A program made the translations under genes and the position numbers. The notes beneath the pieces were generated by a model that saw only the letters and a program-made list of their open reading frames with translations, had not been told where the DNA came from and made no database searches. A stretch of DNA of 64,000 nucleotides from Paramecium tetraurelia (lineage: Eukaryota > Ciliophora > Oligohymenophorea > Peniculida > Parameciidae): contig NW_001799002.1 in NCBI RefSeq assembly GCF_000165425.1, positions 5,699 to 69,698 on the forward strand. Reading direction: 5' to 3'. Shown piece by piece: positions 1 through 64,000 of the stretch (its first letter is position 1; each line of letters starts with the position of its first letter).

Positions 1-470
1 TCAACTAATAAAACACACTTGAAAGCAATTTAATTGCAACTCCAAACCAACTCTTGCCTTTAAGGCCGTATGGATAAGAAAGAAATAGAACAAATGGGTA
101 GCCTATGTAGCCAGTGCCTCTCACTTGATGGAAAATTAATTAAAAGAGATGAGAAACGCCCCTGGTAACTCAAATTATTTAATTCACAATTCTTTAAATA
201 TTTATTACTTTAATCCACTAATCTCAGGTCATGGTGAATAACGTCTGAAGAGATAATTAACCTGATAAGAGTTAAGAATTAAATTATCTAATTAATTAAA
301 ATCTTAGGTATCTTTGAATCATCAATTTGAGCTAAAAGTTAAGAGATCATGTAAACTCAAATTACGGAAGATTATTGTATAGAATACAGCTTACAATAAT
401 AGAAAAAACCACATAAATTAATAAATAGTGACTATTTTTGTGTAATACTTAGCTTACCTTAATAATAATT
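1..470. other. AT-rich leading stretch without a clear gene
   Basis: No long reading frame in the ciliate code (TGA only stop) could be supported here on either strand. There are no telomeric C4A2 or C3A3 repeats at position 1, so the window does not begin at a macronuclear chromosome end. The stretch probably holds the upstream region of the TPR gene that follows. Confidence 0.5.
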
Positions 471-3400
471 ATGATTAAATTGGTTAATTGTGAGATTGAA
501 GATACTGTCCTGAAAGTTTTTGGTTATTTCAATCTATGTAGAGTTTTCAAACGGGAAAGACTATGAAATTATTGTTGTAATTAAATGCATTCCTCAGTTT
601 ATTATTAGAGATTGGCTGAAGTTCATTGAGCATAAATTAACAATTAACAAGTTTGAATTTGCCTAAATCTTCAATGTAAGTGTTGATAGTTTCTATAACA
701 TTAAAATATCACGACTTCAACTTCTTTTCTAGGAACTCTCTTTGACGATATACGGCATTTACACTTCAGAGACCTTCTGCCCTTTAATGGCATTAGATGT
801 GGTTCTCAAATGAGAGAGGATATATCAATTAAAAATATTATTATAAATAACCATAAAGTCAAATGTCCATATTAAAGTGATTGAAATATTCACCTTATAG
901 AGGAAATGCAATAAGCATTCAAAAAATATATGATCTTTTTTATATACCCTAGAAATTTATTTTACGGAAAGTGGATTGATGAGAGTTATGATTTGCAAAG
1001 ATTTTAATCATCAAAAGGTTGAGTTTTGATGGGTTCTTTAAAATTATGGAGCTTCGAGGTAAATAGTTTATATAAAAATAACGGAGCGTACGAAAACTTC
1101 TTCATTAGGCTATCCTGATTTTACAATAATCAAAAAAATGAGAGTAGTATGATAAAATTTGCAAGATTTATTATTAAAAAGATCAATCTTTCAGTAGTGA
1201 AACAATATCCATATATTTTAAAATTAAACTAAAATGAATTTGAATTAGTCTCATTCTGAAAAGGGGCATTTCAAAATTTTCTTATGTTCCACATTCAAAG
1301 TTATAAAAATTTAACACGCTAAAATGTTGCTAGGATTAAAATCAAAAGAATTTACATCTACTTTGTCAATATATTAAATAGAAAAAAAATTATGAAATTT
1401 CTCTATAGGTTAAGTTGGGAGCTTAATAAAAATCCTAATTTTTAATCTCAATTCACTGAAATACAGAATTATTTATCATAAGAAATATTGCATGAGCTGT
1501 TTTCTGATAGCAAAATCAAAATAAATCTAAACTTATGTAAAGACTATCAAAAGTATCTTAATTAAGTCCTTTAGTAGAGTATAAATAAGTTAAATAATTA
1601 TTTAAAGTTGGTTGAAGAATATCATTTTTTGTATATTTAATTCTTTATAAAAATAAAAAGTGAAATTTTGTATGGCTTGCTTAATTACATAAAATGAGGA
1701 AATAAAGCTTGCGTTATTGAATATAGTTTGTGAATACAAACAATTTTCAACTCAAATGATAAACAGGCAACATGAAGAAGTAAAAAAAGCTGAAACAAGT
1801 TCAATATTTCTAAATTATTTCTTTTAGTTTTAAGAAATAACAGAATAAAATGGTTAAGAAGAAATATGCCAGAAATTAAAAATTAATACATTGCTAATTA
1901 AACTCAAAAAGTAATATTAATATAATAAATAGGGTGTATTAATTTCTGAGAATTCCAATCGCCAAAATGAGCCCCTATAAAAGCAGAATACTTGCACTGA
2001 TTAAACAACCGGAAACGGCGATGATAATGATCAAATTTATGGTTAGAAATTATCAGGCATTTTTAAGGAACCTTTTTATAAGAAATAGAAAATTTCCTAA
2101 AAGCCAACCATTTTAGTTTGATCCCAACGTAAGAAAAAATGAATTTCAATAAAAGTATATAACTCAATTAAATTATATAAGGAGAGGCTTTACATTTAAT
2201 CGAATAGAATCGATTAGAGGAAGCTTTGGTTGTGATTGACGAGGCAATTAAGAAAGACTCTAGTAATCCAAGAAATTATGAATTAAAATGTAGAAATAAT
2301 AAATGATTTCCAGCAAATGTATTACTATTTATGAACCGGCTTACAGAGTCACTAGAATTTGCAGAAAAAGCAATAAAAAATGATATCTAAAATGCTAAAA
2401 ATTATGCAAGAAAAGGTTAATATTATTAATTATATTCAATTAGCTTACATATTACTATAGCTCAAAAGAGGTTTAGATGCTTTAGAGTATTTCAATATAG
2501 CTATTTAAAAAGACCCTGATGAATATGAATTCGAAGTTGGAAAAGGTATCCATCAATTTAAATTAGCAAATGCTTTATTACATTTGAATAAATTTGATGA
2601 ATGTTAAGCTAGTTATGATGTTGCCATATAAAAGAGCAACAATAAACCAGAAATATATTCAGAAAAGGGTAAATATATATTATAAAATTAAAGCTAATGC
2701 ATTAAGAATACAAAAAAAACACAAAGATGCTTTGATTTCATATGGTAAGGCTATTGAGCTGGATTCTTAATAACCTAGTTTTCATTCAGGAAAAGGTTGA
2801 ATTATATTTCAAAAATATAGCTCATACCTTACAAGAAATGAATCGGTTTGAAGAAGCCTTATTAGAATGGTAAAAAGCAATTGATTTAGAGCCTTCTAAT
2901 TCTAATTATTATTCTGGAAGAGGTAAATTAATCTTTTTATTTTAGCATACACTTTAAGATAGTTGAATCGAAATGAAGAAGCCGTAATATCTTACGATTT
3001 AGCTATTCAAAGGAATCCTTAAAACTATGAGCATCACTCAGGAAAAGGTTAAATTAATAATTTTGAAATTAAGCCTATTCGCTAAGATAATTGCAAAGAA
3101 ACATAGAAGCCATAGATTCTTTCGATTCTGCAATAAGCCTCTATGCTGATGATGCATATATCTATGCATAAAAAGGTTGAGCAATCATAAACTGAAAATT
3201 AGGCCTCGCCTTAAGAGAGATGATTCGCTATCCAGAAGCTGTCAAATGTTTCGAACAAGCTATTGAAAAAAATCCAGAAGATTATGAGTACTTTATTCAT
3301 AAAGGTTTTTCTTAAAACTTATGAATTAGCTGACACTTTAAGAGCCATGAATAAGGCCAAGGAGGCTCTGGATTCTTATAATCAAGCTATTCAAAGATTT

Positions 3401-4277
3401 CCTCAAGATGAAAGAATTTACGGAGCAAAAGGTAAACTAACCTAATACTCTTTATAGCATAGGCATTACGTCTTCAGAAAAATTATGATGAAGCTCTGAA
3501 ATACTTTGATAAAGCAATTTAAATGAATCCGGAAAATCCAAGTTTTTATGCAGGAAAAGGTTGATACTAATAAATTCCAAAATAGGTGACACTCTAAGAG
3601 ATCTGAATCGTTATCAGGATTGTTTAAAATATTTTGATCAAGCAATTCACTACCATCCTGAAAATTCATTTTATTATGGAGCCAAAGGTAGAACTTATTT
3701 AATAATTAAAGCGGATGCATTACGACACCTCGATCAATTTGATGAAGCGCTAAAATATGCCAACCTTGCTATAAATTGGAATCCAAATCTAGCTGATAAT
3801 TATGAGCTAAAAGGTAAATCACTATTTGTCAAATACTAGCAAACATTTTAAAATTCTAGCTAAAGATTGATGAGGCTTTGAAAAATTTTGACAAGGCAAT
3901 TAAAATAAATCCTGAACCTTCTAAATACTATGCAGAAAAAGGTATTACTAAATTAATTTATAATAACTTCAGCTGATACTTTAAGAGCGGTTAATCGAAA
4001 TGAAGAAGCCTTGAAATCTTGCGAAATTGCTCTTAATAAAGAACCATATAACCACAATTATATTGTAATTAAAAGTATAAATGAATTTATTTACTTAGTG
4101 ATTACTTTATTATAGATGTGTCGCTGGAAAGAATCATCAGAATTATATAAAATATTAAAATAAACATATCCAAATTAGGAATTTCTGAATCATATAAATT
4201 GTAAATATACAAAGATATTTTTAGGGAATATAATAATTTAAATGGAGTAATGTCTTAAAAGATTGGTCAATGATTGA
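471..4277 (+). CDS. Multi-intron TPR-repeat protein
   Basis: A long tetratricopeptide-repeat protein, a scaffold type that binds partner proteins; its partner is not known. The N-terminal half (about 471-2180) is coding in the ciliate code with mini-introns (for example 523-541 and 877-900) but matches no family I recognise, and one or two junctions near 676-735 and 1015-1130 stay unresolved. From about 2188 to 4074 come fifteen 34-residue TPRs with the usual pattern (A..L..L..Y.EAL..YD.AI..NP). Fourteen of them lie on exons of exactly 102 nt, separated by phase-1 introns of 21-31 nt. A last half-repeat and a Cys/Lys-rich tail end at a TGA at 4275-4277. The start at 471 is the first Met giving a continuous frame through the 19-nt intron. 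A decayed copy of the 3' end lies near 11.2 kb, so the tail belongs to the duplicated unit. The TPR part is firm, the N-terminus less so. Confidence 0.75.
2188..4098 (+). repeat. TPR exon-intron ladder, one repeat per 102-nt exon
   Basis: Exons at 2314-2415, 2444-2545, 2567-2668, 2694-2795, 2821-2922, 2946-3047, 3074-3175, 3203-3304, 3330-3431, 3458-3559, 3586-3687, 3712-3813, 3840-3941 and 3973-4074 are each 102 nt. Each starts after the first base of a codon and ends in a Lys codon plus one base. The fifteen introns between and around them are 24, 28, 21, 25, 25, 23, 26, 27, 25, 26, 26, 24, 26, 31 and 24 nt, all beginning GT and ending AG. Exon sequences are clearly related while intron sequences are not, as expected if an exon-plus-intron unit was amplified in tandem and the introns then drifted. 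Confidence 0.9.
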
Positions 4278-5113
4278 AATATATTTCAAAAGAAATATAA
4301 ATATATTTATCATTAGAAAATAACTTATACATTCATCTAACTGAATACTAAAGCTTTAAATTGTAGTAAGTATTATACTCAATATTTGGTGTGGTTGCCA
4401 CATTCAAATTATTCATTATTTAATAAAATACCAAGTTTTATCCCCTCTATCGTGTATTAATAGATGATCTTCTTTTTCTAAAGACACTTTACACACTACA
4501 AACAGCTTAAAATATTCATAACCAATTACTCTTCTACAGCTTTGTATAAAAACTATATTATCAAATTTTCACCTTTGTTCCTTTCTTTAAATGTCTTTAG
4601 TTAAATTTCGACATTCATTTTTTTAATCTCTCAGGTTTGATATAGTTATTATTCATTATCCATTATTGCTTAGTAAAGTGTTTAAATCTTCCTGCTCTCC
4701 ATATTAATTTTTTACTATCCAATCAGCCAATCAATCAGATCAAACCCAAACATCTATTTCATAGAGCTATTAGCAAATCATATTAGTCTACAAACTTAAC
4801 TTTCAATTGGCCAAAACCTAAACATAAATAACCAAGAAAAAAAAAGTTTAGTAGTGTGCCTATTCAATAGAAGTAGCTTAAAAATTTAAATTATTATTAA
4901 TTAACCAATGGTTTTATACAGTTTCAAGTGAAACTAAAACGATCAATCTAGAGTATAAGTCCATAAATATACTCATCTAAACTCTGTTATTGATTGATTA
5001 GAGATGTCAAAGGTGTGCTTCTGATAGATTTGAATTATTCTTTCAAAGTAATTAATAATAAATTAAGATATTAAGATATTAAAATTATTATATTTATATT
5101 TTTGTATATGAAA
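4278..5113. other. Intergenic, no gene seen
   Basis: AT-rich spacer between the TPR gene and the dead Rho GTPase. No ciliate-code frame worth reporting. A much altered counterpart lies around 11.52-11.87 kb in the second unit of the duplication. Confidence 0.5.
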
Positions 5114-5755
5114 TCAAAATATTAGGCACTTTTCTTTTCCATCGCTTTTTTTACTTGAGGCATTTTAAGAGTTGACACCTTTACCTAAAGCTACATTTCT
5201 AATTGCCAAGTCAAAAATCTCTTTAACACCTTCCTATGTTTATGTAGAACATTCTAGATACTAACATTGTAATTAATTTATGTTTGACTTAGCCTTATAA
5301 TTATAGAAATATATGTACTGCTTCATACTAAACATGATTTGGATTTGCTACATTTCTCATGTCTTTATTATTTCCAACAAATATTTTTGGTACTTATTTT
5401 AATTCAGGAGTTTCCACTTCTTAGTACCATTTATTGATTGCATTTTTAGAAGCTTTCTTGATCAATAACTGAGAAGATGATTAAAAAGACATCAGCCTTA
5501 CCATAACTCAATTACCTTAGTCTGTTATATGTTTCTTATCCTGCAGTATCCCATAAACTTAAATTAACTGTCTTGCCTTCAAAAGCTGTTTAAATCGTAT
5601 AATTTTCAAACACCTAAGGGACAAAATCTTGTGTTAAATGATCCTTTAAATAACTAAAGTTGAATAAACAAATACCTCAACAGAATGTCATGTTTGCCAA
5701 CACCACCATCACCTAAGGCAACTAACTTTATTGAAATTGAATTTTTTTCAGACAT
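5114..5755 (-). pseudogene. Dead Rho-family small GTPase, unit A
   Basis: On the minus strand from an ATG at 5755 a 22-nt intron joins a Rho-type GTPase: P-loop region GDGGVGK, switch II WDTAGQE, a Rho-like middle with KWYQEVETPE, and a CLIF CAAX end, the signal for prenylation and membrane attachment. Rho GTPases are GTP-driven switches for actin and membrane traffic. Several things say it is dead. The P-loop Thr/Ser after GK is His. The (N/T)KxD base-recognition motif reads NNKD. The SAK motif is changed. The frame also shifts at least twice (after ESF near 5450 and again near 5310). Sequencing error could explain one shift but not the lost active-site residues. A worse-preserved copy sits at 11.88-12.27 kb. 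Confidence 0.7.
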
Positions 5756-6034
5756 CACACAAAATTTATATTTAATAATTATATATATCCTTTGAATATG
5801 TTAAGTAATGCTGAAAGGCTGTTGTAAAATTAATATTTGAGAAGGTGTACTGAGTGAAATCCTAAATTATGGTCTGCTTTTGGTTCTATCGTAATGAATA
5901 CGATCATGTTATAATTTAAAAAAAAATCGAAGAAAATGCACAAAATTTAATACATATATAAAATAATTAATAACAATATAAAAATATACATCAAATAAAT
6001 TTCTCTCGCGTATAATGATCTCCTATATTGCTTT

Positions 6035-6214
6035 TCATACTTTGATGTACACAGAGCTTGACATTAGAATAATGATGTTAATTTCAATCAATCTATGAAA
6101 TATTAAACTCTAAAATAGTTAATGAATTGATTTTGGCAAGAGCGATGGCCATAATTTATTTATAGCTTTGAGCTCTGCCTTTAATTTGCTACTTTAGTGT
6201 TTTCCAAATAGCAT
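6035..6214 (-). CDS. Small ORF, unit A copy (uncertain)
   Basis: A 59-codon frame starting MLFGK on the minus strand, directly upstream of the Rho remnant. Its first 20 or so codons match the small ORF of unit B (12436-12681), including a shared SSKLKAELKAINK segment. After that the two frames part through small indels, so at least one copy is broken. No family recognised. It is listed because this stretch is better conserved between the two units than its surroundings. Confidence 0.3.
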
Positions 6215-7752
6215 TTGAGAATGTAATATCTGTATCATGTTTTAAGAAGTGATTTAGCTGCTGAATTTTTGAAAATGGGAAAAGTTTTAAGAAGTTACAT
6301 TTAAAAACCTCAACACATCTAATAAATATAAATTTTAATAACAATCGCAAGCTATTTTAATATTATATTTTATTGACTAATAGATTTTATGATTTTGAAA
6401 TTAAGGGTAATTATGCATTATAAACTTCATTAAAAGGCATGGTTATATTCCTTCTCAAAAATAGTTTATAGAGAAACGAACATTGATTAGCGCAGACTTT
6501 TAATATAGAAAATTCAATTTTAAGAATGTTTAGATAAAATAATAATCGTATAAGTGGATCTATTTTATTCATTACTATCGATGTCAAGCCTAATAATATT
6601 ATTTCTAAACTTATAGACCAAAACTGTAGATTTAAGAGAACTCATATTAATTACAAATTACAATTTATACTTATATATATTAACAAAAGGAAAATTCGAT
6701 ATTACAATTTCTCTAATTTATATTGTAATAAATAAAAATCATAATAAAATATTAATTCTTAATATTCCAATTGAGGCTGAAGCTTTAGAGATTCATTTTT
6801 ATTAATTATTTATAGAGTCTTTAGCGTAAAAAAAATATTAATCATATATAATCTCACAAGAATTTAATAATTCAAACTAAAATATTTTCAAACTATTTGA
6901 ATATATACATAATTCATTTTTGGAAACAACTAAATTAGACTATTGATATCCAAATTTAACTACTTGACATTAAATTGATGTATATCAACCTAAAGATGGA
7001 TTATGTTATTTGATTTTTTATGTATTTATTATTAGAAAAAGCAAAAATAGTTTTCAATCTAATATTAAATCAAGATCATCTTGCATAATAAGACTATCTT
7101 TCTTTACTAATATATTCCAATAATATTACATTATATTATTTCTGTATAAAAACAATTAAGAGTACATAAACTGATTTTTTGAATTGTAAAATAGTGGAAA
7201 ATAAAAAAATTGGTTTATTCTTTTTCTCTACCTATCTTCAAAGAGCTGATGAAAGGATTAATTATATTCCATAAAGATGTTTGACAATTTACTAGATCTG
7301 TTTTTATTCTTGCTGGAAAACATAAATGATTTAAATATATTGCCAAAGAGATGCAAAAAAAGAAATAAGTAAAATAATAACTAATGTTTCAAAATATTTG
7401 TCCCATTCAAAAAACTCCTTAGGATAGATATTAGGCCACTGAATTAATCGAATCTCTATGAAATTTGAAATAAGCAATTCTGATTTATTAAGAATTGAGA
7501 ATTTATTTTAAAATAAAGAATAAATTTATTTCCTTGAGGTAAGTGGAAGGCTTTTGTTTATTTAACTGGATTTGAAAATTTAAGTTGAAGTAATTCAAAA
7601 TAAATTCAAAGCAAACTTGATTGTTACATAAATTAAAAAAATTTATATTGCTAATCAATAATAAATTCGACCAAACACCTCAAATTTGGTTCATATTTGC
7701 TGAATTTCTTATTCATTTTCAAAATTAAAATTAACTTTAAACGATACATCAA
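6215..7752. other. Long AT-rich spacer, partly duplicated
   Basis: No gene seen. Roughly 6.96-7.38 kb is a close match to 14.18-14.62 kb, the same position upstream of the second glycosyltransferase, so the segment may contain the shared promoter region. The last 100 bp before the ATG at 7753 is less well matched. Confidence 0.5.
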
Positions 7753-9297
7753 ATGAGTTCTGCTCCTAAAATTCAAAGACTCGTATTCTCTAGTGAATTA
7801 CCAGAAAATCCTATGGCAAATAAAATGACATTAAAGAAAGACAAAACTTGTGGAGGAAGGATCAGATGGAATTTGGTTTTTAATGTAGTAATGATTGCAA
7901 TGGCAGGCTTCCCTTTTTATCTTCCCTTAGAGGCTACTTTGGGAGTTAACTGTTTCTATGCTTTATTGTGGATTTTATTTTTAGTTTTGGCTGCCAATAC
8001 ATAATCAAAAATCCACTAAACGATGAAAAAGGTGTCTAACAACTCTTAATAACCTCCAAATCCTACACCTATCAAATTCATATTGATGACATTTATATAC
8101 AAAGAACCTTTAGACTTGCTAGTAAAAACACTCCAAAATATTCAACAACAAAGAATAGCCAAAGAGATCATCATGGTTGTTTGTATGGAGGAAAAAACTC
8201 CAGAGAAGGAAACCAAAATTGATGCAGTATTTGAATAATTCAAAGACTGTTTCGATTAACTCATAGTTACTGTTCATCCTTATGGAACTCCTGGAGAGAT
8301 TCCAGGAAAATGCTCTAATACTAATTATGCTATTAGATCAGTGTTGGCTCATTTAAAATAAAGCAACCCTAACTTTGACCCAAAAAAGTACTTTGTAACT
8401 AATTTTGATGTGGATACATTATTTCACAAAAACTTTCTAGATATTTAAATGATGAACATACTGAAAGAGAAAGATAGAAACAATTTTGTTTGGTAACCAG
8501 TTTTATTTTATAATTGGGGACTTGATAAACTTAGTTTTTTCACAAGAATTACAGGATTAGCTAGAAATATGTTAATGATGGGAGCGTTAATTCCTTTAAA
8601 CATAAATATTATGAGTGTCTACACAGCTTCCTTATAATTACACATAGAGGGAGACTTTTGTCATCCAGCATATTAAATGGATGACATAATCTGCTATATT
8701 AGATGGAAGACTTTAAGCAGAAGAGCTCTTAAGATAAAACCAATTTATTGTCCTACTATTTCAGGACCTACTTCTGGTTCAAATATGTGGTAAGAATTCA
8801 TTGAATGGATCAGGCAGAATAAGAGATGGAGCATAGGGTCAGCTGAAGCTTTCCATTATTTCATAATTAAAGCTCCAAGAATAAGGTTTTGTTAAGCATT
8901 CACATGGGCCTGCAATTATCTTAACTATTATGCCTCCTTCATTTGTGTTTAAAGCTTATTATTGATTACAACCACAATAAGACTCTTTGCGATGGAAACT
9001 GATCCTAATTTATAACAATATTTTTGTATCCCTTTGGGTGTCGTTTATATCTGCCTTTTTTGCATGATGGTCATGAATAAAATCGCAGTAAAATATCTCC
9101 TAAAGGATATTGTAGTTGAAATTATACCAATATGGAAAGACTTCATTCATTGGATATTAAGTCTCATAGTAATGGTTGGGTATGGACTGATAGTGTTTTA
9201 TGGGTTCTGGGAAATTTTCTTTTGTGGTAAAGGAGTTTGTACCCATGAACCTTCAAAGAAGAAAGTACTTGATGCCAATTGTTTAGCGTAAAGATGA
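7753..9297 (+). CDS. Processive family-2 glycosyltransferase, copy A
   Basis: A 514-residue integral-membrane glycosyltransferase without introns. Two hydrophobic stretches lie near residues 38-83. The cytosolic GT2 core then shows a TNFDVDT metal-binding aspartate motif and a RQNKRW motif matching the Q..RW signature of processive enzymes (cellulose, chitin and hyaluronan synthase type). Several C-terminal membrane spans follow. Such enzymes polymerise a sugar from a nucleotide donor and export the chain; the sugar here cannot be told. Copy B (14980-16563) is nearly the same, but copy A has one extra base near 9276. Its last residues are therefore read in another frame and the protein ends 13 residues earlier. 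That tail lies past the catalytic core, so activity may survive. Confidence 0.85.
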
Positions 9298-10146
9298 AAC
9301 CGTGATAGAGATTCATCAGTAACAGAATAAAATTTGATGTAATTATGTTTATTATATGATAATATATTTTATAAATGGTGTTTTATTATATATTTATTTA
9401 AAATCTCTGATTAAGCCCTTATTTTAATTGAAGCATAAGATTTAAACTTTAATTATAAAACACATAAATATTAGATTAATGTTTAATTGGATTTAATAGT
9501 CTATTCTGAGCAAAAATTGAAGCATATTTTTCCTATATTACTAGATTTTAAGATAATATTAATAAGATAAAAGCATTAATTTAACAAAGAAATTTTATTT
9601 TGTTTCTTATTTCCAACAAAAGAAAATATAAACAAAAATTAATCAAAAGAATCGATTTGTCTAATATTTAAGTATCTCTTCATTTAATCAGAACTCAATA
9701 ATCTCAATAATCTCAATAATCTCTGTGTTATCTCGCTGGAAAAATAAAAATATCAAAATAATTCAATATTTAGAATTATATAAATGCCTAGCGTCTATTG
9801 AAAAACTCATAAATCACGTTGGAAACAAAGAAAAGTACTCTCATGATTTAAACATTTTATATCTCTTTAGAATTTTCAAGTAATTTTGTGTAAATTAATA
9901 CAGAAGAAATTCGAAACTAAATTATATACCATTGGTTTGAAGTTTCCATTCCTTTAATTATACTTTTAAAATCAATTTATGAATTTGGATACTATTTGAT
10001 ATTCGTATCATGTTATAAAAATATTAGATAATTTAAGAAATGTATATATATTATGACTAGTATTAAAAGTAATCTAGAACAAATTTGTATTACAAGTATG
10101 ACTATGAATGATTAGTAAACTATCAACGACTTATTCAGTATTTATC
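9281..10146. repeat. 866-bp block identical to 16507-17372
   Basis: The last codons of the glycosyltransferase and all of its 3' flank match the same place in unit B without a difference I could find, although this is non-coding AT-rich DNA. The block stops at the run of Ns. It contains a short tandem repeat (unit aatctcaata, three copies, 9693-9725). Either very recent gene conversion or duplication, or the same genomic sequence placed twice by the assembler. Confidence 0.85.
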
Positions 10147-10296
10147 NNNNNNNNNNNNNNNNNNNNNNNNNNNNNNNNNNNNNNNNNNNNNNNNNNNNNN
10201 NNNNNNNNNNNNNNNNNNNNNNNNNNNNNNNNNNNNNNNNNNNNNNNNNNNNNNNNNNNNNNNNNNNNNNNNNNNNNNNNNNNNNNNNNNNNNNNN
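10147..10296. other. Assembly gap of 150 N
   Basis: A run of exactly 150 N. The left edge coincides with the end of the identical block of unit A; the right edge opens inside a WD40 gene fragment. Distance and content across the gap are unknown. Confidence 1.
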
Positions 10297-10940
10297 GCCG
10301 AAATAGATAGGCAAGCCTTTGAAGCCATTTCAGTCTCTTTCTCAAAAAAAGTTTCTATAATTGCACCTCATAGTTTAGATGTATATATTTTTTATAGAAA
10401 TGTAAGAAAAGATAATAAAAAGCCAAATTGAATGCTCATTTTAATAGAATTCTATCAGTCTGTTTCTCTCCTGACGGTACTACATTAGCATCTGGTAGTT
10501 ATGATAACTCTATTGGTTTATGGGATGTTAGAACAGGATAATAAAAAGCCAAAATAAATTGTCATACTGACTAAGTTATATCATTCTATTTCTCTCGCGA
10601 TAGTAATACATTAAAATCCAGTATTGATGATCACTCGTTTCGTTTGTGGGATGTTAAAACAGCAAAAGAAATTTAACCTCAACACAATATTTTTATTAGT
10701 TAGTTTGAAATACCACTTTATAGTCCATCCATTATATAACCTGGTATTTATTTTTATTATACTGAAGCTAACATTGATCATGGAATATTCAGAAAATGTA
10801 AATACTTAACCTTGCAAGCTAAAGGAGCATTAATTTTGAAAGGAGAATTTATAAATTAGTAAGGCTTAGATTTAAGATACTTATTCAAATCTAAAGGTAG
10901 TTTGATTTTAGAAAACTAAATACAATAGGAAATTTATTGA
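10297..10940 (+). pseudogene. C-terminal fragment of a WD40-repeat protein
   Basis: From about 10428 one ciliate-code frame runs to a TGA at 10938-10940. It reads an SVCFSPDGTTLASGSYDNS blade ending LWDVRTGQQKAK, then a second weaker blade ending LWDVKTAKE, then a Gln-rich C-terminus. The frame just after the gap shows a third, decayed blade (SVSFS... with a degraded tail) in a different phase, so the gene is broken here. WD40 blades build beta-propeller scaffolds. The rest of the gene would lie in or beyond the gap. Called a fragment or pseudogene rather than an intact gene because of the phase change and the poorly kept blades. Confidence 0.65.
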
Positions 10941-11204
10941 ATTATGAACATTTTACAATATCAATTAAATGTAATTAATTCAGTATGACATCTTTTCACC
11001 TCTTACTAGGATTTTGATAAAAAAAAATGTCCCAATCTATCTTATTATAAGTGATGAATAAGAATTTAATCATGAAGGCAAGTACAATATAAATGATATT
11101 TCATATAATGTTGCTATAGTATTATAAGACTTCGCAATCATCAGTAATTTAATTCAAAAGGAATTCGCAGCAATTAGTATTATGAATCAATTCGAGGATA
11201 TAAT

Positions 11205-11520
11205 TAATTTAATTAATAATTTCAGCTGACACTCTTAAGAGCAGTTTCGAAATGAAGAAACCTTGAAATTTTAGGAAATTGTCCTTATAGAAAGATCCAC
11301 GTAACCAAAATTATATTATAATTAAAAGTATAAATGAATTTATTTTTTTAATGATTACTTTATTTTCAAATTAGCATTTATCTCCTTCTATTATTAATGT
11401 GTCGTTGGAATGAATCATCAGCATTATTGAAAATATTATAATACATGTATTCAAATTAGGAATTTCTGAATCAAATAAATAGTAAATATAAAATGGTATT
11501 TTAAGGAAATATAAGAAATT
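11205..11520 (+). pseudogene. Decayed copy of the TPR gene 3' end
   Basis: Matches 3955-4230 of the TPR gene: the last intron-bounded repeat (a GCTGACACT-type start at 11225), the intron position and the Cys/Lys-rich tail are all recognisable. Small indels and an inserted stretch destroy the frame. It marks the left end of duplication unit B. Confidence 0.75.
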
Positions 11521-11875
11521 CAAAAATTCAAAAAGTTAATTCTAATTTAAAGGCAGTAATTAGTTAAGGCTAATTAGAAAATAACAAAAATGCTCTAGAA
11601 TATTTTAACGTACAAATCTTTGATTTTCCATTTTATTAGCTTAATGTAAAATCAAAGATATATATTTATTTACACTTTTGATTTAGAAAAATGGATCACT
11701 TAAAAAATTTCAAATTATTATTCACTATTTGGTTTTTCATAGTTTGTGGAGAAAATAAAACGATATACATCAATTCAGAGTGGAATTCCATAATATTCCC
11801 ATCTGTGTTTTGTTTAGAGGAGACAATATTATACTTCCGACTTATGAGATCAAATAATTAATCATTTTTTTTTCC

Positions 11876-12270
11876 ATCGCTTTTTAATTTGTACTTGAGG
11901 TATTTCAAGAATTGAAACTTTTGCCTAAAAGCTACATTTCTAATTGCTAAGTCAAAAATCTCTTTAACACCTTTTTATGTTTATGTCGAACATTCTAGAA
12001 CTAAATTATAATAATTTATTTTAGATTTCAACCTTATTATTGTAGAATTATATGTACTTCTTCATATTAAATATGATTTGGATTTGCTAGCCTTCTCATC
12101 TCTTTATTATATCCAACAAATATTACTGGTACTAATTTTAATTCAGGAGTTTCAAAATCTTAGTACAATTTATAGATTGCATTTTAGAAGTTTTCGAGAT
12201 CGATATGATTAAAAAGACTTCAGACATACCGTTATTCAATTATCTTAGTCTGTTATATATTTTGTCACGC
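11876..12270 (-). pseudogene. Dead Rho-family GTPase, unit B
   Basis: A shorter and more eroded version of the Rho remnant at 5114-5755. The C-terminal third (EIFDLAIRNVAL-like region) and part of the middle are recognisable on the minus strand, but the switch II and P-loop portions are largely deleted. Both copies being broken suggests the ancestral gene died before or soon after the segment doubled. Confidence 0.65.
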
Positions 12271-12435
12271 AAAATTGATATTTGATAATTATATATCCTT
12301 TGGACTGAAAGGCAGTTGTAAAATTAATGTTTGAGAAGGTGTAATGAGTAAAATCTTAAATTTAATCTGATTTTGGTTATATCGTAATGATTACGATCAT
12401 ATTACATAATATTTTTTTTTAAATTGGAAAAAAAT

Positions 12436-12681
12436 TCACAAAATTTATTATATTTATATGATAATCAATAAAATTAAAAATTAATGATCTCCTTTATTGC
12501 TTTTCATACTTTGATGCACACAGAGCTTGACATTAGAATAATGATGTTAATTTAAATCAATTTATGCAATATTAAACTCTAAAATAGTTAATGAATTGAT
12601 TTTGACAAGAGATAGGCATATTTTATTTATGGCTTTGAGCTCTGCCTTTAATTTGCTACTTTTGTGTTGTTCTAAAAACAT
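12436..12681 (-). CDS. Small ORF, unit B copy, 81 residues
   Basis: Ciliate-code frame from ATG 12681 (MFLEQHKSSK...) to TGA 12436-12438. The first third shares KLKAELKAINK with the unit A copy, and the later KLCVHQSMKSN-like portion is also present at nucleotide level in unit A but out of frame. No domain recognised and no clear signal or membrane segment. The nucleotide match between units is higher here than in the flanks, which argues for some constraint, but it could equally be a relic of a larger gene. Confidence 0.35.
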
Positions 12682-12952
12682 ATATTTCTAAAATCACATT
12701 TTGGACAAACAAAATTATAATGGTATTTTAATTTCCAGTTTTCTTGTACACTCGTTATATTCCGTATAAAAATAGTATTAGCCTTACTATCAGAGGTCAA
12801 TTTAATAAAATCAGAAGAGAATGATACTGATGAATAGATAATATCAAAATATCCTTCTAATGATGATTTTTTTTATCCTTTTTTATATCTTAACTTTTAA
12901 TATTATCAGGGCTTTCCAATGCTTATCAGAACAAGCAATATAAATTGATTGA

Positions 12953-13372
12953 AGAAACCAGCAAAAGTACCTAATTTATGATTTAAAGCAATAATTTTAT
13001 ATGAAATGTAAAAAAAATTATAATTCTATAAGCATTTCTTTAGTTGAAAATGATTTTACAATTATTATGAATTATCTATTTATTGACAAAGATAATGGAT
13101 TTAGAGGACCTATCTCATTAAACAAATTGATAAAATAGCTAAAAGAAAATAGGATTTATTCATAAAAAAATACTGATTTTTATCTTTTAATCAAAATGAA
13201 AATATACTATCATAATTTCCTATATTACAAGGTAGAGTCCTAATATTTATAACGGATTGAAAAACCTTGTAACAATTTATTTCTAATATCTGATAAAATT
13301 GTAAATTCTGAAAGTTCAAGATTATAAATATCAAGTGAGATTATTAATAATTTCTTGATAGAAAATAGGTGA
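12953..13372 (+). CDS. Hypothetical ORF, possibly a TPR-related relic
   Basis: An open ciliate-code frame of 139 codons with an internal Met at 13001, which would give a 123-residue Lys/Asn/Ile-rich product. Just upstream, in the same frame but beyond a TGA, the residues ALQCLSEQAIQID-like look like part of a TPR, so this may be the end of another broken TPR gene. This stretch has no counterpart in unit A, so it is an insertion within unit B or a deletion from unit A. Function unknown. Confidence 0.35.
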
Positions 13373-14979
13373 GGAATAGTGCTATAAAAAATTACTTCAA
13401 AATCATTTCGCTGAGCCAAGATGTTAAGATTAGCCTAATTATAAATAATTAATCTATATATATAATACTAATTTGGCAATGACTTCAAATTACATTTCAT
13501 ATTTCCTAGTCCATCGAACTATTTAAGAGCTGCTTTACATACAAGGTTAACAATCTCAATATATTCTTAATTTAGAGTTTGGTAATAATAACTTGATTTA
13601 AAATTAGATTCTTTGTCAAAATAAGCCTAAGAGGTGAAAATGGCTTACCAATTGAAATAATTATAACTTAGAATAGAGACTTGATTTGGTTAATCAAAAC
13701 GAACTTTGATTAGCGAAAGCTGTGAATATTGAAAATTCAATTTTAAGAACGCACAAATAAAAAATTATTTAAATGGATCTTGCACATTAACATCATAAAT
13801 ATCAATATCGAGCCTTATTAATAGTATTTAAAAGTTTATAGGCTTAAAAAGTGGAATTACGAAAATTCATATTTTAATTACGGATCAAAATTTATACTTA
13901 TATGTATTAACAAAATAAGGTTTGATATTACAATTTCTCTAAGCAATCTTGTAATAATCAATTGAATCATAAAAAACACTAATCTTTTTAATATTCCAAT
14001 CGAGGCTCAATCCTTAGAGATTCATTTTTATTAATTATCCATAAAGTCTTTAGCATAAAAAATATTAATTCGTCATATGTAATCTCTACAAAGAAATTAA
14101 TAATTCAAATTAAAATTGTTTCACTCTATTTGAATATATATAATTCATTATTGGAAACATCTAAATCAAACTATTGATATCCAAATTTAACTACTTGACA
14201 TTAGATTGATGTATATCATCCTAAAGATGGATTTTATTATTTGATTTTTTATGTATTTATTATTAGAAAAAAGCAAAAATAGTTTTCAATCTAATATTAA
14301 ATCAAGATCATCTTGCATAATAAAACTATCTTTCTTTACTAATATATTCCAATCATATTACATTATATTATTTCTGTATAAAAACAATTAAGAGTACATA
14401 AACTGATTTTTTGAATTGTAAAATAGTGGAAAATACAATAATTGGTTTACTCTTTTTCTCTACCTATTTTCAAAGAGCTGATGAAAGGACTAATTATATT
14501 CCATAAAGATGTTTGACAATTTACTATATCTGTTTTTATTCTTGTTGGAAAACATAAATGATTTAAATATATTGCCAAAGAGATGCAAAAAAAGAAATAA
14601 GTAAAATAATAACTAATGTTTCAAAAGGTATATTTCATCAAAATTACTCCTTAACATATCTATTAGGCCCCGATAAGGGCAGAAAAATTAATCGAATCTA
14701 TATGAAAATTGAAAATAAGCAGTTGAGATTTGTTGAGAAATTTTTTTGAAATAAAGAATAAATTTAGGTAACTGGAAGGCTATTCTATATTTAACTGGAT
14801 TTAAAAAACTAATTTGAAGTAATTCAAAATAAATTCCAAGCAAACCTGAATGGTAATTAATTTAAAAAATATATAATGTTAATTAATTATGAATATGACA
14901 AAACAACCCTGTTAGCTTATATTCTCTGAATTTCTAATATCGTTTTCAAAATTAAAATTAACTTAAAACGATTTATCAA
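13373..14979. other. Spacer upstream of glycosyltransferase B
   Basis: AT-rich. From about 13.68 kb onward it follows unit A (6.45-7.74 kb) with many substitutions and indels. The best match is at 14.18-14.62 kb. No gene seen. Confidence 0.5.
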
Positions 14980-16563
14980 ATGAGTTCTGCCACTAACAAT
15001 CAAAGGCTAGTATTCTCTAGTGAATTACCAGAAAACCCTATGGCAACTAAGATGACATTAAAGCAAGACAAAACTTGTGGAGGAAGGATTAGATGGAATT
15101 TGATTATCAATGTAGTAATGATTGCAATGGCAGGCTTCCCTTTTTATCTTCCCTTAGAGGCTACTTTAGGAGTTAACTGTTTCTATGCCTTATTGTGGAT
15201 TTTATTTATATTTTTGGCTGCCAATACATAATCAAAAATCCACTAAACGATGAAAAAGGTTTCTAACAACTCTTAATAACCTCCAAATCCTACACCTATC
15301 AAATTCATATTGATGACATTTATATACAAAGAACCATTAGAATTACTATTAAAAACACTCCAAAACATTCAACAACAAAGAATAGCCAAAGAGATCATCA
15401 TGGTTGTTTGTATGGAGGAAAAAACTCCAGAGAAGGAAACCAAAATTGATGCAGTATTTGAATAATTCAAAGACTGTTTCGATTAACTCATAGTTACTGT
15501 TCATCCTTATGGAACTCCTGGAGAGATTCCAGGAAAATGCTCTAATAATAATTATGCTATTAGATCTGTATTGGCTCATTTAAGAAAAAACGACTCCAAC
15601 TTTGACCCTAACAAATACTTTGTAACTAACTTTGACGTTGATACAATATTTCACAAAAACTTTCTAGATATTTAAATGATGAACATACTGAAAGAGAAAG
15701 ATAGAAACAATTTTGTTTGGTAACCAGTTTTATTTTATAATTGGGGACTTGATAAACTTAGTTTTTTCACAAGAATTACAGGATTAGCTAGAAATATGTT
15801 AATGATGGGAGCGTTAATTCCTTTAAACATAAATATTATGAGTGTCTACACAGCTTCCTTATAATTACACATAGAGGGAGACTTTTGTCATCCAACATAT
15901 TAGATGGATGACATAATCTGCTACATTAGATGGAAAACTTTAAGCAGAAGAGCTCTTAAGATAAAACCGATATACTGCCCTACTATTTCAGGACCTACTT
16001 CTGGTTCAAATATGTGGTAAGAATTCATTGAATGGATCAGGCAGAATAAGAGATGGAGTGTAGGGTCGGCTGAAGTTTTCCACTATTTTGTGATTAAAGC
16101 TCCAAGAATAAAGCTTTGTTCAGCCTTCACATGGGCCTGCAATTATCTTAACTATTATGCCTCCTTCATTTGTGTTTAAAGCTTATTATTGATTACAACC
16201 ACAATAAGACTCTTTGCGATGGAAACTGATCCTAATTTATAACAATATTTTTGTATCCCTTTGGGTGTCGTTTATATCTGCCTTTTTTGCATGATGGTCA
16301 TGAATAAAATCGCAGTAAAATATCTCCTAAAGGATATTGTAGTTGAAATTATACCAATATGGAAAGACTTCATTCATTGGATATTAAGTCTCATAGTAAT
16401 GGTTGGGTATGGACTAATAGTGTTTTATGGGTTCTGGGAAATTTTCTTTTGTGGTAAAGGAGTTTGTACCCATGAACCTTCAAAGAAGAAAGTACTTGAT
16501 GCAATTGTTTAGCGTAAAGATGAAACCGTGATAGAGATTCATCAGTAACAGAATAAAATTTGA
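14980..16563 (+). CDS. Processive family-2 glycosyltransferase, copy B
   Basis: 527 residues, no introns, same layout as copy A: two N-terminal membrane segments, GT2 core with the DVDT motif, the RQNKRW processivity motif and several C-terminal spans. Here the C-terminal frame is continuous to a polar tail ending IEIHQQQNKI before a TGA at 16561-16563. This is probably the ancestral C-terminus that copy A lost through a 1-bp insertion. Differences from copy A cluster in the 5' half, where they include silent and conservative changes (for example within the first 80 codons and near 15580), as expected for a functional protein. The last third is almost identical. Confidence 0.88.
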
Positions 16564-17372
16564 TGTAATTATGTTTATTATATGATAATATATTTTATAA
16601 ATGGTGTTTTATTATATATTTATTTAAAATCTCTGATTAAGCCCTTATTTTAATTGAAGCATAAGATTTAAACTTTAATTATAAAACACATAAATATTAG
16701 ATTAATGTTTAATTGGATTTAATAGTCTATTCTGAGCAAAAATTGAAGCATATTTTTCCTATATTACTAGATTTTAAGATAATATTAATAAGATAAAAGC
16801 ATTAATTTAACAAAGAAATTTTATTTTGTTTCTTATTTCCAACAAAAGAAAATATAAACAAAAATTAATCAAAAGAATCGATTTGTCTAATATTTAAGTA
16901 TCTCTTCATTTAATCAGAACTCAATAATCTCAATAATCTCAATAATCTCTGTGTTATCTCGCTGGAAAAATAAAAATATCAAAATAATTCAATATTTAGA
17001 ATTATATAAATGCCTAGCGTCTATTGAAAAACTCATAAATCACGTTGGAAACAAAGAAAAGTACTCTCATGATTTAAACATTTTATATCTCTTTAGAATT
17101 TTCAAGTAATTTTGTGTAAATTAATACAGAAGAAATTCGAAACTAAATTATATACCATTGGTTTGAAGTTTCCATTCCTTTAATTATACTTTTAAAATCA
17201 ATTTATGAATTTGGATACTATTTGATATTCGTATCATGTTATAAAAATATTAGATAATTTAAGAAATGTATATATATTATGACTAGTATTAAAAGTAATC
17301 TAGAACAAATTTGTATTACAAGTATGACTATGAATGATTAGTAAACTATCAACGACTTATTCAGTATTTATC
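16507..17372. repeat. Unit B partner of the identical 866-bp block
   Basis: Matches 9281-10146 at a constant offset of 7226 bp, including the three-copy aatctcaata repeat near 16919-16951. Beyond 17372 the sequence continues into DNA not seen in unit A because of the gap there. Confidence 0.85.
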
Positions 17373-18387
17373 TTTACTTTAGTATGTATTCGTTTATTCG
17401 AGTATAAAGAGACAGTTTAACAGATAGTGACTAAAATATTCACTTTACTAATTGAAATATTAACCAAAACTTATCTTTTTTTGACAATTTATAATGATCA
17501 AATATTTAAGTAATAGAATGGAGATCAACTAAGAATATTTTTTCTGATATTTTAATTATATTATTTAATATCAGATAATTATAACAATATTAGTTTAAAT
17601 TAATCAAAATTATTTAATATTATTATGCTGGAATAGTTATGTTACTTTTACATTTATTATTAATCACATAATGTAAGGTGTCTAGAATTCAGAAGGAATA
17701 TAATTGATAATTTTTTACAAAATTTTTTAGCAACAATTTAAAGTTATTGTTTGAGAAATTGATTGTGATGCTTTGAATCATGTCTCATTTTACACCAATT
17801 CTGGTCTAATTTTCTGAACAACCAAGTAGTTAATAATAAAATATTATTTAGAATCGAATTCAATAAATGTTGATATTGCCCTCAGAATAACTTGTACTTC
17901 TTTTATTATAATACCCAGATAATAATTGTTAGATTAGTTAATTCTATTTTGAAAATCTAATACATGAGAGTAGAGAAGAATATTAATTTTTTATGTATGA
18001 TAAACCTCTGTTAAAATCAACCTGCATTAAATTTAATTAATAGTTATAAGCACACAAAAGTTTGAATTTATATATGTTCATTGCTGAGTCTTTGGTTTAT
18101 CAAATAAATGCATTAATTTTACAATCCATTTTAGATATCGTTCTGGATGATCACCCAGAGAGGTTCTCTATATTGAGGTCTTATTGATTTTAATTGAATA
18201 GTTCTAATGAACCGATAGTAGATAGGGTTTTAGAATTATAAATATGAAAGGAATGAATATATTTTATTTTTTTTATAAAAATGTAAAAATTGTTGTTCAC
18301 GGAGGAAGGGTTACAGATAATGAGAAGTAGGAATAGCGATCCAATAAAACAAAACACTGAAAGTAAAGGGATATCAATAAGACCAAA
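17373..18387. other. AT-rich spacer
   Basis: About 1 kb with no supported gene on either strand. Base composition changes sharply near 18.29 kb, where the G-rich coding region of the next gene begins. In this window plus-strand genes are richer in G than their surroundings. Confidence 0.5.
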
Positions 18388-19149
18388 ATGTTTGCGAATT
18401 CAATCGTTATCAAGATAATGTAACCGTGTCAGAGTGGGGACATTGAAGAATACATTTAACTTGTCGAGCCCAGAAAATCTACTTTAAGTTCTGCCCTTCA
18501 CAAGATAGAAGCACAAGGCGACTAGTATACCTTAGGTGCTTTCGGTTGATCAATTGTACGGGAGATAGTAGGAAGATTTGTTGTAAATGGCAGCAAGTCA
18601 TTTGCATTTGCCTAATGGAATAGGGAAGGATGGAATGGGAAGACATCACTTACAGTCAATTCGGTTGAGAACTGGCGATTGGTATCAATGGAAGAATATT
18701 CCGATGCTGGCATGCGTAGTGGACGATTTTCAGAAGAAGTTAAAGTATAGAAATTTGATCATAGAGATTGTAGTAAACATCTGAGGAGGAAGAACATATG
18801 AAAGCAGAGAAACGATAAATACAGCATGAGTTTGAGATGAAGAAGGTCGAGCAGATTCAAAGAAAAACGTAGTAAAATTTGAATCAGGTTTTGGAATAGA
18901 AATCATTGACTTATAATATAGATCTAGACGAGTTTTGGAGGTAGATGAAGGAGAATGTAATGAAATTATATATATAAATAAAAGAGCAAATACTTTTAGC
19001 ATCATACAGATGAGATGGTGAAGAGTAAGGCTAGCAAAAGAGAGAGATTGGAGAAATTTTAGAAGAAATTTACAGATAAAAAGGTCTACATCCCACAAAT
19101 ACAGAAGCAGAATGTTAATAATAGGGAAACAGCATATTATGATATATGA
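18388..19149 (+). CDS. Unknown protein, conserved N-terminal fold plus coiled coil
   Basis: Three predicted introns (33, 20 and 28 nt) splice to exactly 227 codons (226 residues). The first 110 residues form a compact region (IEEYIQLVEPRKSTLSSAL, then GRFVVNGSKSFAFAQWN, then SVENWRLVSMEEYSD) that I cannot assign. Residues from about 120 are a Glu/Lys/Gln coiled coil. Two competing frames exist in 18320-18783. I chose this one because it gives balanced amino-acid use and all junctions resolve. Its TGA lies only 12 bp before the dynamin ATG, so the dynamin promoter must be tiny or lie within this gene. Confidence 0.6.
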
Positions 19150-19161
19150 AAATAATTAATT

Positions 19162-21332
19162 ATGGAAAAATTAATACCATTCATTAATGATCTGCACGTA
19201 TAGAATTAATAATACCTTTCGTATAGGATATCCTGAGTTAAGCAGGATTGAGCAGCGAATTGAATTTGCCTTCAATAGTTGTTATTGGGTCTTAATCAGT
19301 TGGAAAGTCCTCTCTTCTTGAAAGTATTGTTGGCAGAGAGTTTTTGCCAAGGGGTAAGGGGATTGTGACAAGAAGACCGATCGAGATTCAATTGCATTAG
19401 GTTTTGGATGCGGAGCTGGGATGGTTTGAATTTATGGATAAGAAAGGAGAGAAGATATTCGAATCAGAAGATATACGGAAATTAATAGAGTCAGAGACGG
19501 ATAAGGTGGCAGGGAAGAATAAGGGGATATCGCCTGCGCCAATTAAAGTGAAATATTTTTCAAAAGACATCCTTGATCTCTAACTAATTGATTTGCCAGG
19601 AATAACAAAGAATCCAGTTGGGGATCAACCACTGGATATAGAATAGAAGGTTCTGGACATTGTGATGCCGTTTATCAACAATTAAAATAGTCTGATATTG
19701 GCAGTGTCCAAAGCATCTGATGATTTAGCAACGTCAGATGGGTTGAAATTGGCGAGAAGTGTTGATCCCAATGGTGTAAGAACTATAGGAGTGATAACTT
19801 AATTGGATCTAATGGATGAAGGGTCTGATGCTTTAAATGATCTGCTTAATCAAACGTATCCATTGTAGTTGGGATACGTGGGGGTAATAATGAGAGGGCA
19901 GAAGGATATCCAGAAGAACAAGACCATTTTTGAGCAGCTAAAAGACGAAAAGGCATTTTTTGAGAATCACAAGTTGTACAAAAAGTATTCTGAAAAGATG
20001 GGTGTTAATTTCTTGGTGAAGACTCTGAACATGAATTTTATTCAACATATCAAGAAGGCTTTACCAATTATCAGAGAAACCATTATAAGTTTAGTGTAAA
20101 TAAAGGAATTCGATCTCAAGTAGTATGGAGACTATGACAATTTGGAGACTAAGGAGAATAAGAACTTGCTTGTTTTGACTTTAATATCAAAATTTTCCAG
20201 TTCTTATAAGGACATGCTGGAAGGGAGATGTTTGGATATCACAAGTAAGGAATTGATTGGTGGATCTAGAATAATTTATGTATTCAATGAAACTTTCAGG
20301 AGAACCATATAGAGAATGAATCCATTTGATGTTTTAAGTGATGACGAGATAAGAACAGCAATCAAGAATGCAAATGGAATTAGGCCAACTTTATTTGTTC
20401 CTGAAGGAGCATTTGAATTATTAGTAAGATAGCAGATTTCAAGATTGAGAATGCCTTCAATTGAATGTTCTCATATCGTATTTGAGGAGTTGAGGAGAGT
20501 GATAAACTAGATTTCGATTCCAGAGATAGAGAGATTTGATACTCTGGCTAATAGAATTTCGGAAGTAATTGAAAATCTTTTAAACAGATGTTTGAGATAG
20601 ACTGAGGAAATAATATCCAGTTTGATTGATATTGAATTGGGGTACATAAATACAAGTCATCCAGATTTTGTATCTGGGATGGACATGGTGCATAAGGATG
20701 AACAAAGATAATAATAATAAATGTAATAATAATAGAAGGAAAAGTCTCCTCTGTAGAGTGAGAATGAGTCCAATAGGTTCTTCAATTTCTGGCCATTCAA
20801 AAATAACAAGCAGACTGAGTTATATGATAGCAAATTGGACAATTTGAATAAGAAGAGGAAATCCAACATCATCAATCAGAAGCAGCAAAAGTTATAATAG
20901 GTAGAGGAGAGTCAGATCCTGTAGCAGCAATCGGTGATCAATAAGATCGTGTCTGTGAATCAGCAGTATTTTGTGAATGACCCAAAAAGACAGTTGCCTC
21001 AGGTTCCAAATACGATCAAGATCACCGACAGACCGTCGAAGAGAGAGCAGACAGAGATGGACATGATTAAGGATTTGTTGGTTTCGTACTTCAATTTGGT
21101 GAAGAAGAACATTTGCGATTCAGTTCCGAAGACTATCATCACGTTTTTGGTGAATCAATCGAGGAACTTTTGTGAAAGGGAATTGATTGGGATGTTGTAC
21201 AAGCAGGAATTGGTGGATGAATTGTTGTAGGAGAATCAATTCATACAGAAATCACGAGCGGAGACAAAGTAATCTTTGATTAGCTTGAGGACTTGTTTGA
21301 ATTTGTTGAATGATTTGGATTCTAAATTCTGA
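19162..21332 (+). CDS. Dynamin-family GTPase
   Basis: A membrane-fission GTPase of 713 residues with one 29-nt intron (19198-19226) after codon 12. The G domain shows G1 GSQSVGKSS (residues 33-41), G3 DLPG and G4 TQLD. The middle/stalk region follows. Where animal dynamins carry a PH domain there is instead a Gln/Asn-rich low-complexity linker (about 20690-20930). The GTPase effector domain closes the protein (about residues 605-710). This is the Drp1-like layout. Dynamins act at clathrin pits, mitochondria and secretory vesicles; an AP-2 sigma gene lies elsewhere in the window. The start at 19162 is supported by the intron joining to a perfect dynamin N-terminus. Confidence 0.95.
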
Positions 21333-21416
21333 GATAATTTAATAATAAAATTAATTGAAATTCGTTAAAAAACACATATTATAATTAATCTTTTAATTAA
21401 TATTTTTATTTGTTCA

Positions 21417-22654
21417 ATGCTCAATCCAGACCTAATCTAAGAATTCGAAGTGAATGGATACAACTTACCAAAAATGGACAAAGCATAATGCATCAATCAA
21501 ATTAAATACTTACTCTAAACTCATCCATTGGATTTCGACTTTATTGTAGCCAATACGAAACTAACAACCAACTAGATGAATATTCTGTAATAAAAGACCC
21601 ACATTTCAACAATCCTCAACTCTCCAAACGATTATAACATTTCAAGTCCCCTTTTTGATTTCAAACAATTGAATGAATTACTTCCTAATAAAAATAGATT
21701 GAAGATTAATGAAATTAAGTCCAAAGTCGAAAACCTTCTCAACAGTAGTCACATAGATCCCCCACAGACGATCAAAAAAAGGTATCCCCCAATATCCCAT
21801 ATCCCTTTAGATGGTGGACAGAGGAGGAAGACCAACAACTCAAAGATTTGGTGTCTTAATATGGTGCTAAAAATTGGAAGAAAATAGCATCCTTTTTTTA
21901 AGACAGAACCGACGTACAATGTTTGCATCGTTGGCAAAAGGTTCTCAACCCAGATTTAGTAAAGGGTCCTTGGACTCAAGAAGAGGATGAGTTATTAGGT
22001 AGATTGGTGGTTGGCTACGGACCCAAGAATTGGAGTCAAATTGCCAAGCATCTCCCAGGGAGGATTGGGAAGCAATGCAGAGAGAGGTACTCAAATTTAA
22101 GTTAAGAAAGATTCCATAATCATCTGGATCCAAAGATCAATAAGGAGAGGTGGACCGACGAGGAGGACCAAACCATAATTGAGGCTCATAAGAAACTAGG
22201 AAATCGCTGGTCTCTGATTGCTGGATTATTGAAAGGCAGAACAGATAATTCAATTAAAAACCATTGGAACAGCACATTGAAGAGGAGACTCAAGATGTAG
22301 AACCGATGGGAAGACTTGCAGGTGTTGTAGAATCAGGATGACACCTAAATCAAAGGAATTCCTAGAAGACATATGCAAAGAAAAATCATCTATTAAAAGA
22401 CACCAGTGAAAATGATCAAACACGATCCCGTGTCCAGATAATTGAATTTTCAAACTCCATAATAATCACCATCAAGTAAACAGAATTACTTATCATTTAA
22501 TTTAGAATTGGAGTCACTTTCCAAGAGTTTATTTATTGTATTCCCAAATTTCAACTCAAAGCTGATAAGTCTTTCAAGTGCAATTCTTATCAAATAGTTG
22601 GGGGAGTTGGTTAATTTTGATCTTGATTTCAATAAATAATATAGTTATGAATGA
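21417..22654 (+). CDS. Three-repeat MYB transcription factor
   Basis: 394 residues after removing introns of 29 nt (21782-21810) and 24 nt (22087-22110). A Ser/Asn-rich N-terminus of about 120 residues leads into three MYB repeats. R1 begins RWWTEEED, R2 begins GPWTQEEDE and contains GKQCRERFHNHL, and R3 begins ERWTDEEDQ and contains [16 protein letters not shown]. The second intron must be spliced to restore the canonical RERFHNHL of R2, which supports the model. The 3R-MYB class regulates cell-cycle genes in plants and animals; that role here is inferred. The C-terminal 130 residues are Gln/Ser-rich. It lies 84 bp downstream of dynamin on the same strand. Confidence 0.93.
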
Positions 22655-22760
22655 GTTTATTATTCAATTAAAATAATATTACAACAGAATATAATAGATT
22701 TCATATTATATAATTAAAAACAGGTTCTTGTAATAAATTATAAAGATAATTAAAATTAAA

Positions 22761-23889
22761 ATGGAATATCGAAGATTAGGAGCCACAGGACTTAAGGTAT
22801 CTGCCATTAGTTATGGAAATTGGGTCAATTCCGATGACAAAGACACTCAAGATCGAAATACCAAGATCATTTAGAAGGCATGGGAATTAGGAATCAACTT
22901 CTTCGATACCGCTGAAATTTATGGAGATGGAAAAGCAGAGATACATCTCGGTCACGCACTCAAAACACTCAATGTCTAAAGATAAGACATTGTTATTAGT
23001 ACCAAAATTTACGGAGGTGATGGAAATGATTTTCCAAATTCCAAATATTTATCTAGGAAACATCTCATAGAAGGTACTCATTTTCATTATTCTTTAGGCT
23101 TGAGAAACTCTCTAAAAAGATTGGATACTCCTTATGTGGATATTGTTTTCGCCCACAGATATGATTATTAAACTCCTTTGGAAGAAACTTGCAGAGCTTT
23201 TGATTGGATCATTAGACATGGTTTGGCTCATTATTGGGGAACAAGCGAGTGGACAGCCTAATAAATCCATCAAGCCATTGGTATCATTTCTATTTGATTA
23301 TTTTAGGAATCTGTGATCGATTATCCTTACACAAACCAGTTGTTGAATAACCATAATACAATATGATGGTTAGAGATAGATTTGAATGGGAATACGAAAG
23401 TGTTTTCGCTTCTGGATATGGATCCACCATCTGGTCGCCTCTCTACTAAGGTTTGTTGACTGGCAAATACAATGACGACATTTTGGCTGACGGAAGGTTT
23501 AACAACTCCGATAATATTTATGTTAAACACTTTTACCAATAAATTCTAGGTGATCCTGAAAGTATGATATATCAAAATATAATTAATTAGAAAGAACTAA
23601 AATCTAAAATTAATTAAAATAACTAGGTGAAGTAGCCAAAGAGTTAGGAGTCACATAAGCACAACTCTCTCTCGCCTGGGCTCTTAAGAATAAGGATGTA
23701 AGCACTGCCATTACATCAGCCACAAGACCTGAATAATTGGAAGAGACTGTGAAATCCGTTCAGGTGGTTAAGTTGATCACCAAAGAAGTTGAACAAAAAA
23801 TAGAATCCATTCTTTCAAATAAACCCACTACATCATTAAACTTTAAGCAGATGGCACCTTATCCCACAAGAAGAGATTTGTATGTTTGA
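22761..23889 (+). CDS. Aldo-keto reductase of the K+-channel beta-subunit type
   Basis: 349 residues from four exons (introns 23074-23097, 23281-23306 and 23562-23590, all phase 1). An NADPH-binding TIM barrel. The catalytic tetrad is visible: Asp and Tyr in DTAEIYGDG, Lys in ISTKIYGG, and His in FAHRYDY. The stretch from MMVRDRFEWEYESV through STIWSPLYQGLLTGKY is characteristic of Kv-beta (AKR6) proteins, which bind the T1 domain of Shaker channels. Paramecium excitability depends on many K+ channels, so a channel partner is plausible, but bacterial-type members of the family act as plain reductases. Start 22761 gives MEYRRLG, the usual N-terminus of the family. Confidence 0.92.
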
Positions 23890-24695
23890 GAATATACAAT
23901 AATTATCATATAATATTATTATTATTAAAGAATTCTCTTTTGCACCAAAACAGATTTTAATCATTTCTACTTTTAAATTAAAAGTGCGTGCTTATATGTT
24001 GCTGCCCCAGTTGTGCTTCGGACTATATATAAAACTTTTCTATAAAGGATTATATTATTTAAAATAAGGAATTAGCACCATTCATAATTGTTGGCAAATC
24101 TAAAATATTAAAATTGCTTATAGTCATATTAATAAATAAAATATATATATTGGCAATTAATATTAAGTTGACTAACTTAAATAATTAATATATCAAGCTG
24201 ATTCGACGTTTAATAATGATGAATATAAGAATCATTAAAATTATGCTTCAATTATTTCCAAATCCTATTCATCTTTCCTTGAATCATATTTTTATTAAAT
24301 TCAATTTTGAGTATAAACAACTTCCAAAATATACATAGTTAGCCTTGTTATTTCACTATGCATACATTCCAAGTCATGATTTTAATGTTAGACCCGCATT
24401 ATTTGTAGTATGATCTTCAATTAATTTCATTTAGTCAATTCAAAAATCATATATTAGTCTTGGCTTGAACTGAATTTTCTCTAAAAATATTTCCATTATA
24501 TAATAATAAATATTCCTCACCATAGTCCATTTAACACTGCTTTAATCAAGTGGTTTCTACAATTTAAATCTGATGAAATCTGACGAAATCTGATAAAATC
24601 TGATTGAATTATAAAAGATTTAATAATAGTCCTGTTATAAATATACCAGTTGTCGAAAGAAATTATCATTTAATTGAGTTTGAATCTATAGAATT
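23890..24695. other. Intergenic spacer with a short tandem repeat
   Basis: No gene seen. It holds an imperfect four-copy direct repeat (unit near tgatgaaatc) at about 24569-24606. Confidence 0.5.
24569..24606. repeat. Imperfect 10-bp tandem repeat, four copies
   Basis: Direct repeats of tgatgaaatc, tgacgaaatc, tgataaaatc and a partial fourth. Simple-sequence expansion; no coding frame through it. Confidence 0.7.
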
Positions 24696-25410
24696 ATGAG
24701 AAAAAGATTGATTCTTGCGGTTTTTAAAGTATAAGTAACAATTAATATTGATATAAGTTAATAACATCATATTGATCACTTAAGTCACATTTTATCTCAA
24801 CCATATTTGGGAATGCTCTTAATTTGTATTAGAGTATCACTGTGTATACTCTTCTTTAGAATGCACTTGGGATATCAAAACAAAGAATGCAAAAGTTTAG
24901 ACTGTAGTCAGATTTAAATTTACGACTTTTGTTTGCTACAATCAAAAAAATGCTCATGATCGGGTAAAATTGTGTCAAAGTGTCTCCTTGAAATTAACTG
25001 ACTGGGAACAAATAGCTTCAATGCACTATATAAAACCAATATTGTCAAGCTACAAATGGCACTAATTGTGAACCTATTGATTAACTCTAAGCATATATCT
25101 CATTGAGATCATCTCGTATAGTCGATATCTCATGATATTTATACACATGTGAAATTTATGTTTCACTTGATGGACTATGCATGTGGATATGTGTTTAAGT
25201 CTCATCTTGTGCTCAATACTAAAGCGGAGCCTCAAATTATCCCCCAGCATATTGCTAATTGGTTACTGCTGGTTGTGTTCCATTAACGTGCAGTGCATAA
25301 ACAAATTAGGTGGATTGTATCTAAAAAATGTAATTGGATGCTCTTGGAATTTCAACTCAAATACTTGTGAAGATTATTCACCTTCTTCAAAAAATTATTT
25401 GAACTGCTAG
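24696..25410 (+). pseudogene. Dead paralogue of the Cys-rich surface protein
   Basis: A starting Met with a hydrophobic N-terminus, then scattered pieces similar to the intact Cys-rich gene at 32102-32923. Examples are CKSLDCSQ and a 3' stretch reading LGGLYLKNVIGCSWN followed by NTCEDYSPS, which aligns with the GAPTIGPYLNNVIPCTWD region of the intact gene. TGA codons and frame changes interrupt it several times and no combination of short introns repairs the whole, so it is a relic of the same surface-protein family. Confidence 0.65.
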
Positions 25411-26054
25411 TGACTATTTTGAGTAAAATGATTATTTAAATATAGAACATGAAATATATCAATAATATTGAATAATTGTATTATGGGTAACGTTAATATC
25501 CCTGATATATTAATGAGTATATTCCAAAGTTAGTAAAATTATTTCTCGTAACAATAACGTCATCAAACTCAAAAAGGCTATATTATATTGTTTCTTAAGT
25601 GATGAGATTAGAACTTCAGTCATATTATTTTCTACTCCTGTCTAAAGAGCATAAAAATATTTTTAAAAAAAAAAATTAGATCATCTTAGTTTGGTAATAG
25701 AAAATATAGAAGCATACAACATATATTCTAATGGTAAAAATATTTACATTTTTTAACATTGAAGGGTGATTAGCATTTATTAAGTTATATGTAAAAAACA
25801 ACATAATTCCTTCTCCTGTCTTAATGAAAGCATTCTAAAGAAATCTAAAGCTCTTTAAATCAAAAAGGCGTTCATCAATAAGCTATTTTATAGAACCTGT
25901 GGAATTTCTATCATAATATATTAAACTATTTATATTCCAAATAACAGTGCTAAAAATCTATGTATAGGGTGTTGATTTAAATTGAGAGAAGATCGATGAT
26001 AATATTAAGGAAAACAATTAGGAATATATTAATACATTTAAATTAGGTAGATAA
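25411..26054. other. Intergenic spacer
   Basis: Over 600 bp, AT-rich with a poly-A run near 25670. No supported gene. Confidence 0.5.
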
Positions 26055-27815
26055 TCATGATGGATTTCTGCTAGACATAGGTTGGACGTTAAAAAATAGT
26101 TTGTGGATATCAATTGTTTATTGCTTCAACTGATCGAGAGTTGCATTTTTTAAGAATTTATTCACCTAAGAGGGACAGGTTAGTTCAGGTATTTATAAAG
26201 CCTTTTTGAGTTCAAAAAAATTGATATCCCTATGTTGTTTATTGTTATCAAACTTCAGGTCGAAAATCCTGTTTATGGTCATGCAAATGATGAGTTACAA
26301 TCTTAGTCTAGCGTAAAAGAGTCCATCATCTGAATCTCCCTCTTCATCGATAAACCTATCCAATTCATAATAACAATATTGTAGGCATCTTCTATATGGG
26401 AGTTTAAATTAGTCGAATAGATTTAATTAGGAAGTCTTTGTTATGAATAAATACGTACATCCACAAATGCGCCATCCAAATTCAATTGTCTCCACAACGC
26501 CTTCTCTAAGTAACCAGCATTCACTTATTGACAATCGGCTTCTAAAGATAGGGTATCCAATTTTTTCTACTCTTTTTACATTTAATATTTGAGTTCAGAC
26601 AAGTGATATTTGAATTATTTTGAATTCTTAATAAAGTTATTCCATTCATCCTAAGATACTTTGAGAAAGTTTATTTGATCCTTGATTAGGCCAAGAAATT
26701 CTCGTTTTAGAATAAGGAGCATATTCAAAAGGCATAATCTGGTCCAAAGAATGTATGAATATTGGGCAATAGAATCCAAAGAGTTGATTTGTTCTTCCAT
26801 GATGAAGAACTTGTAATAATGGAAATGCAATTCTCTCCAAATTTGAGGGTAGAGGTTCTTCTCCTAGACGATTAAATTCAAATATCATACTTCGTCAGAT
26901 TTATTATATAATGGCAAAAAATCTGGTGAGGGATTCTGTAATTCCATCAAGAGTTGAGACTGCTTTTGATATCGCGTACTGAAGATTAGAAGTTTAGTTT
27001 TTTCGTTGAATTCTTTCGGCTATGAATTAGCGATAAATTATTACAATTGCCCATTCAGGATTGAAGGCTTCTCGTTTTTTTATCGAAAATTTTATTTTTG
27101 ACAGACTTTATGGTTTATTGTAGAATTGACATATGTGATCGTTATTTGGGACACATTTGAAGACAGTGTGTAAATCTGAGAAAGTAATTCGTTTCTGCTC
27201 AGCCGGTTGCAACATTTTCATAACAAGGGATGATAATTGCTGAGGCATTCTCTTCTTATCCAATTAAGAATAAAATTTATTATATTCATCAAAGGTCTTA
27301 AAGTTATTCAAAACATTTTAAGTTAATAATTAATAGAGCAGACATCCCAACAACCACATATCGATTCCAAGTGAATATTCATTATTTTTGAGATATTCAG
27401 GAGGTGTTAGCTGAAGGTTTGGATAAAATCCAAATACTGAGAGTTTTATTTGGTTATTGGAAATGTAGGTGTTTTATATTGTAAAGCATCGACCTAAGCT
27501 GCCTTATTGGTGTAACACATACAAACCAATCAACAATTACTTAAATAAGTCAGTTATTTCTTCTACTGATAAATTTGCTTTCGATTTTATTAATTCTTCA
27601 AGGGTGGCTCCTTTTGGATCTGGAAAATAATATAATTAGTTTTATTCGAATTCGCATGGTTCTCTCAAGTGCTATCCAGTAATTTTTTGTTCTGACTCAA
27701 AGATTACGAATAATTCTTCGAATATCACCTTTGCGACCAGCATTTTCTCTGAATTGAAATTCTTTGGAGTCAAAATAGCCTTAGTTCTGAAATTGAGTTC
27801 AATTTCTTCAGACAT
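26055..27815 (-). CDS. Pseudokinase with long C-terminal extension
   Basis: 561 residues after introns of 25, 27 and 23 nt, which restore one frame from ATG 27815 to TGA 26055-26057. Residues of about 90-280 carry a protein-kinase C-lobe: a TPPEYLKNNEYSLGIDMW stretch (the APE helix and the conserved Asp of helix F), then WLLGCLLYQLL and a closing region with QPAEQKRITFSDLH. The catalytic loop that should read HRDxKxxN reads GRCFTIQN, and DFG reads VFG. The catalytic base, the phosphate-contacting Lys and the metal-binding Asp are therefore all missing. It should bind but not phosphorylate. The C-terminal 280 residues match no family I recognise, though an acidic DEEGDSDDG patch stands out. 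Confidence 0.8.
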
Positions 27816-27940
27816 TATTATTAATTTAAGGAAAATATATAAATAAACTTAATGAATCTCAATAATTTTGATTATTTATATTGAAAACGAAGATGATTAA
27901 TTTGTATATAATTAAACACTGGTGGTTGTGAAATACTTGT

Positions 27941-28930
27941 TCAAATCCAAACCCAAATCAATATCTTCAAATAAATTAGTATATAATCCAGAAAACATGA
28001 ATTAATTTTATTATCATAACAGTACAATTATGATGTCTAAAGAATTAATGTATCTTTGTTAAGTTTAAATTGTAAAGCAAGTGTCCCTTAATTAAAGAAT
28101 CGAATGTCGATTAAATCGAGTTTTACTTAACCATTCAAAAGATCTGTTAATTGATCCTTCCGATATAAAATATTTTTATACTCCCGCTAATACCAAAAAT
28201 AACCATTCTATCCATTAAAATGTATATTAAGTCTTATATTATCTAATATATCGATTTCAATTACTTTCGCATCCAAGCTTTCAATCACTGCATTTTTGAA
28301 ATTATTCGATCTGAGCCTACAGAATCAAAAATAATTTCATTATGGATAGTACAATTATGATGCTTAAAATAAGTTAGTCTTAGATGTAAACTAATCACCT
28401 CCATCAACTGCTTGTAATAAACCAACTACATAATTCAACTTTATTAATATTATTAGGTCTCATCGTTTGGATGATAGGAATAATGCTCATTTACATATGA
28501 ATATTGCACAAAATCCTTTGGTGTTATTTGCATAAAAATAATATATCAATTCATCATTACTATCTTTACTATTGCTTTCGCTTTTCTTTCCTTGTTGTTC
28601 TTCTGTATTTTCTTATAATTTTCATATCACCTATCAAACTTATTTTATCAGTTTTCTCTGCCAACCTATTAATCCCAATCAAGTTATCACATTGCCTATT
28701 CAAAGTGTATTTTGAATGGCATACTTCAGGTTTGTCTTCATAAATCAAATAATTTGCTCCAAACTAATGCTATAATATTCCTTTTCTACTTTACCACCTT
28801 CCCTTATATGATAATCCCCAATTTTCGATTGATTTCCCTCTCCAGAATACACTATTTGATCTGTCTTGCAATTCTTGGCCAAAGGTATTTCAAACGTATA
28901 CTCAATACCTTCCTTCTTAAATTAATACAT
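27941..28930 (-). CDS. Uncertain, possibly broken, minus-strand gene
   Basis: Pieces of convincing coding sequence on the minus strand. A start reading MYQFKKEGIEYTFEIPLAKN leads through a 29-nt intron into a Cys-containing region. A Ser/Lys/Gln-rich linker follows (SESNSKDSNDE). Then comes a C-terminal part with LDAKVIEIDILDNIRLNIHF, which resembles a Tudor-like or MBT-like beta fold seen in some ciliate ubiquitin hydrolases, though only faintly. Two frame joins near 28.5-28.65 kb cannot be explained by normal short introns, so the gene may be decayed. Two overlapping plus-strand frames here are Ile/Leu/Phe-rich and are mirror shadows. Confidence 0.45.
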
Positions 28931-29029
28931 TTGATAATATTATCATTTAATAAACATATAAATTTAAGCTGAGTTTAGAAAAAGAAAATAAGAGAAATTC
29001 TCAGTTTCTCGGCTTGTATCTCTATATAA

Positions 29030-29563
29030 ATGAAGAGAGAGATACTATTTTTCATGTTGGTTGTGTATATTACATGTTTTAATCAAAATCTAGCTCCAGT
29101 TGATAAAATATTTGTCTATATGAAGGTTTCTGATTGATTCTATTAACCATTTGTTTTGTTACTATTTTTTATACTAAAAGGTCCTTCAACTTGAAGATAG
29201 CTGACTAATTCGTTGGAATAGTTAGATGAACTGATTCCTCTAGCAAAGCTATCAACCATAATAATAGCAGAATTTTAAATTTGATTTGCAAAATTATTGA
29301 TTTGATTGATTTAAATTTCAGAATAATAGTTTCTATTTTCATCTTCCATGATCATTTTGGAATAAGAAATGATATTATTAATAGAATCACTTATTTTATT
29401 GGAAAGATTATCTATTTTAGTAGGAAAATTACATATTTAATCATTAGGATTTTATTAATTATTAGTATGCTAACGTATCTTTTCTCTTAAAATGATTAAT
29501 TACTGTAAATTGGTATCCAATTTGCTCAAAGTAACTTCAATTTAATAAATAGAATTGTTTTGA
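29030..29563 (+). pseudogene. Decayed secreted coiled-coil gene
   Basis: Begins MKREILFFMLVVYITCFNQN, a clear signal peptide, followed by residues similar in spacing to the N-terminus of the trichocyst-type protein at 36601. Coiled-coil-like pieces follow (for example LEQEMILLIESLILLERL). The frame changes at least twice without usable introns. Probably a relic of a secretory-granule protein related to the trichocyst matrix family; the relation is inferred from layout more than from residues. Confidence 0.45.
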
Positions 29564-29821
29564 ATCTCATTAGTTCGAGGCCTAATTATTCTAATTATTG
29601 TTTTACTCTATATTTTCTTCTTGGCCTTCCTCATTAGGATGAATATCATTATTGAATACATTAGCAATTTATTAGCAGCAAGTACTACCCATTTGATTTA
29701 GAGATTGAATTTTTATTTGTTTTTATTTAATTTTAGAAATTTGATAAATTCAATTCATATATCACACCCTATTTCTATTAGTGATAAATATGTGTATTTA
29801 TCATAAATTAATAACTCATAA

Positions 29822-30412
29822 TCATTTCTTTTTTGCAATAATGGACAATATCGCAATTATCCAAGATAGCCCTTTCTCCAATTAACTGATATTATCTTTG
29901 AAGAATTTATTAAATCCTCCATCAATGACCATGAATTTCTTCATATGATAAACTGAAATTTTTTCTAACTCTTCTTTCGATAACTATTTTTATTTAGAAA
30001 CATCCAATTTAAACGGAAACGTAGTGTCACCTTTTTTGAATAAGAATTAAATTTCTATCTCCTGTTTTTAAGTTGTTTCTTACTCTTATTAACTCGATTT
30101 AAATTCATAGTTCTCTTACCCATTGCTGTTTTACTATTATTTGTCAAATTCTATTTTCAGAGATGTGTCTGATAAAACCTATCAATAAATTAAGTCCAAT
30201 ACTTAAAATGCTTCTCGAACCTCAGAATACTTCGCTTCATCTTTCGTTTATGATTCTGGATGATACCTAGATGCCAACTTCAAATAGGCAATCCTTATAT
30301 CGGCTTAAGTTGCTGTATCAGGAATTTTAAGTATTTTATAATAATCCTTAGTGAATTTCGTAAGACCAGAAAATCGATTAAATGCATAATAGAGTCGGTA
30401 GGATCTAAACAT
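29822..30412 (-). CDS. J-domain protein with altered HPD motif
   Basis: 188 residues, one 24-nt intron (30179-30202). The N-terminus MFRSYRLYYAFNRFSG is basic and hydroxyl-rich, like a mitochondrial import signal. A J domain follows immediately: DYYKILKIPDTATQADIR, then LASRYHPES, then EAFQVLSD. J domains stimulate Hsp70 ATPase through an invariant HPD; here it reads HPE, a change that in known J proteins cripples stimulation, so this may be a J-like protein. The intron lies inside the domain and its removal restores EAFQVLSD. A hydrophobic segment (GLSWIIAILSII) sits just before a C-terminal KKK. A start further upstream is possible but less convincing. Confidence 0.85.
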
Positions 30413-30669
30413 TATATTTAAATGAATAATTATTTTTATTCTTAAAACAAATAAATGCCAATATAAGTAATGGGTTTTTAGTTTAATGTATATCCTCATT
30501 AACAAGAAGTGAGATGACAAAGAATTCTAAATTAAAAGAGAAAGATTGACAACAAATTGATTATGAGATTATTCAACCCAATATGAACAAGAGATACCCG
30601 ATTTCTAAGGGGTAAACCTAATGGAATTCCCTATATAACATCTATAATTAAAGTGAATAAATTTATTAT

Positions 30670-31906
30670 ATGTTAAAATAACAAACCTAGCTTAATACAC
30701 CTTCAACTTAATTCACTGCAAGAACTCCAGAAAAGAATATGGCTATAAAGCCTCCCTAAATAGTGCTTTATTTCTCTTATTTTTTAGTAAAGCGATATCT
30801 ATAATTATACTCCTCATGAATCGAGAGGAATTATTTTGCTCCCATATCAATAAAACTATCAGTTGCCAGGAACTCTGATTCCTCAATAAGATGTGTAAGC
30901 AGATATTCAAAGTCCTGCGAGAGGGTACGAAATAAATTCACTAGCAAATATCTCTGACAATATTAAGCATATAACACAGAATCTTGAAGAATTATAAGTT
31001 GAATTGAAGTAAGAAAAACAAAAGCGTTTGGACATTGAAAACAAATTCGAGCAATTGCAATAATAAAACCAAGAGTATTTATAGATCTATAAAAACAGGT
31101 TAGAATAAGAGTTAAATAAATAGAAACAAATATGTAAACAAATGGAGTATTTTAGTAAGGAATTGGAGAGTAAACTATAAAACTAAGTTACCATCACTTC
31201 AAGTCACTCCTCAGTAGAAAATGAGAATTAACAGAATATCTTCAGATAAGTGGAAACCCAAATGATAGAATTAAAAAAACAATTAGAGCAGGAAAAATTA
31301 AAATCCTCTAATGAATCAGATAAACTTATTAAGGAATTCAAGATAATATATCAAGAACAAAAAAATTTAAATCAGAAATTGTTAGATGACAATACTCAAT
31401 TATAAAAAGCAATACGTTCTATTGAGAAGAGTTCGAAGAAAGCGTAAAAGTAATCTTCTAACTTATTGGAAGAGGCAAAGCTTAGGAAAATTGTAGAACT
31501 ATTTTACTTTGATAACAATGAAGAATGCTTGATTCAAATTCCTACTGAACAATAATTGGAAGCCATTAAGATACTCAAGTAAATTTCCTAATCTTAGAAT
31601 TCTAAAACATAGAAGGACTAAACAGACAAGAAATGGAGTGCTAAAAAAGAACTCAAAAACTAATAAGAGTAATTGATAGGGGAAATTAAAGGTCAAATGG
31701 GTAAATTCATTGATCAGAAGGTAAACAAATAATTATATTATAAGAATATTTAACAGAAGGATGTAATCAAATTATAGAAGGAGTCTGCGGAACTGATACG
31801 ATAGTTGGATTAGGTGGAGAGTTATAAGTAGGAGATTGAACAGAGTTCAAAGCATAATTCTCACAAGAATAGTAATGTTTCCTTTAAAAATAATAATTTT
31901 TATTGA
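30670..31906 (+). CDS. Coiled-coil protein, unknown role
   Basis: 395 residues. Introns of 25 nt (30763-30787) and 24 nt (31721-31744). A disordered Pro/Thr/Gln-rich N-terminus (about 95 residues) precedes almost continuous coiled coil rich in Glu, Lys and Gln. One compact stretch in the middle reads LRKIVELFYFDNNEECLIQI. This resembles centrosomal or basal-body filament proteins in composition only; no family assigned. The second intron is a multiple of three without a stop, so its splicing is less certain. Confidence 0.75.
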
Positions 31907-32101
31907 ATTATAAATATTAAAAATTATAATTTCATTTTAAATTTTATGTAAATTAGATAAATGTTAAGAAAAACCTTAAGTCCTGTTTAAAATTATAAAA
32001 ATAATCAAACAATATGGAATATAACTAAATTAATGTACAAATAGTATAAATTTAATCACAAGAATATTTGAACTCAAATTTGTCATTAAAAATAAATAGT
32101 A

Positions 32102-32923
32102 ATGAAATTCATTGCTTTTATCTTGATAATTTGTACAGCCCCTGTTATAAACTCATTATCTTTGGATTTTAGGAACAGTTGCAATTGTTCTGAATTAATC
32201 TATTTAAATGATTGTATAGCTGATAGCTCGGATTGCGTTTGGAATTCCTATACTAGCGAATGTACTGAGACAGCCTGTTCGAGCATAGAACGCTCGAGTC
32301 ACTGTCTATAGTCGTCTTAGAGATGCTATTGGTACAATAAGAAATGCAAAAACTTCTCGTCTTGTGAATCTATTCCAGGGAAAAGTCAATCAGAATGTCT
32401 TTAAGCAAACATTTATTGTCCTGCCTCGAATGGTATTAATTGTTTTTCCACGGATTTCTTACAGAAATGCTCAGATATAAATGATCCAGACATTTGCAAT
32501 GACTATTATTCCTCAAAGGGTAAGTGCATGTGGAATGGTCAGAATTGTATCATACTTAAATCATGTGCAGATTTGTGGACCAACTCAACAAAATCCTGTG
32601 AGTAAAGTGGGTGCTATTTTGATTAATACTCCTATTAATGCCGAGACATGACTTGTTCTTAGCTCGAATTGCAGTCTTAATGTGAATTGGGGGCACCAAC
32701 AATCGGTCCATATTTAAATAATGTCATTCCATGTACTTGGGATACCAATAGTGGGTTGTGCAAAAATGCGAAGCCTTCGGACTACAGCGTTGATCAGTGC
32801 TATACTTACAGTGCAAGGACTTACCATTGGGGCAGTAGCAAGCCTAATAGAGGAGGGTGTGTGCCTTGTGAAAGTTTTATATTTTCAATTATAATCGTGT
32901 CATTGATGACGATTATTATTTGA
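32102..32923 (+). CDS. Cys-rich surface protein with signal peptide
   Basis: 273 residues, no introns. A signal peptide (MKFIAFILIICTAPVINS) leads into Cys-rich modules, each with spaced Cys and a conserved Trp (CVWNS, CYWYNKKC, CMWNGQNC, CTWDTNSGLC). It ends in a hydrophobic C-terminus (FIFSIIIVSLMTIII) that could be a GPI-anchor signal or a membrane anchor. This is the module type of Paramecium surface antigens and their small relatives, which coat the cell and cilia. It is much shorter than immobilisation antigens (over 200 kDa), so probably a mini-antigen. A dead relative lies at 24696-25410. Confidence 0.85.
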
Positions 32924-33171
32924 TGAATATAACAATATCATAAATAAACCTAAACACAAAAGCAAATTTATAAAAATTATAGGATTGCAGTGACATTCCT
33001 TCTTTTTGAAACCTCGATTTAGGAAATTCAAAATATCTTGTGATGCATCCGTGAGTAAAAAGGAGGTGAGGAGGTTGTTAAAGGGAGTCCTTGAGATGAG
33101 GAGGGGGAGGGGGGTTTTATTGAATGAAAGTTGTTTAATTAGGGGCATTATTATAAATTTTTAAATATAAT

Positions 33172-36100
33172 ATGTTAAACGAATTAATCCAGCTATTTTG
33201 CAGCAATGGGACTCATTCCAGTGAGTTGTTTTACAATGCGACGTTGCAATTAAATGAATTCTTGGATAAGAAGGAGATAGTGCGCTGTTTTGCGAGAGTG
33301 TCAGAGAACCTTGGAGATCAATTGGTATAGGATATAGGTGGATAATTCATAGCCAAATCTGAGGAAGGCATCCCATCAGCTTTTTCAGGCGTATATTCGT
33401 GCAAATGAGAGTTTCGATGCTGTCCTATCGGCGATGCTAAGCAGAGGACTGGTGCATCCGAATGTAAGAATTTTTTGTTATATAATATAAGTGGTTGGTG
33501 AGATAGAAGAATGTGAATTCGTTGCAGTCGTTGTTTTTGTCGGAGGGATAGCACTTGGAGGCAGGCAGCGGAGTGGTCAAGAATATGGTGGAGATGTTGT
33601 TAGAGAAGTTGTGTGATTGTAATTTAGCAGTTTGTAAGGCTACGGAATAGGTACTAGTGGTTTAATATTGATTAGACTCTGATATCCTTAATAAGTTTGA
33701 ATTAATATAAGCAATGTCATGCTCAGTTGCCTATGGGGGTTCAATCTCAAGTGGAGCATTTTGCAGAGCAGATGAAGGAAACCAATCAGATAAGACACGA
33801 GTTGAGATTGCGAGAGCCCACCTCCAATGGATTGCCATTTGACAAGTTGGAAGACTTGAAGGATACATAGTGGTAGATGAGAGCTGAGGCCATACAAAGA
33901 ATATATGAGGAACTTTAAGATGTGGTCTTGACTCCATTGCAAGTGGAGGTCTTGTTTGAGCATATTGTAAATTTAGTGAATGATCATAACTTCAATATAG
34001 TGTTAACTACTCTATAGATTATGCAAAGATGTTTGTAGTTCAACATAGTGAAGAGTAGCAACATAGTTAATATATACACTAAGCTAGGGGATTCAAAGTC
34101 AGCAATCAGAACTGCTGTCAGATAAGTGTTGGTCATGTATTTGTAGAAAATTGGGGATGCTGAATTACTGATTCAAATCTTGTAATGGCCCAACAAGAAT
34201 TCTTTCTACAAAGAAGAGTTCTTGGATCTCCTCATTGACTTGGTCCAAAGAAATAAGATGCTGGTAACCTGATTCCTCAATATGCAGCTTTCACAATACC
34301 TCGAGTTGGCCATCAAAGAAGTGGCTCCTTTCCTCGAGGACCAGAAACAGAAACTGCGTTCTAAAGCCATCGAAACCCTTACTCAGTTGGCCACAATCAA
34401 TCAGCCTCTGACCAAGCGAGTGTTCTCACAACTCGGCATCACTGAAGATCTCTTCAACCAAATCGATGTCAGTACTGCCTCCTCCAACAAGTCCGATCTC
34501 CCCCAATTGCGATTCAAAAAAGAACAAAGGGAACAGAGAGACCCAAAGGAACAATACACTCAATCTTTGCCTGAACCCAAGAATCTGTAATAATTTGATA
34601 TACCCATCTTCCAATCACAATAACAAGGATACGTGCCCACCATCATCTCCCAACCCTAAAAACAACAAAGGAGTGCCCAAAAACCAGAATCTCACCCTCA
34701 ATCTTCCAGTGTCGAATTCAGACACGTTCAACAACAACAGGAGTACAACCAACCTCCAGCCACTCAACAAAGCAAACCCTTCAGAATAGTTAAAAATCCC
34801 CAACAAGACATCCCAGATCAAGACACCGGTCTCACCTACACCAAACCCTTCCAAAGGAAACCCAAGACTGAAGCCGATAAAACATTCTAACCCATCTATT
34901 TGGATTCCGTCCTCCCTTTGGATCAACCTGAATCTGTCCTAAAGACCCTATTGAATGAACTCAGATACGACGATTGGATTAGATAGTTTGAAGCCCTCAA
35001 CAATCTAAGAAGGTTGGCCAAACACAATACTGAATTACTCAAAAAATCCATTAATTTTCCACAAATTCTGCAAGAAATGGTCAAACAAATCGAAAACCTA
35101 AGGAGTGGAGTCTCCAAAAATGCTTTGATTTCTCTCTAGGAACTTAGTGATATCTACAAGAAAGACTTAGATTGCATTATGGATCAAGCACTTCAGAAAC
35201 TCATCAAAAAGGCTATTGATCTCAACGCATTCATAAGCGATGAAGTCAGAAAAGCCACAATTTCATTACTGCAAAACTGTACCGAATCCAAATCTATATC
35301 TCTGATATCCCAAGTCTATCAAAGCAAATCCATCGCAATCAAAGTGAACATCTGCTATGCCTTGAATAATCTATTGGATCCCAATAAGCAACAGTTCGAA
35401 AAGATGCTGCAAATCCTTTGCATCTATGTTTGTGACCAAAGCCAAGAAGTGAGACAAGTCGCCAAAGAAGGATTGCTTAGTTTAATGAGTTAAATCGATA
35501 AAAGGGAACTAGAATCCCTGATTATCAAATTGGCACCTGATGGAGAATGCAAGCGTATAATGACAATCATAAACGGTGAATCTACCACCACTTCAGAATT
35601 TAGAAAATTTGGTGCTACATTAATAGAAGGAAGCCAGAACTACTGAACTCAGAAATAGGACACCCAATAACAAGAAATTGTCAGCTGATTTTGAATAAAT
35701 GCCGAATTATATGAATCAGGCTGAAATAGCAAAGGATTGGAAGTAGAAGAAGGAGGCTATTGATTGGCTCTGCACTTTTGCAAAAAAAGAGGCTCAAGCT
35801 TTGAATGGCCATAAATATTCCAATAAGTTCTTGGATTTGTTGTGTAAACTTATAGATGATGGAAATAAAAACATAGCTCTGTATACCTGCGAATAGTTCA
35901 TCCAATTAGTTGAACCACTTAAAGTATTCTAATTAATTACTATCATTTAGCTTCCTCTATAAAACAACTATGTTAACATATGGAATGGGGTCTTTAAAGT
36001 TGTCTCGTCGACAAATAACTCAGTAAGGTAATCAGCTGAATCACTATTTCACGAACTTATGATACATATTGACATTCAATATTCATTACCTTAAATCTAA

Positions 36101-36360
36101 CATCTCATATTGTATGGTCCAGCCAAATCTAAAGGCATAGCCATCACAATGTTAGCAAGTATTTTACATTATTATGTTAAGATTTTGTATAATAATTTTA
36201 TGATGAACGACCGTAATTAGTGGTGAAACACCTTGTACCTTTGGCTAAGAAGTTACAAGAGGAATAGAAACCAGACATTAAAATAGCTTCCTAGAAACTA
36301 TTCTAAGCATTGGTCTCTACATGTCCAAACGATGTCGCTCATTTGAAGTTATTAAAATGA
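33172..36360 (+). CDS. TOG-array protein of the TOGARAM/Crescerin type
   Basis: 1,010 residues after six introns (28, 28, 25, 24, 28 and 23 nt). HEAT/TOG helical repeats fill residues 1-430. A Gln/Pro-rich linker of about 150 residues follows. A TOG domain then begins LLNELRYDDWIRQFEALNNL and includes QIENLRSGVSKNALISLQEL, and more HEAT repeats run to the end. The DDW and NLRS-VS-A signatures are typical of Crescerin TOG domains, which bind tubulin and regulate axonemal microtubules in cilia, fitting a heavily ciliated cell. CLASP-like proteins are the alternative. All six introns are needed to keep the frame. Confidence 0.87.
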
Positions 36361-36600
36361 ATATTATTATTTATTATAATTTTAGTTAATTTTACTCATT
36401 AGTTAATTCTTCAAGTAATGTTAATAACTATAAGATCTATTTAAAGGCTATAATAGAATATATATATAATGTAATAGTGATTTACTAATCATTCTTTTAT
36501 TAAGTGACACTATAAAAAATTGAATGTTCAAAAAACTAAAAATACAAAGTGATTTTGAATTATATTATATTAATTTTTCATATATATTGAGAAACGGATA

Positions 36601-37775
36601 ATGAAAACATTTATGTTATTAGGATTGTTGTCCCTCACTTTTGCAGTGAGCATTAGTAATCAAGGCACCTTATCAAATCCAACATCAAGAGTGGAAAGAA
36701 TAATGAGCAAGTTTATGCAATTAAGTGAGATGAGCACACAATTTAACTTTAACAAACTTTTCGATGCCATAGATTAATTGAGTGCTTAATTAAAAGTACA
36801 TTTGAGTAGTTTATACTGATAGCAATCAGAAGTAGATGAGAACAACCTTTTTGATGCAGACTTTGCTTAATATGTTGAGGATTAGGCCTTTTACACAGAT
36901 TTAGTTACTTTCTACACAGCAGAAGTTGCATAACACACTGAGGATCTGAGATCATTGAACAACCATTTGGAATCATATCAATAATAATTGACATAGAGAC
37001 AAGAGGAATTGGACAGAACTCAAAAGCAAAAAGCTTAATTGGAAGAGACCATCAGATAAAATGAAATCACCTACAACAAATAAATTAGTGATTTCAATAC
37101 AGCAATAGATGTTTTAGACTAGGCCATTTAATTGTTGTCTGGTTTGAGAAGTACATTAAAGCAATATACATTTGATTAGATCCTGTGTTAATCCAAACCG
37201 AATAAGATTAACTCAAGACCTTGGCTGGCAAATTCAGTTCAATCAATTTGAAGAATCACAGAGTATTGTACTAACCAATCATCGATATCTTCATGTAACT
37301 CTCATAAAATAAGTATGAACATCAATTAACATTAGCTTGGCCAATCAAGATCTCCTCAAGAAGGTGTTGGGTATGTTGAATGGACTCAGAAACTCATTAG
37401 ATGGAGGCAGAAATGCATTAACCAGCAATTACAATAGTGAAAGAGCCTCAAATTTGGAGTTGTTGGAGTCTTACACTAAGAAGATTGATGCACTAGTCAA
37501 TGAAGTGATTCCAATGTTGTAAGATTTGATTGCCAATACAATTGGTATTTATTAACTTGATTGATTTTATAGAATAGATTAAAGTGAAGACCGAATTGTT
37601 GAACAATGCCCAAGCCAATTTGGATGAAGCAAAAGAAACCTTGTAATTCATTGAAGATAGATGGGTGAAAAGAAAGGCTCAACATGCAGCATTGTTAGCA
37701 GAATATGAGAAGGAGTAAGCACTAATTGCTTAGACGATAACTGTTTTACAAAGAGGTGGTGTAAGAAGATAATGA
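36601..37775 (+). CDS. Trichocyst matrix protein
   Basis: 355 residues; introns of 27, 29, 23 and 28 nt. An N-terminal signal peptide (MKTFMLLGLLSLTFAVS) and then two coiled-coil halves (about residues 95-175 and 240-340) joined by a less helical linker. This is the layout of trichocyst matrix protein precursors, which are cut into two acidic chains that crystallise inside the defensive secretory organelle and expand on release. High Gln/Glu/Leu content and the GLR..L motifs in both halves fit. Its end lies 18 bp from the end of the SmB gene on the other strand. Confidence 0.88.
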
Positions 37776-37793
37776 TTTAAATTTTATTTTATT

Positions 37794-38232
37794 TCACATC
37801 GGAGGCATACTCATTCCTGCAGGCATCATAGTTTATTACCCAGGCAAACCCATTCCCTTTGGCTAAGAAATTAAACCAATATTTGGTGCTCCTGTCACTC
37901 CCTGTCTTGTTATTGGTTGGGCTTTTCCTGGTCCTGGTTGTAATTCTTGTTTCTTTGGAGGTTGATGAGGAGGGGCTTCAGCTGACAATGATATTATATT
38001 ATCGCCTCTCACAATGATCATTCCCAAAGTTCTTTTGGTTTCGATTTCGTGGATTCCTACCTTAAAATTAACTTCTACCTTGCTTTCTTATTCTGTATTC
38101 TTCGCATTCACTCAGAATCACATTCAAATGTTTGTCAAATGCTAAAAAGGTTCCAACCAACATACGTCCGTCACCCAAAGTAATACGAACTCTGTAATCA
38201 ATCCACTAAAAAAACTTGCTTTTCTAAGACAT
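37794..38232 (-). CDS. Spliceosomal Sm protein B
   Basis: 138 residues, one 22-nt intron (38057-38078). An Sm1 motif ([19 protein letters not shown]) and, after the intron, an Sm2 motif ([15 protein letters not shown]) form the Sm fold, which binds the U-rich Sm site of snRNAs. A Pro/Gly/Met-rich tail ending PAGMSMPPM is the mark of SmB/SmN among Sm proteins. The intron interrupts the variable loop between Sm1 and Sm2. Tail-to-tail with the trichocyst gene. Confidence 0.95.
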
Positions 38233-38300
38233 ATTTTAATATTTTAATAAATATATTACAAATTTCAACATTTAATAATTTCAATTTAATTAAACCTAAA

Positions 38301-38978
38301 TCACCGCTTAAAACAAAAGTTTCTAATCTCCTGAAATGCATATCTGTCTGGCTCCTAAAACATCTGTTGCACCGTCTATTGGGCAGTCTTCTTAACATTC
38401 GGAGTAGACTGATTCTAAGAATTCTCCCTTTAACTAACAGTCTGCACTCCAATTGAACTTGTTTGTTTTGGCTTAGGAATCTGACTAATCAGAAACATCA
38501 ACCCCGCATTAATCTACTCCAACATCTCCTAATCCTTCTCCCTTTGGTTTAGTAAATAATCCATCTTCTATTTCAATTCAGTCTAAATGAATAAACTAAA
38601 TGAAATACCAATTCACTTGAATCTTGGGATTGATTTTATTAAGTCTTCAATTGAGATTCTTTGGCAGGTTTATCTGTCCTTACAATAAAGTCACTCAAAT
38701 TCTCAGAAATACTTGAGTGCTTTGATTATTCTCTTTACAAACTGAATTCATTGGAATTACCGAAATTGTTTAACTAAGGTTTCTCTTTTTAGGTCTCTCT
38801 GAATTCATTCCACTGATCTGATTCACTAATTCTAGTAGTTTTCATCATTCCATTATTGGTTCGATTTGTCTTTACTAGACACTTATAATCATCACCTCTT
38901 ACTTTTCTGTTGCAAGGCAGAAATCAAATTGATGATCTAATCCTCATTATAATTATCTTATTCCTCATCAGAACTCAT
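38301..38978 (-). CDS. Unknown acidic coiled-coil protein
   Basis: 207 residues with two introns (28 nt near the 5' end and 26 nt at 38583-38608). It begins MSSDEEQDNYNEDQ. A Ser/Asn/Lys/Gln-rich disordered middle is followed by a short coiled coil (MDYLLNQREKDQEMLEQI) and a Gln-rich C-terminus. No known domain. The gap to the SmB start is only 68 bp on the same strand. Confidence 0.7.
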
Positions 38979-39028
38979 CTGTATGTCGTTAAAAATATAA
39001 ATTAAATTATAAATAATATATTAACAGC

Positions 39029-40849
39029 TCATTCCCAATAATCCTGAGATTTATAAAATATTGTCTCCCCTCCATAACCACCCACAATTATCTATTAATT
39101 ATTGTTGCTTATCGAAATCTAACTAATCATATAATTCTACTGGAATTCCCTGTGAATCACCCATCTATTAGACATGTTCTACCTCCAAAACTTGATGGTG
39201 CAATCCTTACTCCCAGTGACCAAAATAGATGAGTCCGAATTAAATATCACCGAAGTAATAGAAGCTTTGTGACCATCCAAAGTCTAGACCTTTTTATACT
39301 ATTGATTCTACTCCATTTCCCACACTTTAACAAAGCAATCCTAACTACCAGAAACTAAAATATCTCTCAATTTGCTAAAACATAAGGTTGTGATACTCCC
39401 CTTATGTCCCTTCAGTATTTAATTTTGGCTCCATTCCTAATTCCTAAAGTTCCATAACACTATCATCTGATCGAACCCCCCACTTACAATAACATTAGAG
39501 TTTCTATTAAATTGAACCGCTTAAATTCCAGACTAGTGACCCAATAGTGTGTACTTTACTTCCCAATTGATTTAATCTGCCTTTTCAACCCAAAGCTTGG
39601 CTGTGCAATCATCACTTACAGAAACCATTCGTCTATTCTTAGCATCCACTTGAATACAATTCACTCCCCTCTAATGTCTCTATGCCTAAGTAATTGGTCT
39701 CCATTTTGGATCATCTCTCAACCAATACACTATTTCTCCATTTTCACATCCAGCAAAAAATGAACACTTCTCATCAGAAATACACATGCATTAAATTTGA
39801 TCAACCTGCTTTAATTAACTTTAGAATTGCCATTTATTTTTATTTTCATTCACCTTCCACAAAATTAATTATTCCTGACACACAGTTGACAATGCTATTT
39901 CTCCATCATAAGATATCAGAACGCTTTAAGCCATCTCTTTCCTAAAATGTTTCAAATGTACATTCACTAATTGATATTCATACAATTTTAGTAATTTCGG
40001 AGTGAACTTTCTATATAAGTCCTAGCAAAACGAATTCAAATTGAAATTCAATACACTTACTTGTTCTTATTACTTTTTCAACTTATCCACGAGATGCTGC
40101 TCACTCTACTTCCACTTCTCAGTATTGCTTTTCTCACTTGCCGCCTGTATTTAGGCTTGAGTCTTTTACTCTTCGATGGTGCCCTATTCCTTCTTCAACT
40201 TAGCCAACTCTTGATCAAGTTTAAACAATTTCAAGTCCTTCTTGTCTATTGCCACTTCGTATCTCTCTATCATGCATTCATATTTCACTAGCATCTCTGA
40301 TATATTCTTATCAATCCCCTTTGCCTGAAGCACCTTATTGATTGCACTACGAATGACCTTCCTCTGCCTTGGCTTCTTATCTATTTTCCCCTAGTAGAAT
40401 TTCAGACTTTTCATAATGGCAGTTTTGAATTCGTTCATTTCCTTGTAGTAGTCATCATGAACCCTTCTCAATTCCATCAATTCCTCTCTGTTTTTGAACT
40501 GTCTAACGAATTAATTTAAGTCCTCCATGAATTGTTCGTATTTCTTTATTGTCACTTCTGTGCAGTGTTGTTAAGAACTCAATAATTGGTTTTGCTACTC
40601 CAAGTTTTTATCCAAGGTCTAAGTGACTAAGGACTGTCTTTACTACATGAGCTTCGCAATCAACTCGAATTGCTCTTTAATTTTATCACTACTATATTTG
40701 ATATACTCCTGTGTCATAATATCTAATTAATTCGCCTGATTCTTTCCCTCATTTTAAGTTAACCATAAAAATTAAATTTATTATTGGAATTTATCGATCC
40801 ATTTTGAATAGTTCCCCTAATGATACTCCCCTGTTGTTGAGCCTTCCAT
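39029..40849 (-). CDS. Coiled-coil plus WD40 repeat protein
   Basis: 606 residues if read without introns; the frame is open for all 1,821 nt. Residues 1-300 are coiled coil (for example LDQELAKLKKEQ). Then come about seven WD40 blades, with LTVCQEQLILWKV-like, LWVEKAD, MIVLWNF, FVKVWEM and TIKFWR ends, closing a beta-propeller. A typical ciliate architecture, used as a scaffold; no partner identified. A 39-nt stretch at the coiled-coil/WD border begins GTAAGT and ends TAG and could be an intron, but keeping it does not break the frame. Confidence 0.85.
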
Positions 40850-41388
40850 ACTTTAATTATATCAGAACAATTATTTATTTTAATTAATTTAAAATTCATC
40901 TATTCATTCCCACATCGTATCATTTATATTTGGTCCTCATAAATACAATATTAATCCTCCCTTTCTACTAATTTTTGCATTTTTTTTTTTTAAAAGAGGG
41001 AAGCCAAAATATTGAATGCATTGAAAAATCAAACACCTTTTGGCGATATTTAAAATGATTTATTTCTTAATAATGAAAACCAATACCATATTGGATTCTC
41101 ATTTTTATTATAAAAAGTACATAATTAATATCAATATAAAGCCAATTCATTTTAAACTTCCTTAATGATAATTATAAAATTTATATAATAAAACTTTAAG
41201 ATAATCGATTATTTAAAAATCATCGTTATATTAGAATATATAATAAATTGATAGTTTTTTGAAATTATCAATCTAAGTTCATTATCATTTCATACTTATA
41301 TGGATATGATAATCTATTGTATGAACTTTAACAATAATTTGCGAATCAATCCTTTTTTAAATATTATAAATACAAAAATTTTATTACT
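40850..41388. other. Intergenic spacer
   Basis: AT-rich, no gene seen. A T-run of about 14 lies near 40980. It lies between the divergent or tandem starts and ends of two minus-strand genes. Confidence 0.5.
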
Positions 41389-44300
41389 TCAGATTTAATT
41401 CAACTAGATTTTAATCTTTTTCACTTATTTAGCAATTAATTTGATCAAAATACAAATTAAAGTAATTATAATTATTATTATTTGAAAGAAACTCTTAGGT
41501 TCTTTACCATTATTAAATTAAATTTCTATTAAAATTTCTGATACTTAATTACTCAACTTTAAGTGAGCAGGTTTAGAACATTATCCTTAACATTCAACCC
41601 TTAATTTACCAAGTGTGATTAAATGGACCTTCTACTAATCTTTTGCGATCTTCTCAATCATTACAAAATGAGTTTTATTGTATCTTTCTATTGCTGTATA
41701 ATTATTAAATGGTAGCTTTTAGGTACTATCAATATTGTTGTGCTCAAACGGATGGCTAATATCAAATACGTTAATAAACAATTATTCATTGCATTCAAAA
41801 CTTAGAACTGCATAATTATTATCAATGAAGAGCATCTTAGTAAATGCAGCTCCCTATTAAAATCTTAATATCCCTAATTATTCTACCTTAGTATTATTTT
41901 AATCATCTAGATTAAATGTAAACTTGATTAAAAAGGCGAATTAAGAATTCGTAATAACGATGAACCTAACTTCTGTTTGACTGTTAATTGTATTCACCCA
42001 GTAGATTTAAGTCTTGATAAGTTTGATCAAAAGATATTATGTCTAAATATTAGCAAGCAAGTCTTCCCAATTAAATATTTTATGATAAAGGATATCATAG
42101 TTAACCTTCTCATCGCCTTTTGTAAAATTTATAATCCTTATTTCAAAATAGTTAAACTCAATATTCAAAAACAAATAAATGGAATTATTGAGTTTGATAG
42201 CATCAAGTTACTAACTTTGGAGGGTATTCGTTAACCTTCTATCTTAAAGAGGATAATATTAATAAGCGAGATATAGGACTCTATTTTCTGATTTATATAT
42301 CAGCAAATCATTTATTTACCTGATATCTTCATAATTCAAGAATGAATCCATGTCATCAGTTCTAATTTTATAATTCTTTTCTAATTTAGTATTGTTATTG
42401 CAAAGATTGAACTCATTTACTTTAATAAAGTTGTGTCCCTGTATATAGATGGCATGATTACAAGTATCTGGATTATGTCCAATTCCAATTAAGGTGAATG
42501 CCATATTCTCGTATTCTAGTGGAGCAGATGTATTTAAATCAAAAACATTTGTTTAAATACATGTTGGTCTGACACAGAGACCAAATCGATAAACAAAGCA
42601 ATTTATTGAATTATTTGTAAAAGTTAATGGTAGGTGAACTTAATAATCTTCTGGTCCATTAATCTATGTATCATCTATATTACCAAAAATATTCTTCAAA
42701 TTAACAATATTATTAGGGAGAAGACTTTATTACTAATTTAATAATTATAATTTGTAGTTTTCGTTGAATCTAATGAGATGAAAGTCTAAATCGATACTTA
42801 GATTGCTAATCCAAGATTAGGTGGTAATTTTGGTCTTCTTATCCTAGATGAAGTTATAACTTTCATCAGACATATTTAAGGTAAAACATGGGGAATCTAA
42901 ATTTTGAATCCTCAATTATCCCTGATATTAGTAAATGTACTCAGTTTCATTGACAAAATTAAAAGATAGTTTTTCCTCTCGATCAATTTCTGTAATTTTC
43001 ACCAAGGATTCTACAGCTGTGTATCTTAAATCATATATCAATATTACAAAATCTTAATCAGAACTCTATGCTTTTATCATTAGAATGAAAGTCAAAATAT
43101 GATATTAAAATGGATATAAAATTCGAAAATTATATGTAGGGAGTGTGTATAGATAAAGAAATTCTTCTTATTAGATTTAATATAATTTGAGATGGTATTC
43201 ATTATCATGAAAAGTAAACATCAAAATATAATTATGATGTACATTTCTAACTTCATAAATCTATTCTTTTAGGGTTATAATCTATTTATATTACAGTTTA
43301 TATTTGTAATGTATAGAATGCTTGTCAATATATAAGTCCTCCTTTTAAAATTGAAGAGAAGTTTTACAATCAAATCGATACTATTTACTACCTAACAAAA
43401 ACCAATTCTGAAAAAATTGAATCGACATTACACTACAATCTTCAATTAGATAATTCACAAAGTATTTTAATTAAATTGCTGATATTATCCTTAAAGCACT
43501 ACTTCTTATATTCTTCACTACTTAACTATCTGATATTTTGTAAATTTCTATTTAATATTCATAGATTATTATTAAATGCATGAAGTCTCTTAGAAAAAAT
43601 ATTTTGATTACATTATCAAGTAATTTAAGTAAGTGTTTATTTTATAGTCCGCTATTTGAATATTAAATCAATTTGATATATTTGTCCTCTATTTTCTATA
43701 TTATAAGTATTTAATCATTGTTGGTTTTATGCAAAAAAAGAACCTTCCCAGCTGATACGATATGATCGATATAAGATAGAAATTATGCATTTTAATTATC
43801 TAGAATTGTAGATTGTTTTCCATTCTCTACTATCTAAGTTAACTTGAGAGGGAGTGTTCTTTTATACCTCTAGTATGATAGACATAGATAATAGTTGGAG
43901 TTGGTTATTAATTGATATAATTTTGTTTGATCAAAGTCTTGAATTGGATTGTTTGGATCACCTAGTTTAAAATTAATCAATTTATTAGGAGTAGATAGTA
44001 ATGTAGCATGTATAAGTTACACTGTGTCAGAGTTGTTATAAGAAATTACAGATTTTGGTAAGATTATTTTAATTAATTTTAACTTTTAGTTAGAGATAGC
44101 CATCAAATAAGGTAATTAATCAATTTAAATTATGCTATTTGAATTTAAGTATATGACATTGGAGGACCAGCTATCAACTTGAGCAATTAACTTATTTTTG
44201 AAGTGATATACAATAAAGTTTTGTTTTATAATAAATATATCCAAGAAATCCTAGCTACTCAAATCTAATTAATTATCATTCAAAAAGAGTTATTAAGTGT

Positions 44301-45275
44301 CTGTCTTTACTTTAGCAATTAAAGCTTGTTTTTAATTGGCGAAAAACAAAAATCTCTTAATTTCAAATCCAGAATTCTAATTGAAAATTGATATTTCCCT
44401 ATTTTCGAGAAGTAGGTGAAGTATTTAATTGGTATAAGTTATGTATAAATTGCCTTAGATAATGAATGTAATATCAACAAGTTTTGCATTATTTTCAGTA
44501 AATCCTTGTAAATCCATTAAATCAAATAACTCAATATTCTGAAATGATTAATTTAGTATTTACACTGAATAAAATTTAGTTGTTTAACATTATTTATTAA
44601 ATATTATTAATGTCTATTAATAAAATGTTGAATCCGACTTGCAAAATGGTTAAATAGGAATCATAATTTCATCAAGTATTTTTGATTAATTAACAATTTA
44701 AATAATAGAATTGTTTTCATTATATTGACATTAAACTATGTAAATAGATGTTTCCAATTAGTGTAATTAATAGCATTAAGGGTGGATTAACAATATTTGA
44801 CATTCTTTTTTTTCCATAATTATTTCACCATTCTACAAGCAATTCTTAACTTGATATAAACAGTCAATGCTCTTATTACTTAATAACATCACATCTATAT
44901 TGTCCCCCTAAGTAAACTTAAATATTCTTTCATCTCCACTTAATTCGATAGACAACTAATCTTCTAATGTTATCTCTTTTAGTATTTCAAGATTTAAGTT
45001 CTCAATATTCTTTTCATCAAAATTCTCTTTGTTAACATCAATTTAATAAGCCATATAATTTATATATATATTCTCATCAGGATATATCCAAGTGGTTGTC
45101 TAAAATAACTAAATTTTTTACTGATGTACAAAAAGTGACTCTAACTAGCAACCATATTTTCAAGTACATGCTTATGCAAATATACTTCATTAGCTCCAAT
45201 ATATATCAAATTTATTAATAATTTAATAGCTTACAATTAGTTTAATTTTTTTTATAATTGGCATTGCACCTTCAT
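41389..45275 (-). CDS. Large single-pass membrane protein, unknown
   Basis: 1,287 residues from ATG 45275 with a single 23-nt intron (45145-45167), then one exon of about 3.75 kb. The body is Asn/Ile/Lys/Gln-rich with repeating short beta-like stretches; no domain recognised. Near the C-terminus a hydrophobic run (FFQIIIIIITLICILIKLI) followed by basic residues makes a membrane anchor with a short cytosolic tail. The N-terminus (AIKLLINLIYIGANE) could be a signal sequence. Another Met at 45333 opens a better-looking signal (MNYFLFSYFYLNY) but no normal intron joins it. Probably a type I surface or secretory-pathway protein. Confidence 0.7.
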
Positions 45276-46193
45276 TAGATTAATATCAGAATCAATAATT
45301 TAAGTAAAAATACGAAAACAAGAAATAATTCATTTTCTATTAATAAAATATATTAATGATAGCAGAAATTCTATTGGTATTTTTGCTGAAATTTTGCTGA
45401 AATTTTGCTTGAATTTGTAAGCTAATAAAATTATAATGCATTTATAGATAAATTATTACAACTTTTTTGGTATTAAATCCTATAATGCCTCTCACTTAGA
45501 AGTTGCTTTAAATATAAAAGGCTAATAAGTATCCAAAAACAAATTAAAATTTACAACTTTAAAAAAAAAATCTTTTATCATTTTTTTTTGATTTTGATTA
45601 AAATTGAAAATTTTTAATTATGTTAAGGTTTTTCAATATGAGGTTATTTATTATCTAAATACAGATTGAATCGAGTGAGAAGAGGAGTAAAACTAATTAT
45701 CATGAATTCATGCTATAATCATGGTGATACTGAATTTAAAGGATAAGATAACTTACATAAGCTTATGTCGATCAATTCTTATGCTATTTAAAGATATATA
45801 TGATAAAATAGGAAAAAATTAGCTAGTATCCATTTTAATCCAACTATTAGGATAAGTAACAACTTAGTTATCTCTAAAGTTGATATATGATTTATAATTA
45901 TATATATATAGAATTTGATTTGTTTCTACTCTAATTAAGGCAGTTTAAATTTGTTGAAAACTTAAATATCAAAAATTCTTATTGAAATTCTTAACTATTA
46001 TAACATTCATAGAGTAACTCAAAAAAGAAATACACTATAAAATGTAATTCGAAAGTGAAAGAGGTGTTAAGAATTACAAATGCAAAAATTCTATAATTTT
46101 ACTATTCCATTTTTAATATGCACTAATATTTGGAATTGAACTTCTTTAGTGAGAGGGAAGGATGAAAATAAAGAATAAATGGCTTAAAATGTA
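45276..46193. other. Intergenic spacer with tandem repeat
   Basis: No gene seen. A three-copy direct repeat (unit ttttgctgaaa) lies at about 45381-45412, and there are several poly-A/T runs near 45560-45600. Confidence 0.5.
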
Positions 46194-46696
46194 TCAATCT
46201 AATAATTCAATATTCTTGACAGCATTAATTATGACTTACTTGGAGGTTTCAATAATTTCTCCACCGATAATCATCTCATCGAAAATTGAATATGCCTGAA
46301 ATAAAGATTGCTGTTACTTTGTTGAAATTGAAGACGATATCCAATTCACAGACATTTCCAAAGTATTTGTCAAGGACTTCAACATAAAGGTGTATTAATT
46401 CAAGCATGGTGAGTTCATTGTCTGAGACATCAACGCACAAAGCAAAAAACAAGCCAGCATAACGTTTGTAAATGATCTTATAATTCCTGAACTATGGCAA
46501 TGAATGGAGTAGTGTACTTCAAGGAAATTGGTGTGTTTGGTGTCTCTGCAGACAATCAATCGATGGACCTCATTTTGCAGTTTGATTTTTTCGGCATCAT
46601 CGTAATAGACATACCACTTGGACAATCTGGTTTTGCCCTATCTATTCTAAAGTAAGATGAATCTGATCTATGCATAATATTGCAGAATAGTACCAT
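46194..46696 (-). CDS. AP-2 clathrin adaptor sigma subunit
   Basis: 142 residues, the same length as animal AP-2 sigma. After splicing it reads [20 protein letters not shown], then [30 protein letters not shown] and [10 protein letters not shown]. The small subunit stabilises the AP-2 core that links clathrin to plasma-membrane cargo. Introns: 46668-46693, 46492-46517 and 46296-46317. The first intron falls directly after the ATG, so exon 1 contributes only the start codon. Removing it is the only way to obtain the universal MIRF start. Downstream of Aurora kinase, same strand, 47-bp gap. Confidence 0.95.
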
Positions 46697-46743
46697 TAGA
46701 TTAAAATACACTAATGAATAAATAATTAATATATAAATTAGAG

Positions 46744-47765
46744 TCATTTTGTGATCCAAGGATGATTCAATATTTGAGTGATTGAAGGTCTCTTGTTGCA
46801 ATCATGCTAGAGAATTCCTTTCACAAAATTCTGAAAGTCTTTGCTGCACCAATTGGGAAATTGGAATATCAAATTCAAAATCCTCTTTTTTGTATCTTAC
46901 TCGTTGCGAGACTCAAAGGGAGGTCTGCCTAAAAGACGATTAGAAAGAGATGATACCTACTACCAATTCATAAGCCAACACACCAAGAGTCCACACATCC
47001 ACTCGATTGTCATGAGTCTAGTAATTGATCATCTCAGGACATAAATAATCTAGAGTACCACATAACGTTCTCCTTTTATTTGAAGGAGTGTGTACACTCC
47101 ATCCGAAATCAGAGATCTTGAAGATGTCATTATGAAAACAGAGGATGTTCTCTGGTTTCAAATCTCTATGGATCACATTCATCGAATGCATATATCCAAT
47201 TGCCATTGTGATTTACTTAATGATTGTGGATGCCATTTCTTCGCTAAACCTTCTGTTGGTCTGCTTCTTCATCAGCCCATAAAGATCCCCCAAAGGAGCC
47301 CATTCCAACATCAAATACACTCTCTTCTCAGTCTAAAAAAAACCATAAAATCCAATTATATTTGGATGTCTCAGATGACTGAGAATTTCCACTTCTCTGG
47401 TCAATGAACCTGTTAATTGACACAAAATTAGTTGTCTCTTACTGATTACCTTCAGAGCCAATATGAATTTATTCTCACGCTCCCTAATTGGATATAAACT
47501 AAAGTGAATACCTCGCCAAATATACATGTCCAAATTTACCATTACCCAAATAACGACCCATTTCAAACCTACTTAAACTCCATTCGCGAGGATCAAATTC
47601 TTTTGACTACTCCTTATTCATATCTTCCTCCTCACTATAATTATTCCGCGTTTCTTCCTCCAAAACTTCCTCCACTGTTTGTTTCTTCTCTAAACAATCA
47701 TAACCTCTAGTGTTTTCTTAACTATTTGTTATATTTGACAGCAAAGAATTTGCATTATGCCACAT
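46744..47765 (-). CDS. Aurora-type mitotic protein kinase
   Basis: 321 residues; introns 47484-47511 and 46929-46956 (28 nt each). A Gln/Glu-rich N-terminus of about 60 residues, then a complete kinase: glycine loop [11 protein letters not shown], catalytic Lys in [26 protein letters not shown], and an activation segment [17 protein letters not shown]. The DFGWSVH plus RRTxCGTLDYL combination is the Aurora signature; the Thr in RRTLCG is the autophosphorylation site. PPEM is CPEM here. Aurora kinases drive spindle, chromosome and cilium-disassembly events. Start 47765 (MWHNANS) is the first in-frame Met. Confidence 0.95.
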
Positions 47766-48483
47766 AAATATAACAGCAAAATTCTAAATATATATTAATT
47801 AAGTATCAAAACACTCATGCTATTTAATACTGACCCAGCTGAATAAATCATTTTCCATTTAACTATCCCCCCACTCTCCTGCTTCATGCCACTCCTTCTG
47901 AATAAAATGTATTATTCCCTACTTTGAACCAATTTCAACTTATCTCAATATGTACAATCTAAAGATTAATATTTATATTAAATACATGGTATATTGGTAT
48001 TTTACTACATCAATCAAAGCATATATGTAGTATTTTAATAATTCATTATTATATCAATATATTATTTAATCTTACACAAAAATCACCTTAATATAACATA
48101 ATTCTAATTATCTTTCTAAGTTCCTCCTTTTATCTATTAGCATCAATTTAAACTCTACTTTTTCTTTAGATTTATTTTTTACAATTTGTTCCACTTAACT
48201 ATTAACTAACCTTTATTAATTAAAAAATGGGATTACCCTGACACTATTTTCTTCCCATCAATTGCACCCTAAGAATTTCCCATATTATAAAATTAAAAAT
48301 AATTGTATGTAATATCAAAATGGGAATAATGATACTATTGTGATTATTTCAAGAATTGAGAATCGAAAGAAGAGAGTTAGGTATATTATGAGATAATATA
48401 ATATGTGAAAGAAATTAAAATATATAAATAATATAAATTATTAATGTAGAATAATTAAGGTGGTTAGAGTTTGCGAATTGAGA
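47766..48483. other. Divergent promoter region
   Basis: About 720 bp between the starts of Aurora (minus) and the next plus-strand gene. AT-rich, with a pyrimidine-rich stretch near 47840-47900 and 48110-48260. No gene supported. Confidence 0.5.
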
Positions 48484-51400
48484 ATGGTGCTGATGATCGG
48501 CGATTGGAGAGATTGGAAAGTACGTATTTTAATTTTGATTAGGTAGTCAAGCCAATTAATTCAAATATTTCGAGATTTAATTCAATGATGTAGGTGTGGA
48601 AGGAACATGAGATACCCGAGTGTCATTAGAAGTACTACTATAATGTGATATTGAAACATTAGCAATAAGCTGATGAATTGATGAGAATTGAAATTGACAG
48701 CATCTCAACCAACAAAAGTGTGGTCAGAACTTTGCATCAGCTGACCATAGGGAGGGATAGGTGTCTGAAAGAAATATCCAGAACTAAGCAAGGGAATATT
48801 TCAGATTTCTTGAAAACAATTTCAAAATTTATTTATGATCTTCGCAAACTCACTTTGAATCTAATTGAATTCCATAGGAAATGGATGAATTCTCTGAACT
48901 CTAGGTTCGAGTACAACTACATCTGGAGAATCAAGGACAGAAATTATTTGCATTAAATAAAGGAAGATCATAAGTTCATACAGAATCACCATCCCAAGAT
49001 GAGACAATATTTCTAATTCAGTGACGAGGACATCTTCTACCTGAGTGTCGTCAAACAAGCAGAATAAGACGACGAATAGAAGTACGAGCATTTGATGAAG
49101 CACAAGATGGATAAGAAATACATTGAGAAGATGATAGATCTCCAGGAATACTTCAATAAGCAAATAAAAGATTACAAACCTGTGAATCTTGGGAATCCCT
49201 CCTCCTAAAATTCAGAAATGAATCATGCAGGTTCTCCAGGATTTTCAGGTAAAAAGAACATCAACTTGGGGAATTATGCAAGCAAAGTGATATACACAGC
49301 AGAGGACTTTCAGTTTAATTTGGTTTCGTATCCATATAAGGATTTGGAGGCAATACTCGAGAATTGGTCAGCTCAGAATGTACAAGAATTGAATGACAGT
49401 TTTAAATATCCAATTAATCACGTCAAAGACTTATTGATGTATTGGCAGGAGGCTGCCATTGTGAGAATCAATTAAAATGGACTGATACTATGTTCAATCG
49501 ATTAGGAGTTCAATGGAAGAAGGTGGATTTTGCATTAAATATATTTGTAAAAGGAAGTGTAATGGCAATAGAAATTGAATCTTGTGATTCAACATTTTAT
49601 CAAAATGTTGATAATGTAAGGAGACTCTTTTACCTCATTGGCAATTTGCTGCAGCAATGATTAGTCTATCAAAAGAGTGTTGATTGATTTGAAATTCACA
49701 TTCTCAAAGAACATAACATATAATCAATTTAATGTGGTCATTTATGAATAGAAAATCTAAAATGCTTAGCAACATAATAATCGAAGATATTACACTCCTC
49801 TGACTTTGAGAATGCTCAGAATTTACGCAACCGAAACTGATTCAACTCTGATAACAAACGAGGAATTGCTTATTGCTTAATATTGTGCAAATCTTGGAAA
49901 GAATTAAATTATCAAATTTGAAAACAACATCTTGGCATTGGCTCCATATTTGAGTGTAAGCATTAATATTAAAAATATTAGAAAAATAAATTGTATGGTC
50001 AAGACTATATGTTAATTTAGAAACCAGACGATGTGAAAAACAAATTCCAGATTGACTTCAGTTCTCCTGTTACCACTCCAGTCTATTTCCAACAATTCAA
50101 TGTGAAACTCAATTTCAAATACTTCAGTAGTGAGTTCTATCGAAACAACACTCAGCCCTACCTTCGACTTACTGCTGTAATTATTAAATGCATTAATTAT
50201 CATAGCATCCGACCATGGATAAACAGGAACCCTCCATTCTGTAGTTAAATTCCTCGGAAAACTCTAACGGCGTGATTCATCTGATCTCCACCATTGACCC
50301 ATTTATCAAGATGTATTCAATTGTCACTCAAACAATAGATTCGTCATGGAAGTGCAATCCAATTAGATATTTTAATTCCAACATTCAAACCTTCATCAAC
50401 CAAACCTTTGAGAAATTTGACAAGTAGCAGGAATGCCATCAGCATCTCTGGCTACCTCAATTCAAATGTAGTGGGAAGTAGCTCAAATTAAATGACACAA
50501 ATATTGATGCCTACTTTCAAAATGATACCTATTTGTCAGTGACATATCCCAGGAATCCATCATTGCACACCAACAAATAGTTTAATGATGCAGATAAGAT
50601 CATATCGCCTCCATTTCTTTTTGGGATTGTGCAGAGTGATCTGGAATAAATAAATAAACCCTTATTCTCCATTCTGATAGACAAGTAGAATATCATCAAG
50701 ACATCTGAAAAATTAACCAATAACAACGCTTCTCTTCCTGTCCCAGTTCAATTATAGCCGAAGGAAACTGAGTCTGTTCTCAGGGAGTTAATCAAAAACA
50801 CAGATTAGGATATCAAGAGATCGTTTTGTTCGGATCCTGCCATTTTGATCTACAAATTAAATTATTCACTTGAATGTTCAGTGATTAATCTAAACATTGG
50901 CCATGCAATTATCTACGTTGACGAGAATCATATCCTAGAGAAAAGGTGGGTCATTGAATCAATCATGGTTAACAATCTAAACAATTTGTCTCCATTGCTC
51001 ACCAAATTGATCGAATACATCTTCACTATTGATCCCTCAGCTAATGAAATCCAAATCTGTTAGGTAAGATATATATATAATGACATTAATTTAGAATCAT
51101 TACTAAGAGCAAGGAGAGTTGGTTGCAAATACCACTATAATGAATTCAATCAAAAAGGCTAAGTTCCGATGGAGACTAGTTGACAATGATGCCAAAACCC
51201 AAGTCAGAAGGACTATCTATTATCTTAAGCGATCCCTTGCAGAATTGTATCCTATTCGAATATGATTATGTAGTCCCAACAAAACACAAAACCAAGTCTC
51301 CATTTAATTCAGATCCTACTATGCCACTCAGACGAGTGAAGTGAGAAACCAAATCCAAAATCATTTAGAATATCTTCACTCCTCCAATGTATAGTAATTC

Positions 51401-52178
51401 TTTGAGGATTGCTTCTAATGTCATGTCAATGGACAAGTCCCTGATTCCAACTCCTACCTCCAAAAGAAATTGCAATCCATCCAAGGCAAACTGCCTAATT
51501 CAGAATTCCTGAGTATTTAAACTCCTGAAGATCTTAGATCTTAAATCAAATTCTCAATCAATTTGCCTTCATTTGAGAGCAGATATTAGAAGGTATACGA
51601 ATAGACACATATCACCATTAGTTCGACTTGCTTCAAATGATTACGCAACTGAAGATCAAAAGGTAGAGACAAGTGAATTATAAAGATAAGACCTATTTAG
51701 AAATACCCAATTACAATGGATTGCAATAGATATTTCAATCTGAGAATTATCAATTGAATTAGAAGATCTTCTTCATTGCTACTCAGGATCCCCTCTATTT
51801 CCTGTATTTTATAGAGTTGACCAATCAAACTTTGATTCAGCAGATTCAGAATGATCAACTCAGTGTGGTCAGCCAAGTTTCACAAGTACTTATAAATTAT
51901 TTTGCAAGGCCTTCGTGACCAAATACCTAAGCAATCACTAATTGGTGTGGATTGAATAGTTTTAGAAAATCATTCCCATCCACCAAAAATAGAATTTCTT
52001 GTACATTGATTTTGCACTGAATTCACAATTCTCAATCGAGCAATCTGTGATCATGGATGACGACTCTGCCCATTTGGAAGAAATCTATAAGATCAACTTG
52101 CCTCTGTTTTGTGGACTCTTGAACACCAATGTGAGAACCCTATTTGAGCGTCCATTGATAGGAATGATAATTGATTGA
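48484..52178 (+). CDS. Large unknown protein, about 1,145 residues
   Basis: Nine predicted introns bring the frame to 1,146 codons. Eight are 20-31 nt; one near 49615 must be about 49 nt and is uncertain. It begins MVLMIGDWRDWK. The N-terminal 260 residues are helical and charged. The middle has alternating beta-like stretches (for example SPVTTPVYFQQFNVKLNF, and ILIYKLNYSLECSVINLNIG). The C-terminus ends PLIGMIID. No signal peptide or membrane span. I do not recognise the family. Exon boundaries around 49400-49670 were chosen between two competing frames on amino-acid balance. Confidence 0.65.
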
Positions 52179-52364
52179 TTGATGATTAATCGATTTTTAC
52201 TCAGAAATAAAACACCAGCATTGTAAAATATCCTCGTATTCTCAAATATCTACTCAGTATGTTATTTCGTATCCCAACTTCCATTGGTTTAACCAATACA
52301 AATATACCAATTTTAGATCCTTTTGGTTTTATGTTAAATAAATCGTTAAATTAAAATTCAAAAA

Positions 52365-55300
52365 ATGAATGCACCCAAAGCCATTCCTTTCATAAAATAC
52401 ATCAACAATCAATTCCAAGTGGATCCTCAAGCTGAATAATTTCTAACCTCCCTAGGATCAGAAAAACTGGGAGTTGTCTCCATTGTAGGCAAATATAGAA
52501 CCGGCAAAAGTTTCTTCGTCAATCGAGTCCTTCTGAATCAACAAGCAGGAGGCTTCTCAGTGGGTCCCACCATAAATCCTTGCACCAAGGGTTTGTGGAT
52601 CTGGAGTCAAACTATCACAGCCCAAAATGCTGAATTCCCAGATATGAAGGCCATCATCATCGATACTGAAGGATTCGGAGGCATGGATGAGAATGTCAAT
52701 CACGATACCAGGATATTCCTGTTCAGTCTCCTCTTGAGTAGTTACTTCATTTACAATTCTGTTGGTAACATCGATGAAAATGCCCTCAACACTTTGAATT
52801 TGATAGTCAATCTTGCGAAGGTAATTGTAAATTCATAACAATTTATAGGACATTTAATAAAACAACGAAAATACATTCCCTCAATTCCTCTGGATCGTCA
52901 GAGATTTCGCACTTCAAATGGTCGACCAATAGGGAAACCCCATCAATCCAAAGCAATATCTGGAAAACAGCTTGGAATTGCTCAAGGGATTGTCTGACTC
53001 TGTCGAATAGAAGAATCGAATAAGGAGAATGATCAAACACTTCTTCAAAGAACGAGATTGTATGACGATGGTCAGACCAGTTGAGAGAGAGGAAGATCTC
53101 CAAAGATTGGACACTCTGCATGAAAACAGTTTCAGAGGAGAATTTGTGTAGCAATTGAAAGAGGCCAGATCTAAGATCTTCAAACGAGTTAGACCTAAGT
53201 CTGTTTAAGGAAGCATGGTTAATGGAATTTAGTTATTGCAATTGGCAAAGGCCTATGTTGATTTGATCAATGGAGGTAAGGTGCCAAATGTGGAATCTGC
53301 ATGGGGTTACGTATGCAAGGCTGAAGGAGAGAGAGCCCTCAGAGAATGCATTAACATGGCTGAATAATCTATTGAAAAGCTGAAGAATCAGGTGATCTAA
53401 GACTTGCCTGCTGTCAAACAACAATTACTGGAATAGGTTAGGAAGTAATTCAGATTGAAAGCCATAGGATCTGAGGATGACCTCAAACAATTTACAGAGA
53501 AGTTAGCAGAATAATTTGAAGATAAATTCAAGGAACTCAAATAGAGCAATAAACGAAATCTCAAGGTATTTTTGAATTCGTTATTTAGAACCATCAATCC
53601 AAAGTTTTGTAGCCTCATATTGAAAATATTCTGGAGAAATTGAAGAATGACGAATTTTCCAACTATTATGAATTATAATCAGAAATGTTTAAAATTAGAG
53701 ATTAATTCCAGAAAGAGGTTGGCAGAAATTAACAGGTTTCTTAGTTATTTGATGAAATGAGTTTATAAATTTATCAATAGGCAGCTGAGAAACTCACCAG
53801 GAAGGCTTCCTAACAAACTAATTAAGAGAATAAACAGTTACAGTATAAAGTATAGAATTTGGAGAAGGAATTGAAGGCATTATAAGATGATAAGCATTAA
53901 TTGGAATTGCAAGCTCATAGCAAATTGGAGAAGTTAAGTAAGGAGAATGAATTACTATCTAAAAGTGAATTACAACTTAAAACACAATTCTAATAAATTT
54001 AACAATAGACACATTAAGTTCAATAATAGAGTCAACATCAAATACAATAACATGATAAATAATTAGCCTTAGTTACTCAAGAAAATGCGTTCTTGTAAAA
54101 AGAAATACAAAGCTTGAATGATAGATCTTCTCAATTGGACAATGAGAACAAGAAACTCAGATAAGAATTGATCACATAAAAAGCTGCCAATGAATAGTTA
54201 TAATAAAAGTGCCATTCTTTAGACTATGGAAGGGCTTAGGAGATACAAAAGTTGCAACTAGAATTCGAAAAAAAAATATAAGAATTGAATAATGATATCG
54301 ATTCAAAGAAATAAACTGCTAGATAACAAAGCGAATGGATGGTTGAAAAATCTTATTTAGAAAATTAAGTGACCTTCTTGAAGAGTTAGTTAGATGAAAA
54401 CAAAAGATTGCATGATGCCCTATTAATTGCCTTGTAATGTAAGTATTACCATCTAATTTTAAGCTTAAAACAATCCAAGCAATGATTATTAGGAGTCAAC
54501 TCTTGAACTCTTAGAAACCAACAGAAATCTCTCTGCTGCCATGGATAAAATGGAAATGAGATGCAAGTAATTAGAAGAAAAAGTCACTAAACTTAAAAAA
54601 TTCAAAAAGATCTTCAAAAATAGTTCCAGTATTGTTTGCATAAATTGTAATAGACAATATTAAAGTAATGGATTTAGTTAACATTTATCAACTTGCATTG
54701 ATAATAATCCTTTGTAATCCAATAGTTTAAACTTAATAACGTATGAACAACGAATCTATAATAATAATAATAGTAATAACAATAATAAACAAATTAATCA
54801 AATAAAAAAGCACACAATCAATCACTTAGTCATCCTCTACCACCTCCAATTGATTTAAGTCAATTGTAAATATCAATCAATCAAACCATGGTTAGAGAAA
54901 CTCCTGATAATAAACCTTACACTGAATACATGATACGAGTGCAATATAATTTGAAGAAATGGACTATCTCCAGAAGATACAAAAACTTTTGTGAATTACA
55001 TTAAGCTATCATTTAATAATATCCCAATTTGAAAATGCCAGAATCAAGTTCAGCCATCATCAATACAGCTGATATTGGCAGTGTATTTAATGCTAAGCGA
55101 CCTACAGTCATTGAAGACAGAAGAAGAGCCTTACAATCATATATCAGAGATTTAGCTAAACTAGACCCAGTTAGAAATTCCACAGCTTATCGTAAATTCT
55201 TAGAATTAGACACTATAGATCAGGTTGAACAACCTAGCAGAAGCATGTCACAAAGTAAGATATATTTTTATAATTTTAGTGGGCTCACCCAAGAATGAAG

Positions 55301-55656
55301 GACTTCAATCTTCTAGAGATTATGGAAGAGAATCTCTATCAGTTATGCCTAAACCATTTTGGAAATAGTCAACCTAATAAATTGCCATCGGTGCTTCCAC
55401 TTCAAGGGAATAGAAATATGAAGACGTTCCTCCTTAGAATAACTATGCTAGATAGAAAGAAAATTAACCAACTTCATCTACCTCCAATTTAAACACCAAA
55501 ATTGACAGAAAATTGTTACCTTAATCACCTTAATCATTCCTAAAGGCATTTTAGAAATAATAAGAAAGTAAAATATTATTGTAATTAAAAGCTTCTAAAG
55601 TCTATAAGATGCATCATTAACATTCATTACTAGAAATATCAGGAGACATATAATGA
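52365..55656 (+). CDS. Guanylate-binding GTPase fused to coiled coil, zinc knuckle and PX domain
   Basis: 1,050 residues; introns of 28, 23, 25, 38 and 25 nt. Residues 1-260 are a GBP/atlastin-class GTPase: G1 GKYRTGKS (42-49), switch GPTINPCTKGLWIW, G3 DTEGFGG, G4-type WIVRDF. A helical GBP C-terminal region follows, then a long coiled coil (about 450-800) rich in Gln/Lys/Glu. Next are a C2HC-type knuckle (CINCNRQY...HLSTC) and an Asn/Gln-rich linker. A PX domain (EYMIRVQYNLKKWTISRRY, then KNFCELHQAI) should bind a phosphoinositide, followed by a Ser/Gln-rich tail. Probably a membrane-remodelling GTPase targeted to endosomes. The 38-nt intron in the linker is longer than usual but restores the frame. 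Confidence 0.88.
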
Positions 55657-56990
55657 TCCTATTTTTAATAAATTATTATTATTATTAAAACTCATTAGAT
55701 TATTATTTATAATCAACTTACTGTTAAATCCTGTTCAATATATCATCTACAAATATAATTGCTTTAGATTTTAATAGAAATTTTATGGTTTATGGTTTTA
55801 ATTTAATTTATCCTAATAATTTCTAAATTCTTTTAATTCAAAGTTATATTTTAGATCTCTGATATATAATTTGTACATTTAATAGTGATAGATATATTGC
55901 ATCTAGCTCTATTAAAGATGTTTTTATGAGTTTATTCCTCTCATTGTAATTTCCAAAAAGATAAGAATTTTTCGGATTTTAAGAACTGAATTATAATAAT
56001 AGAATGTAATTATAAAATAATTTGATATATAAACCAAAAATTTGTAAAATATACAATTGAAATAATAATAATATTAATCCTAAGTCAAAATAGTGGTATT
56101 TTGTTAGAAAATCAGATCTTTCAGTTTTATTTTTTACTTAATGATTTAATACCAAAAAGATTACATTGCTAGAGATAATATTATAAGTGTTATAAAGTTA
56201 TAAATCTTTATAATAATCTTTAAAAGAACAATAGTTTCAGATTATATATTTAAATTGAAACTATTGAAGATATTGATTAATTATTGGGATAATTTTTTTT
56301 AAAAGGTTTTATTGAAACAAAAAATAACATTTTGTAGCTTCAAATGAGTGTAGCTGAGAAAAGATTTAAGTAATAGATTTAAGATTGTAACAACCATTAA
56401 TAAGTCTAGTAATTATAGTAATTAGATAAGCATAGGTATGTAAGAATGAAGAAAAAATCTCTCAGTTTTATCTGAATCTCCCATAAAGATAAACTAGGTT
56501 TTATCTACCATAATATTAAATCTTTATGTATTAAATATAAACATACTGAACCTATAACTATATTTAACATGTTTTATTAAATGAAAATTTAATTTCTTTA
56601 CCAATATTTAGAATTATATTATAATTTTTAATACTCAATTATTTCGCAATTAACATAATTAAATAAAATCTTTATTACATGCATATTTATTTCAATTTCT
56701 GACATTCTAGAATTCAAGGATGATAAAAACTCTATTCACTGCATATGACTAGGAGTGTTGGTAAGAAAACGACAAACAAAGAACCAATCTTTTTAGGAGA
56801 CCCATATATATAGGTACTTGGAATATCAAATGATAGTGTATTAGCATTAAAAATCAAATGATAGATATGAGTACATGATTATTTTAATGTATAGCGTAAT
56901 AGCTAAGAAAAGATTACGTCAGAATTGGTGTTTTAGTTATCATTTTGGTTGATAATTCTGAATATAATTATATAAATTTTAAACAAATAG
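55657..56990. other. Long spacer, only a tiny frame inside
   Basis: 1.3 kb, AT-rich. A 44-codon Gln/Lys-rich frame starts at 56344 (MSVAEKRFKQQ) and stops at about 56477. It has no partner exon that I can find and may be a gene relic or chance. Confidence 0.4.
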
Positions 56991-58405
56991 ATGCTGATAT
57001 TTTCTATCTTGTCATATTTGGTTAGCGCAAAATTGCAAATCTTTATTGATGGGCAATCGAAGAATTTGAATTACTCGTTAGCAAATTTTGGACATATTCC
57101 ATATGGACGCACATTGGGTGGATTTTTGATAGCACCCAAAGAAATCGAAGATAACTAGTTAGATCTATGCAACAAATCGAATCTCCAGCCATTATCAGAT
57201 TAGGGGAATGTTTGGATTGTCGCCCGAATTGGGAATTGCTCAGCGACCACAAAAGTACATTCTATATCTTAATATTAGGCATATGTGGCACAGGAATTGG
57301 GAGCTCAGTTGTTGGTGATTATAAGTAACAAGGTGAGTTTGACCAACGGAATGGAGTTGAACAATGATGGGATGGGTTTCAAGGTGCATATCCCAACAAT
57401 TGAGATTAGCAAATCGGATGGTGAATAAATATTAAAGGAAACTGCGAGTTCAGAGGATCCACGACAATATGCAATAATATCATTCAATGATTCAAAGAAA
57501 GTCGAAAAAGTATGCAACTTAAACATATATTACAGCCTGAAGTAATTTTGTTCATCACCCTTAATGATAAGGCAGGCTTTAAATTTATAAGGGAATTTCA
57601 GTAATACTATAAAATATTGGAGAAAAAGGTGAAGTTTTCCATAAGTTTTGAAGTAGAAGTGAACAAGAGAGATAAAAGATTGAATTTCACACAGCCAAAC
57701 GATCAATGCATGGGAGGTGGAAGATATTGCATGCAATCAAGGGGAGATGGTTAAGGTAGATTGATAATAGAGGAGCAATTGAGACAGCATTGTATTTGGA
57801 TTAACAATGAAACTCAATGGTTTGAGTATATGGTAATAGAAAGTCTAAGAAAATTTAGGATTATTTCGATAAGAATTGTTTTAAGGTTCTAAATTACGCA
57901 GCCTGTTCGAGTGAGAGTTAGATAGCCTAACAGAAGGTAGTGAAGGATTGTGTGGAGAATTCGTATGAGAAGGACTCAAAAAAGGCAAAGGAATTAAAAG
58001 AAAACACAATAATGGATTATTGGGTCGGAAACAAATCATTAAGTGGAATAATATATTTCCCAGGAGTTCTAGTGAATGGCAAGCCTTACCATGGTAATTT
58101 GGAGGCTGAGAGTGTTACTGAGGACATATGCAGCAGTATGATTATAATGATATGATTTAGACATGTTGGATTAATCAGTTTGTTCGGCTTTGTAATAATC
58201 AGAAGATGATTCTCCAAATAGTGGAAGTGAAATCAATTGGGCTATGATTGCATTCGCAGTAGTGAGTTGTATACTTTTTGGTTTGTTCTTGTTTATGTGT
58301 TATAGAAGGAGATTGAAGATGTAGATGCAATAGGAATTGGGTTAATAAGTAAATGAGATGGTCAGTCAATACATAAAGTTTTATGAAACAAAAAATGAGA
58401 AATGA
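56991..58405 (+). CDS. Vacuolar sorting receptor (BP-80 type)
   Basis: 437 residues; introns 57255-57278 (24 nt) and three more of 26, 26 and 25 nt. A signal peptide (MLIFSILSYLVSA) leads into a protease-associated domain (ARIGNCSATTKA, then AQELGAQLLVIISN, then VHIPTIEIS). The luminal region has Cys spacings of plant vacuolar sorting receptors: GRYC, then EEQLRQHCIW, then DYFDKNCF, then FPGVLVNGKPYHGNLEAE...ICSS. A membrane span (IAFAVVSCILFGLFLFMCY) and a short cytosolic tail with a YIKFYE motif follow. Such receptors carry soluble cargo from Golgi to lysosome or vacuole, using Tyr signals read by AP adaptors. Confidence 0.9.
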
Positions 58406-58505
58406 TCTATATCATAATTTGAAGGTTTATATAATAACTATATAAAAGTAATTGTTATTTATGAATGGACAAATATAATATACTTCCATAATTAGTGTAA
58501 AAATA

Positions 58506-59090
58506 TCACATAAAACTTCTCAAAATATCACCAATTTCCTTGAATTCCATCTGAAGCATTTTGAATTCCTAGATGGTCAAGTTAATAATTTATTTTTGTA
58601 GATTGCCCTTCTCATCTTGGATATGGAATTCTAATAAGATGTACAGCTTCTTCAAATTAGGGTATTTGACATCTCCATTGTATTAATTGACTGTCCATTT
58701 CAACTCTTTCAACTTGCCTAAACTCAATACCTTCTTGACTGCCTCTGGATCAAAGCCTTACAACACCTTCACTAGGTATTCCCTATGATCATCCTATACA
58801 AGAGTATTCTCCTTGATCCATTTACTTAAATGTTCTGCAGAGATATTATTCTTTTGCACGAATCGAATTAAGTAAACATAACTATTGATACAAAACTCAG
58901 CCTCTGCAATCTCCAAAGCCACAGACTCTCGCTAAAATATCTGGAGCATTGATTAAAGTGAAAAGGCACTTTAGTATGAGAGTGTGAATTTGTAAATCTC
59001 GTCCACCAGATATGCGAAGAGACTCAAAGGCACCTTTAATGAAAGATTGAGTCCCCTAATCGAATCTATGTCATAAACATAATTCTGCAT
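58506..59090 (-). CDS. COMM-domain (COMMD) protein
   Basis: 194 residues, no introns. An N-terminal helical domain precedes a C-terminal COMM domain: LKELKWTVNQYNGD, then LYILLEFHIQDEKG, then INLTIQEFKMLQMEFKEIG. COMMD proteins assemble into the Commander complex for endosomal recycling of membrane proteins. The ATG at 59088-59090 overlaps the 3' end of the upstream membrane-protein gene as modelled here. Convergent with the sorting receptor, 100 bp apart. Confidence 0.9.
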
Positions 59091-60321
59091 TATAATTAAA
59101 TTTGTATGAATAGCAGTGACATTTGATATTTTTATACATATTCACTCCGTGGCATATTTGAATCCTCCCAAAAAAATCCAAGTTGATTATTATCGGAGCA
59201 ACAAATTGTTCATCCAATTTCACCTCGTACTTCTTGCCAATCTATACAAACTTTGTATCTGCCTTATACGCTATCACAATGAACCAAATCACTAAAATCA
59301 AATACAATATTGGGAGTATATAGAAGGTTAAACAGAAGGATTACAAAATGGCCAACTTGAGTAATCTTTAACCAATACTCTATTTCTTGATCTCCTCCAT
59401 TGTTATTTCCTAAGCTTCATTTGGAATCACACCCACTGATAATCGTTATGTTCCTCTATCAAGCAGGTTCATCATTTAATTGAACTTTGTTTCTTCCTAT
59501 TGAAAGTTCAGGGATAAGTCATTGACTGGCTTAATTTAGTATTAATTCTTACATACTAAATTTAAACATTTATGAAGGTTAAGTACAATCCATATAAATA
59601 TACCAGTCCCTCTCCGAGCAGGAATCCAAAAGGAACATATCCCTCATTAAATACTGAAATACAGAGATCCATGAAGAAGATCAAAACACAGTAAATTAGT
59701 GAGTATTCTATAAATATTCCAAATTTTTTTATTTACATTTTGTATTAATGCATACACGTCCAGATGAAATGTGTATAAGCATCCCCAAGGTTATTATGGG
59801 AAATAGGAATGTTGTTAGTAGGAATAGTAAATAAAAGTGCCAACCAAAGTACATCACATTCATTAAAGTAGAAAATAAAGTTGTTGCAAATGAATAGCAT
59901 ATCATCCAACCTAGCCATTACAATTTCATTACGGTTTCCTACAATTTATGCAGCTTATTACTTATTTCTTTATTCCCCTTGCCTTAAATGTGGCTATATA
60001 CAAATCTAAGCTCTATGAAATGAAAAGGAATAGGAAGAAATTACTACAGAATCCCCATTCTTCTACAAAAGCAAAGCCCAAGGCCAATGACAATTAGAAT
60101 ATTTGTTATACAGCCAAGACTTTCAGAGTTTGTATTAGGAATTGTTTTCTCTCTTCGCTTGAGGCTTCGCTAATTGTTCTTGCCTGAACGGAGATATCCA
60201 AAGAGATATTTTGTTGATTGACTGGAATCGCCTAGGAAGCAGTAGGTTCTTCAATTTATTGAGTGGAGTCGTGTTATTCGTCAAATTAGTATTATGGATT
60301 ATCATCTTGCAGATCGTTCAT
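59071..60321 (-). CDS. Multi-pass membrane protein, unknown
   Basis: 391 residues after introns of 23, 29 and 23 nt. An acidic Gln/Thr/Ser-rich N-terminus, then about eight hydrophobic spans (for example QLSLALGFAFVEEWGF, FYLLFLLTTFLFPIITLGML, VPFGFLLGEGLVYLYGLYL), an acidic loop, and a last span near ILPILYLILVIWFIVIAY. Overall layout resembles TMEM185-like proteins, but I would not name it. With this frame the TGA (59071-59073) lies inside the first codons of the COMMD gene; an unseen terminal intron could move it. Confidence 0.75.
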
Positions 60322-60546
60322 TACTATATTATTAAATTATAATAGTTTGTATTTAATAATGCTAATAATAGTATGGGGATGTTATAAAATTAAAAAGAGA
60401 CATAATTGAAAAATAATAAAATATTAACAGTTAAAATTAGGAAACCAATTTCAGAGAGATAACAATGACAACATCGAGTAATTTATCACTACTATTATTT
60501 ATTAATTACTATATTGTATTAAATTATTAGAATTGATTTTTAAATT

Positions 60547-62365
60547 ATGTAAGTCTAAGAGTCAGAGGTTTATAAGCGTATAAAGCTCCTTGGATCGGGA
60601 GCATATGGAAAAGCATATGTGGCTGAGAGTATTAGAGACGGACAACTATGTGTAATTAAATAAATAGATGATGTCTTTCATGAAACAGTAGATCGAGATC
60701 GCAGTAAGAGTATATGTTAAATTATAGTAAGCATATAGAGAGGCTAAAATAATGTCGACTTTGAAACATCCCAACATCATTAATTTCAGGGAAGTATACA
60801 AAACCAAAAAGGGTAAATTGTGTATAGTTATGGATTATGCTGATGGTGGTGATTTGGCTTAGAAGATAAAACAAACGCAAGGTTCTTTGTCAGAATCTCA
60901 AGTGCTTGATTGGTTCACTCAATTGAGTTTGGCTGTCAAGTATTGTCATGATCGAAAGATCCTTCACAGAGACATAAAGGCCTCAAATGTGTTTTTAACA
61001 AAAGAAGGGATGGTGAAGTTGGGAGATTTCGGCATTGCCAAGATTTTGTCAACGACATCTCCTTGTGCAAAATCAGTAATCGGTACTCCATATTACATGG
61101 CTCCTGAGATGTTTGAGAATCAACCCTATGGATTTAAATAGGACATCTGGTGTTTGGGAGTAGTTCTTTATGAAATGTGCAATAAACGACCACCATTTGA
61201 AGGTGATAACATCGCATAACTTGCTTTGAAAGTAGTTAGATGTGAAATAACTCCCACTTTGGAGTGTTATTCAAGCAAATTAAGAAGGTATGCAATTGCA
61301 TTCACTTCTAGCACAGTTTAATAGGGAAGCTTCTCTCAGGTAAAGAGCATCGACGACCAGCTATCAATGAGATTTTACGAGAGTAAATAATCAGAGATAG
61401 GATCAAGTCATTTCTAAGGTGAAACACTCTAAAAGGAATAGCAAGTGATTGATCTAGCATCAAAAGCCAAACGATCTGTATAACAATTGCCTCAATTGAA
61501 AAAACGAGTGGCTACTCCCAAATAAAGAGCCAGTCCTAGTGTTCACAAACTGCCTGAAATCAAGAGAACCATCGATACTCCTGATTTTAGTAGGAGAGTA
61601 CAGTTGAAATAGAATCAATCAATTCTTCCCACTTAATCTCCGAGAAGACAGTCTCCCAGAAGAAAGAATCAAATATCAGAAGGTCCTGAAACTCCGAACA
61701 TAATGATGAAATCCCCTTCACTGAACATCAGGATTCAGAGTGGTAAAATACTTACAGACAAACATTTTTAATTAAAGAAACAAATCAAGTCATTTGATCG
61801 GTAATAGAGTGGGAGACAATTAGTGAATCACTGTAGCAACATATTTTTTAGTCCAAAAAGAAAGTAATAGGAAGAGGAGGAGAAAGTGCTAGACCCTATT
61901 GAGGAGGCTGATAGTACTCCTTTGACCTTGACTAAATCAAATATTGAATTTCAGGATTTCAATAATTCGATTGAGGAAAGACGGAAGAAGAATAAAATTA
62001 TTTATAAAGACCCTTTTAAAAAGGATGATGAAATGAGTCAAATGATCTCATAATTGCAAGAAATTGTGGAAGATGATTTTGACAATCCACCAATTAATGA
62101 GTAGATTAGAGTATGATATCATTTATTAATAAATTAGAATCTAAAAGCTAGATTGATCCAAAAGTTAGGTAGACATTTCGAAGAAGTCTTTAGGTAATGT
62201 TTGCAGGCTTTTAAAAAGAATGGGGATCTTGGTCAAAGTGAAATGATTGGCATTCTCCAGCAAAGATTCTCTGGTGTCTCAATTAAGAAGGTCTCTGGTA
62301 TTGCAACTCTAATTCTCACCCTCATTATCTAAACAAAAGGAGAAACCATCAATACTGAATTTTGA
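60547..62365 (+). CDS. NEK-family protein kinase
   Basis: 569 residues; introns of 28, 29, 25 and 27 nt, all needed. The kinase lies at residues 9-260: glycine loop [11 protein letters not shown], Lys in [22 protein letters not shown] and GTPYYMAPE, then [20 protein letters not shown], which the second intron must be removed to produce. HRDIKASN and GTPYYMAPE with the [11 protein letters not shown] close are NEK features. The C-terminal 300 residues are basic and Ser/Pro/Arg-rich, with RRQSPRRKN-type stretches, and end in a compact helical region. NEKs act at basal bodies and cilia; ciliates have many. Divergent from the membrane-protein gene, 225 bp apart. Confidence 0.93.
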
Positions 62366-62429
62366 CTATTTATTATTATTATATCATTGCTTTATATAAA
62401 ATACAAAATAATTAATTCTATTCAAACTT

Positions 62430-62834
62430 TCATTCATATAATGATGCCAGAAATTTTCTCTGCTCTTCTGACAATCTTCCAGTAGAGGTCATCATTTATC
62501 TTAATTATTCTGGAGGTATGAAACTGAATGAGACAGTTTTATTCTGACTGTTAGATCGTACGATCTAAAATTCATTCTTATTTTTTAAAATGCTTTTGCA
62601 AGTCTTTGCTGGACTCTAATCCACCATAGGAAGACTGATCTCATCTTGACTATTCTCATTTTAATCATTTGAATGACTAGTCATTTGCACATGCTCATCA
62701 GGGCATGATGATGATTCACTGAATTTTTATTGGATTCTTAACTAAGCATACTTTTCTTATTTGCTAATGGACACTTGATCCCAAAGGGTAATATCATTTC
62801 GATTTATTGGGATTTGTAGACAAGTCGATCCCAT
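62430..62834 (-). CDS. Small protein with PP1-docking motifs
   Basis: 134 residues, no introns. Mostly disordered and Ser/Asn/Gln-rich. At residues 81-84 it has SILK and at 99-103 KTVSF, which fits the RVxF consensus. SILK a short way before RVxF is the standard tandem docking site for protein phosphatase 1, as in inhibitor-2-type regulators. FIPPEQLR follows directly. The N-terminus MGSTC could be myristoylated and palmitoylated, which would put PP1 on a membrane, but position 6 is not the favoured Ser or Thr. Function inferred from motifs only. Tail-to-tail with NEK, 64 bp apart. Confidence 0.7.
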
Positions 62835-62906
62835 TTCTTTGTTATTAATAAGTTTAAGTTATGTTTATTTTATAAGTTTATTACTCACACCAATCTAATA
62901 AATTAT

Positions 62907-62945
62907 GGCATCAATATTTATAATATTTATAATATTTATAATGTT
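62907..62945. repeat. 9-bp tandem repeat
   Basis: Three to four copies of aatatttat-type units between two minus-strand genes. Simple sequence, no function implied. Confidence 0.7.
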
Positions 62946-62954
62946 TAATGATTA

Positions 62955-64000
62955 TCATTATCTCATCGACCTGATGAAGTTTTTGATTGGACTAAAGAAG
63001 TCAACATATGTCATACAGACTGCCATGAATACATCCTCATCCTTAAGACTCTGAACTTATTAAAATTGTAAACTATACCTATGAAGCCACCTATGTATCA
63101 AACAAAGACATCAGGGTCAATACTGATATAAAGATGCAAACTCCAGTGTTAATAAAACCCAAAATGATCAGCAAAATCAAATAACCAAAAATTACTGAAT
63201 AAACCAAAAATAATCTCTTGTTGATGATAAAATTATCGTTCTTCACCTATGCCAAATTAGCACTTATCTGATCTGGGAGTTTTGCCACAGGTTTTGAGCA
63301 TTATTTGTTGATATATTCCAAAATGTTGAATGTCTTCGGTAAATCTTTTGGACTTTTTAATAATGATTTGTTCAATTGATTGAAATAGTATATTCCATAA
63401 GCTGATAAAACTTCAAAAGCTAGAATTGGTATATTGTAACTGAAGCCAAATGCAAATAGAAGATTGTTGATTGTGGACAGTAGACAAATTAAAATGATGG
63501 GTAGTTTTCCATAACTGTGCGATTTGTTCAACCTAACCAGCATGATTTATAGGAAAGCATTCCCAATTAGAGCACCACACACAATTTTTGTATACATTAT
63601 TTTAGCATCATTTCTCCATGACCCTTTCGAAATGCATGCAAATCCTCCCAAATCTAAGGCAATCAAAATGTTGTAAACAATGTACAGACATTTTTAATAC
63701 CTTGTCTAATAAGATTATTAATGATTTCATACAATTCTTTGAGAAGATCTTCCAATAACTATAATTAGTGTTATTATAATAGTTAATGCTAGAGAAGCAT
63801 AGAATGTCCACCTGAATGAGTATTTTGACAAAGAATCGTATCTCCCGAATAGCTTCCTATAGTCCTCTCCATTTCTGTATTCCTCCGAGGAATAATAAAA
63901 ATATCGATCTTAATCCAATGGACTATATTCCACAATACACAGAACTTCAACAAATCTGAAATCCTGTGTCAATAAAAACAAGGATAAAACTCCTATGTAT
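62955..64000 (-). CDS. Multi-pass membrane protein, 5' part beyond window
   Basis: At least 330 residues; the start lies beyond the right edge. Introns of 27 nt (about 63699) and 28 nt (about 63050). Six or seven hydrophobic spans, for example FYASLALTIIITLIIVIG, LPIILICLLSTINNLLFAFG and VIFGYLILLIILGFINTGV. Near the end it reads SLFDTQVASQSLKDEDVFMA, then TYVDFFSPIKNFIR. A DTQ followed by an acidic loop and a final Tyr/Asp helix is a pattern shared with Bax-inhibitor-1-like (TMBIM) channels, but spacing and length differ, so that remains a hint only. Confidence 0.65.

Follow-up and report, generated by a model that had tools for sequence, protein, structure and literature searches.

How does a gene come to consist of exons of one exact length, each followed by a very short intron? 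This question is raised by a gene for a TPR protein in the window, that is, the whole 64,000-nt stretch of Paramecium tetraurelia DNA analyzed here. Our sequence model, in which TAA and TAG are read as Gln, predicts 17 exons, 16 introns and a product of 576 amino acids. In this model, exons 2 to 15 (positions 2314 to 4074) are 14 ladder exons of exactly 102 nt. The 15 introns flanking them measure 24, 28, 21, 25, 25, 23, 26, 27, 25, 26, 26, 24, 26, 31 and 24 nt, and all are GT-AG introns in phase 1, cutting after the first base of a codon. The modeled features are as follows.

2139..4277, + strand: ladder gene, TPR protein (provisional ATG at 2139; stop codon TGA at 4275-4277)
2139..2154, + strand: exon 0, first exon, provisional
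2155..2181, + strand: intron, 27 nt, phase 1
2182..2289, + strand: exon 1, 108 nt
2290..2313, + strand: intron, 24 nt
2314..2415, + strand: ladder exon 2, 102 nt
2416..2443, + strand: intron, 28 nt
2444..2545, + strand: ladder exon 3, 102 nt
2546..2566, + strand: intron, 21 nt
2567..2668, + strand: ladder exon 4, 102 nt
2669..2693, + strand: intron, 25 nt
2694..2795, + strand: ladder exon 5, 102 nt
2796..2820, + strand: intron, 25 nt
2821..2922, + strand: ladder exon 6, 102 nt; Arg instead of Lys ahead of the intron
2923..2945, + strand: intron, 23 nt
2946..3047, + strand: ladder exon 7, 102 nt
3048..3073, + strand: intron, 26 nt
3074..3175, + strand: ladder exon 8, 102 nt
3176..3202, + strand: intron, 27 nt
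3203..3304, + strand: ladder exon 9, 102 nt
3305..3329, + strand: intron, 25 nt
3330..3431, + strand: ladder exon 10, 102 nt
3432..3457, + strand: intron, 26 nt
3458..3559, + strand: ladder exon 11, 102 nt
3560..3585, + strand: intron, 26 nt
3586..3687, + strand: ladder exon 12, 102 nt
3688..3711, + strand: intron, 24 nt
3712..3813, + strand: ladder exon 13, 102 nt
3814..3839, + strand: intron, 26 nt
3840..3941, + strand: ladder exon 14, 102 nt
3942..3972, + strand: intron, 31 nt; contains the left edge (3951) of segmental-duplication homology
3973..4074, + strand: ladder exon 15, 102 nt
4075..4098, + strand: intron, 24 nt
4099..4277, + strand: last exon, ending with the stop codon

The model reproduced the fourteen consecutive 102-nt exons and the 15 phase-1 introns of 21-31 nt described in the earlier note. 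It differed in detail. The array had been said to start at 2188, where the model has no splice site; a sixteenth intron occupies 2155-2181, and the next exon begins at 2182. The supposedly invariant Lys before the intron was found in 15 of 16 cases, with Arg once. In TPR numbering, the ladder intron falls in codon 8, inside helix A, so that each exon encodes a circularly permuted TPR. Nor do the introns belong to the shortest class known: 21-31 nt is ordinary for Paramecium, where in P. tetraurelia some 98% of introns are reported to be 20-30 nt long (PMC5485702), and the annotated introns of Stentor measure 15-16 nt (PMC9505925).

The run of equal exons stood well apart from chance expectation. 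A profile-free scan of the window recovered 15 consecutive exons at 102 nt, the fifteenth of which starts at 4099 and is the last exon, its GT being taken as chance. With eight alternative exon lengths, scanned on both strands, no run exceeded 3, and 20 block-shuffles of the plus strand gave longest runs of 2-3. For comparison, the median exon in the v2 annotation of P. tetraurelia is 222 nt (PMC5485702). No second ladder was found within the window, where the whole-window scan returned the 15 cores of the ladder gene and two weak, isolated scores on the minus strand.

The earlier note had allowed that the ladder might be an artefact of a few mis-called introns. This is excluded, since 102-nt exon units recur genome-wide: in the 69-Mb genome the unit pattern had 396 matches, versus 60 for a reversed control. 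Four stricter patterns gave 42 versus 7, 31 versus 2, 72 versus 3, and 208 versus 4. When the unit length of the last pattern was varied, the 208 matches at 102 nt (control, 4) compared with 2 at 101 nt (control, 2) and 7 at 105 nt (control, 1). AG and GT occupied the same two edges in 386 of 448 TPR cores (loci L024 to L050 plus the window's first 20 kb), as opposed to 0-4 of 448 when the test was shifted by -6 to +30 nt. In 20 loci picked before any ladder-pattern search, both edges were present in 318 of 368 cores. As the loci were selected by a TPR or ladder query match, these rates hold for the sampled loci rather than for the genome as a whole. The ladder gene belongs, as an old member, to a large family of P. 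tetraurelia genes, some arrays of which have grown recently; L024, L026, L031 and L044 are among those with recent copying.

Intronless TPR genes also exist, as in L050, whose 8 cores are contiguous and include none with both edges. The spacing of PF07719 matches (15 with one mini-intron, 9 without) was given no weight, coming from a hand-copied subset of 150 listed rows chosen for having neighbors. Of 27 arrays, 21 lay no farther than 40 kb from a contig end, versus 5.8 expected, in a hand-compiled count that omits contigs of unprinted length and in which not all ends are telomeres. When 10 arrays within 1 kb of a contig end were dropped, the hand-compiled figure was 11 of 17 versus 3.6, again with contig ends that are not all telomeres.

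The 356 introns between neighboring cores were 21-32 nt long (mean, 26.8 nt) and 80% AT, GT and AG being required by construction. They match the Paramecium mini-intron class, which is mostly 20-30 nt, GT-AG and AT-rich (reference values from PMC5485702). The residue ahead of the intron was Lys in 346 of the 356, and the split codon specified Ala or Gly in 345. Lys occupied TPR position 7 in 362 of 379 ladder units versus 6 of 15 intronless units, and in 297 of 309 ladder units from loci picked before any AAAGGT search. An apparent excess of AAA relative to AAG at this junction (337/362 versus 740/847 over all loci, p = 0.003) was dropped on recheck in loci not chosen by the AAAGGT pattern (274/297 versus 629/710, p = 0.09).

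A shortage of stopless introns with lengths divisible by three (3n) is reported throughout Paramecium (PMC5485702). Ladder introns lacked this deficit, 81 of 263 distinct stopless introns being 3n, or about the neutral third. Showing no deficit, this test gives no independent support for splicing; it is weak, as intron lengths are inherited within arrays. An enrichment of TGA in 3n introns (35 of 118, versus 12% expected from shuffles) was set aside as mostly copies within one array; among distinct introns the count was 14 of 95. The 14 ladder exons of the window, with a DNA identity of 0.53, are free of indels, whereas eight different lengths occur among their 15 introns. Over pairs with 85-99.9% identity, pN/pS was 0.67. 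From the sequence alone, we infer that the spacers are spliced.

Did the arrays grow by copying exon and intron together, as the earlier note had proposed? In sister arrays the proposal held. Similar segments spanning at least one whole intron were found in 13 of 24 arrays, with 87-99.5% identity among those listed and offsets of one to many units. Similar segments of any kind were not found in 10 of the 24 arrays examined, which counts against unit copying, and the window array itself bore no trace of it, having no similar segment that spans introns. Neighboring exons there were not the most alike (permutation p = 0.73); the nearest relative lay inside the array for only 3 of 14 exons, and the introns differed from one another as much as introns across arrays (0.60-0.64 by lag versus a mean of 0.63). 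Because divergence is saturated, the neighbor-similarity test is uninformative for this array.

Across the family, the nearest relative lay in the same array for 249 of 386 exons, versus 4.6% expected. Exon and intron similarity were correlated with r of at least 0.45 in 12 of 23 arrays and below zero in 5. Only 7 of 21 arrays had adjacent exons that were closer, at p < 0.05, than under shuffling, and p values of 0.87-0.97 came from four arrays. In recent pairs, introns diverged at about the exon rate in several arrays (0.074 versus 0.089 in L024) and clearly faster in others (0.193 versus 0.090 in L040). These data do not separate unequal crossing-over, gene conversion and replication slippage. 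That array length is free to change, as the earlier note held, is plausible; the introns are not required for this, as in-register exchange of 3n repeats suffices to change length in frame. P. tetraurelia IESs present in 3-6 copies have been attributed to repeats, TPR or WD40 for example, that expanded or recombined; the same study reports that over 99% of introns are conserved between the members of 1,112 pairs of recent ohnologs (PMC3464196).

A segmental duplication, with an offset of about 7.2 kb, has one of its edges in the ladder array. Identity is 92.5% over 6474-10146; four shorter pieces, which lie closer to the array, have 72-83%.

3951..10146, + strand: left copy, beginning inside the ladder; five matched pieces with unmatched stretches between
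11202..17372, + strand: right copy
11202..11523, + strand: decayed relic of the ladder-gene tail (last ladder exon and end, carrying indels and an altered acceptor)

Other histories could be imagined for the ladder. An intronless TPR array might have gained its introns later, by parallel insertion at a protosplice site (AAAG|G) shared by its repeats and without any copying of units. Such a site is matched in nearly every unit (AAA precedes 325 of the 356 introns, although part of the loci were found with a pattern demanding AAAGGT), and the lack of closer likeness among the window introns fits as well. We nevertheless regard parallel gain as very unlikely: introns were co-copied with exons in several sister arrays, the maximum identity reaching 1.0 for both in L024, L026, L031 and L041, and 13 of 24 arrays have similar segments that span introns; L050 retains contiguous, intronless repeats in the same genome; and one-by-one insertion would hardly yield a single position and phase over hundreds of units at many loci. 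Alternatively, selection could keep the mini-introns because they tune array turnover, either by lowering DNA identity between neighbors or by offering favored sites for exchange. On its left side, the duplication homology ends inside a ladder intron, and gaps of 102-103 nt, which leave no room for an intron, occurred only twice in ladder loci (L037 and L039). However, one breakpoint is an anecdote, the introns make up only about one-fifth of the unit and in recent pairs of several arrays diverge like exons, if at a clearly higher rate elsewhere, and co-copying with rare intron loss accounts for their retention alone. Selection for the introns appears unlikely.

It is highly improbable that the spacers are not introns at all, but IESs or the unspliced spacers of a decaying repeat. 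The sizes of short Paramecium IESs overlap those of the spacers, the 3n-stopless deficit is absent, and the neighboring relic of the ladder gene is clearly decayed. Against this, all 16 spacers of the gene start with GT and end with AG, whereas IESs have TA bounds. The assembly moreover looks macronuclear, where IESs are removed, judging by telomere-type C3A3/C4A2 repeats at several contig ends; the reversed control of that search (231 matches versus 96) was uninformative, being the same repeat in another phase. The lack of indels in ladder exons beside spacers of varying length also speaks against this reading, as does the overall pN/pS below 1 in recent pairs.

We consider it very probable that the window holds an old TPR gene of a large family grown by in-register copying of exon-plus-mini-intron units. 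The modeled gene layout, the genome-wide family, the co-copied units of sister arrays and the fixed intron position, all evident at the level of sequence, carry this account. The copied unit would be one 102-nt exon with one mini-intron, about 129 nt. Blocks of at least one whole unit would be gained or lost in the germline through recombination between in-register units, unequal exchange being the probable route. As every exon is 3n and both its ends are in phase 1, such changes would remain in frame and spliceable. The intron would persist for two reasons: it travels with its exon when a unit is copied, and intron loss is presumably rare in P. tetraurelia. What pins the intron in place may be an overlap, since the exonic part of the 5' splice site (AAA G|GT) falls on TPR positions 7-8, occupied by Lys and then Gly or Ala (codons starting with G). 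The units of the ladder gene would later have diverged to about 53% DNA identity, the 34-residue TPR fold holding exon length constant while intron lengths drifted.

The spliced 576-amino-acid product matched Pfam TPR families (PF07719, 3e-56; PF00515, 5e-53; and others), with 34-residue helix-turn-helix repeats above the Pfam cut-offs of the TPR clan. No domain of a non-TPR-like kind scored above the cut-off. A protein database search, in which scoring was limited to the 7,997 candidates with the most words in common, yielded generic relatives with 23-36% identity (120 listed of 625 passing), and no ciliate ortholog was recognized among those 120. Most likely, the encoded protein forms a TPR solenoid serving as a binding scaffold. 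The TPR domain of O-GlcNAc transferase (PDB 7yeh and 1w3b) likewise has 34-residue repeats in long unbroken runs.

The closest precedent is the 90-bp-exon LRR arrays of Tetrahymena (Xiong et al. 2019, PLoS Biol, PMC6564038). In both ciliate systems, tandem exons share a single exact 3n length and one dominant intron phase, and both comprise many genes with variable unit numbers and a proposed growth by exchange of exon-plus-intron units. The Tetrahymena arrays are biased to chromosome ends and also to pericentromeres, and they feature a link to REP retrotransposons (PMC6564038). According to the same source, the 90-bp exon peak is absent from P. tetraurelia LRR genes; its authors knew of no comparably uniform repeats in any other eukaryote and suggested that uniform exon arrays may have arisen only once, in the Tetrahymena lineage. 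The Paramecium ladder differs from this precedent in repeat (TPR versus LRR), exon length (102 versus 90 nt), phase (1 versus 2) and intron class: the youngest array introns of T. thermophila are about 257 bp, against a genome background of about 56 bp, whereas those of the Paramecium ladders are 21-32 nt, roughly a tenth as long. Animal genes such as those for collagen (54-bp exons) and NLRP proteins (LRR exons) also carry repeats on symmetrical exons, but with longer introns and other repeat folds. Within Paramecium, the TPR/WD40 expansions of Arnaiz et al. (2012, PLoS Genet, PMC3464196) involve the same genus and repeat family and, like the ladder, repeats that expand or recombine together with embedded noncoding DNA; the parts available to us concern IES copies and do not describe an exon ladder, exon length or phase. 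No Paramecium TPR exon ladder or 102-bp exons were found in searches of open-licence literature, and the accessible portions of PMC5014332, PMC12862383 and PMC13059789 make no mention of such a ladder.

A broader reading, possible but doubtful, is that ciliates evolved exon-ladder engines at least twice, on different folds, that a splice-site motif has here merged with a protein motif, the exonic donor AAAG|GT imposing Lys at TPR position 7, and that the ladder genes form a fast-turnover binding family, often near chromosome ends. If true, each unit would act at once as a module of the protein, of splicing and of recombination; the arrays would be comparable to variable recognition genes. The family offers a natural series for following exon and intron divergence after copying, from identical unit pairs to arrays averaging 53% identity, and the number of units could be compared between strains. 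Gene finders untuned to mini-introns would be likely to break ladder genes. Hundreds of 102-nt TPR exons in a second ciliate would make exon-ladder growth a recurring route to large repeat-protein families.

The window is positions 5699-69698 of contig C49 (contigs are written C plus number) in a genome of 69.07 Mb and 231 contigs. The gene model, in which TAA and TAG are read as Gln, gives the following ladder gene:

~2139-4277: ladder gene, 16 predicted GT-AG introns of 21-31 nt, read from the sequence

The 14 consecutive 102-nt exons claimed in the earlier note were borne out, both by the gene model, where exons 2 to 15 each measure exactly 102 nt (exon 1 is 108 nt), and by a scan of the window based only on splice dinucleotides, intron size and an open frame. 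The longest run at 102 nt was 15; we take this to be the 14 ladder exons and a GT that occurs by chance in the final exon. Runs did not exceed 3 for any of eight other exon lengths tried on the two strands of the window, and the longest runs in 20 block-shuffles of the positive strand were 2 or 3. Intron length and position (phase 1) were also as claimed; the intron count had to be corrected from 15 to 16. The spliced product of 576 aa matched TPR families, and O-GlcNAc transferase TPR domains are among the solved structures related to it, as are engineered TPRs.

The earlier note had proposed a genome scan for other runs of 102-nt exons, and units of this kind recur across the genome. A pattern made of a donor, then 16-30 nt, an AG, a 102-nt exon with AAAG at its end, and a GT had 396 matches (about 100 of these places are listed), as opposed to 60 for the reversed pattern. 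Subdividing the pattern by the context of its donor and acceptor gave 42, 31, 72 and 208 matches (only part of the 208 places are listed), versus 7, 2, 3 and 4 for the reversed controls; the 208-match form gave 2 matches when shifted to 101 nt (control, 2) and 7 when shifted to 105 nt (control, 1).

For comparison, 20 regions were selected via protein and Pfam matches and 7 more mostly via pattern matches. A profile of the TPR core built from the window's own exons was applied to these loci (L024-L050) and to the initial 20 kb of the window, with L001-L023 excluded. AG and GT lay exactly at the 102-nt-exon edges in 386 of 448 cores (318 of 368 within the 20 protein- and Pfam-picked regions), rates that apply to these loci rather than to the whole genome, because every locus was picked by TPR or ladder matches. 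The others had AG alone (39), GT alone (18) or neither (5). Sliding the test by -6, -3, +3, +6, +9 or +30 nt left both edges in just 0-4 of 448 cores, and none of the 8 cores of an intronless TPR locus, L050, had both. Thus, the 102-nt runs are not an artifact of a few miscalled introns in the window. A deficit of stopless introns of 3n length was also sought and none was found (81 of 263 were 3n), so this provides no independent support for the predicted splicing.

The largest array among the loci scored, L024 (C24:249500-258500), has 39 cores, spaced mostly by 128-131 nt with two wider gaps. Two other loci, C193:12797-14026 and C204:11543-12628, resemble each other in the spacing of their TPR_12 matches, several of which are about 126 nt apart; these may be 42-residue repeats without introns.

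The 14 ladder exons contain no indels at 53% identity, and their 15 introns have eight lengths. Over exon pairs 85-99.9% identical, which are mutually nonindependent, pN/pS was 0.67. By array, it was 0.35-0.77 in 12 of 16, 0.99 in one and >1 in three, these last four arrays having just 1 to 3 pairs each. Coding constraint on ladder units looks real but weak. Lys was the residue preceding the intron in 346 of 356 cases, and in 345 the codon that the intron splits encodes Ala or Gly. With the Lys column left out of scoring, Lys occupied the junction in 362 of 379 ladder units versus 6 of 15 intronless units (Fisher p = 2e-8), the latter coming from six loci, some duplicates of one another. In regions picked by protein and Pfam matches, without the AAAGGT pattern, the count was 297 of 309. 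In TPR numbering the junction corresponds to positions 7-8, and in our reading these positions and the donor's exonic half strengthen each other. A junction preference for AAA over AAG (p = 0.003 in all loci) weakened to p = 0.09 in loci picked without the AAAGGT pattern and was rejected.

The earlier note had proposed that the array grew by copying of an exon-plus-intron unit. Internal similar segments were present in 14 of 24 arrays (87-99.5% identity among those listed), 13 of which had segments spanning at least one whole intron. Such intron-spanning segments, displaced by anything from one unit to many, occur in L024, L025, L026, L031, L040, L041, L044, L046 and others, including 395 nt at 99.5% identity in L026 (offset three units) and 507 nt at 96.6% in L031 (one unit); in L024, similar segments lie 5 and 15-17 units apart. 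No similar segment was found in the other 10 arrays, the window array included. The correlation between exon and intron similarity reached at least 0.45 in 12 of 23 arrays and was negative in 5; the window array gave 0.07. For 249 of 386 exons, the nearest relative lay in the same array (expected, 4.6%). Adjacent exons were more alike than in shuffled order in only 7 of 21 arrays (p < 0.05), so copying often involved blocks or distant units rather than neighbors; four arrays gave p = 0.87-0.97, and in the window array, where the note had proposed to check whether neighbors are most alike, the value was 0.73, no more than chance similarity. Mean exon identity in the window array is 0.53, and its introns are at the between-array background, 0.63. 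Sequence comparison thus bears out the copying model for part of the family; for the window's ladder gene, whose units are old, it is inferred.

The array also overlaps the left end of a segmental duplication:

Pieces of 3951-10146: left copy, offset ~7.2 kb
11202-17372: right copy

Identity was 92.5% over 3.7 kb far from the array and 72-83% in four shorter pieces closer to it. The left edge falls within a ladder intron, making the array the left boundary of the duplication, and of the ladder gene the right copy retains only the last unit and the tail, both decayed. A run of 150 N (10147-10296), probably an assembly gap, adjoins the right end of the left copy. A 126-nt tandem repeat of about two copies (10400-10662) looks, by eye, like intronless WD40-type coding repeats.

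Among the loci compared, the closest DNA relative beyond the window was L031 (C155), with 69% identity over ~1 kb of the 3' end and downstream flank. Its ladder of 19 cores, some units near-identical, is cut by the contig start, and its tail appears decayed. Upstream of the common 3' end, no colinear match to the window ladder was found; therefore, these sister genes keep one tail while their arrays turned over.

A contig end was no more than 40 kb away for 21 of 27 hand-compiled arrays, all on contigs of known length (5.8 expected), and for 11 of 17 (3.6 expected) after removal of the 10 arrays within 1 kb of an end. On C76, telomere repeats lie ~270 nt from the array. The starts of C155, C4 and C153 fall at or within ladder arrays (L031, L041 and L047) and have no telomere repeats, so assembly breaks, probably due to the arrays, contribute to this excess near contig ends. 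Telomere-type repeats at C174:16746-16842, well within a 470-kb contig and ~0.9 kb beyond a ladder array, are possibly an alternative chromosome end.

No report of a Paramecium TPR exon ladder was found in the open-licence papers searched. The Tetrahymena exon arrays (PMC6564038) work alike, but they are defined by LRR, 90 bp and phase 2, features that the ladder family lacks. P. tetraurelia IESs present in 3-6 copies are attributed in PMC3464196 to repeats, TPR and WD40 among them, that expanded or recombined, which agrees with copying of units in the germline.
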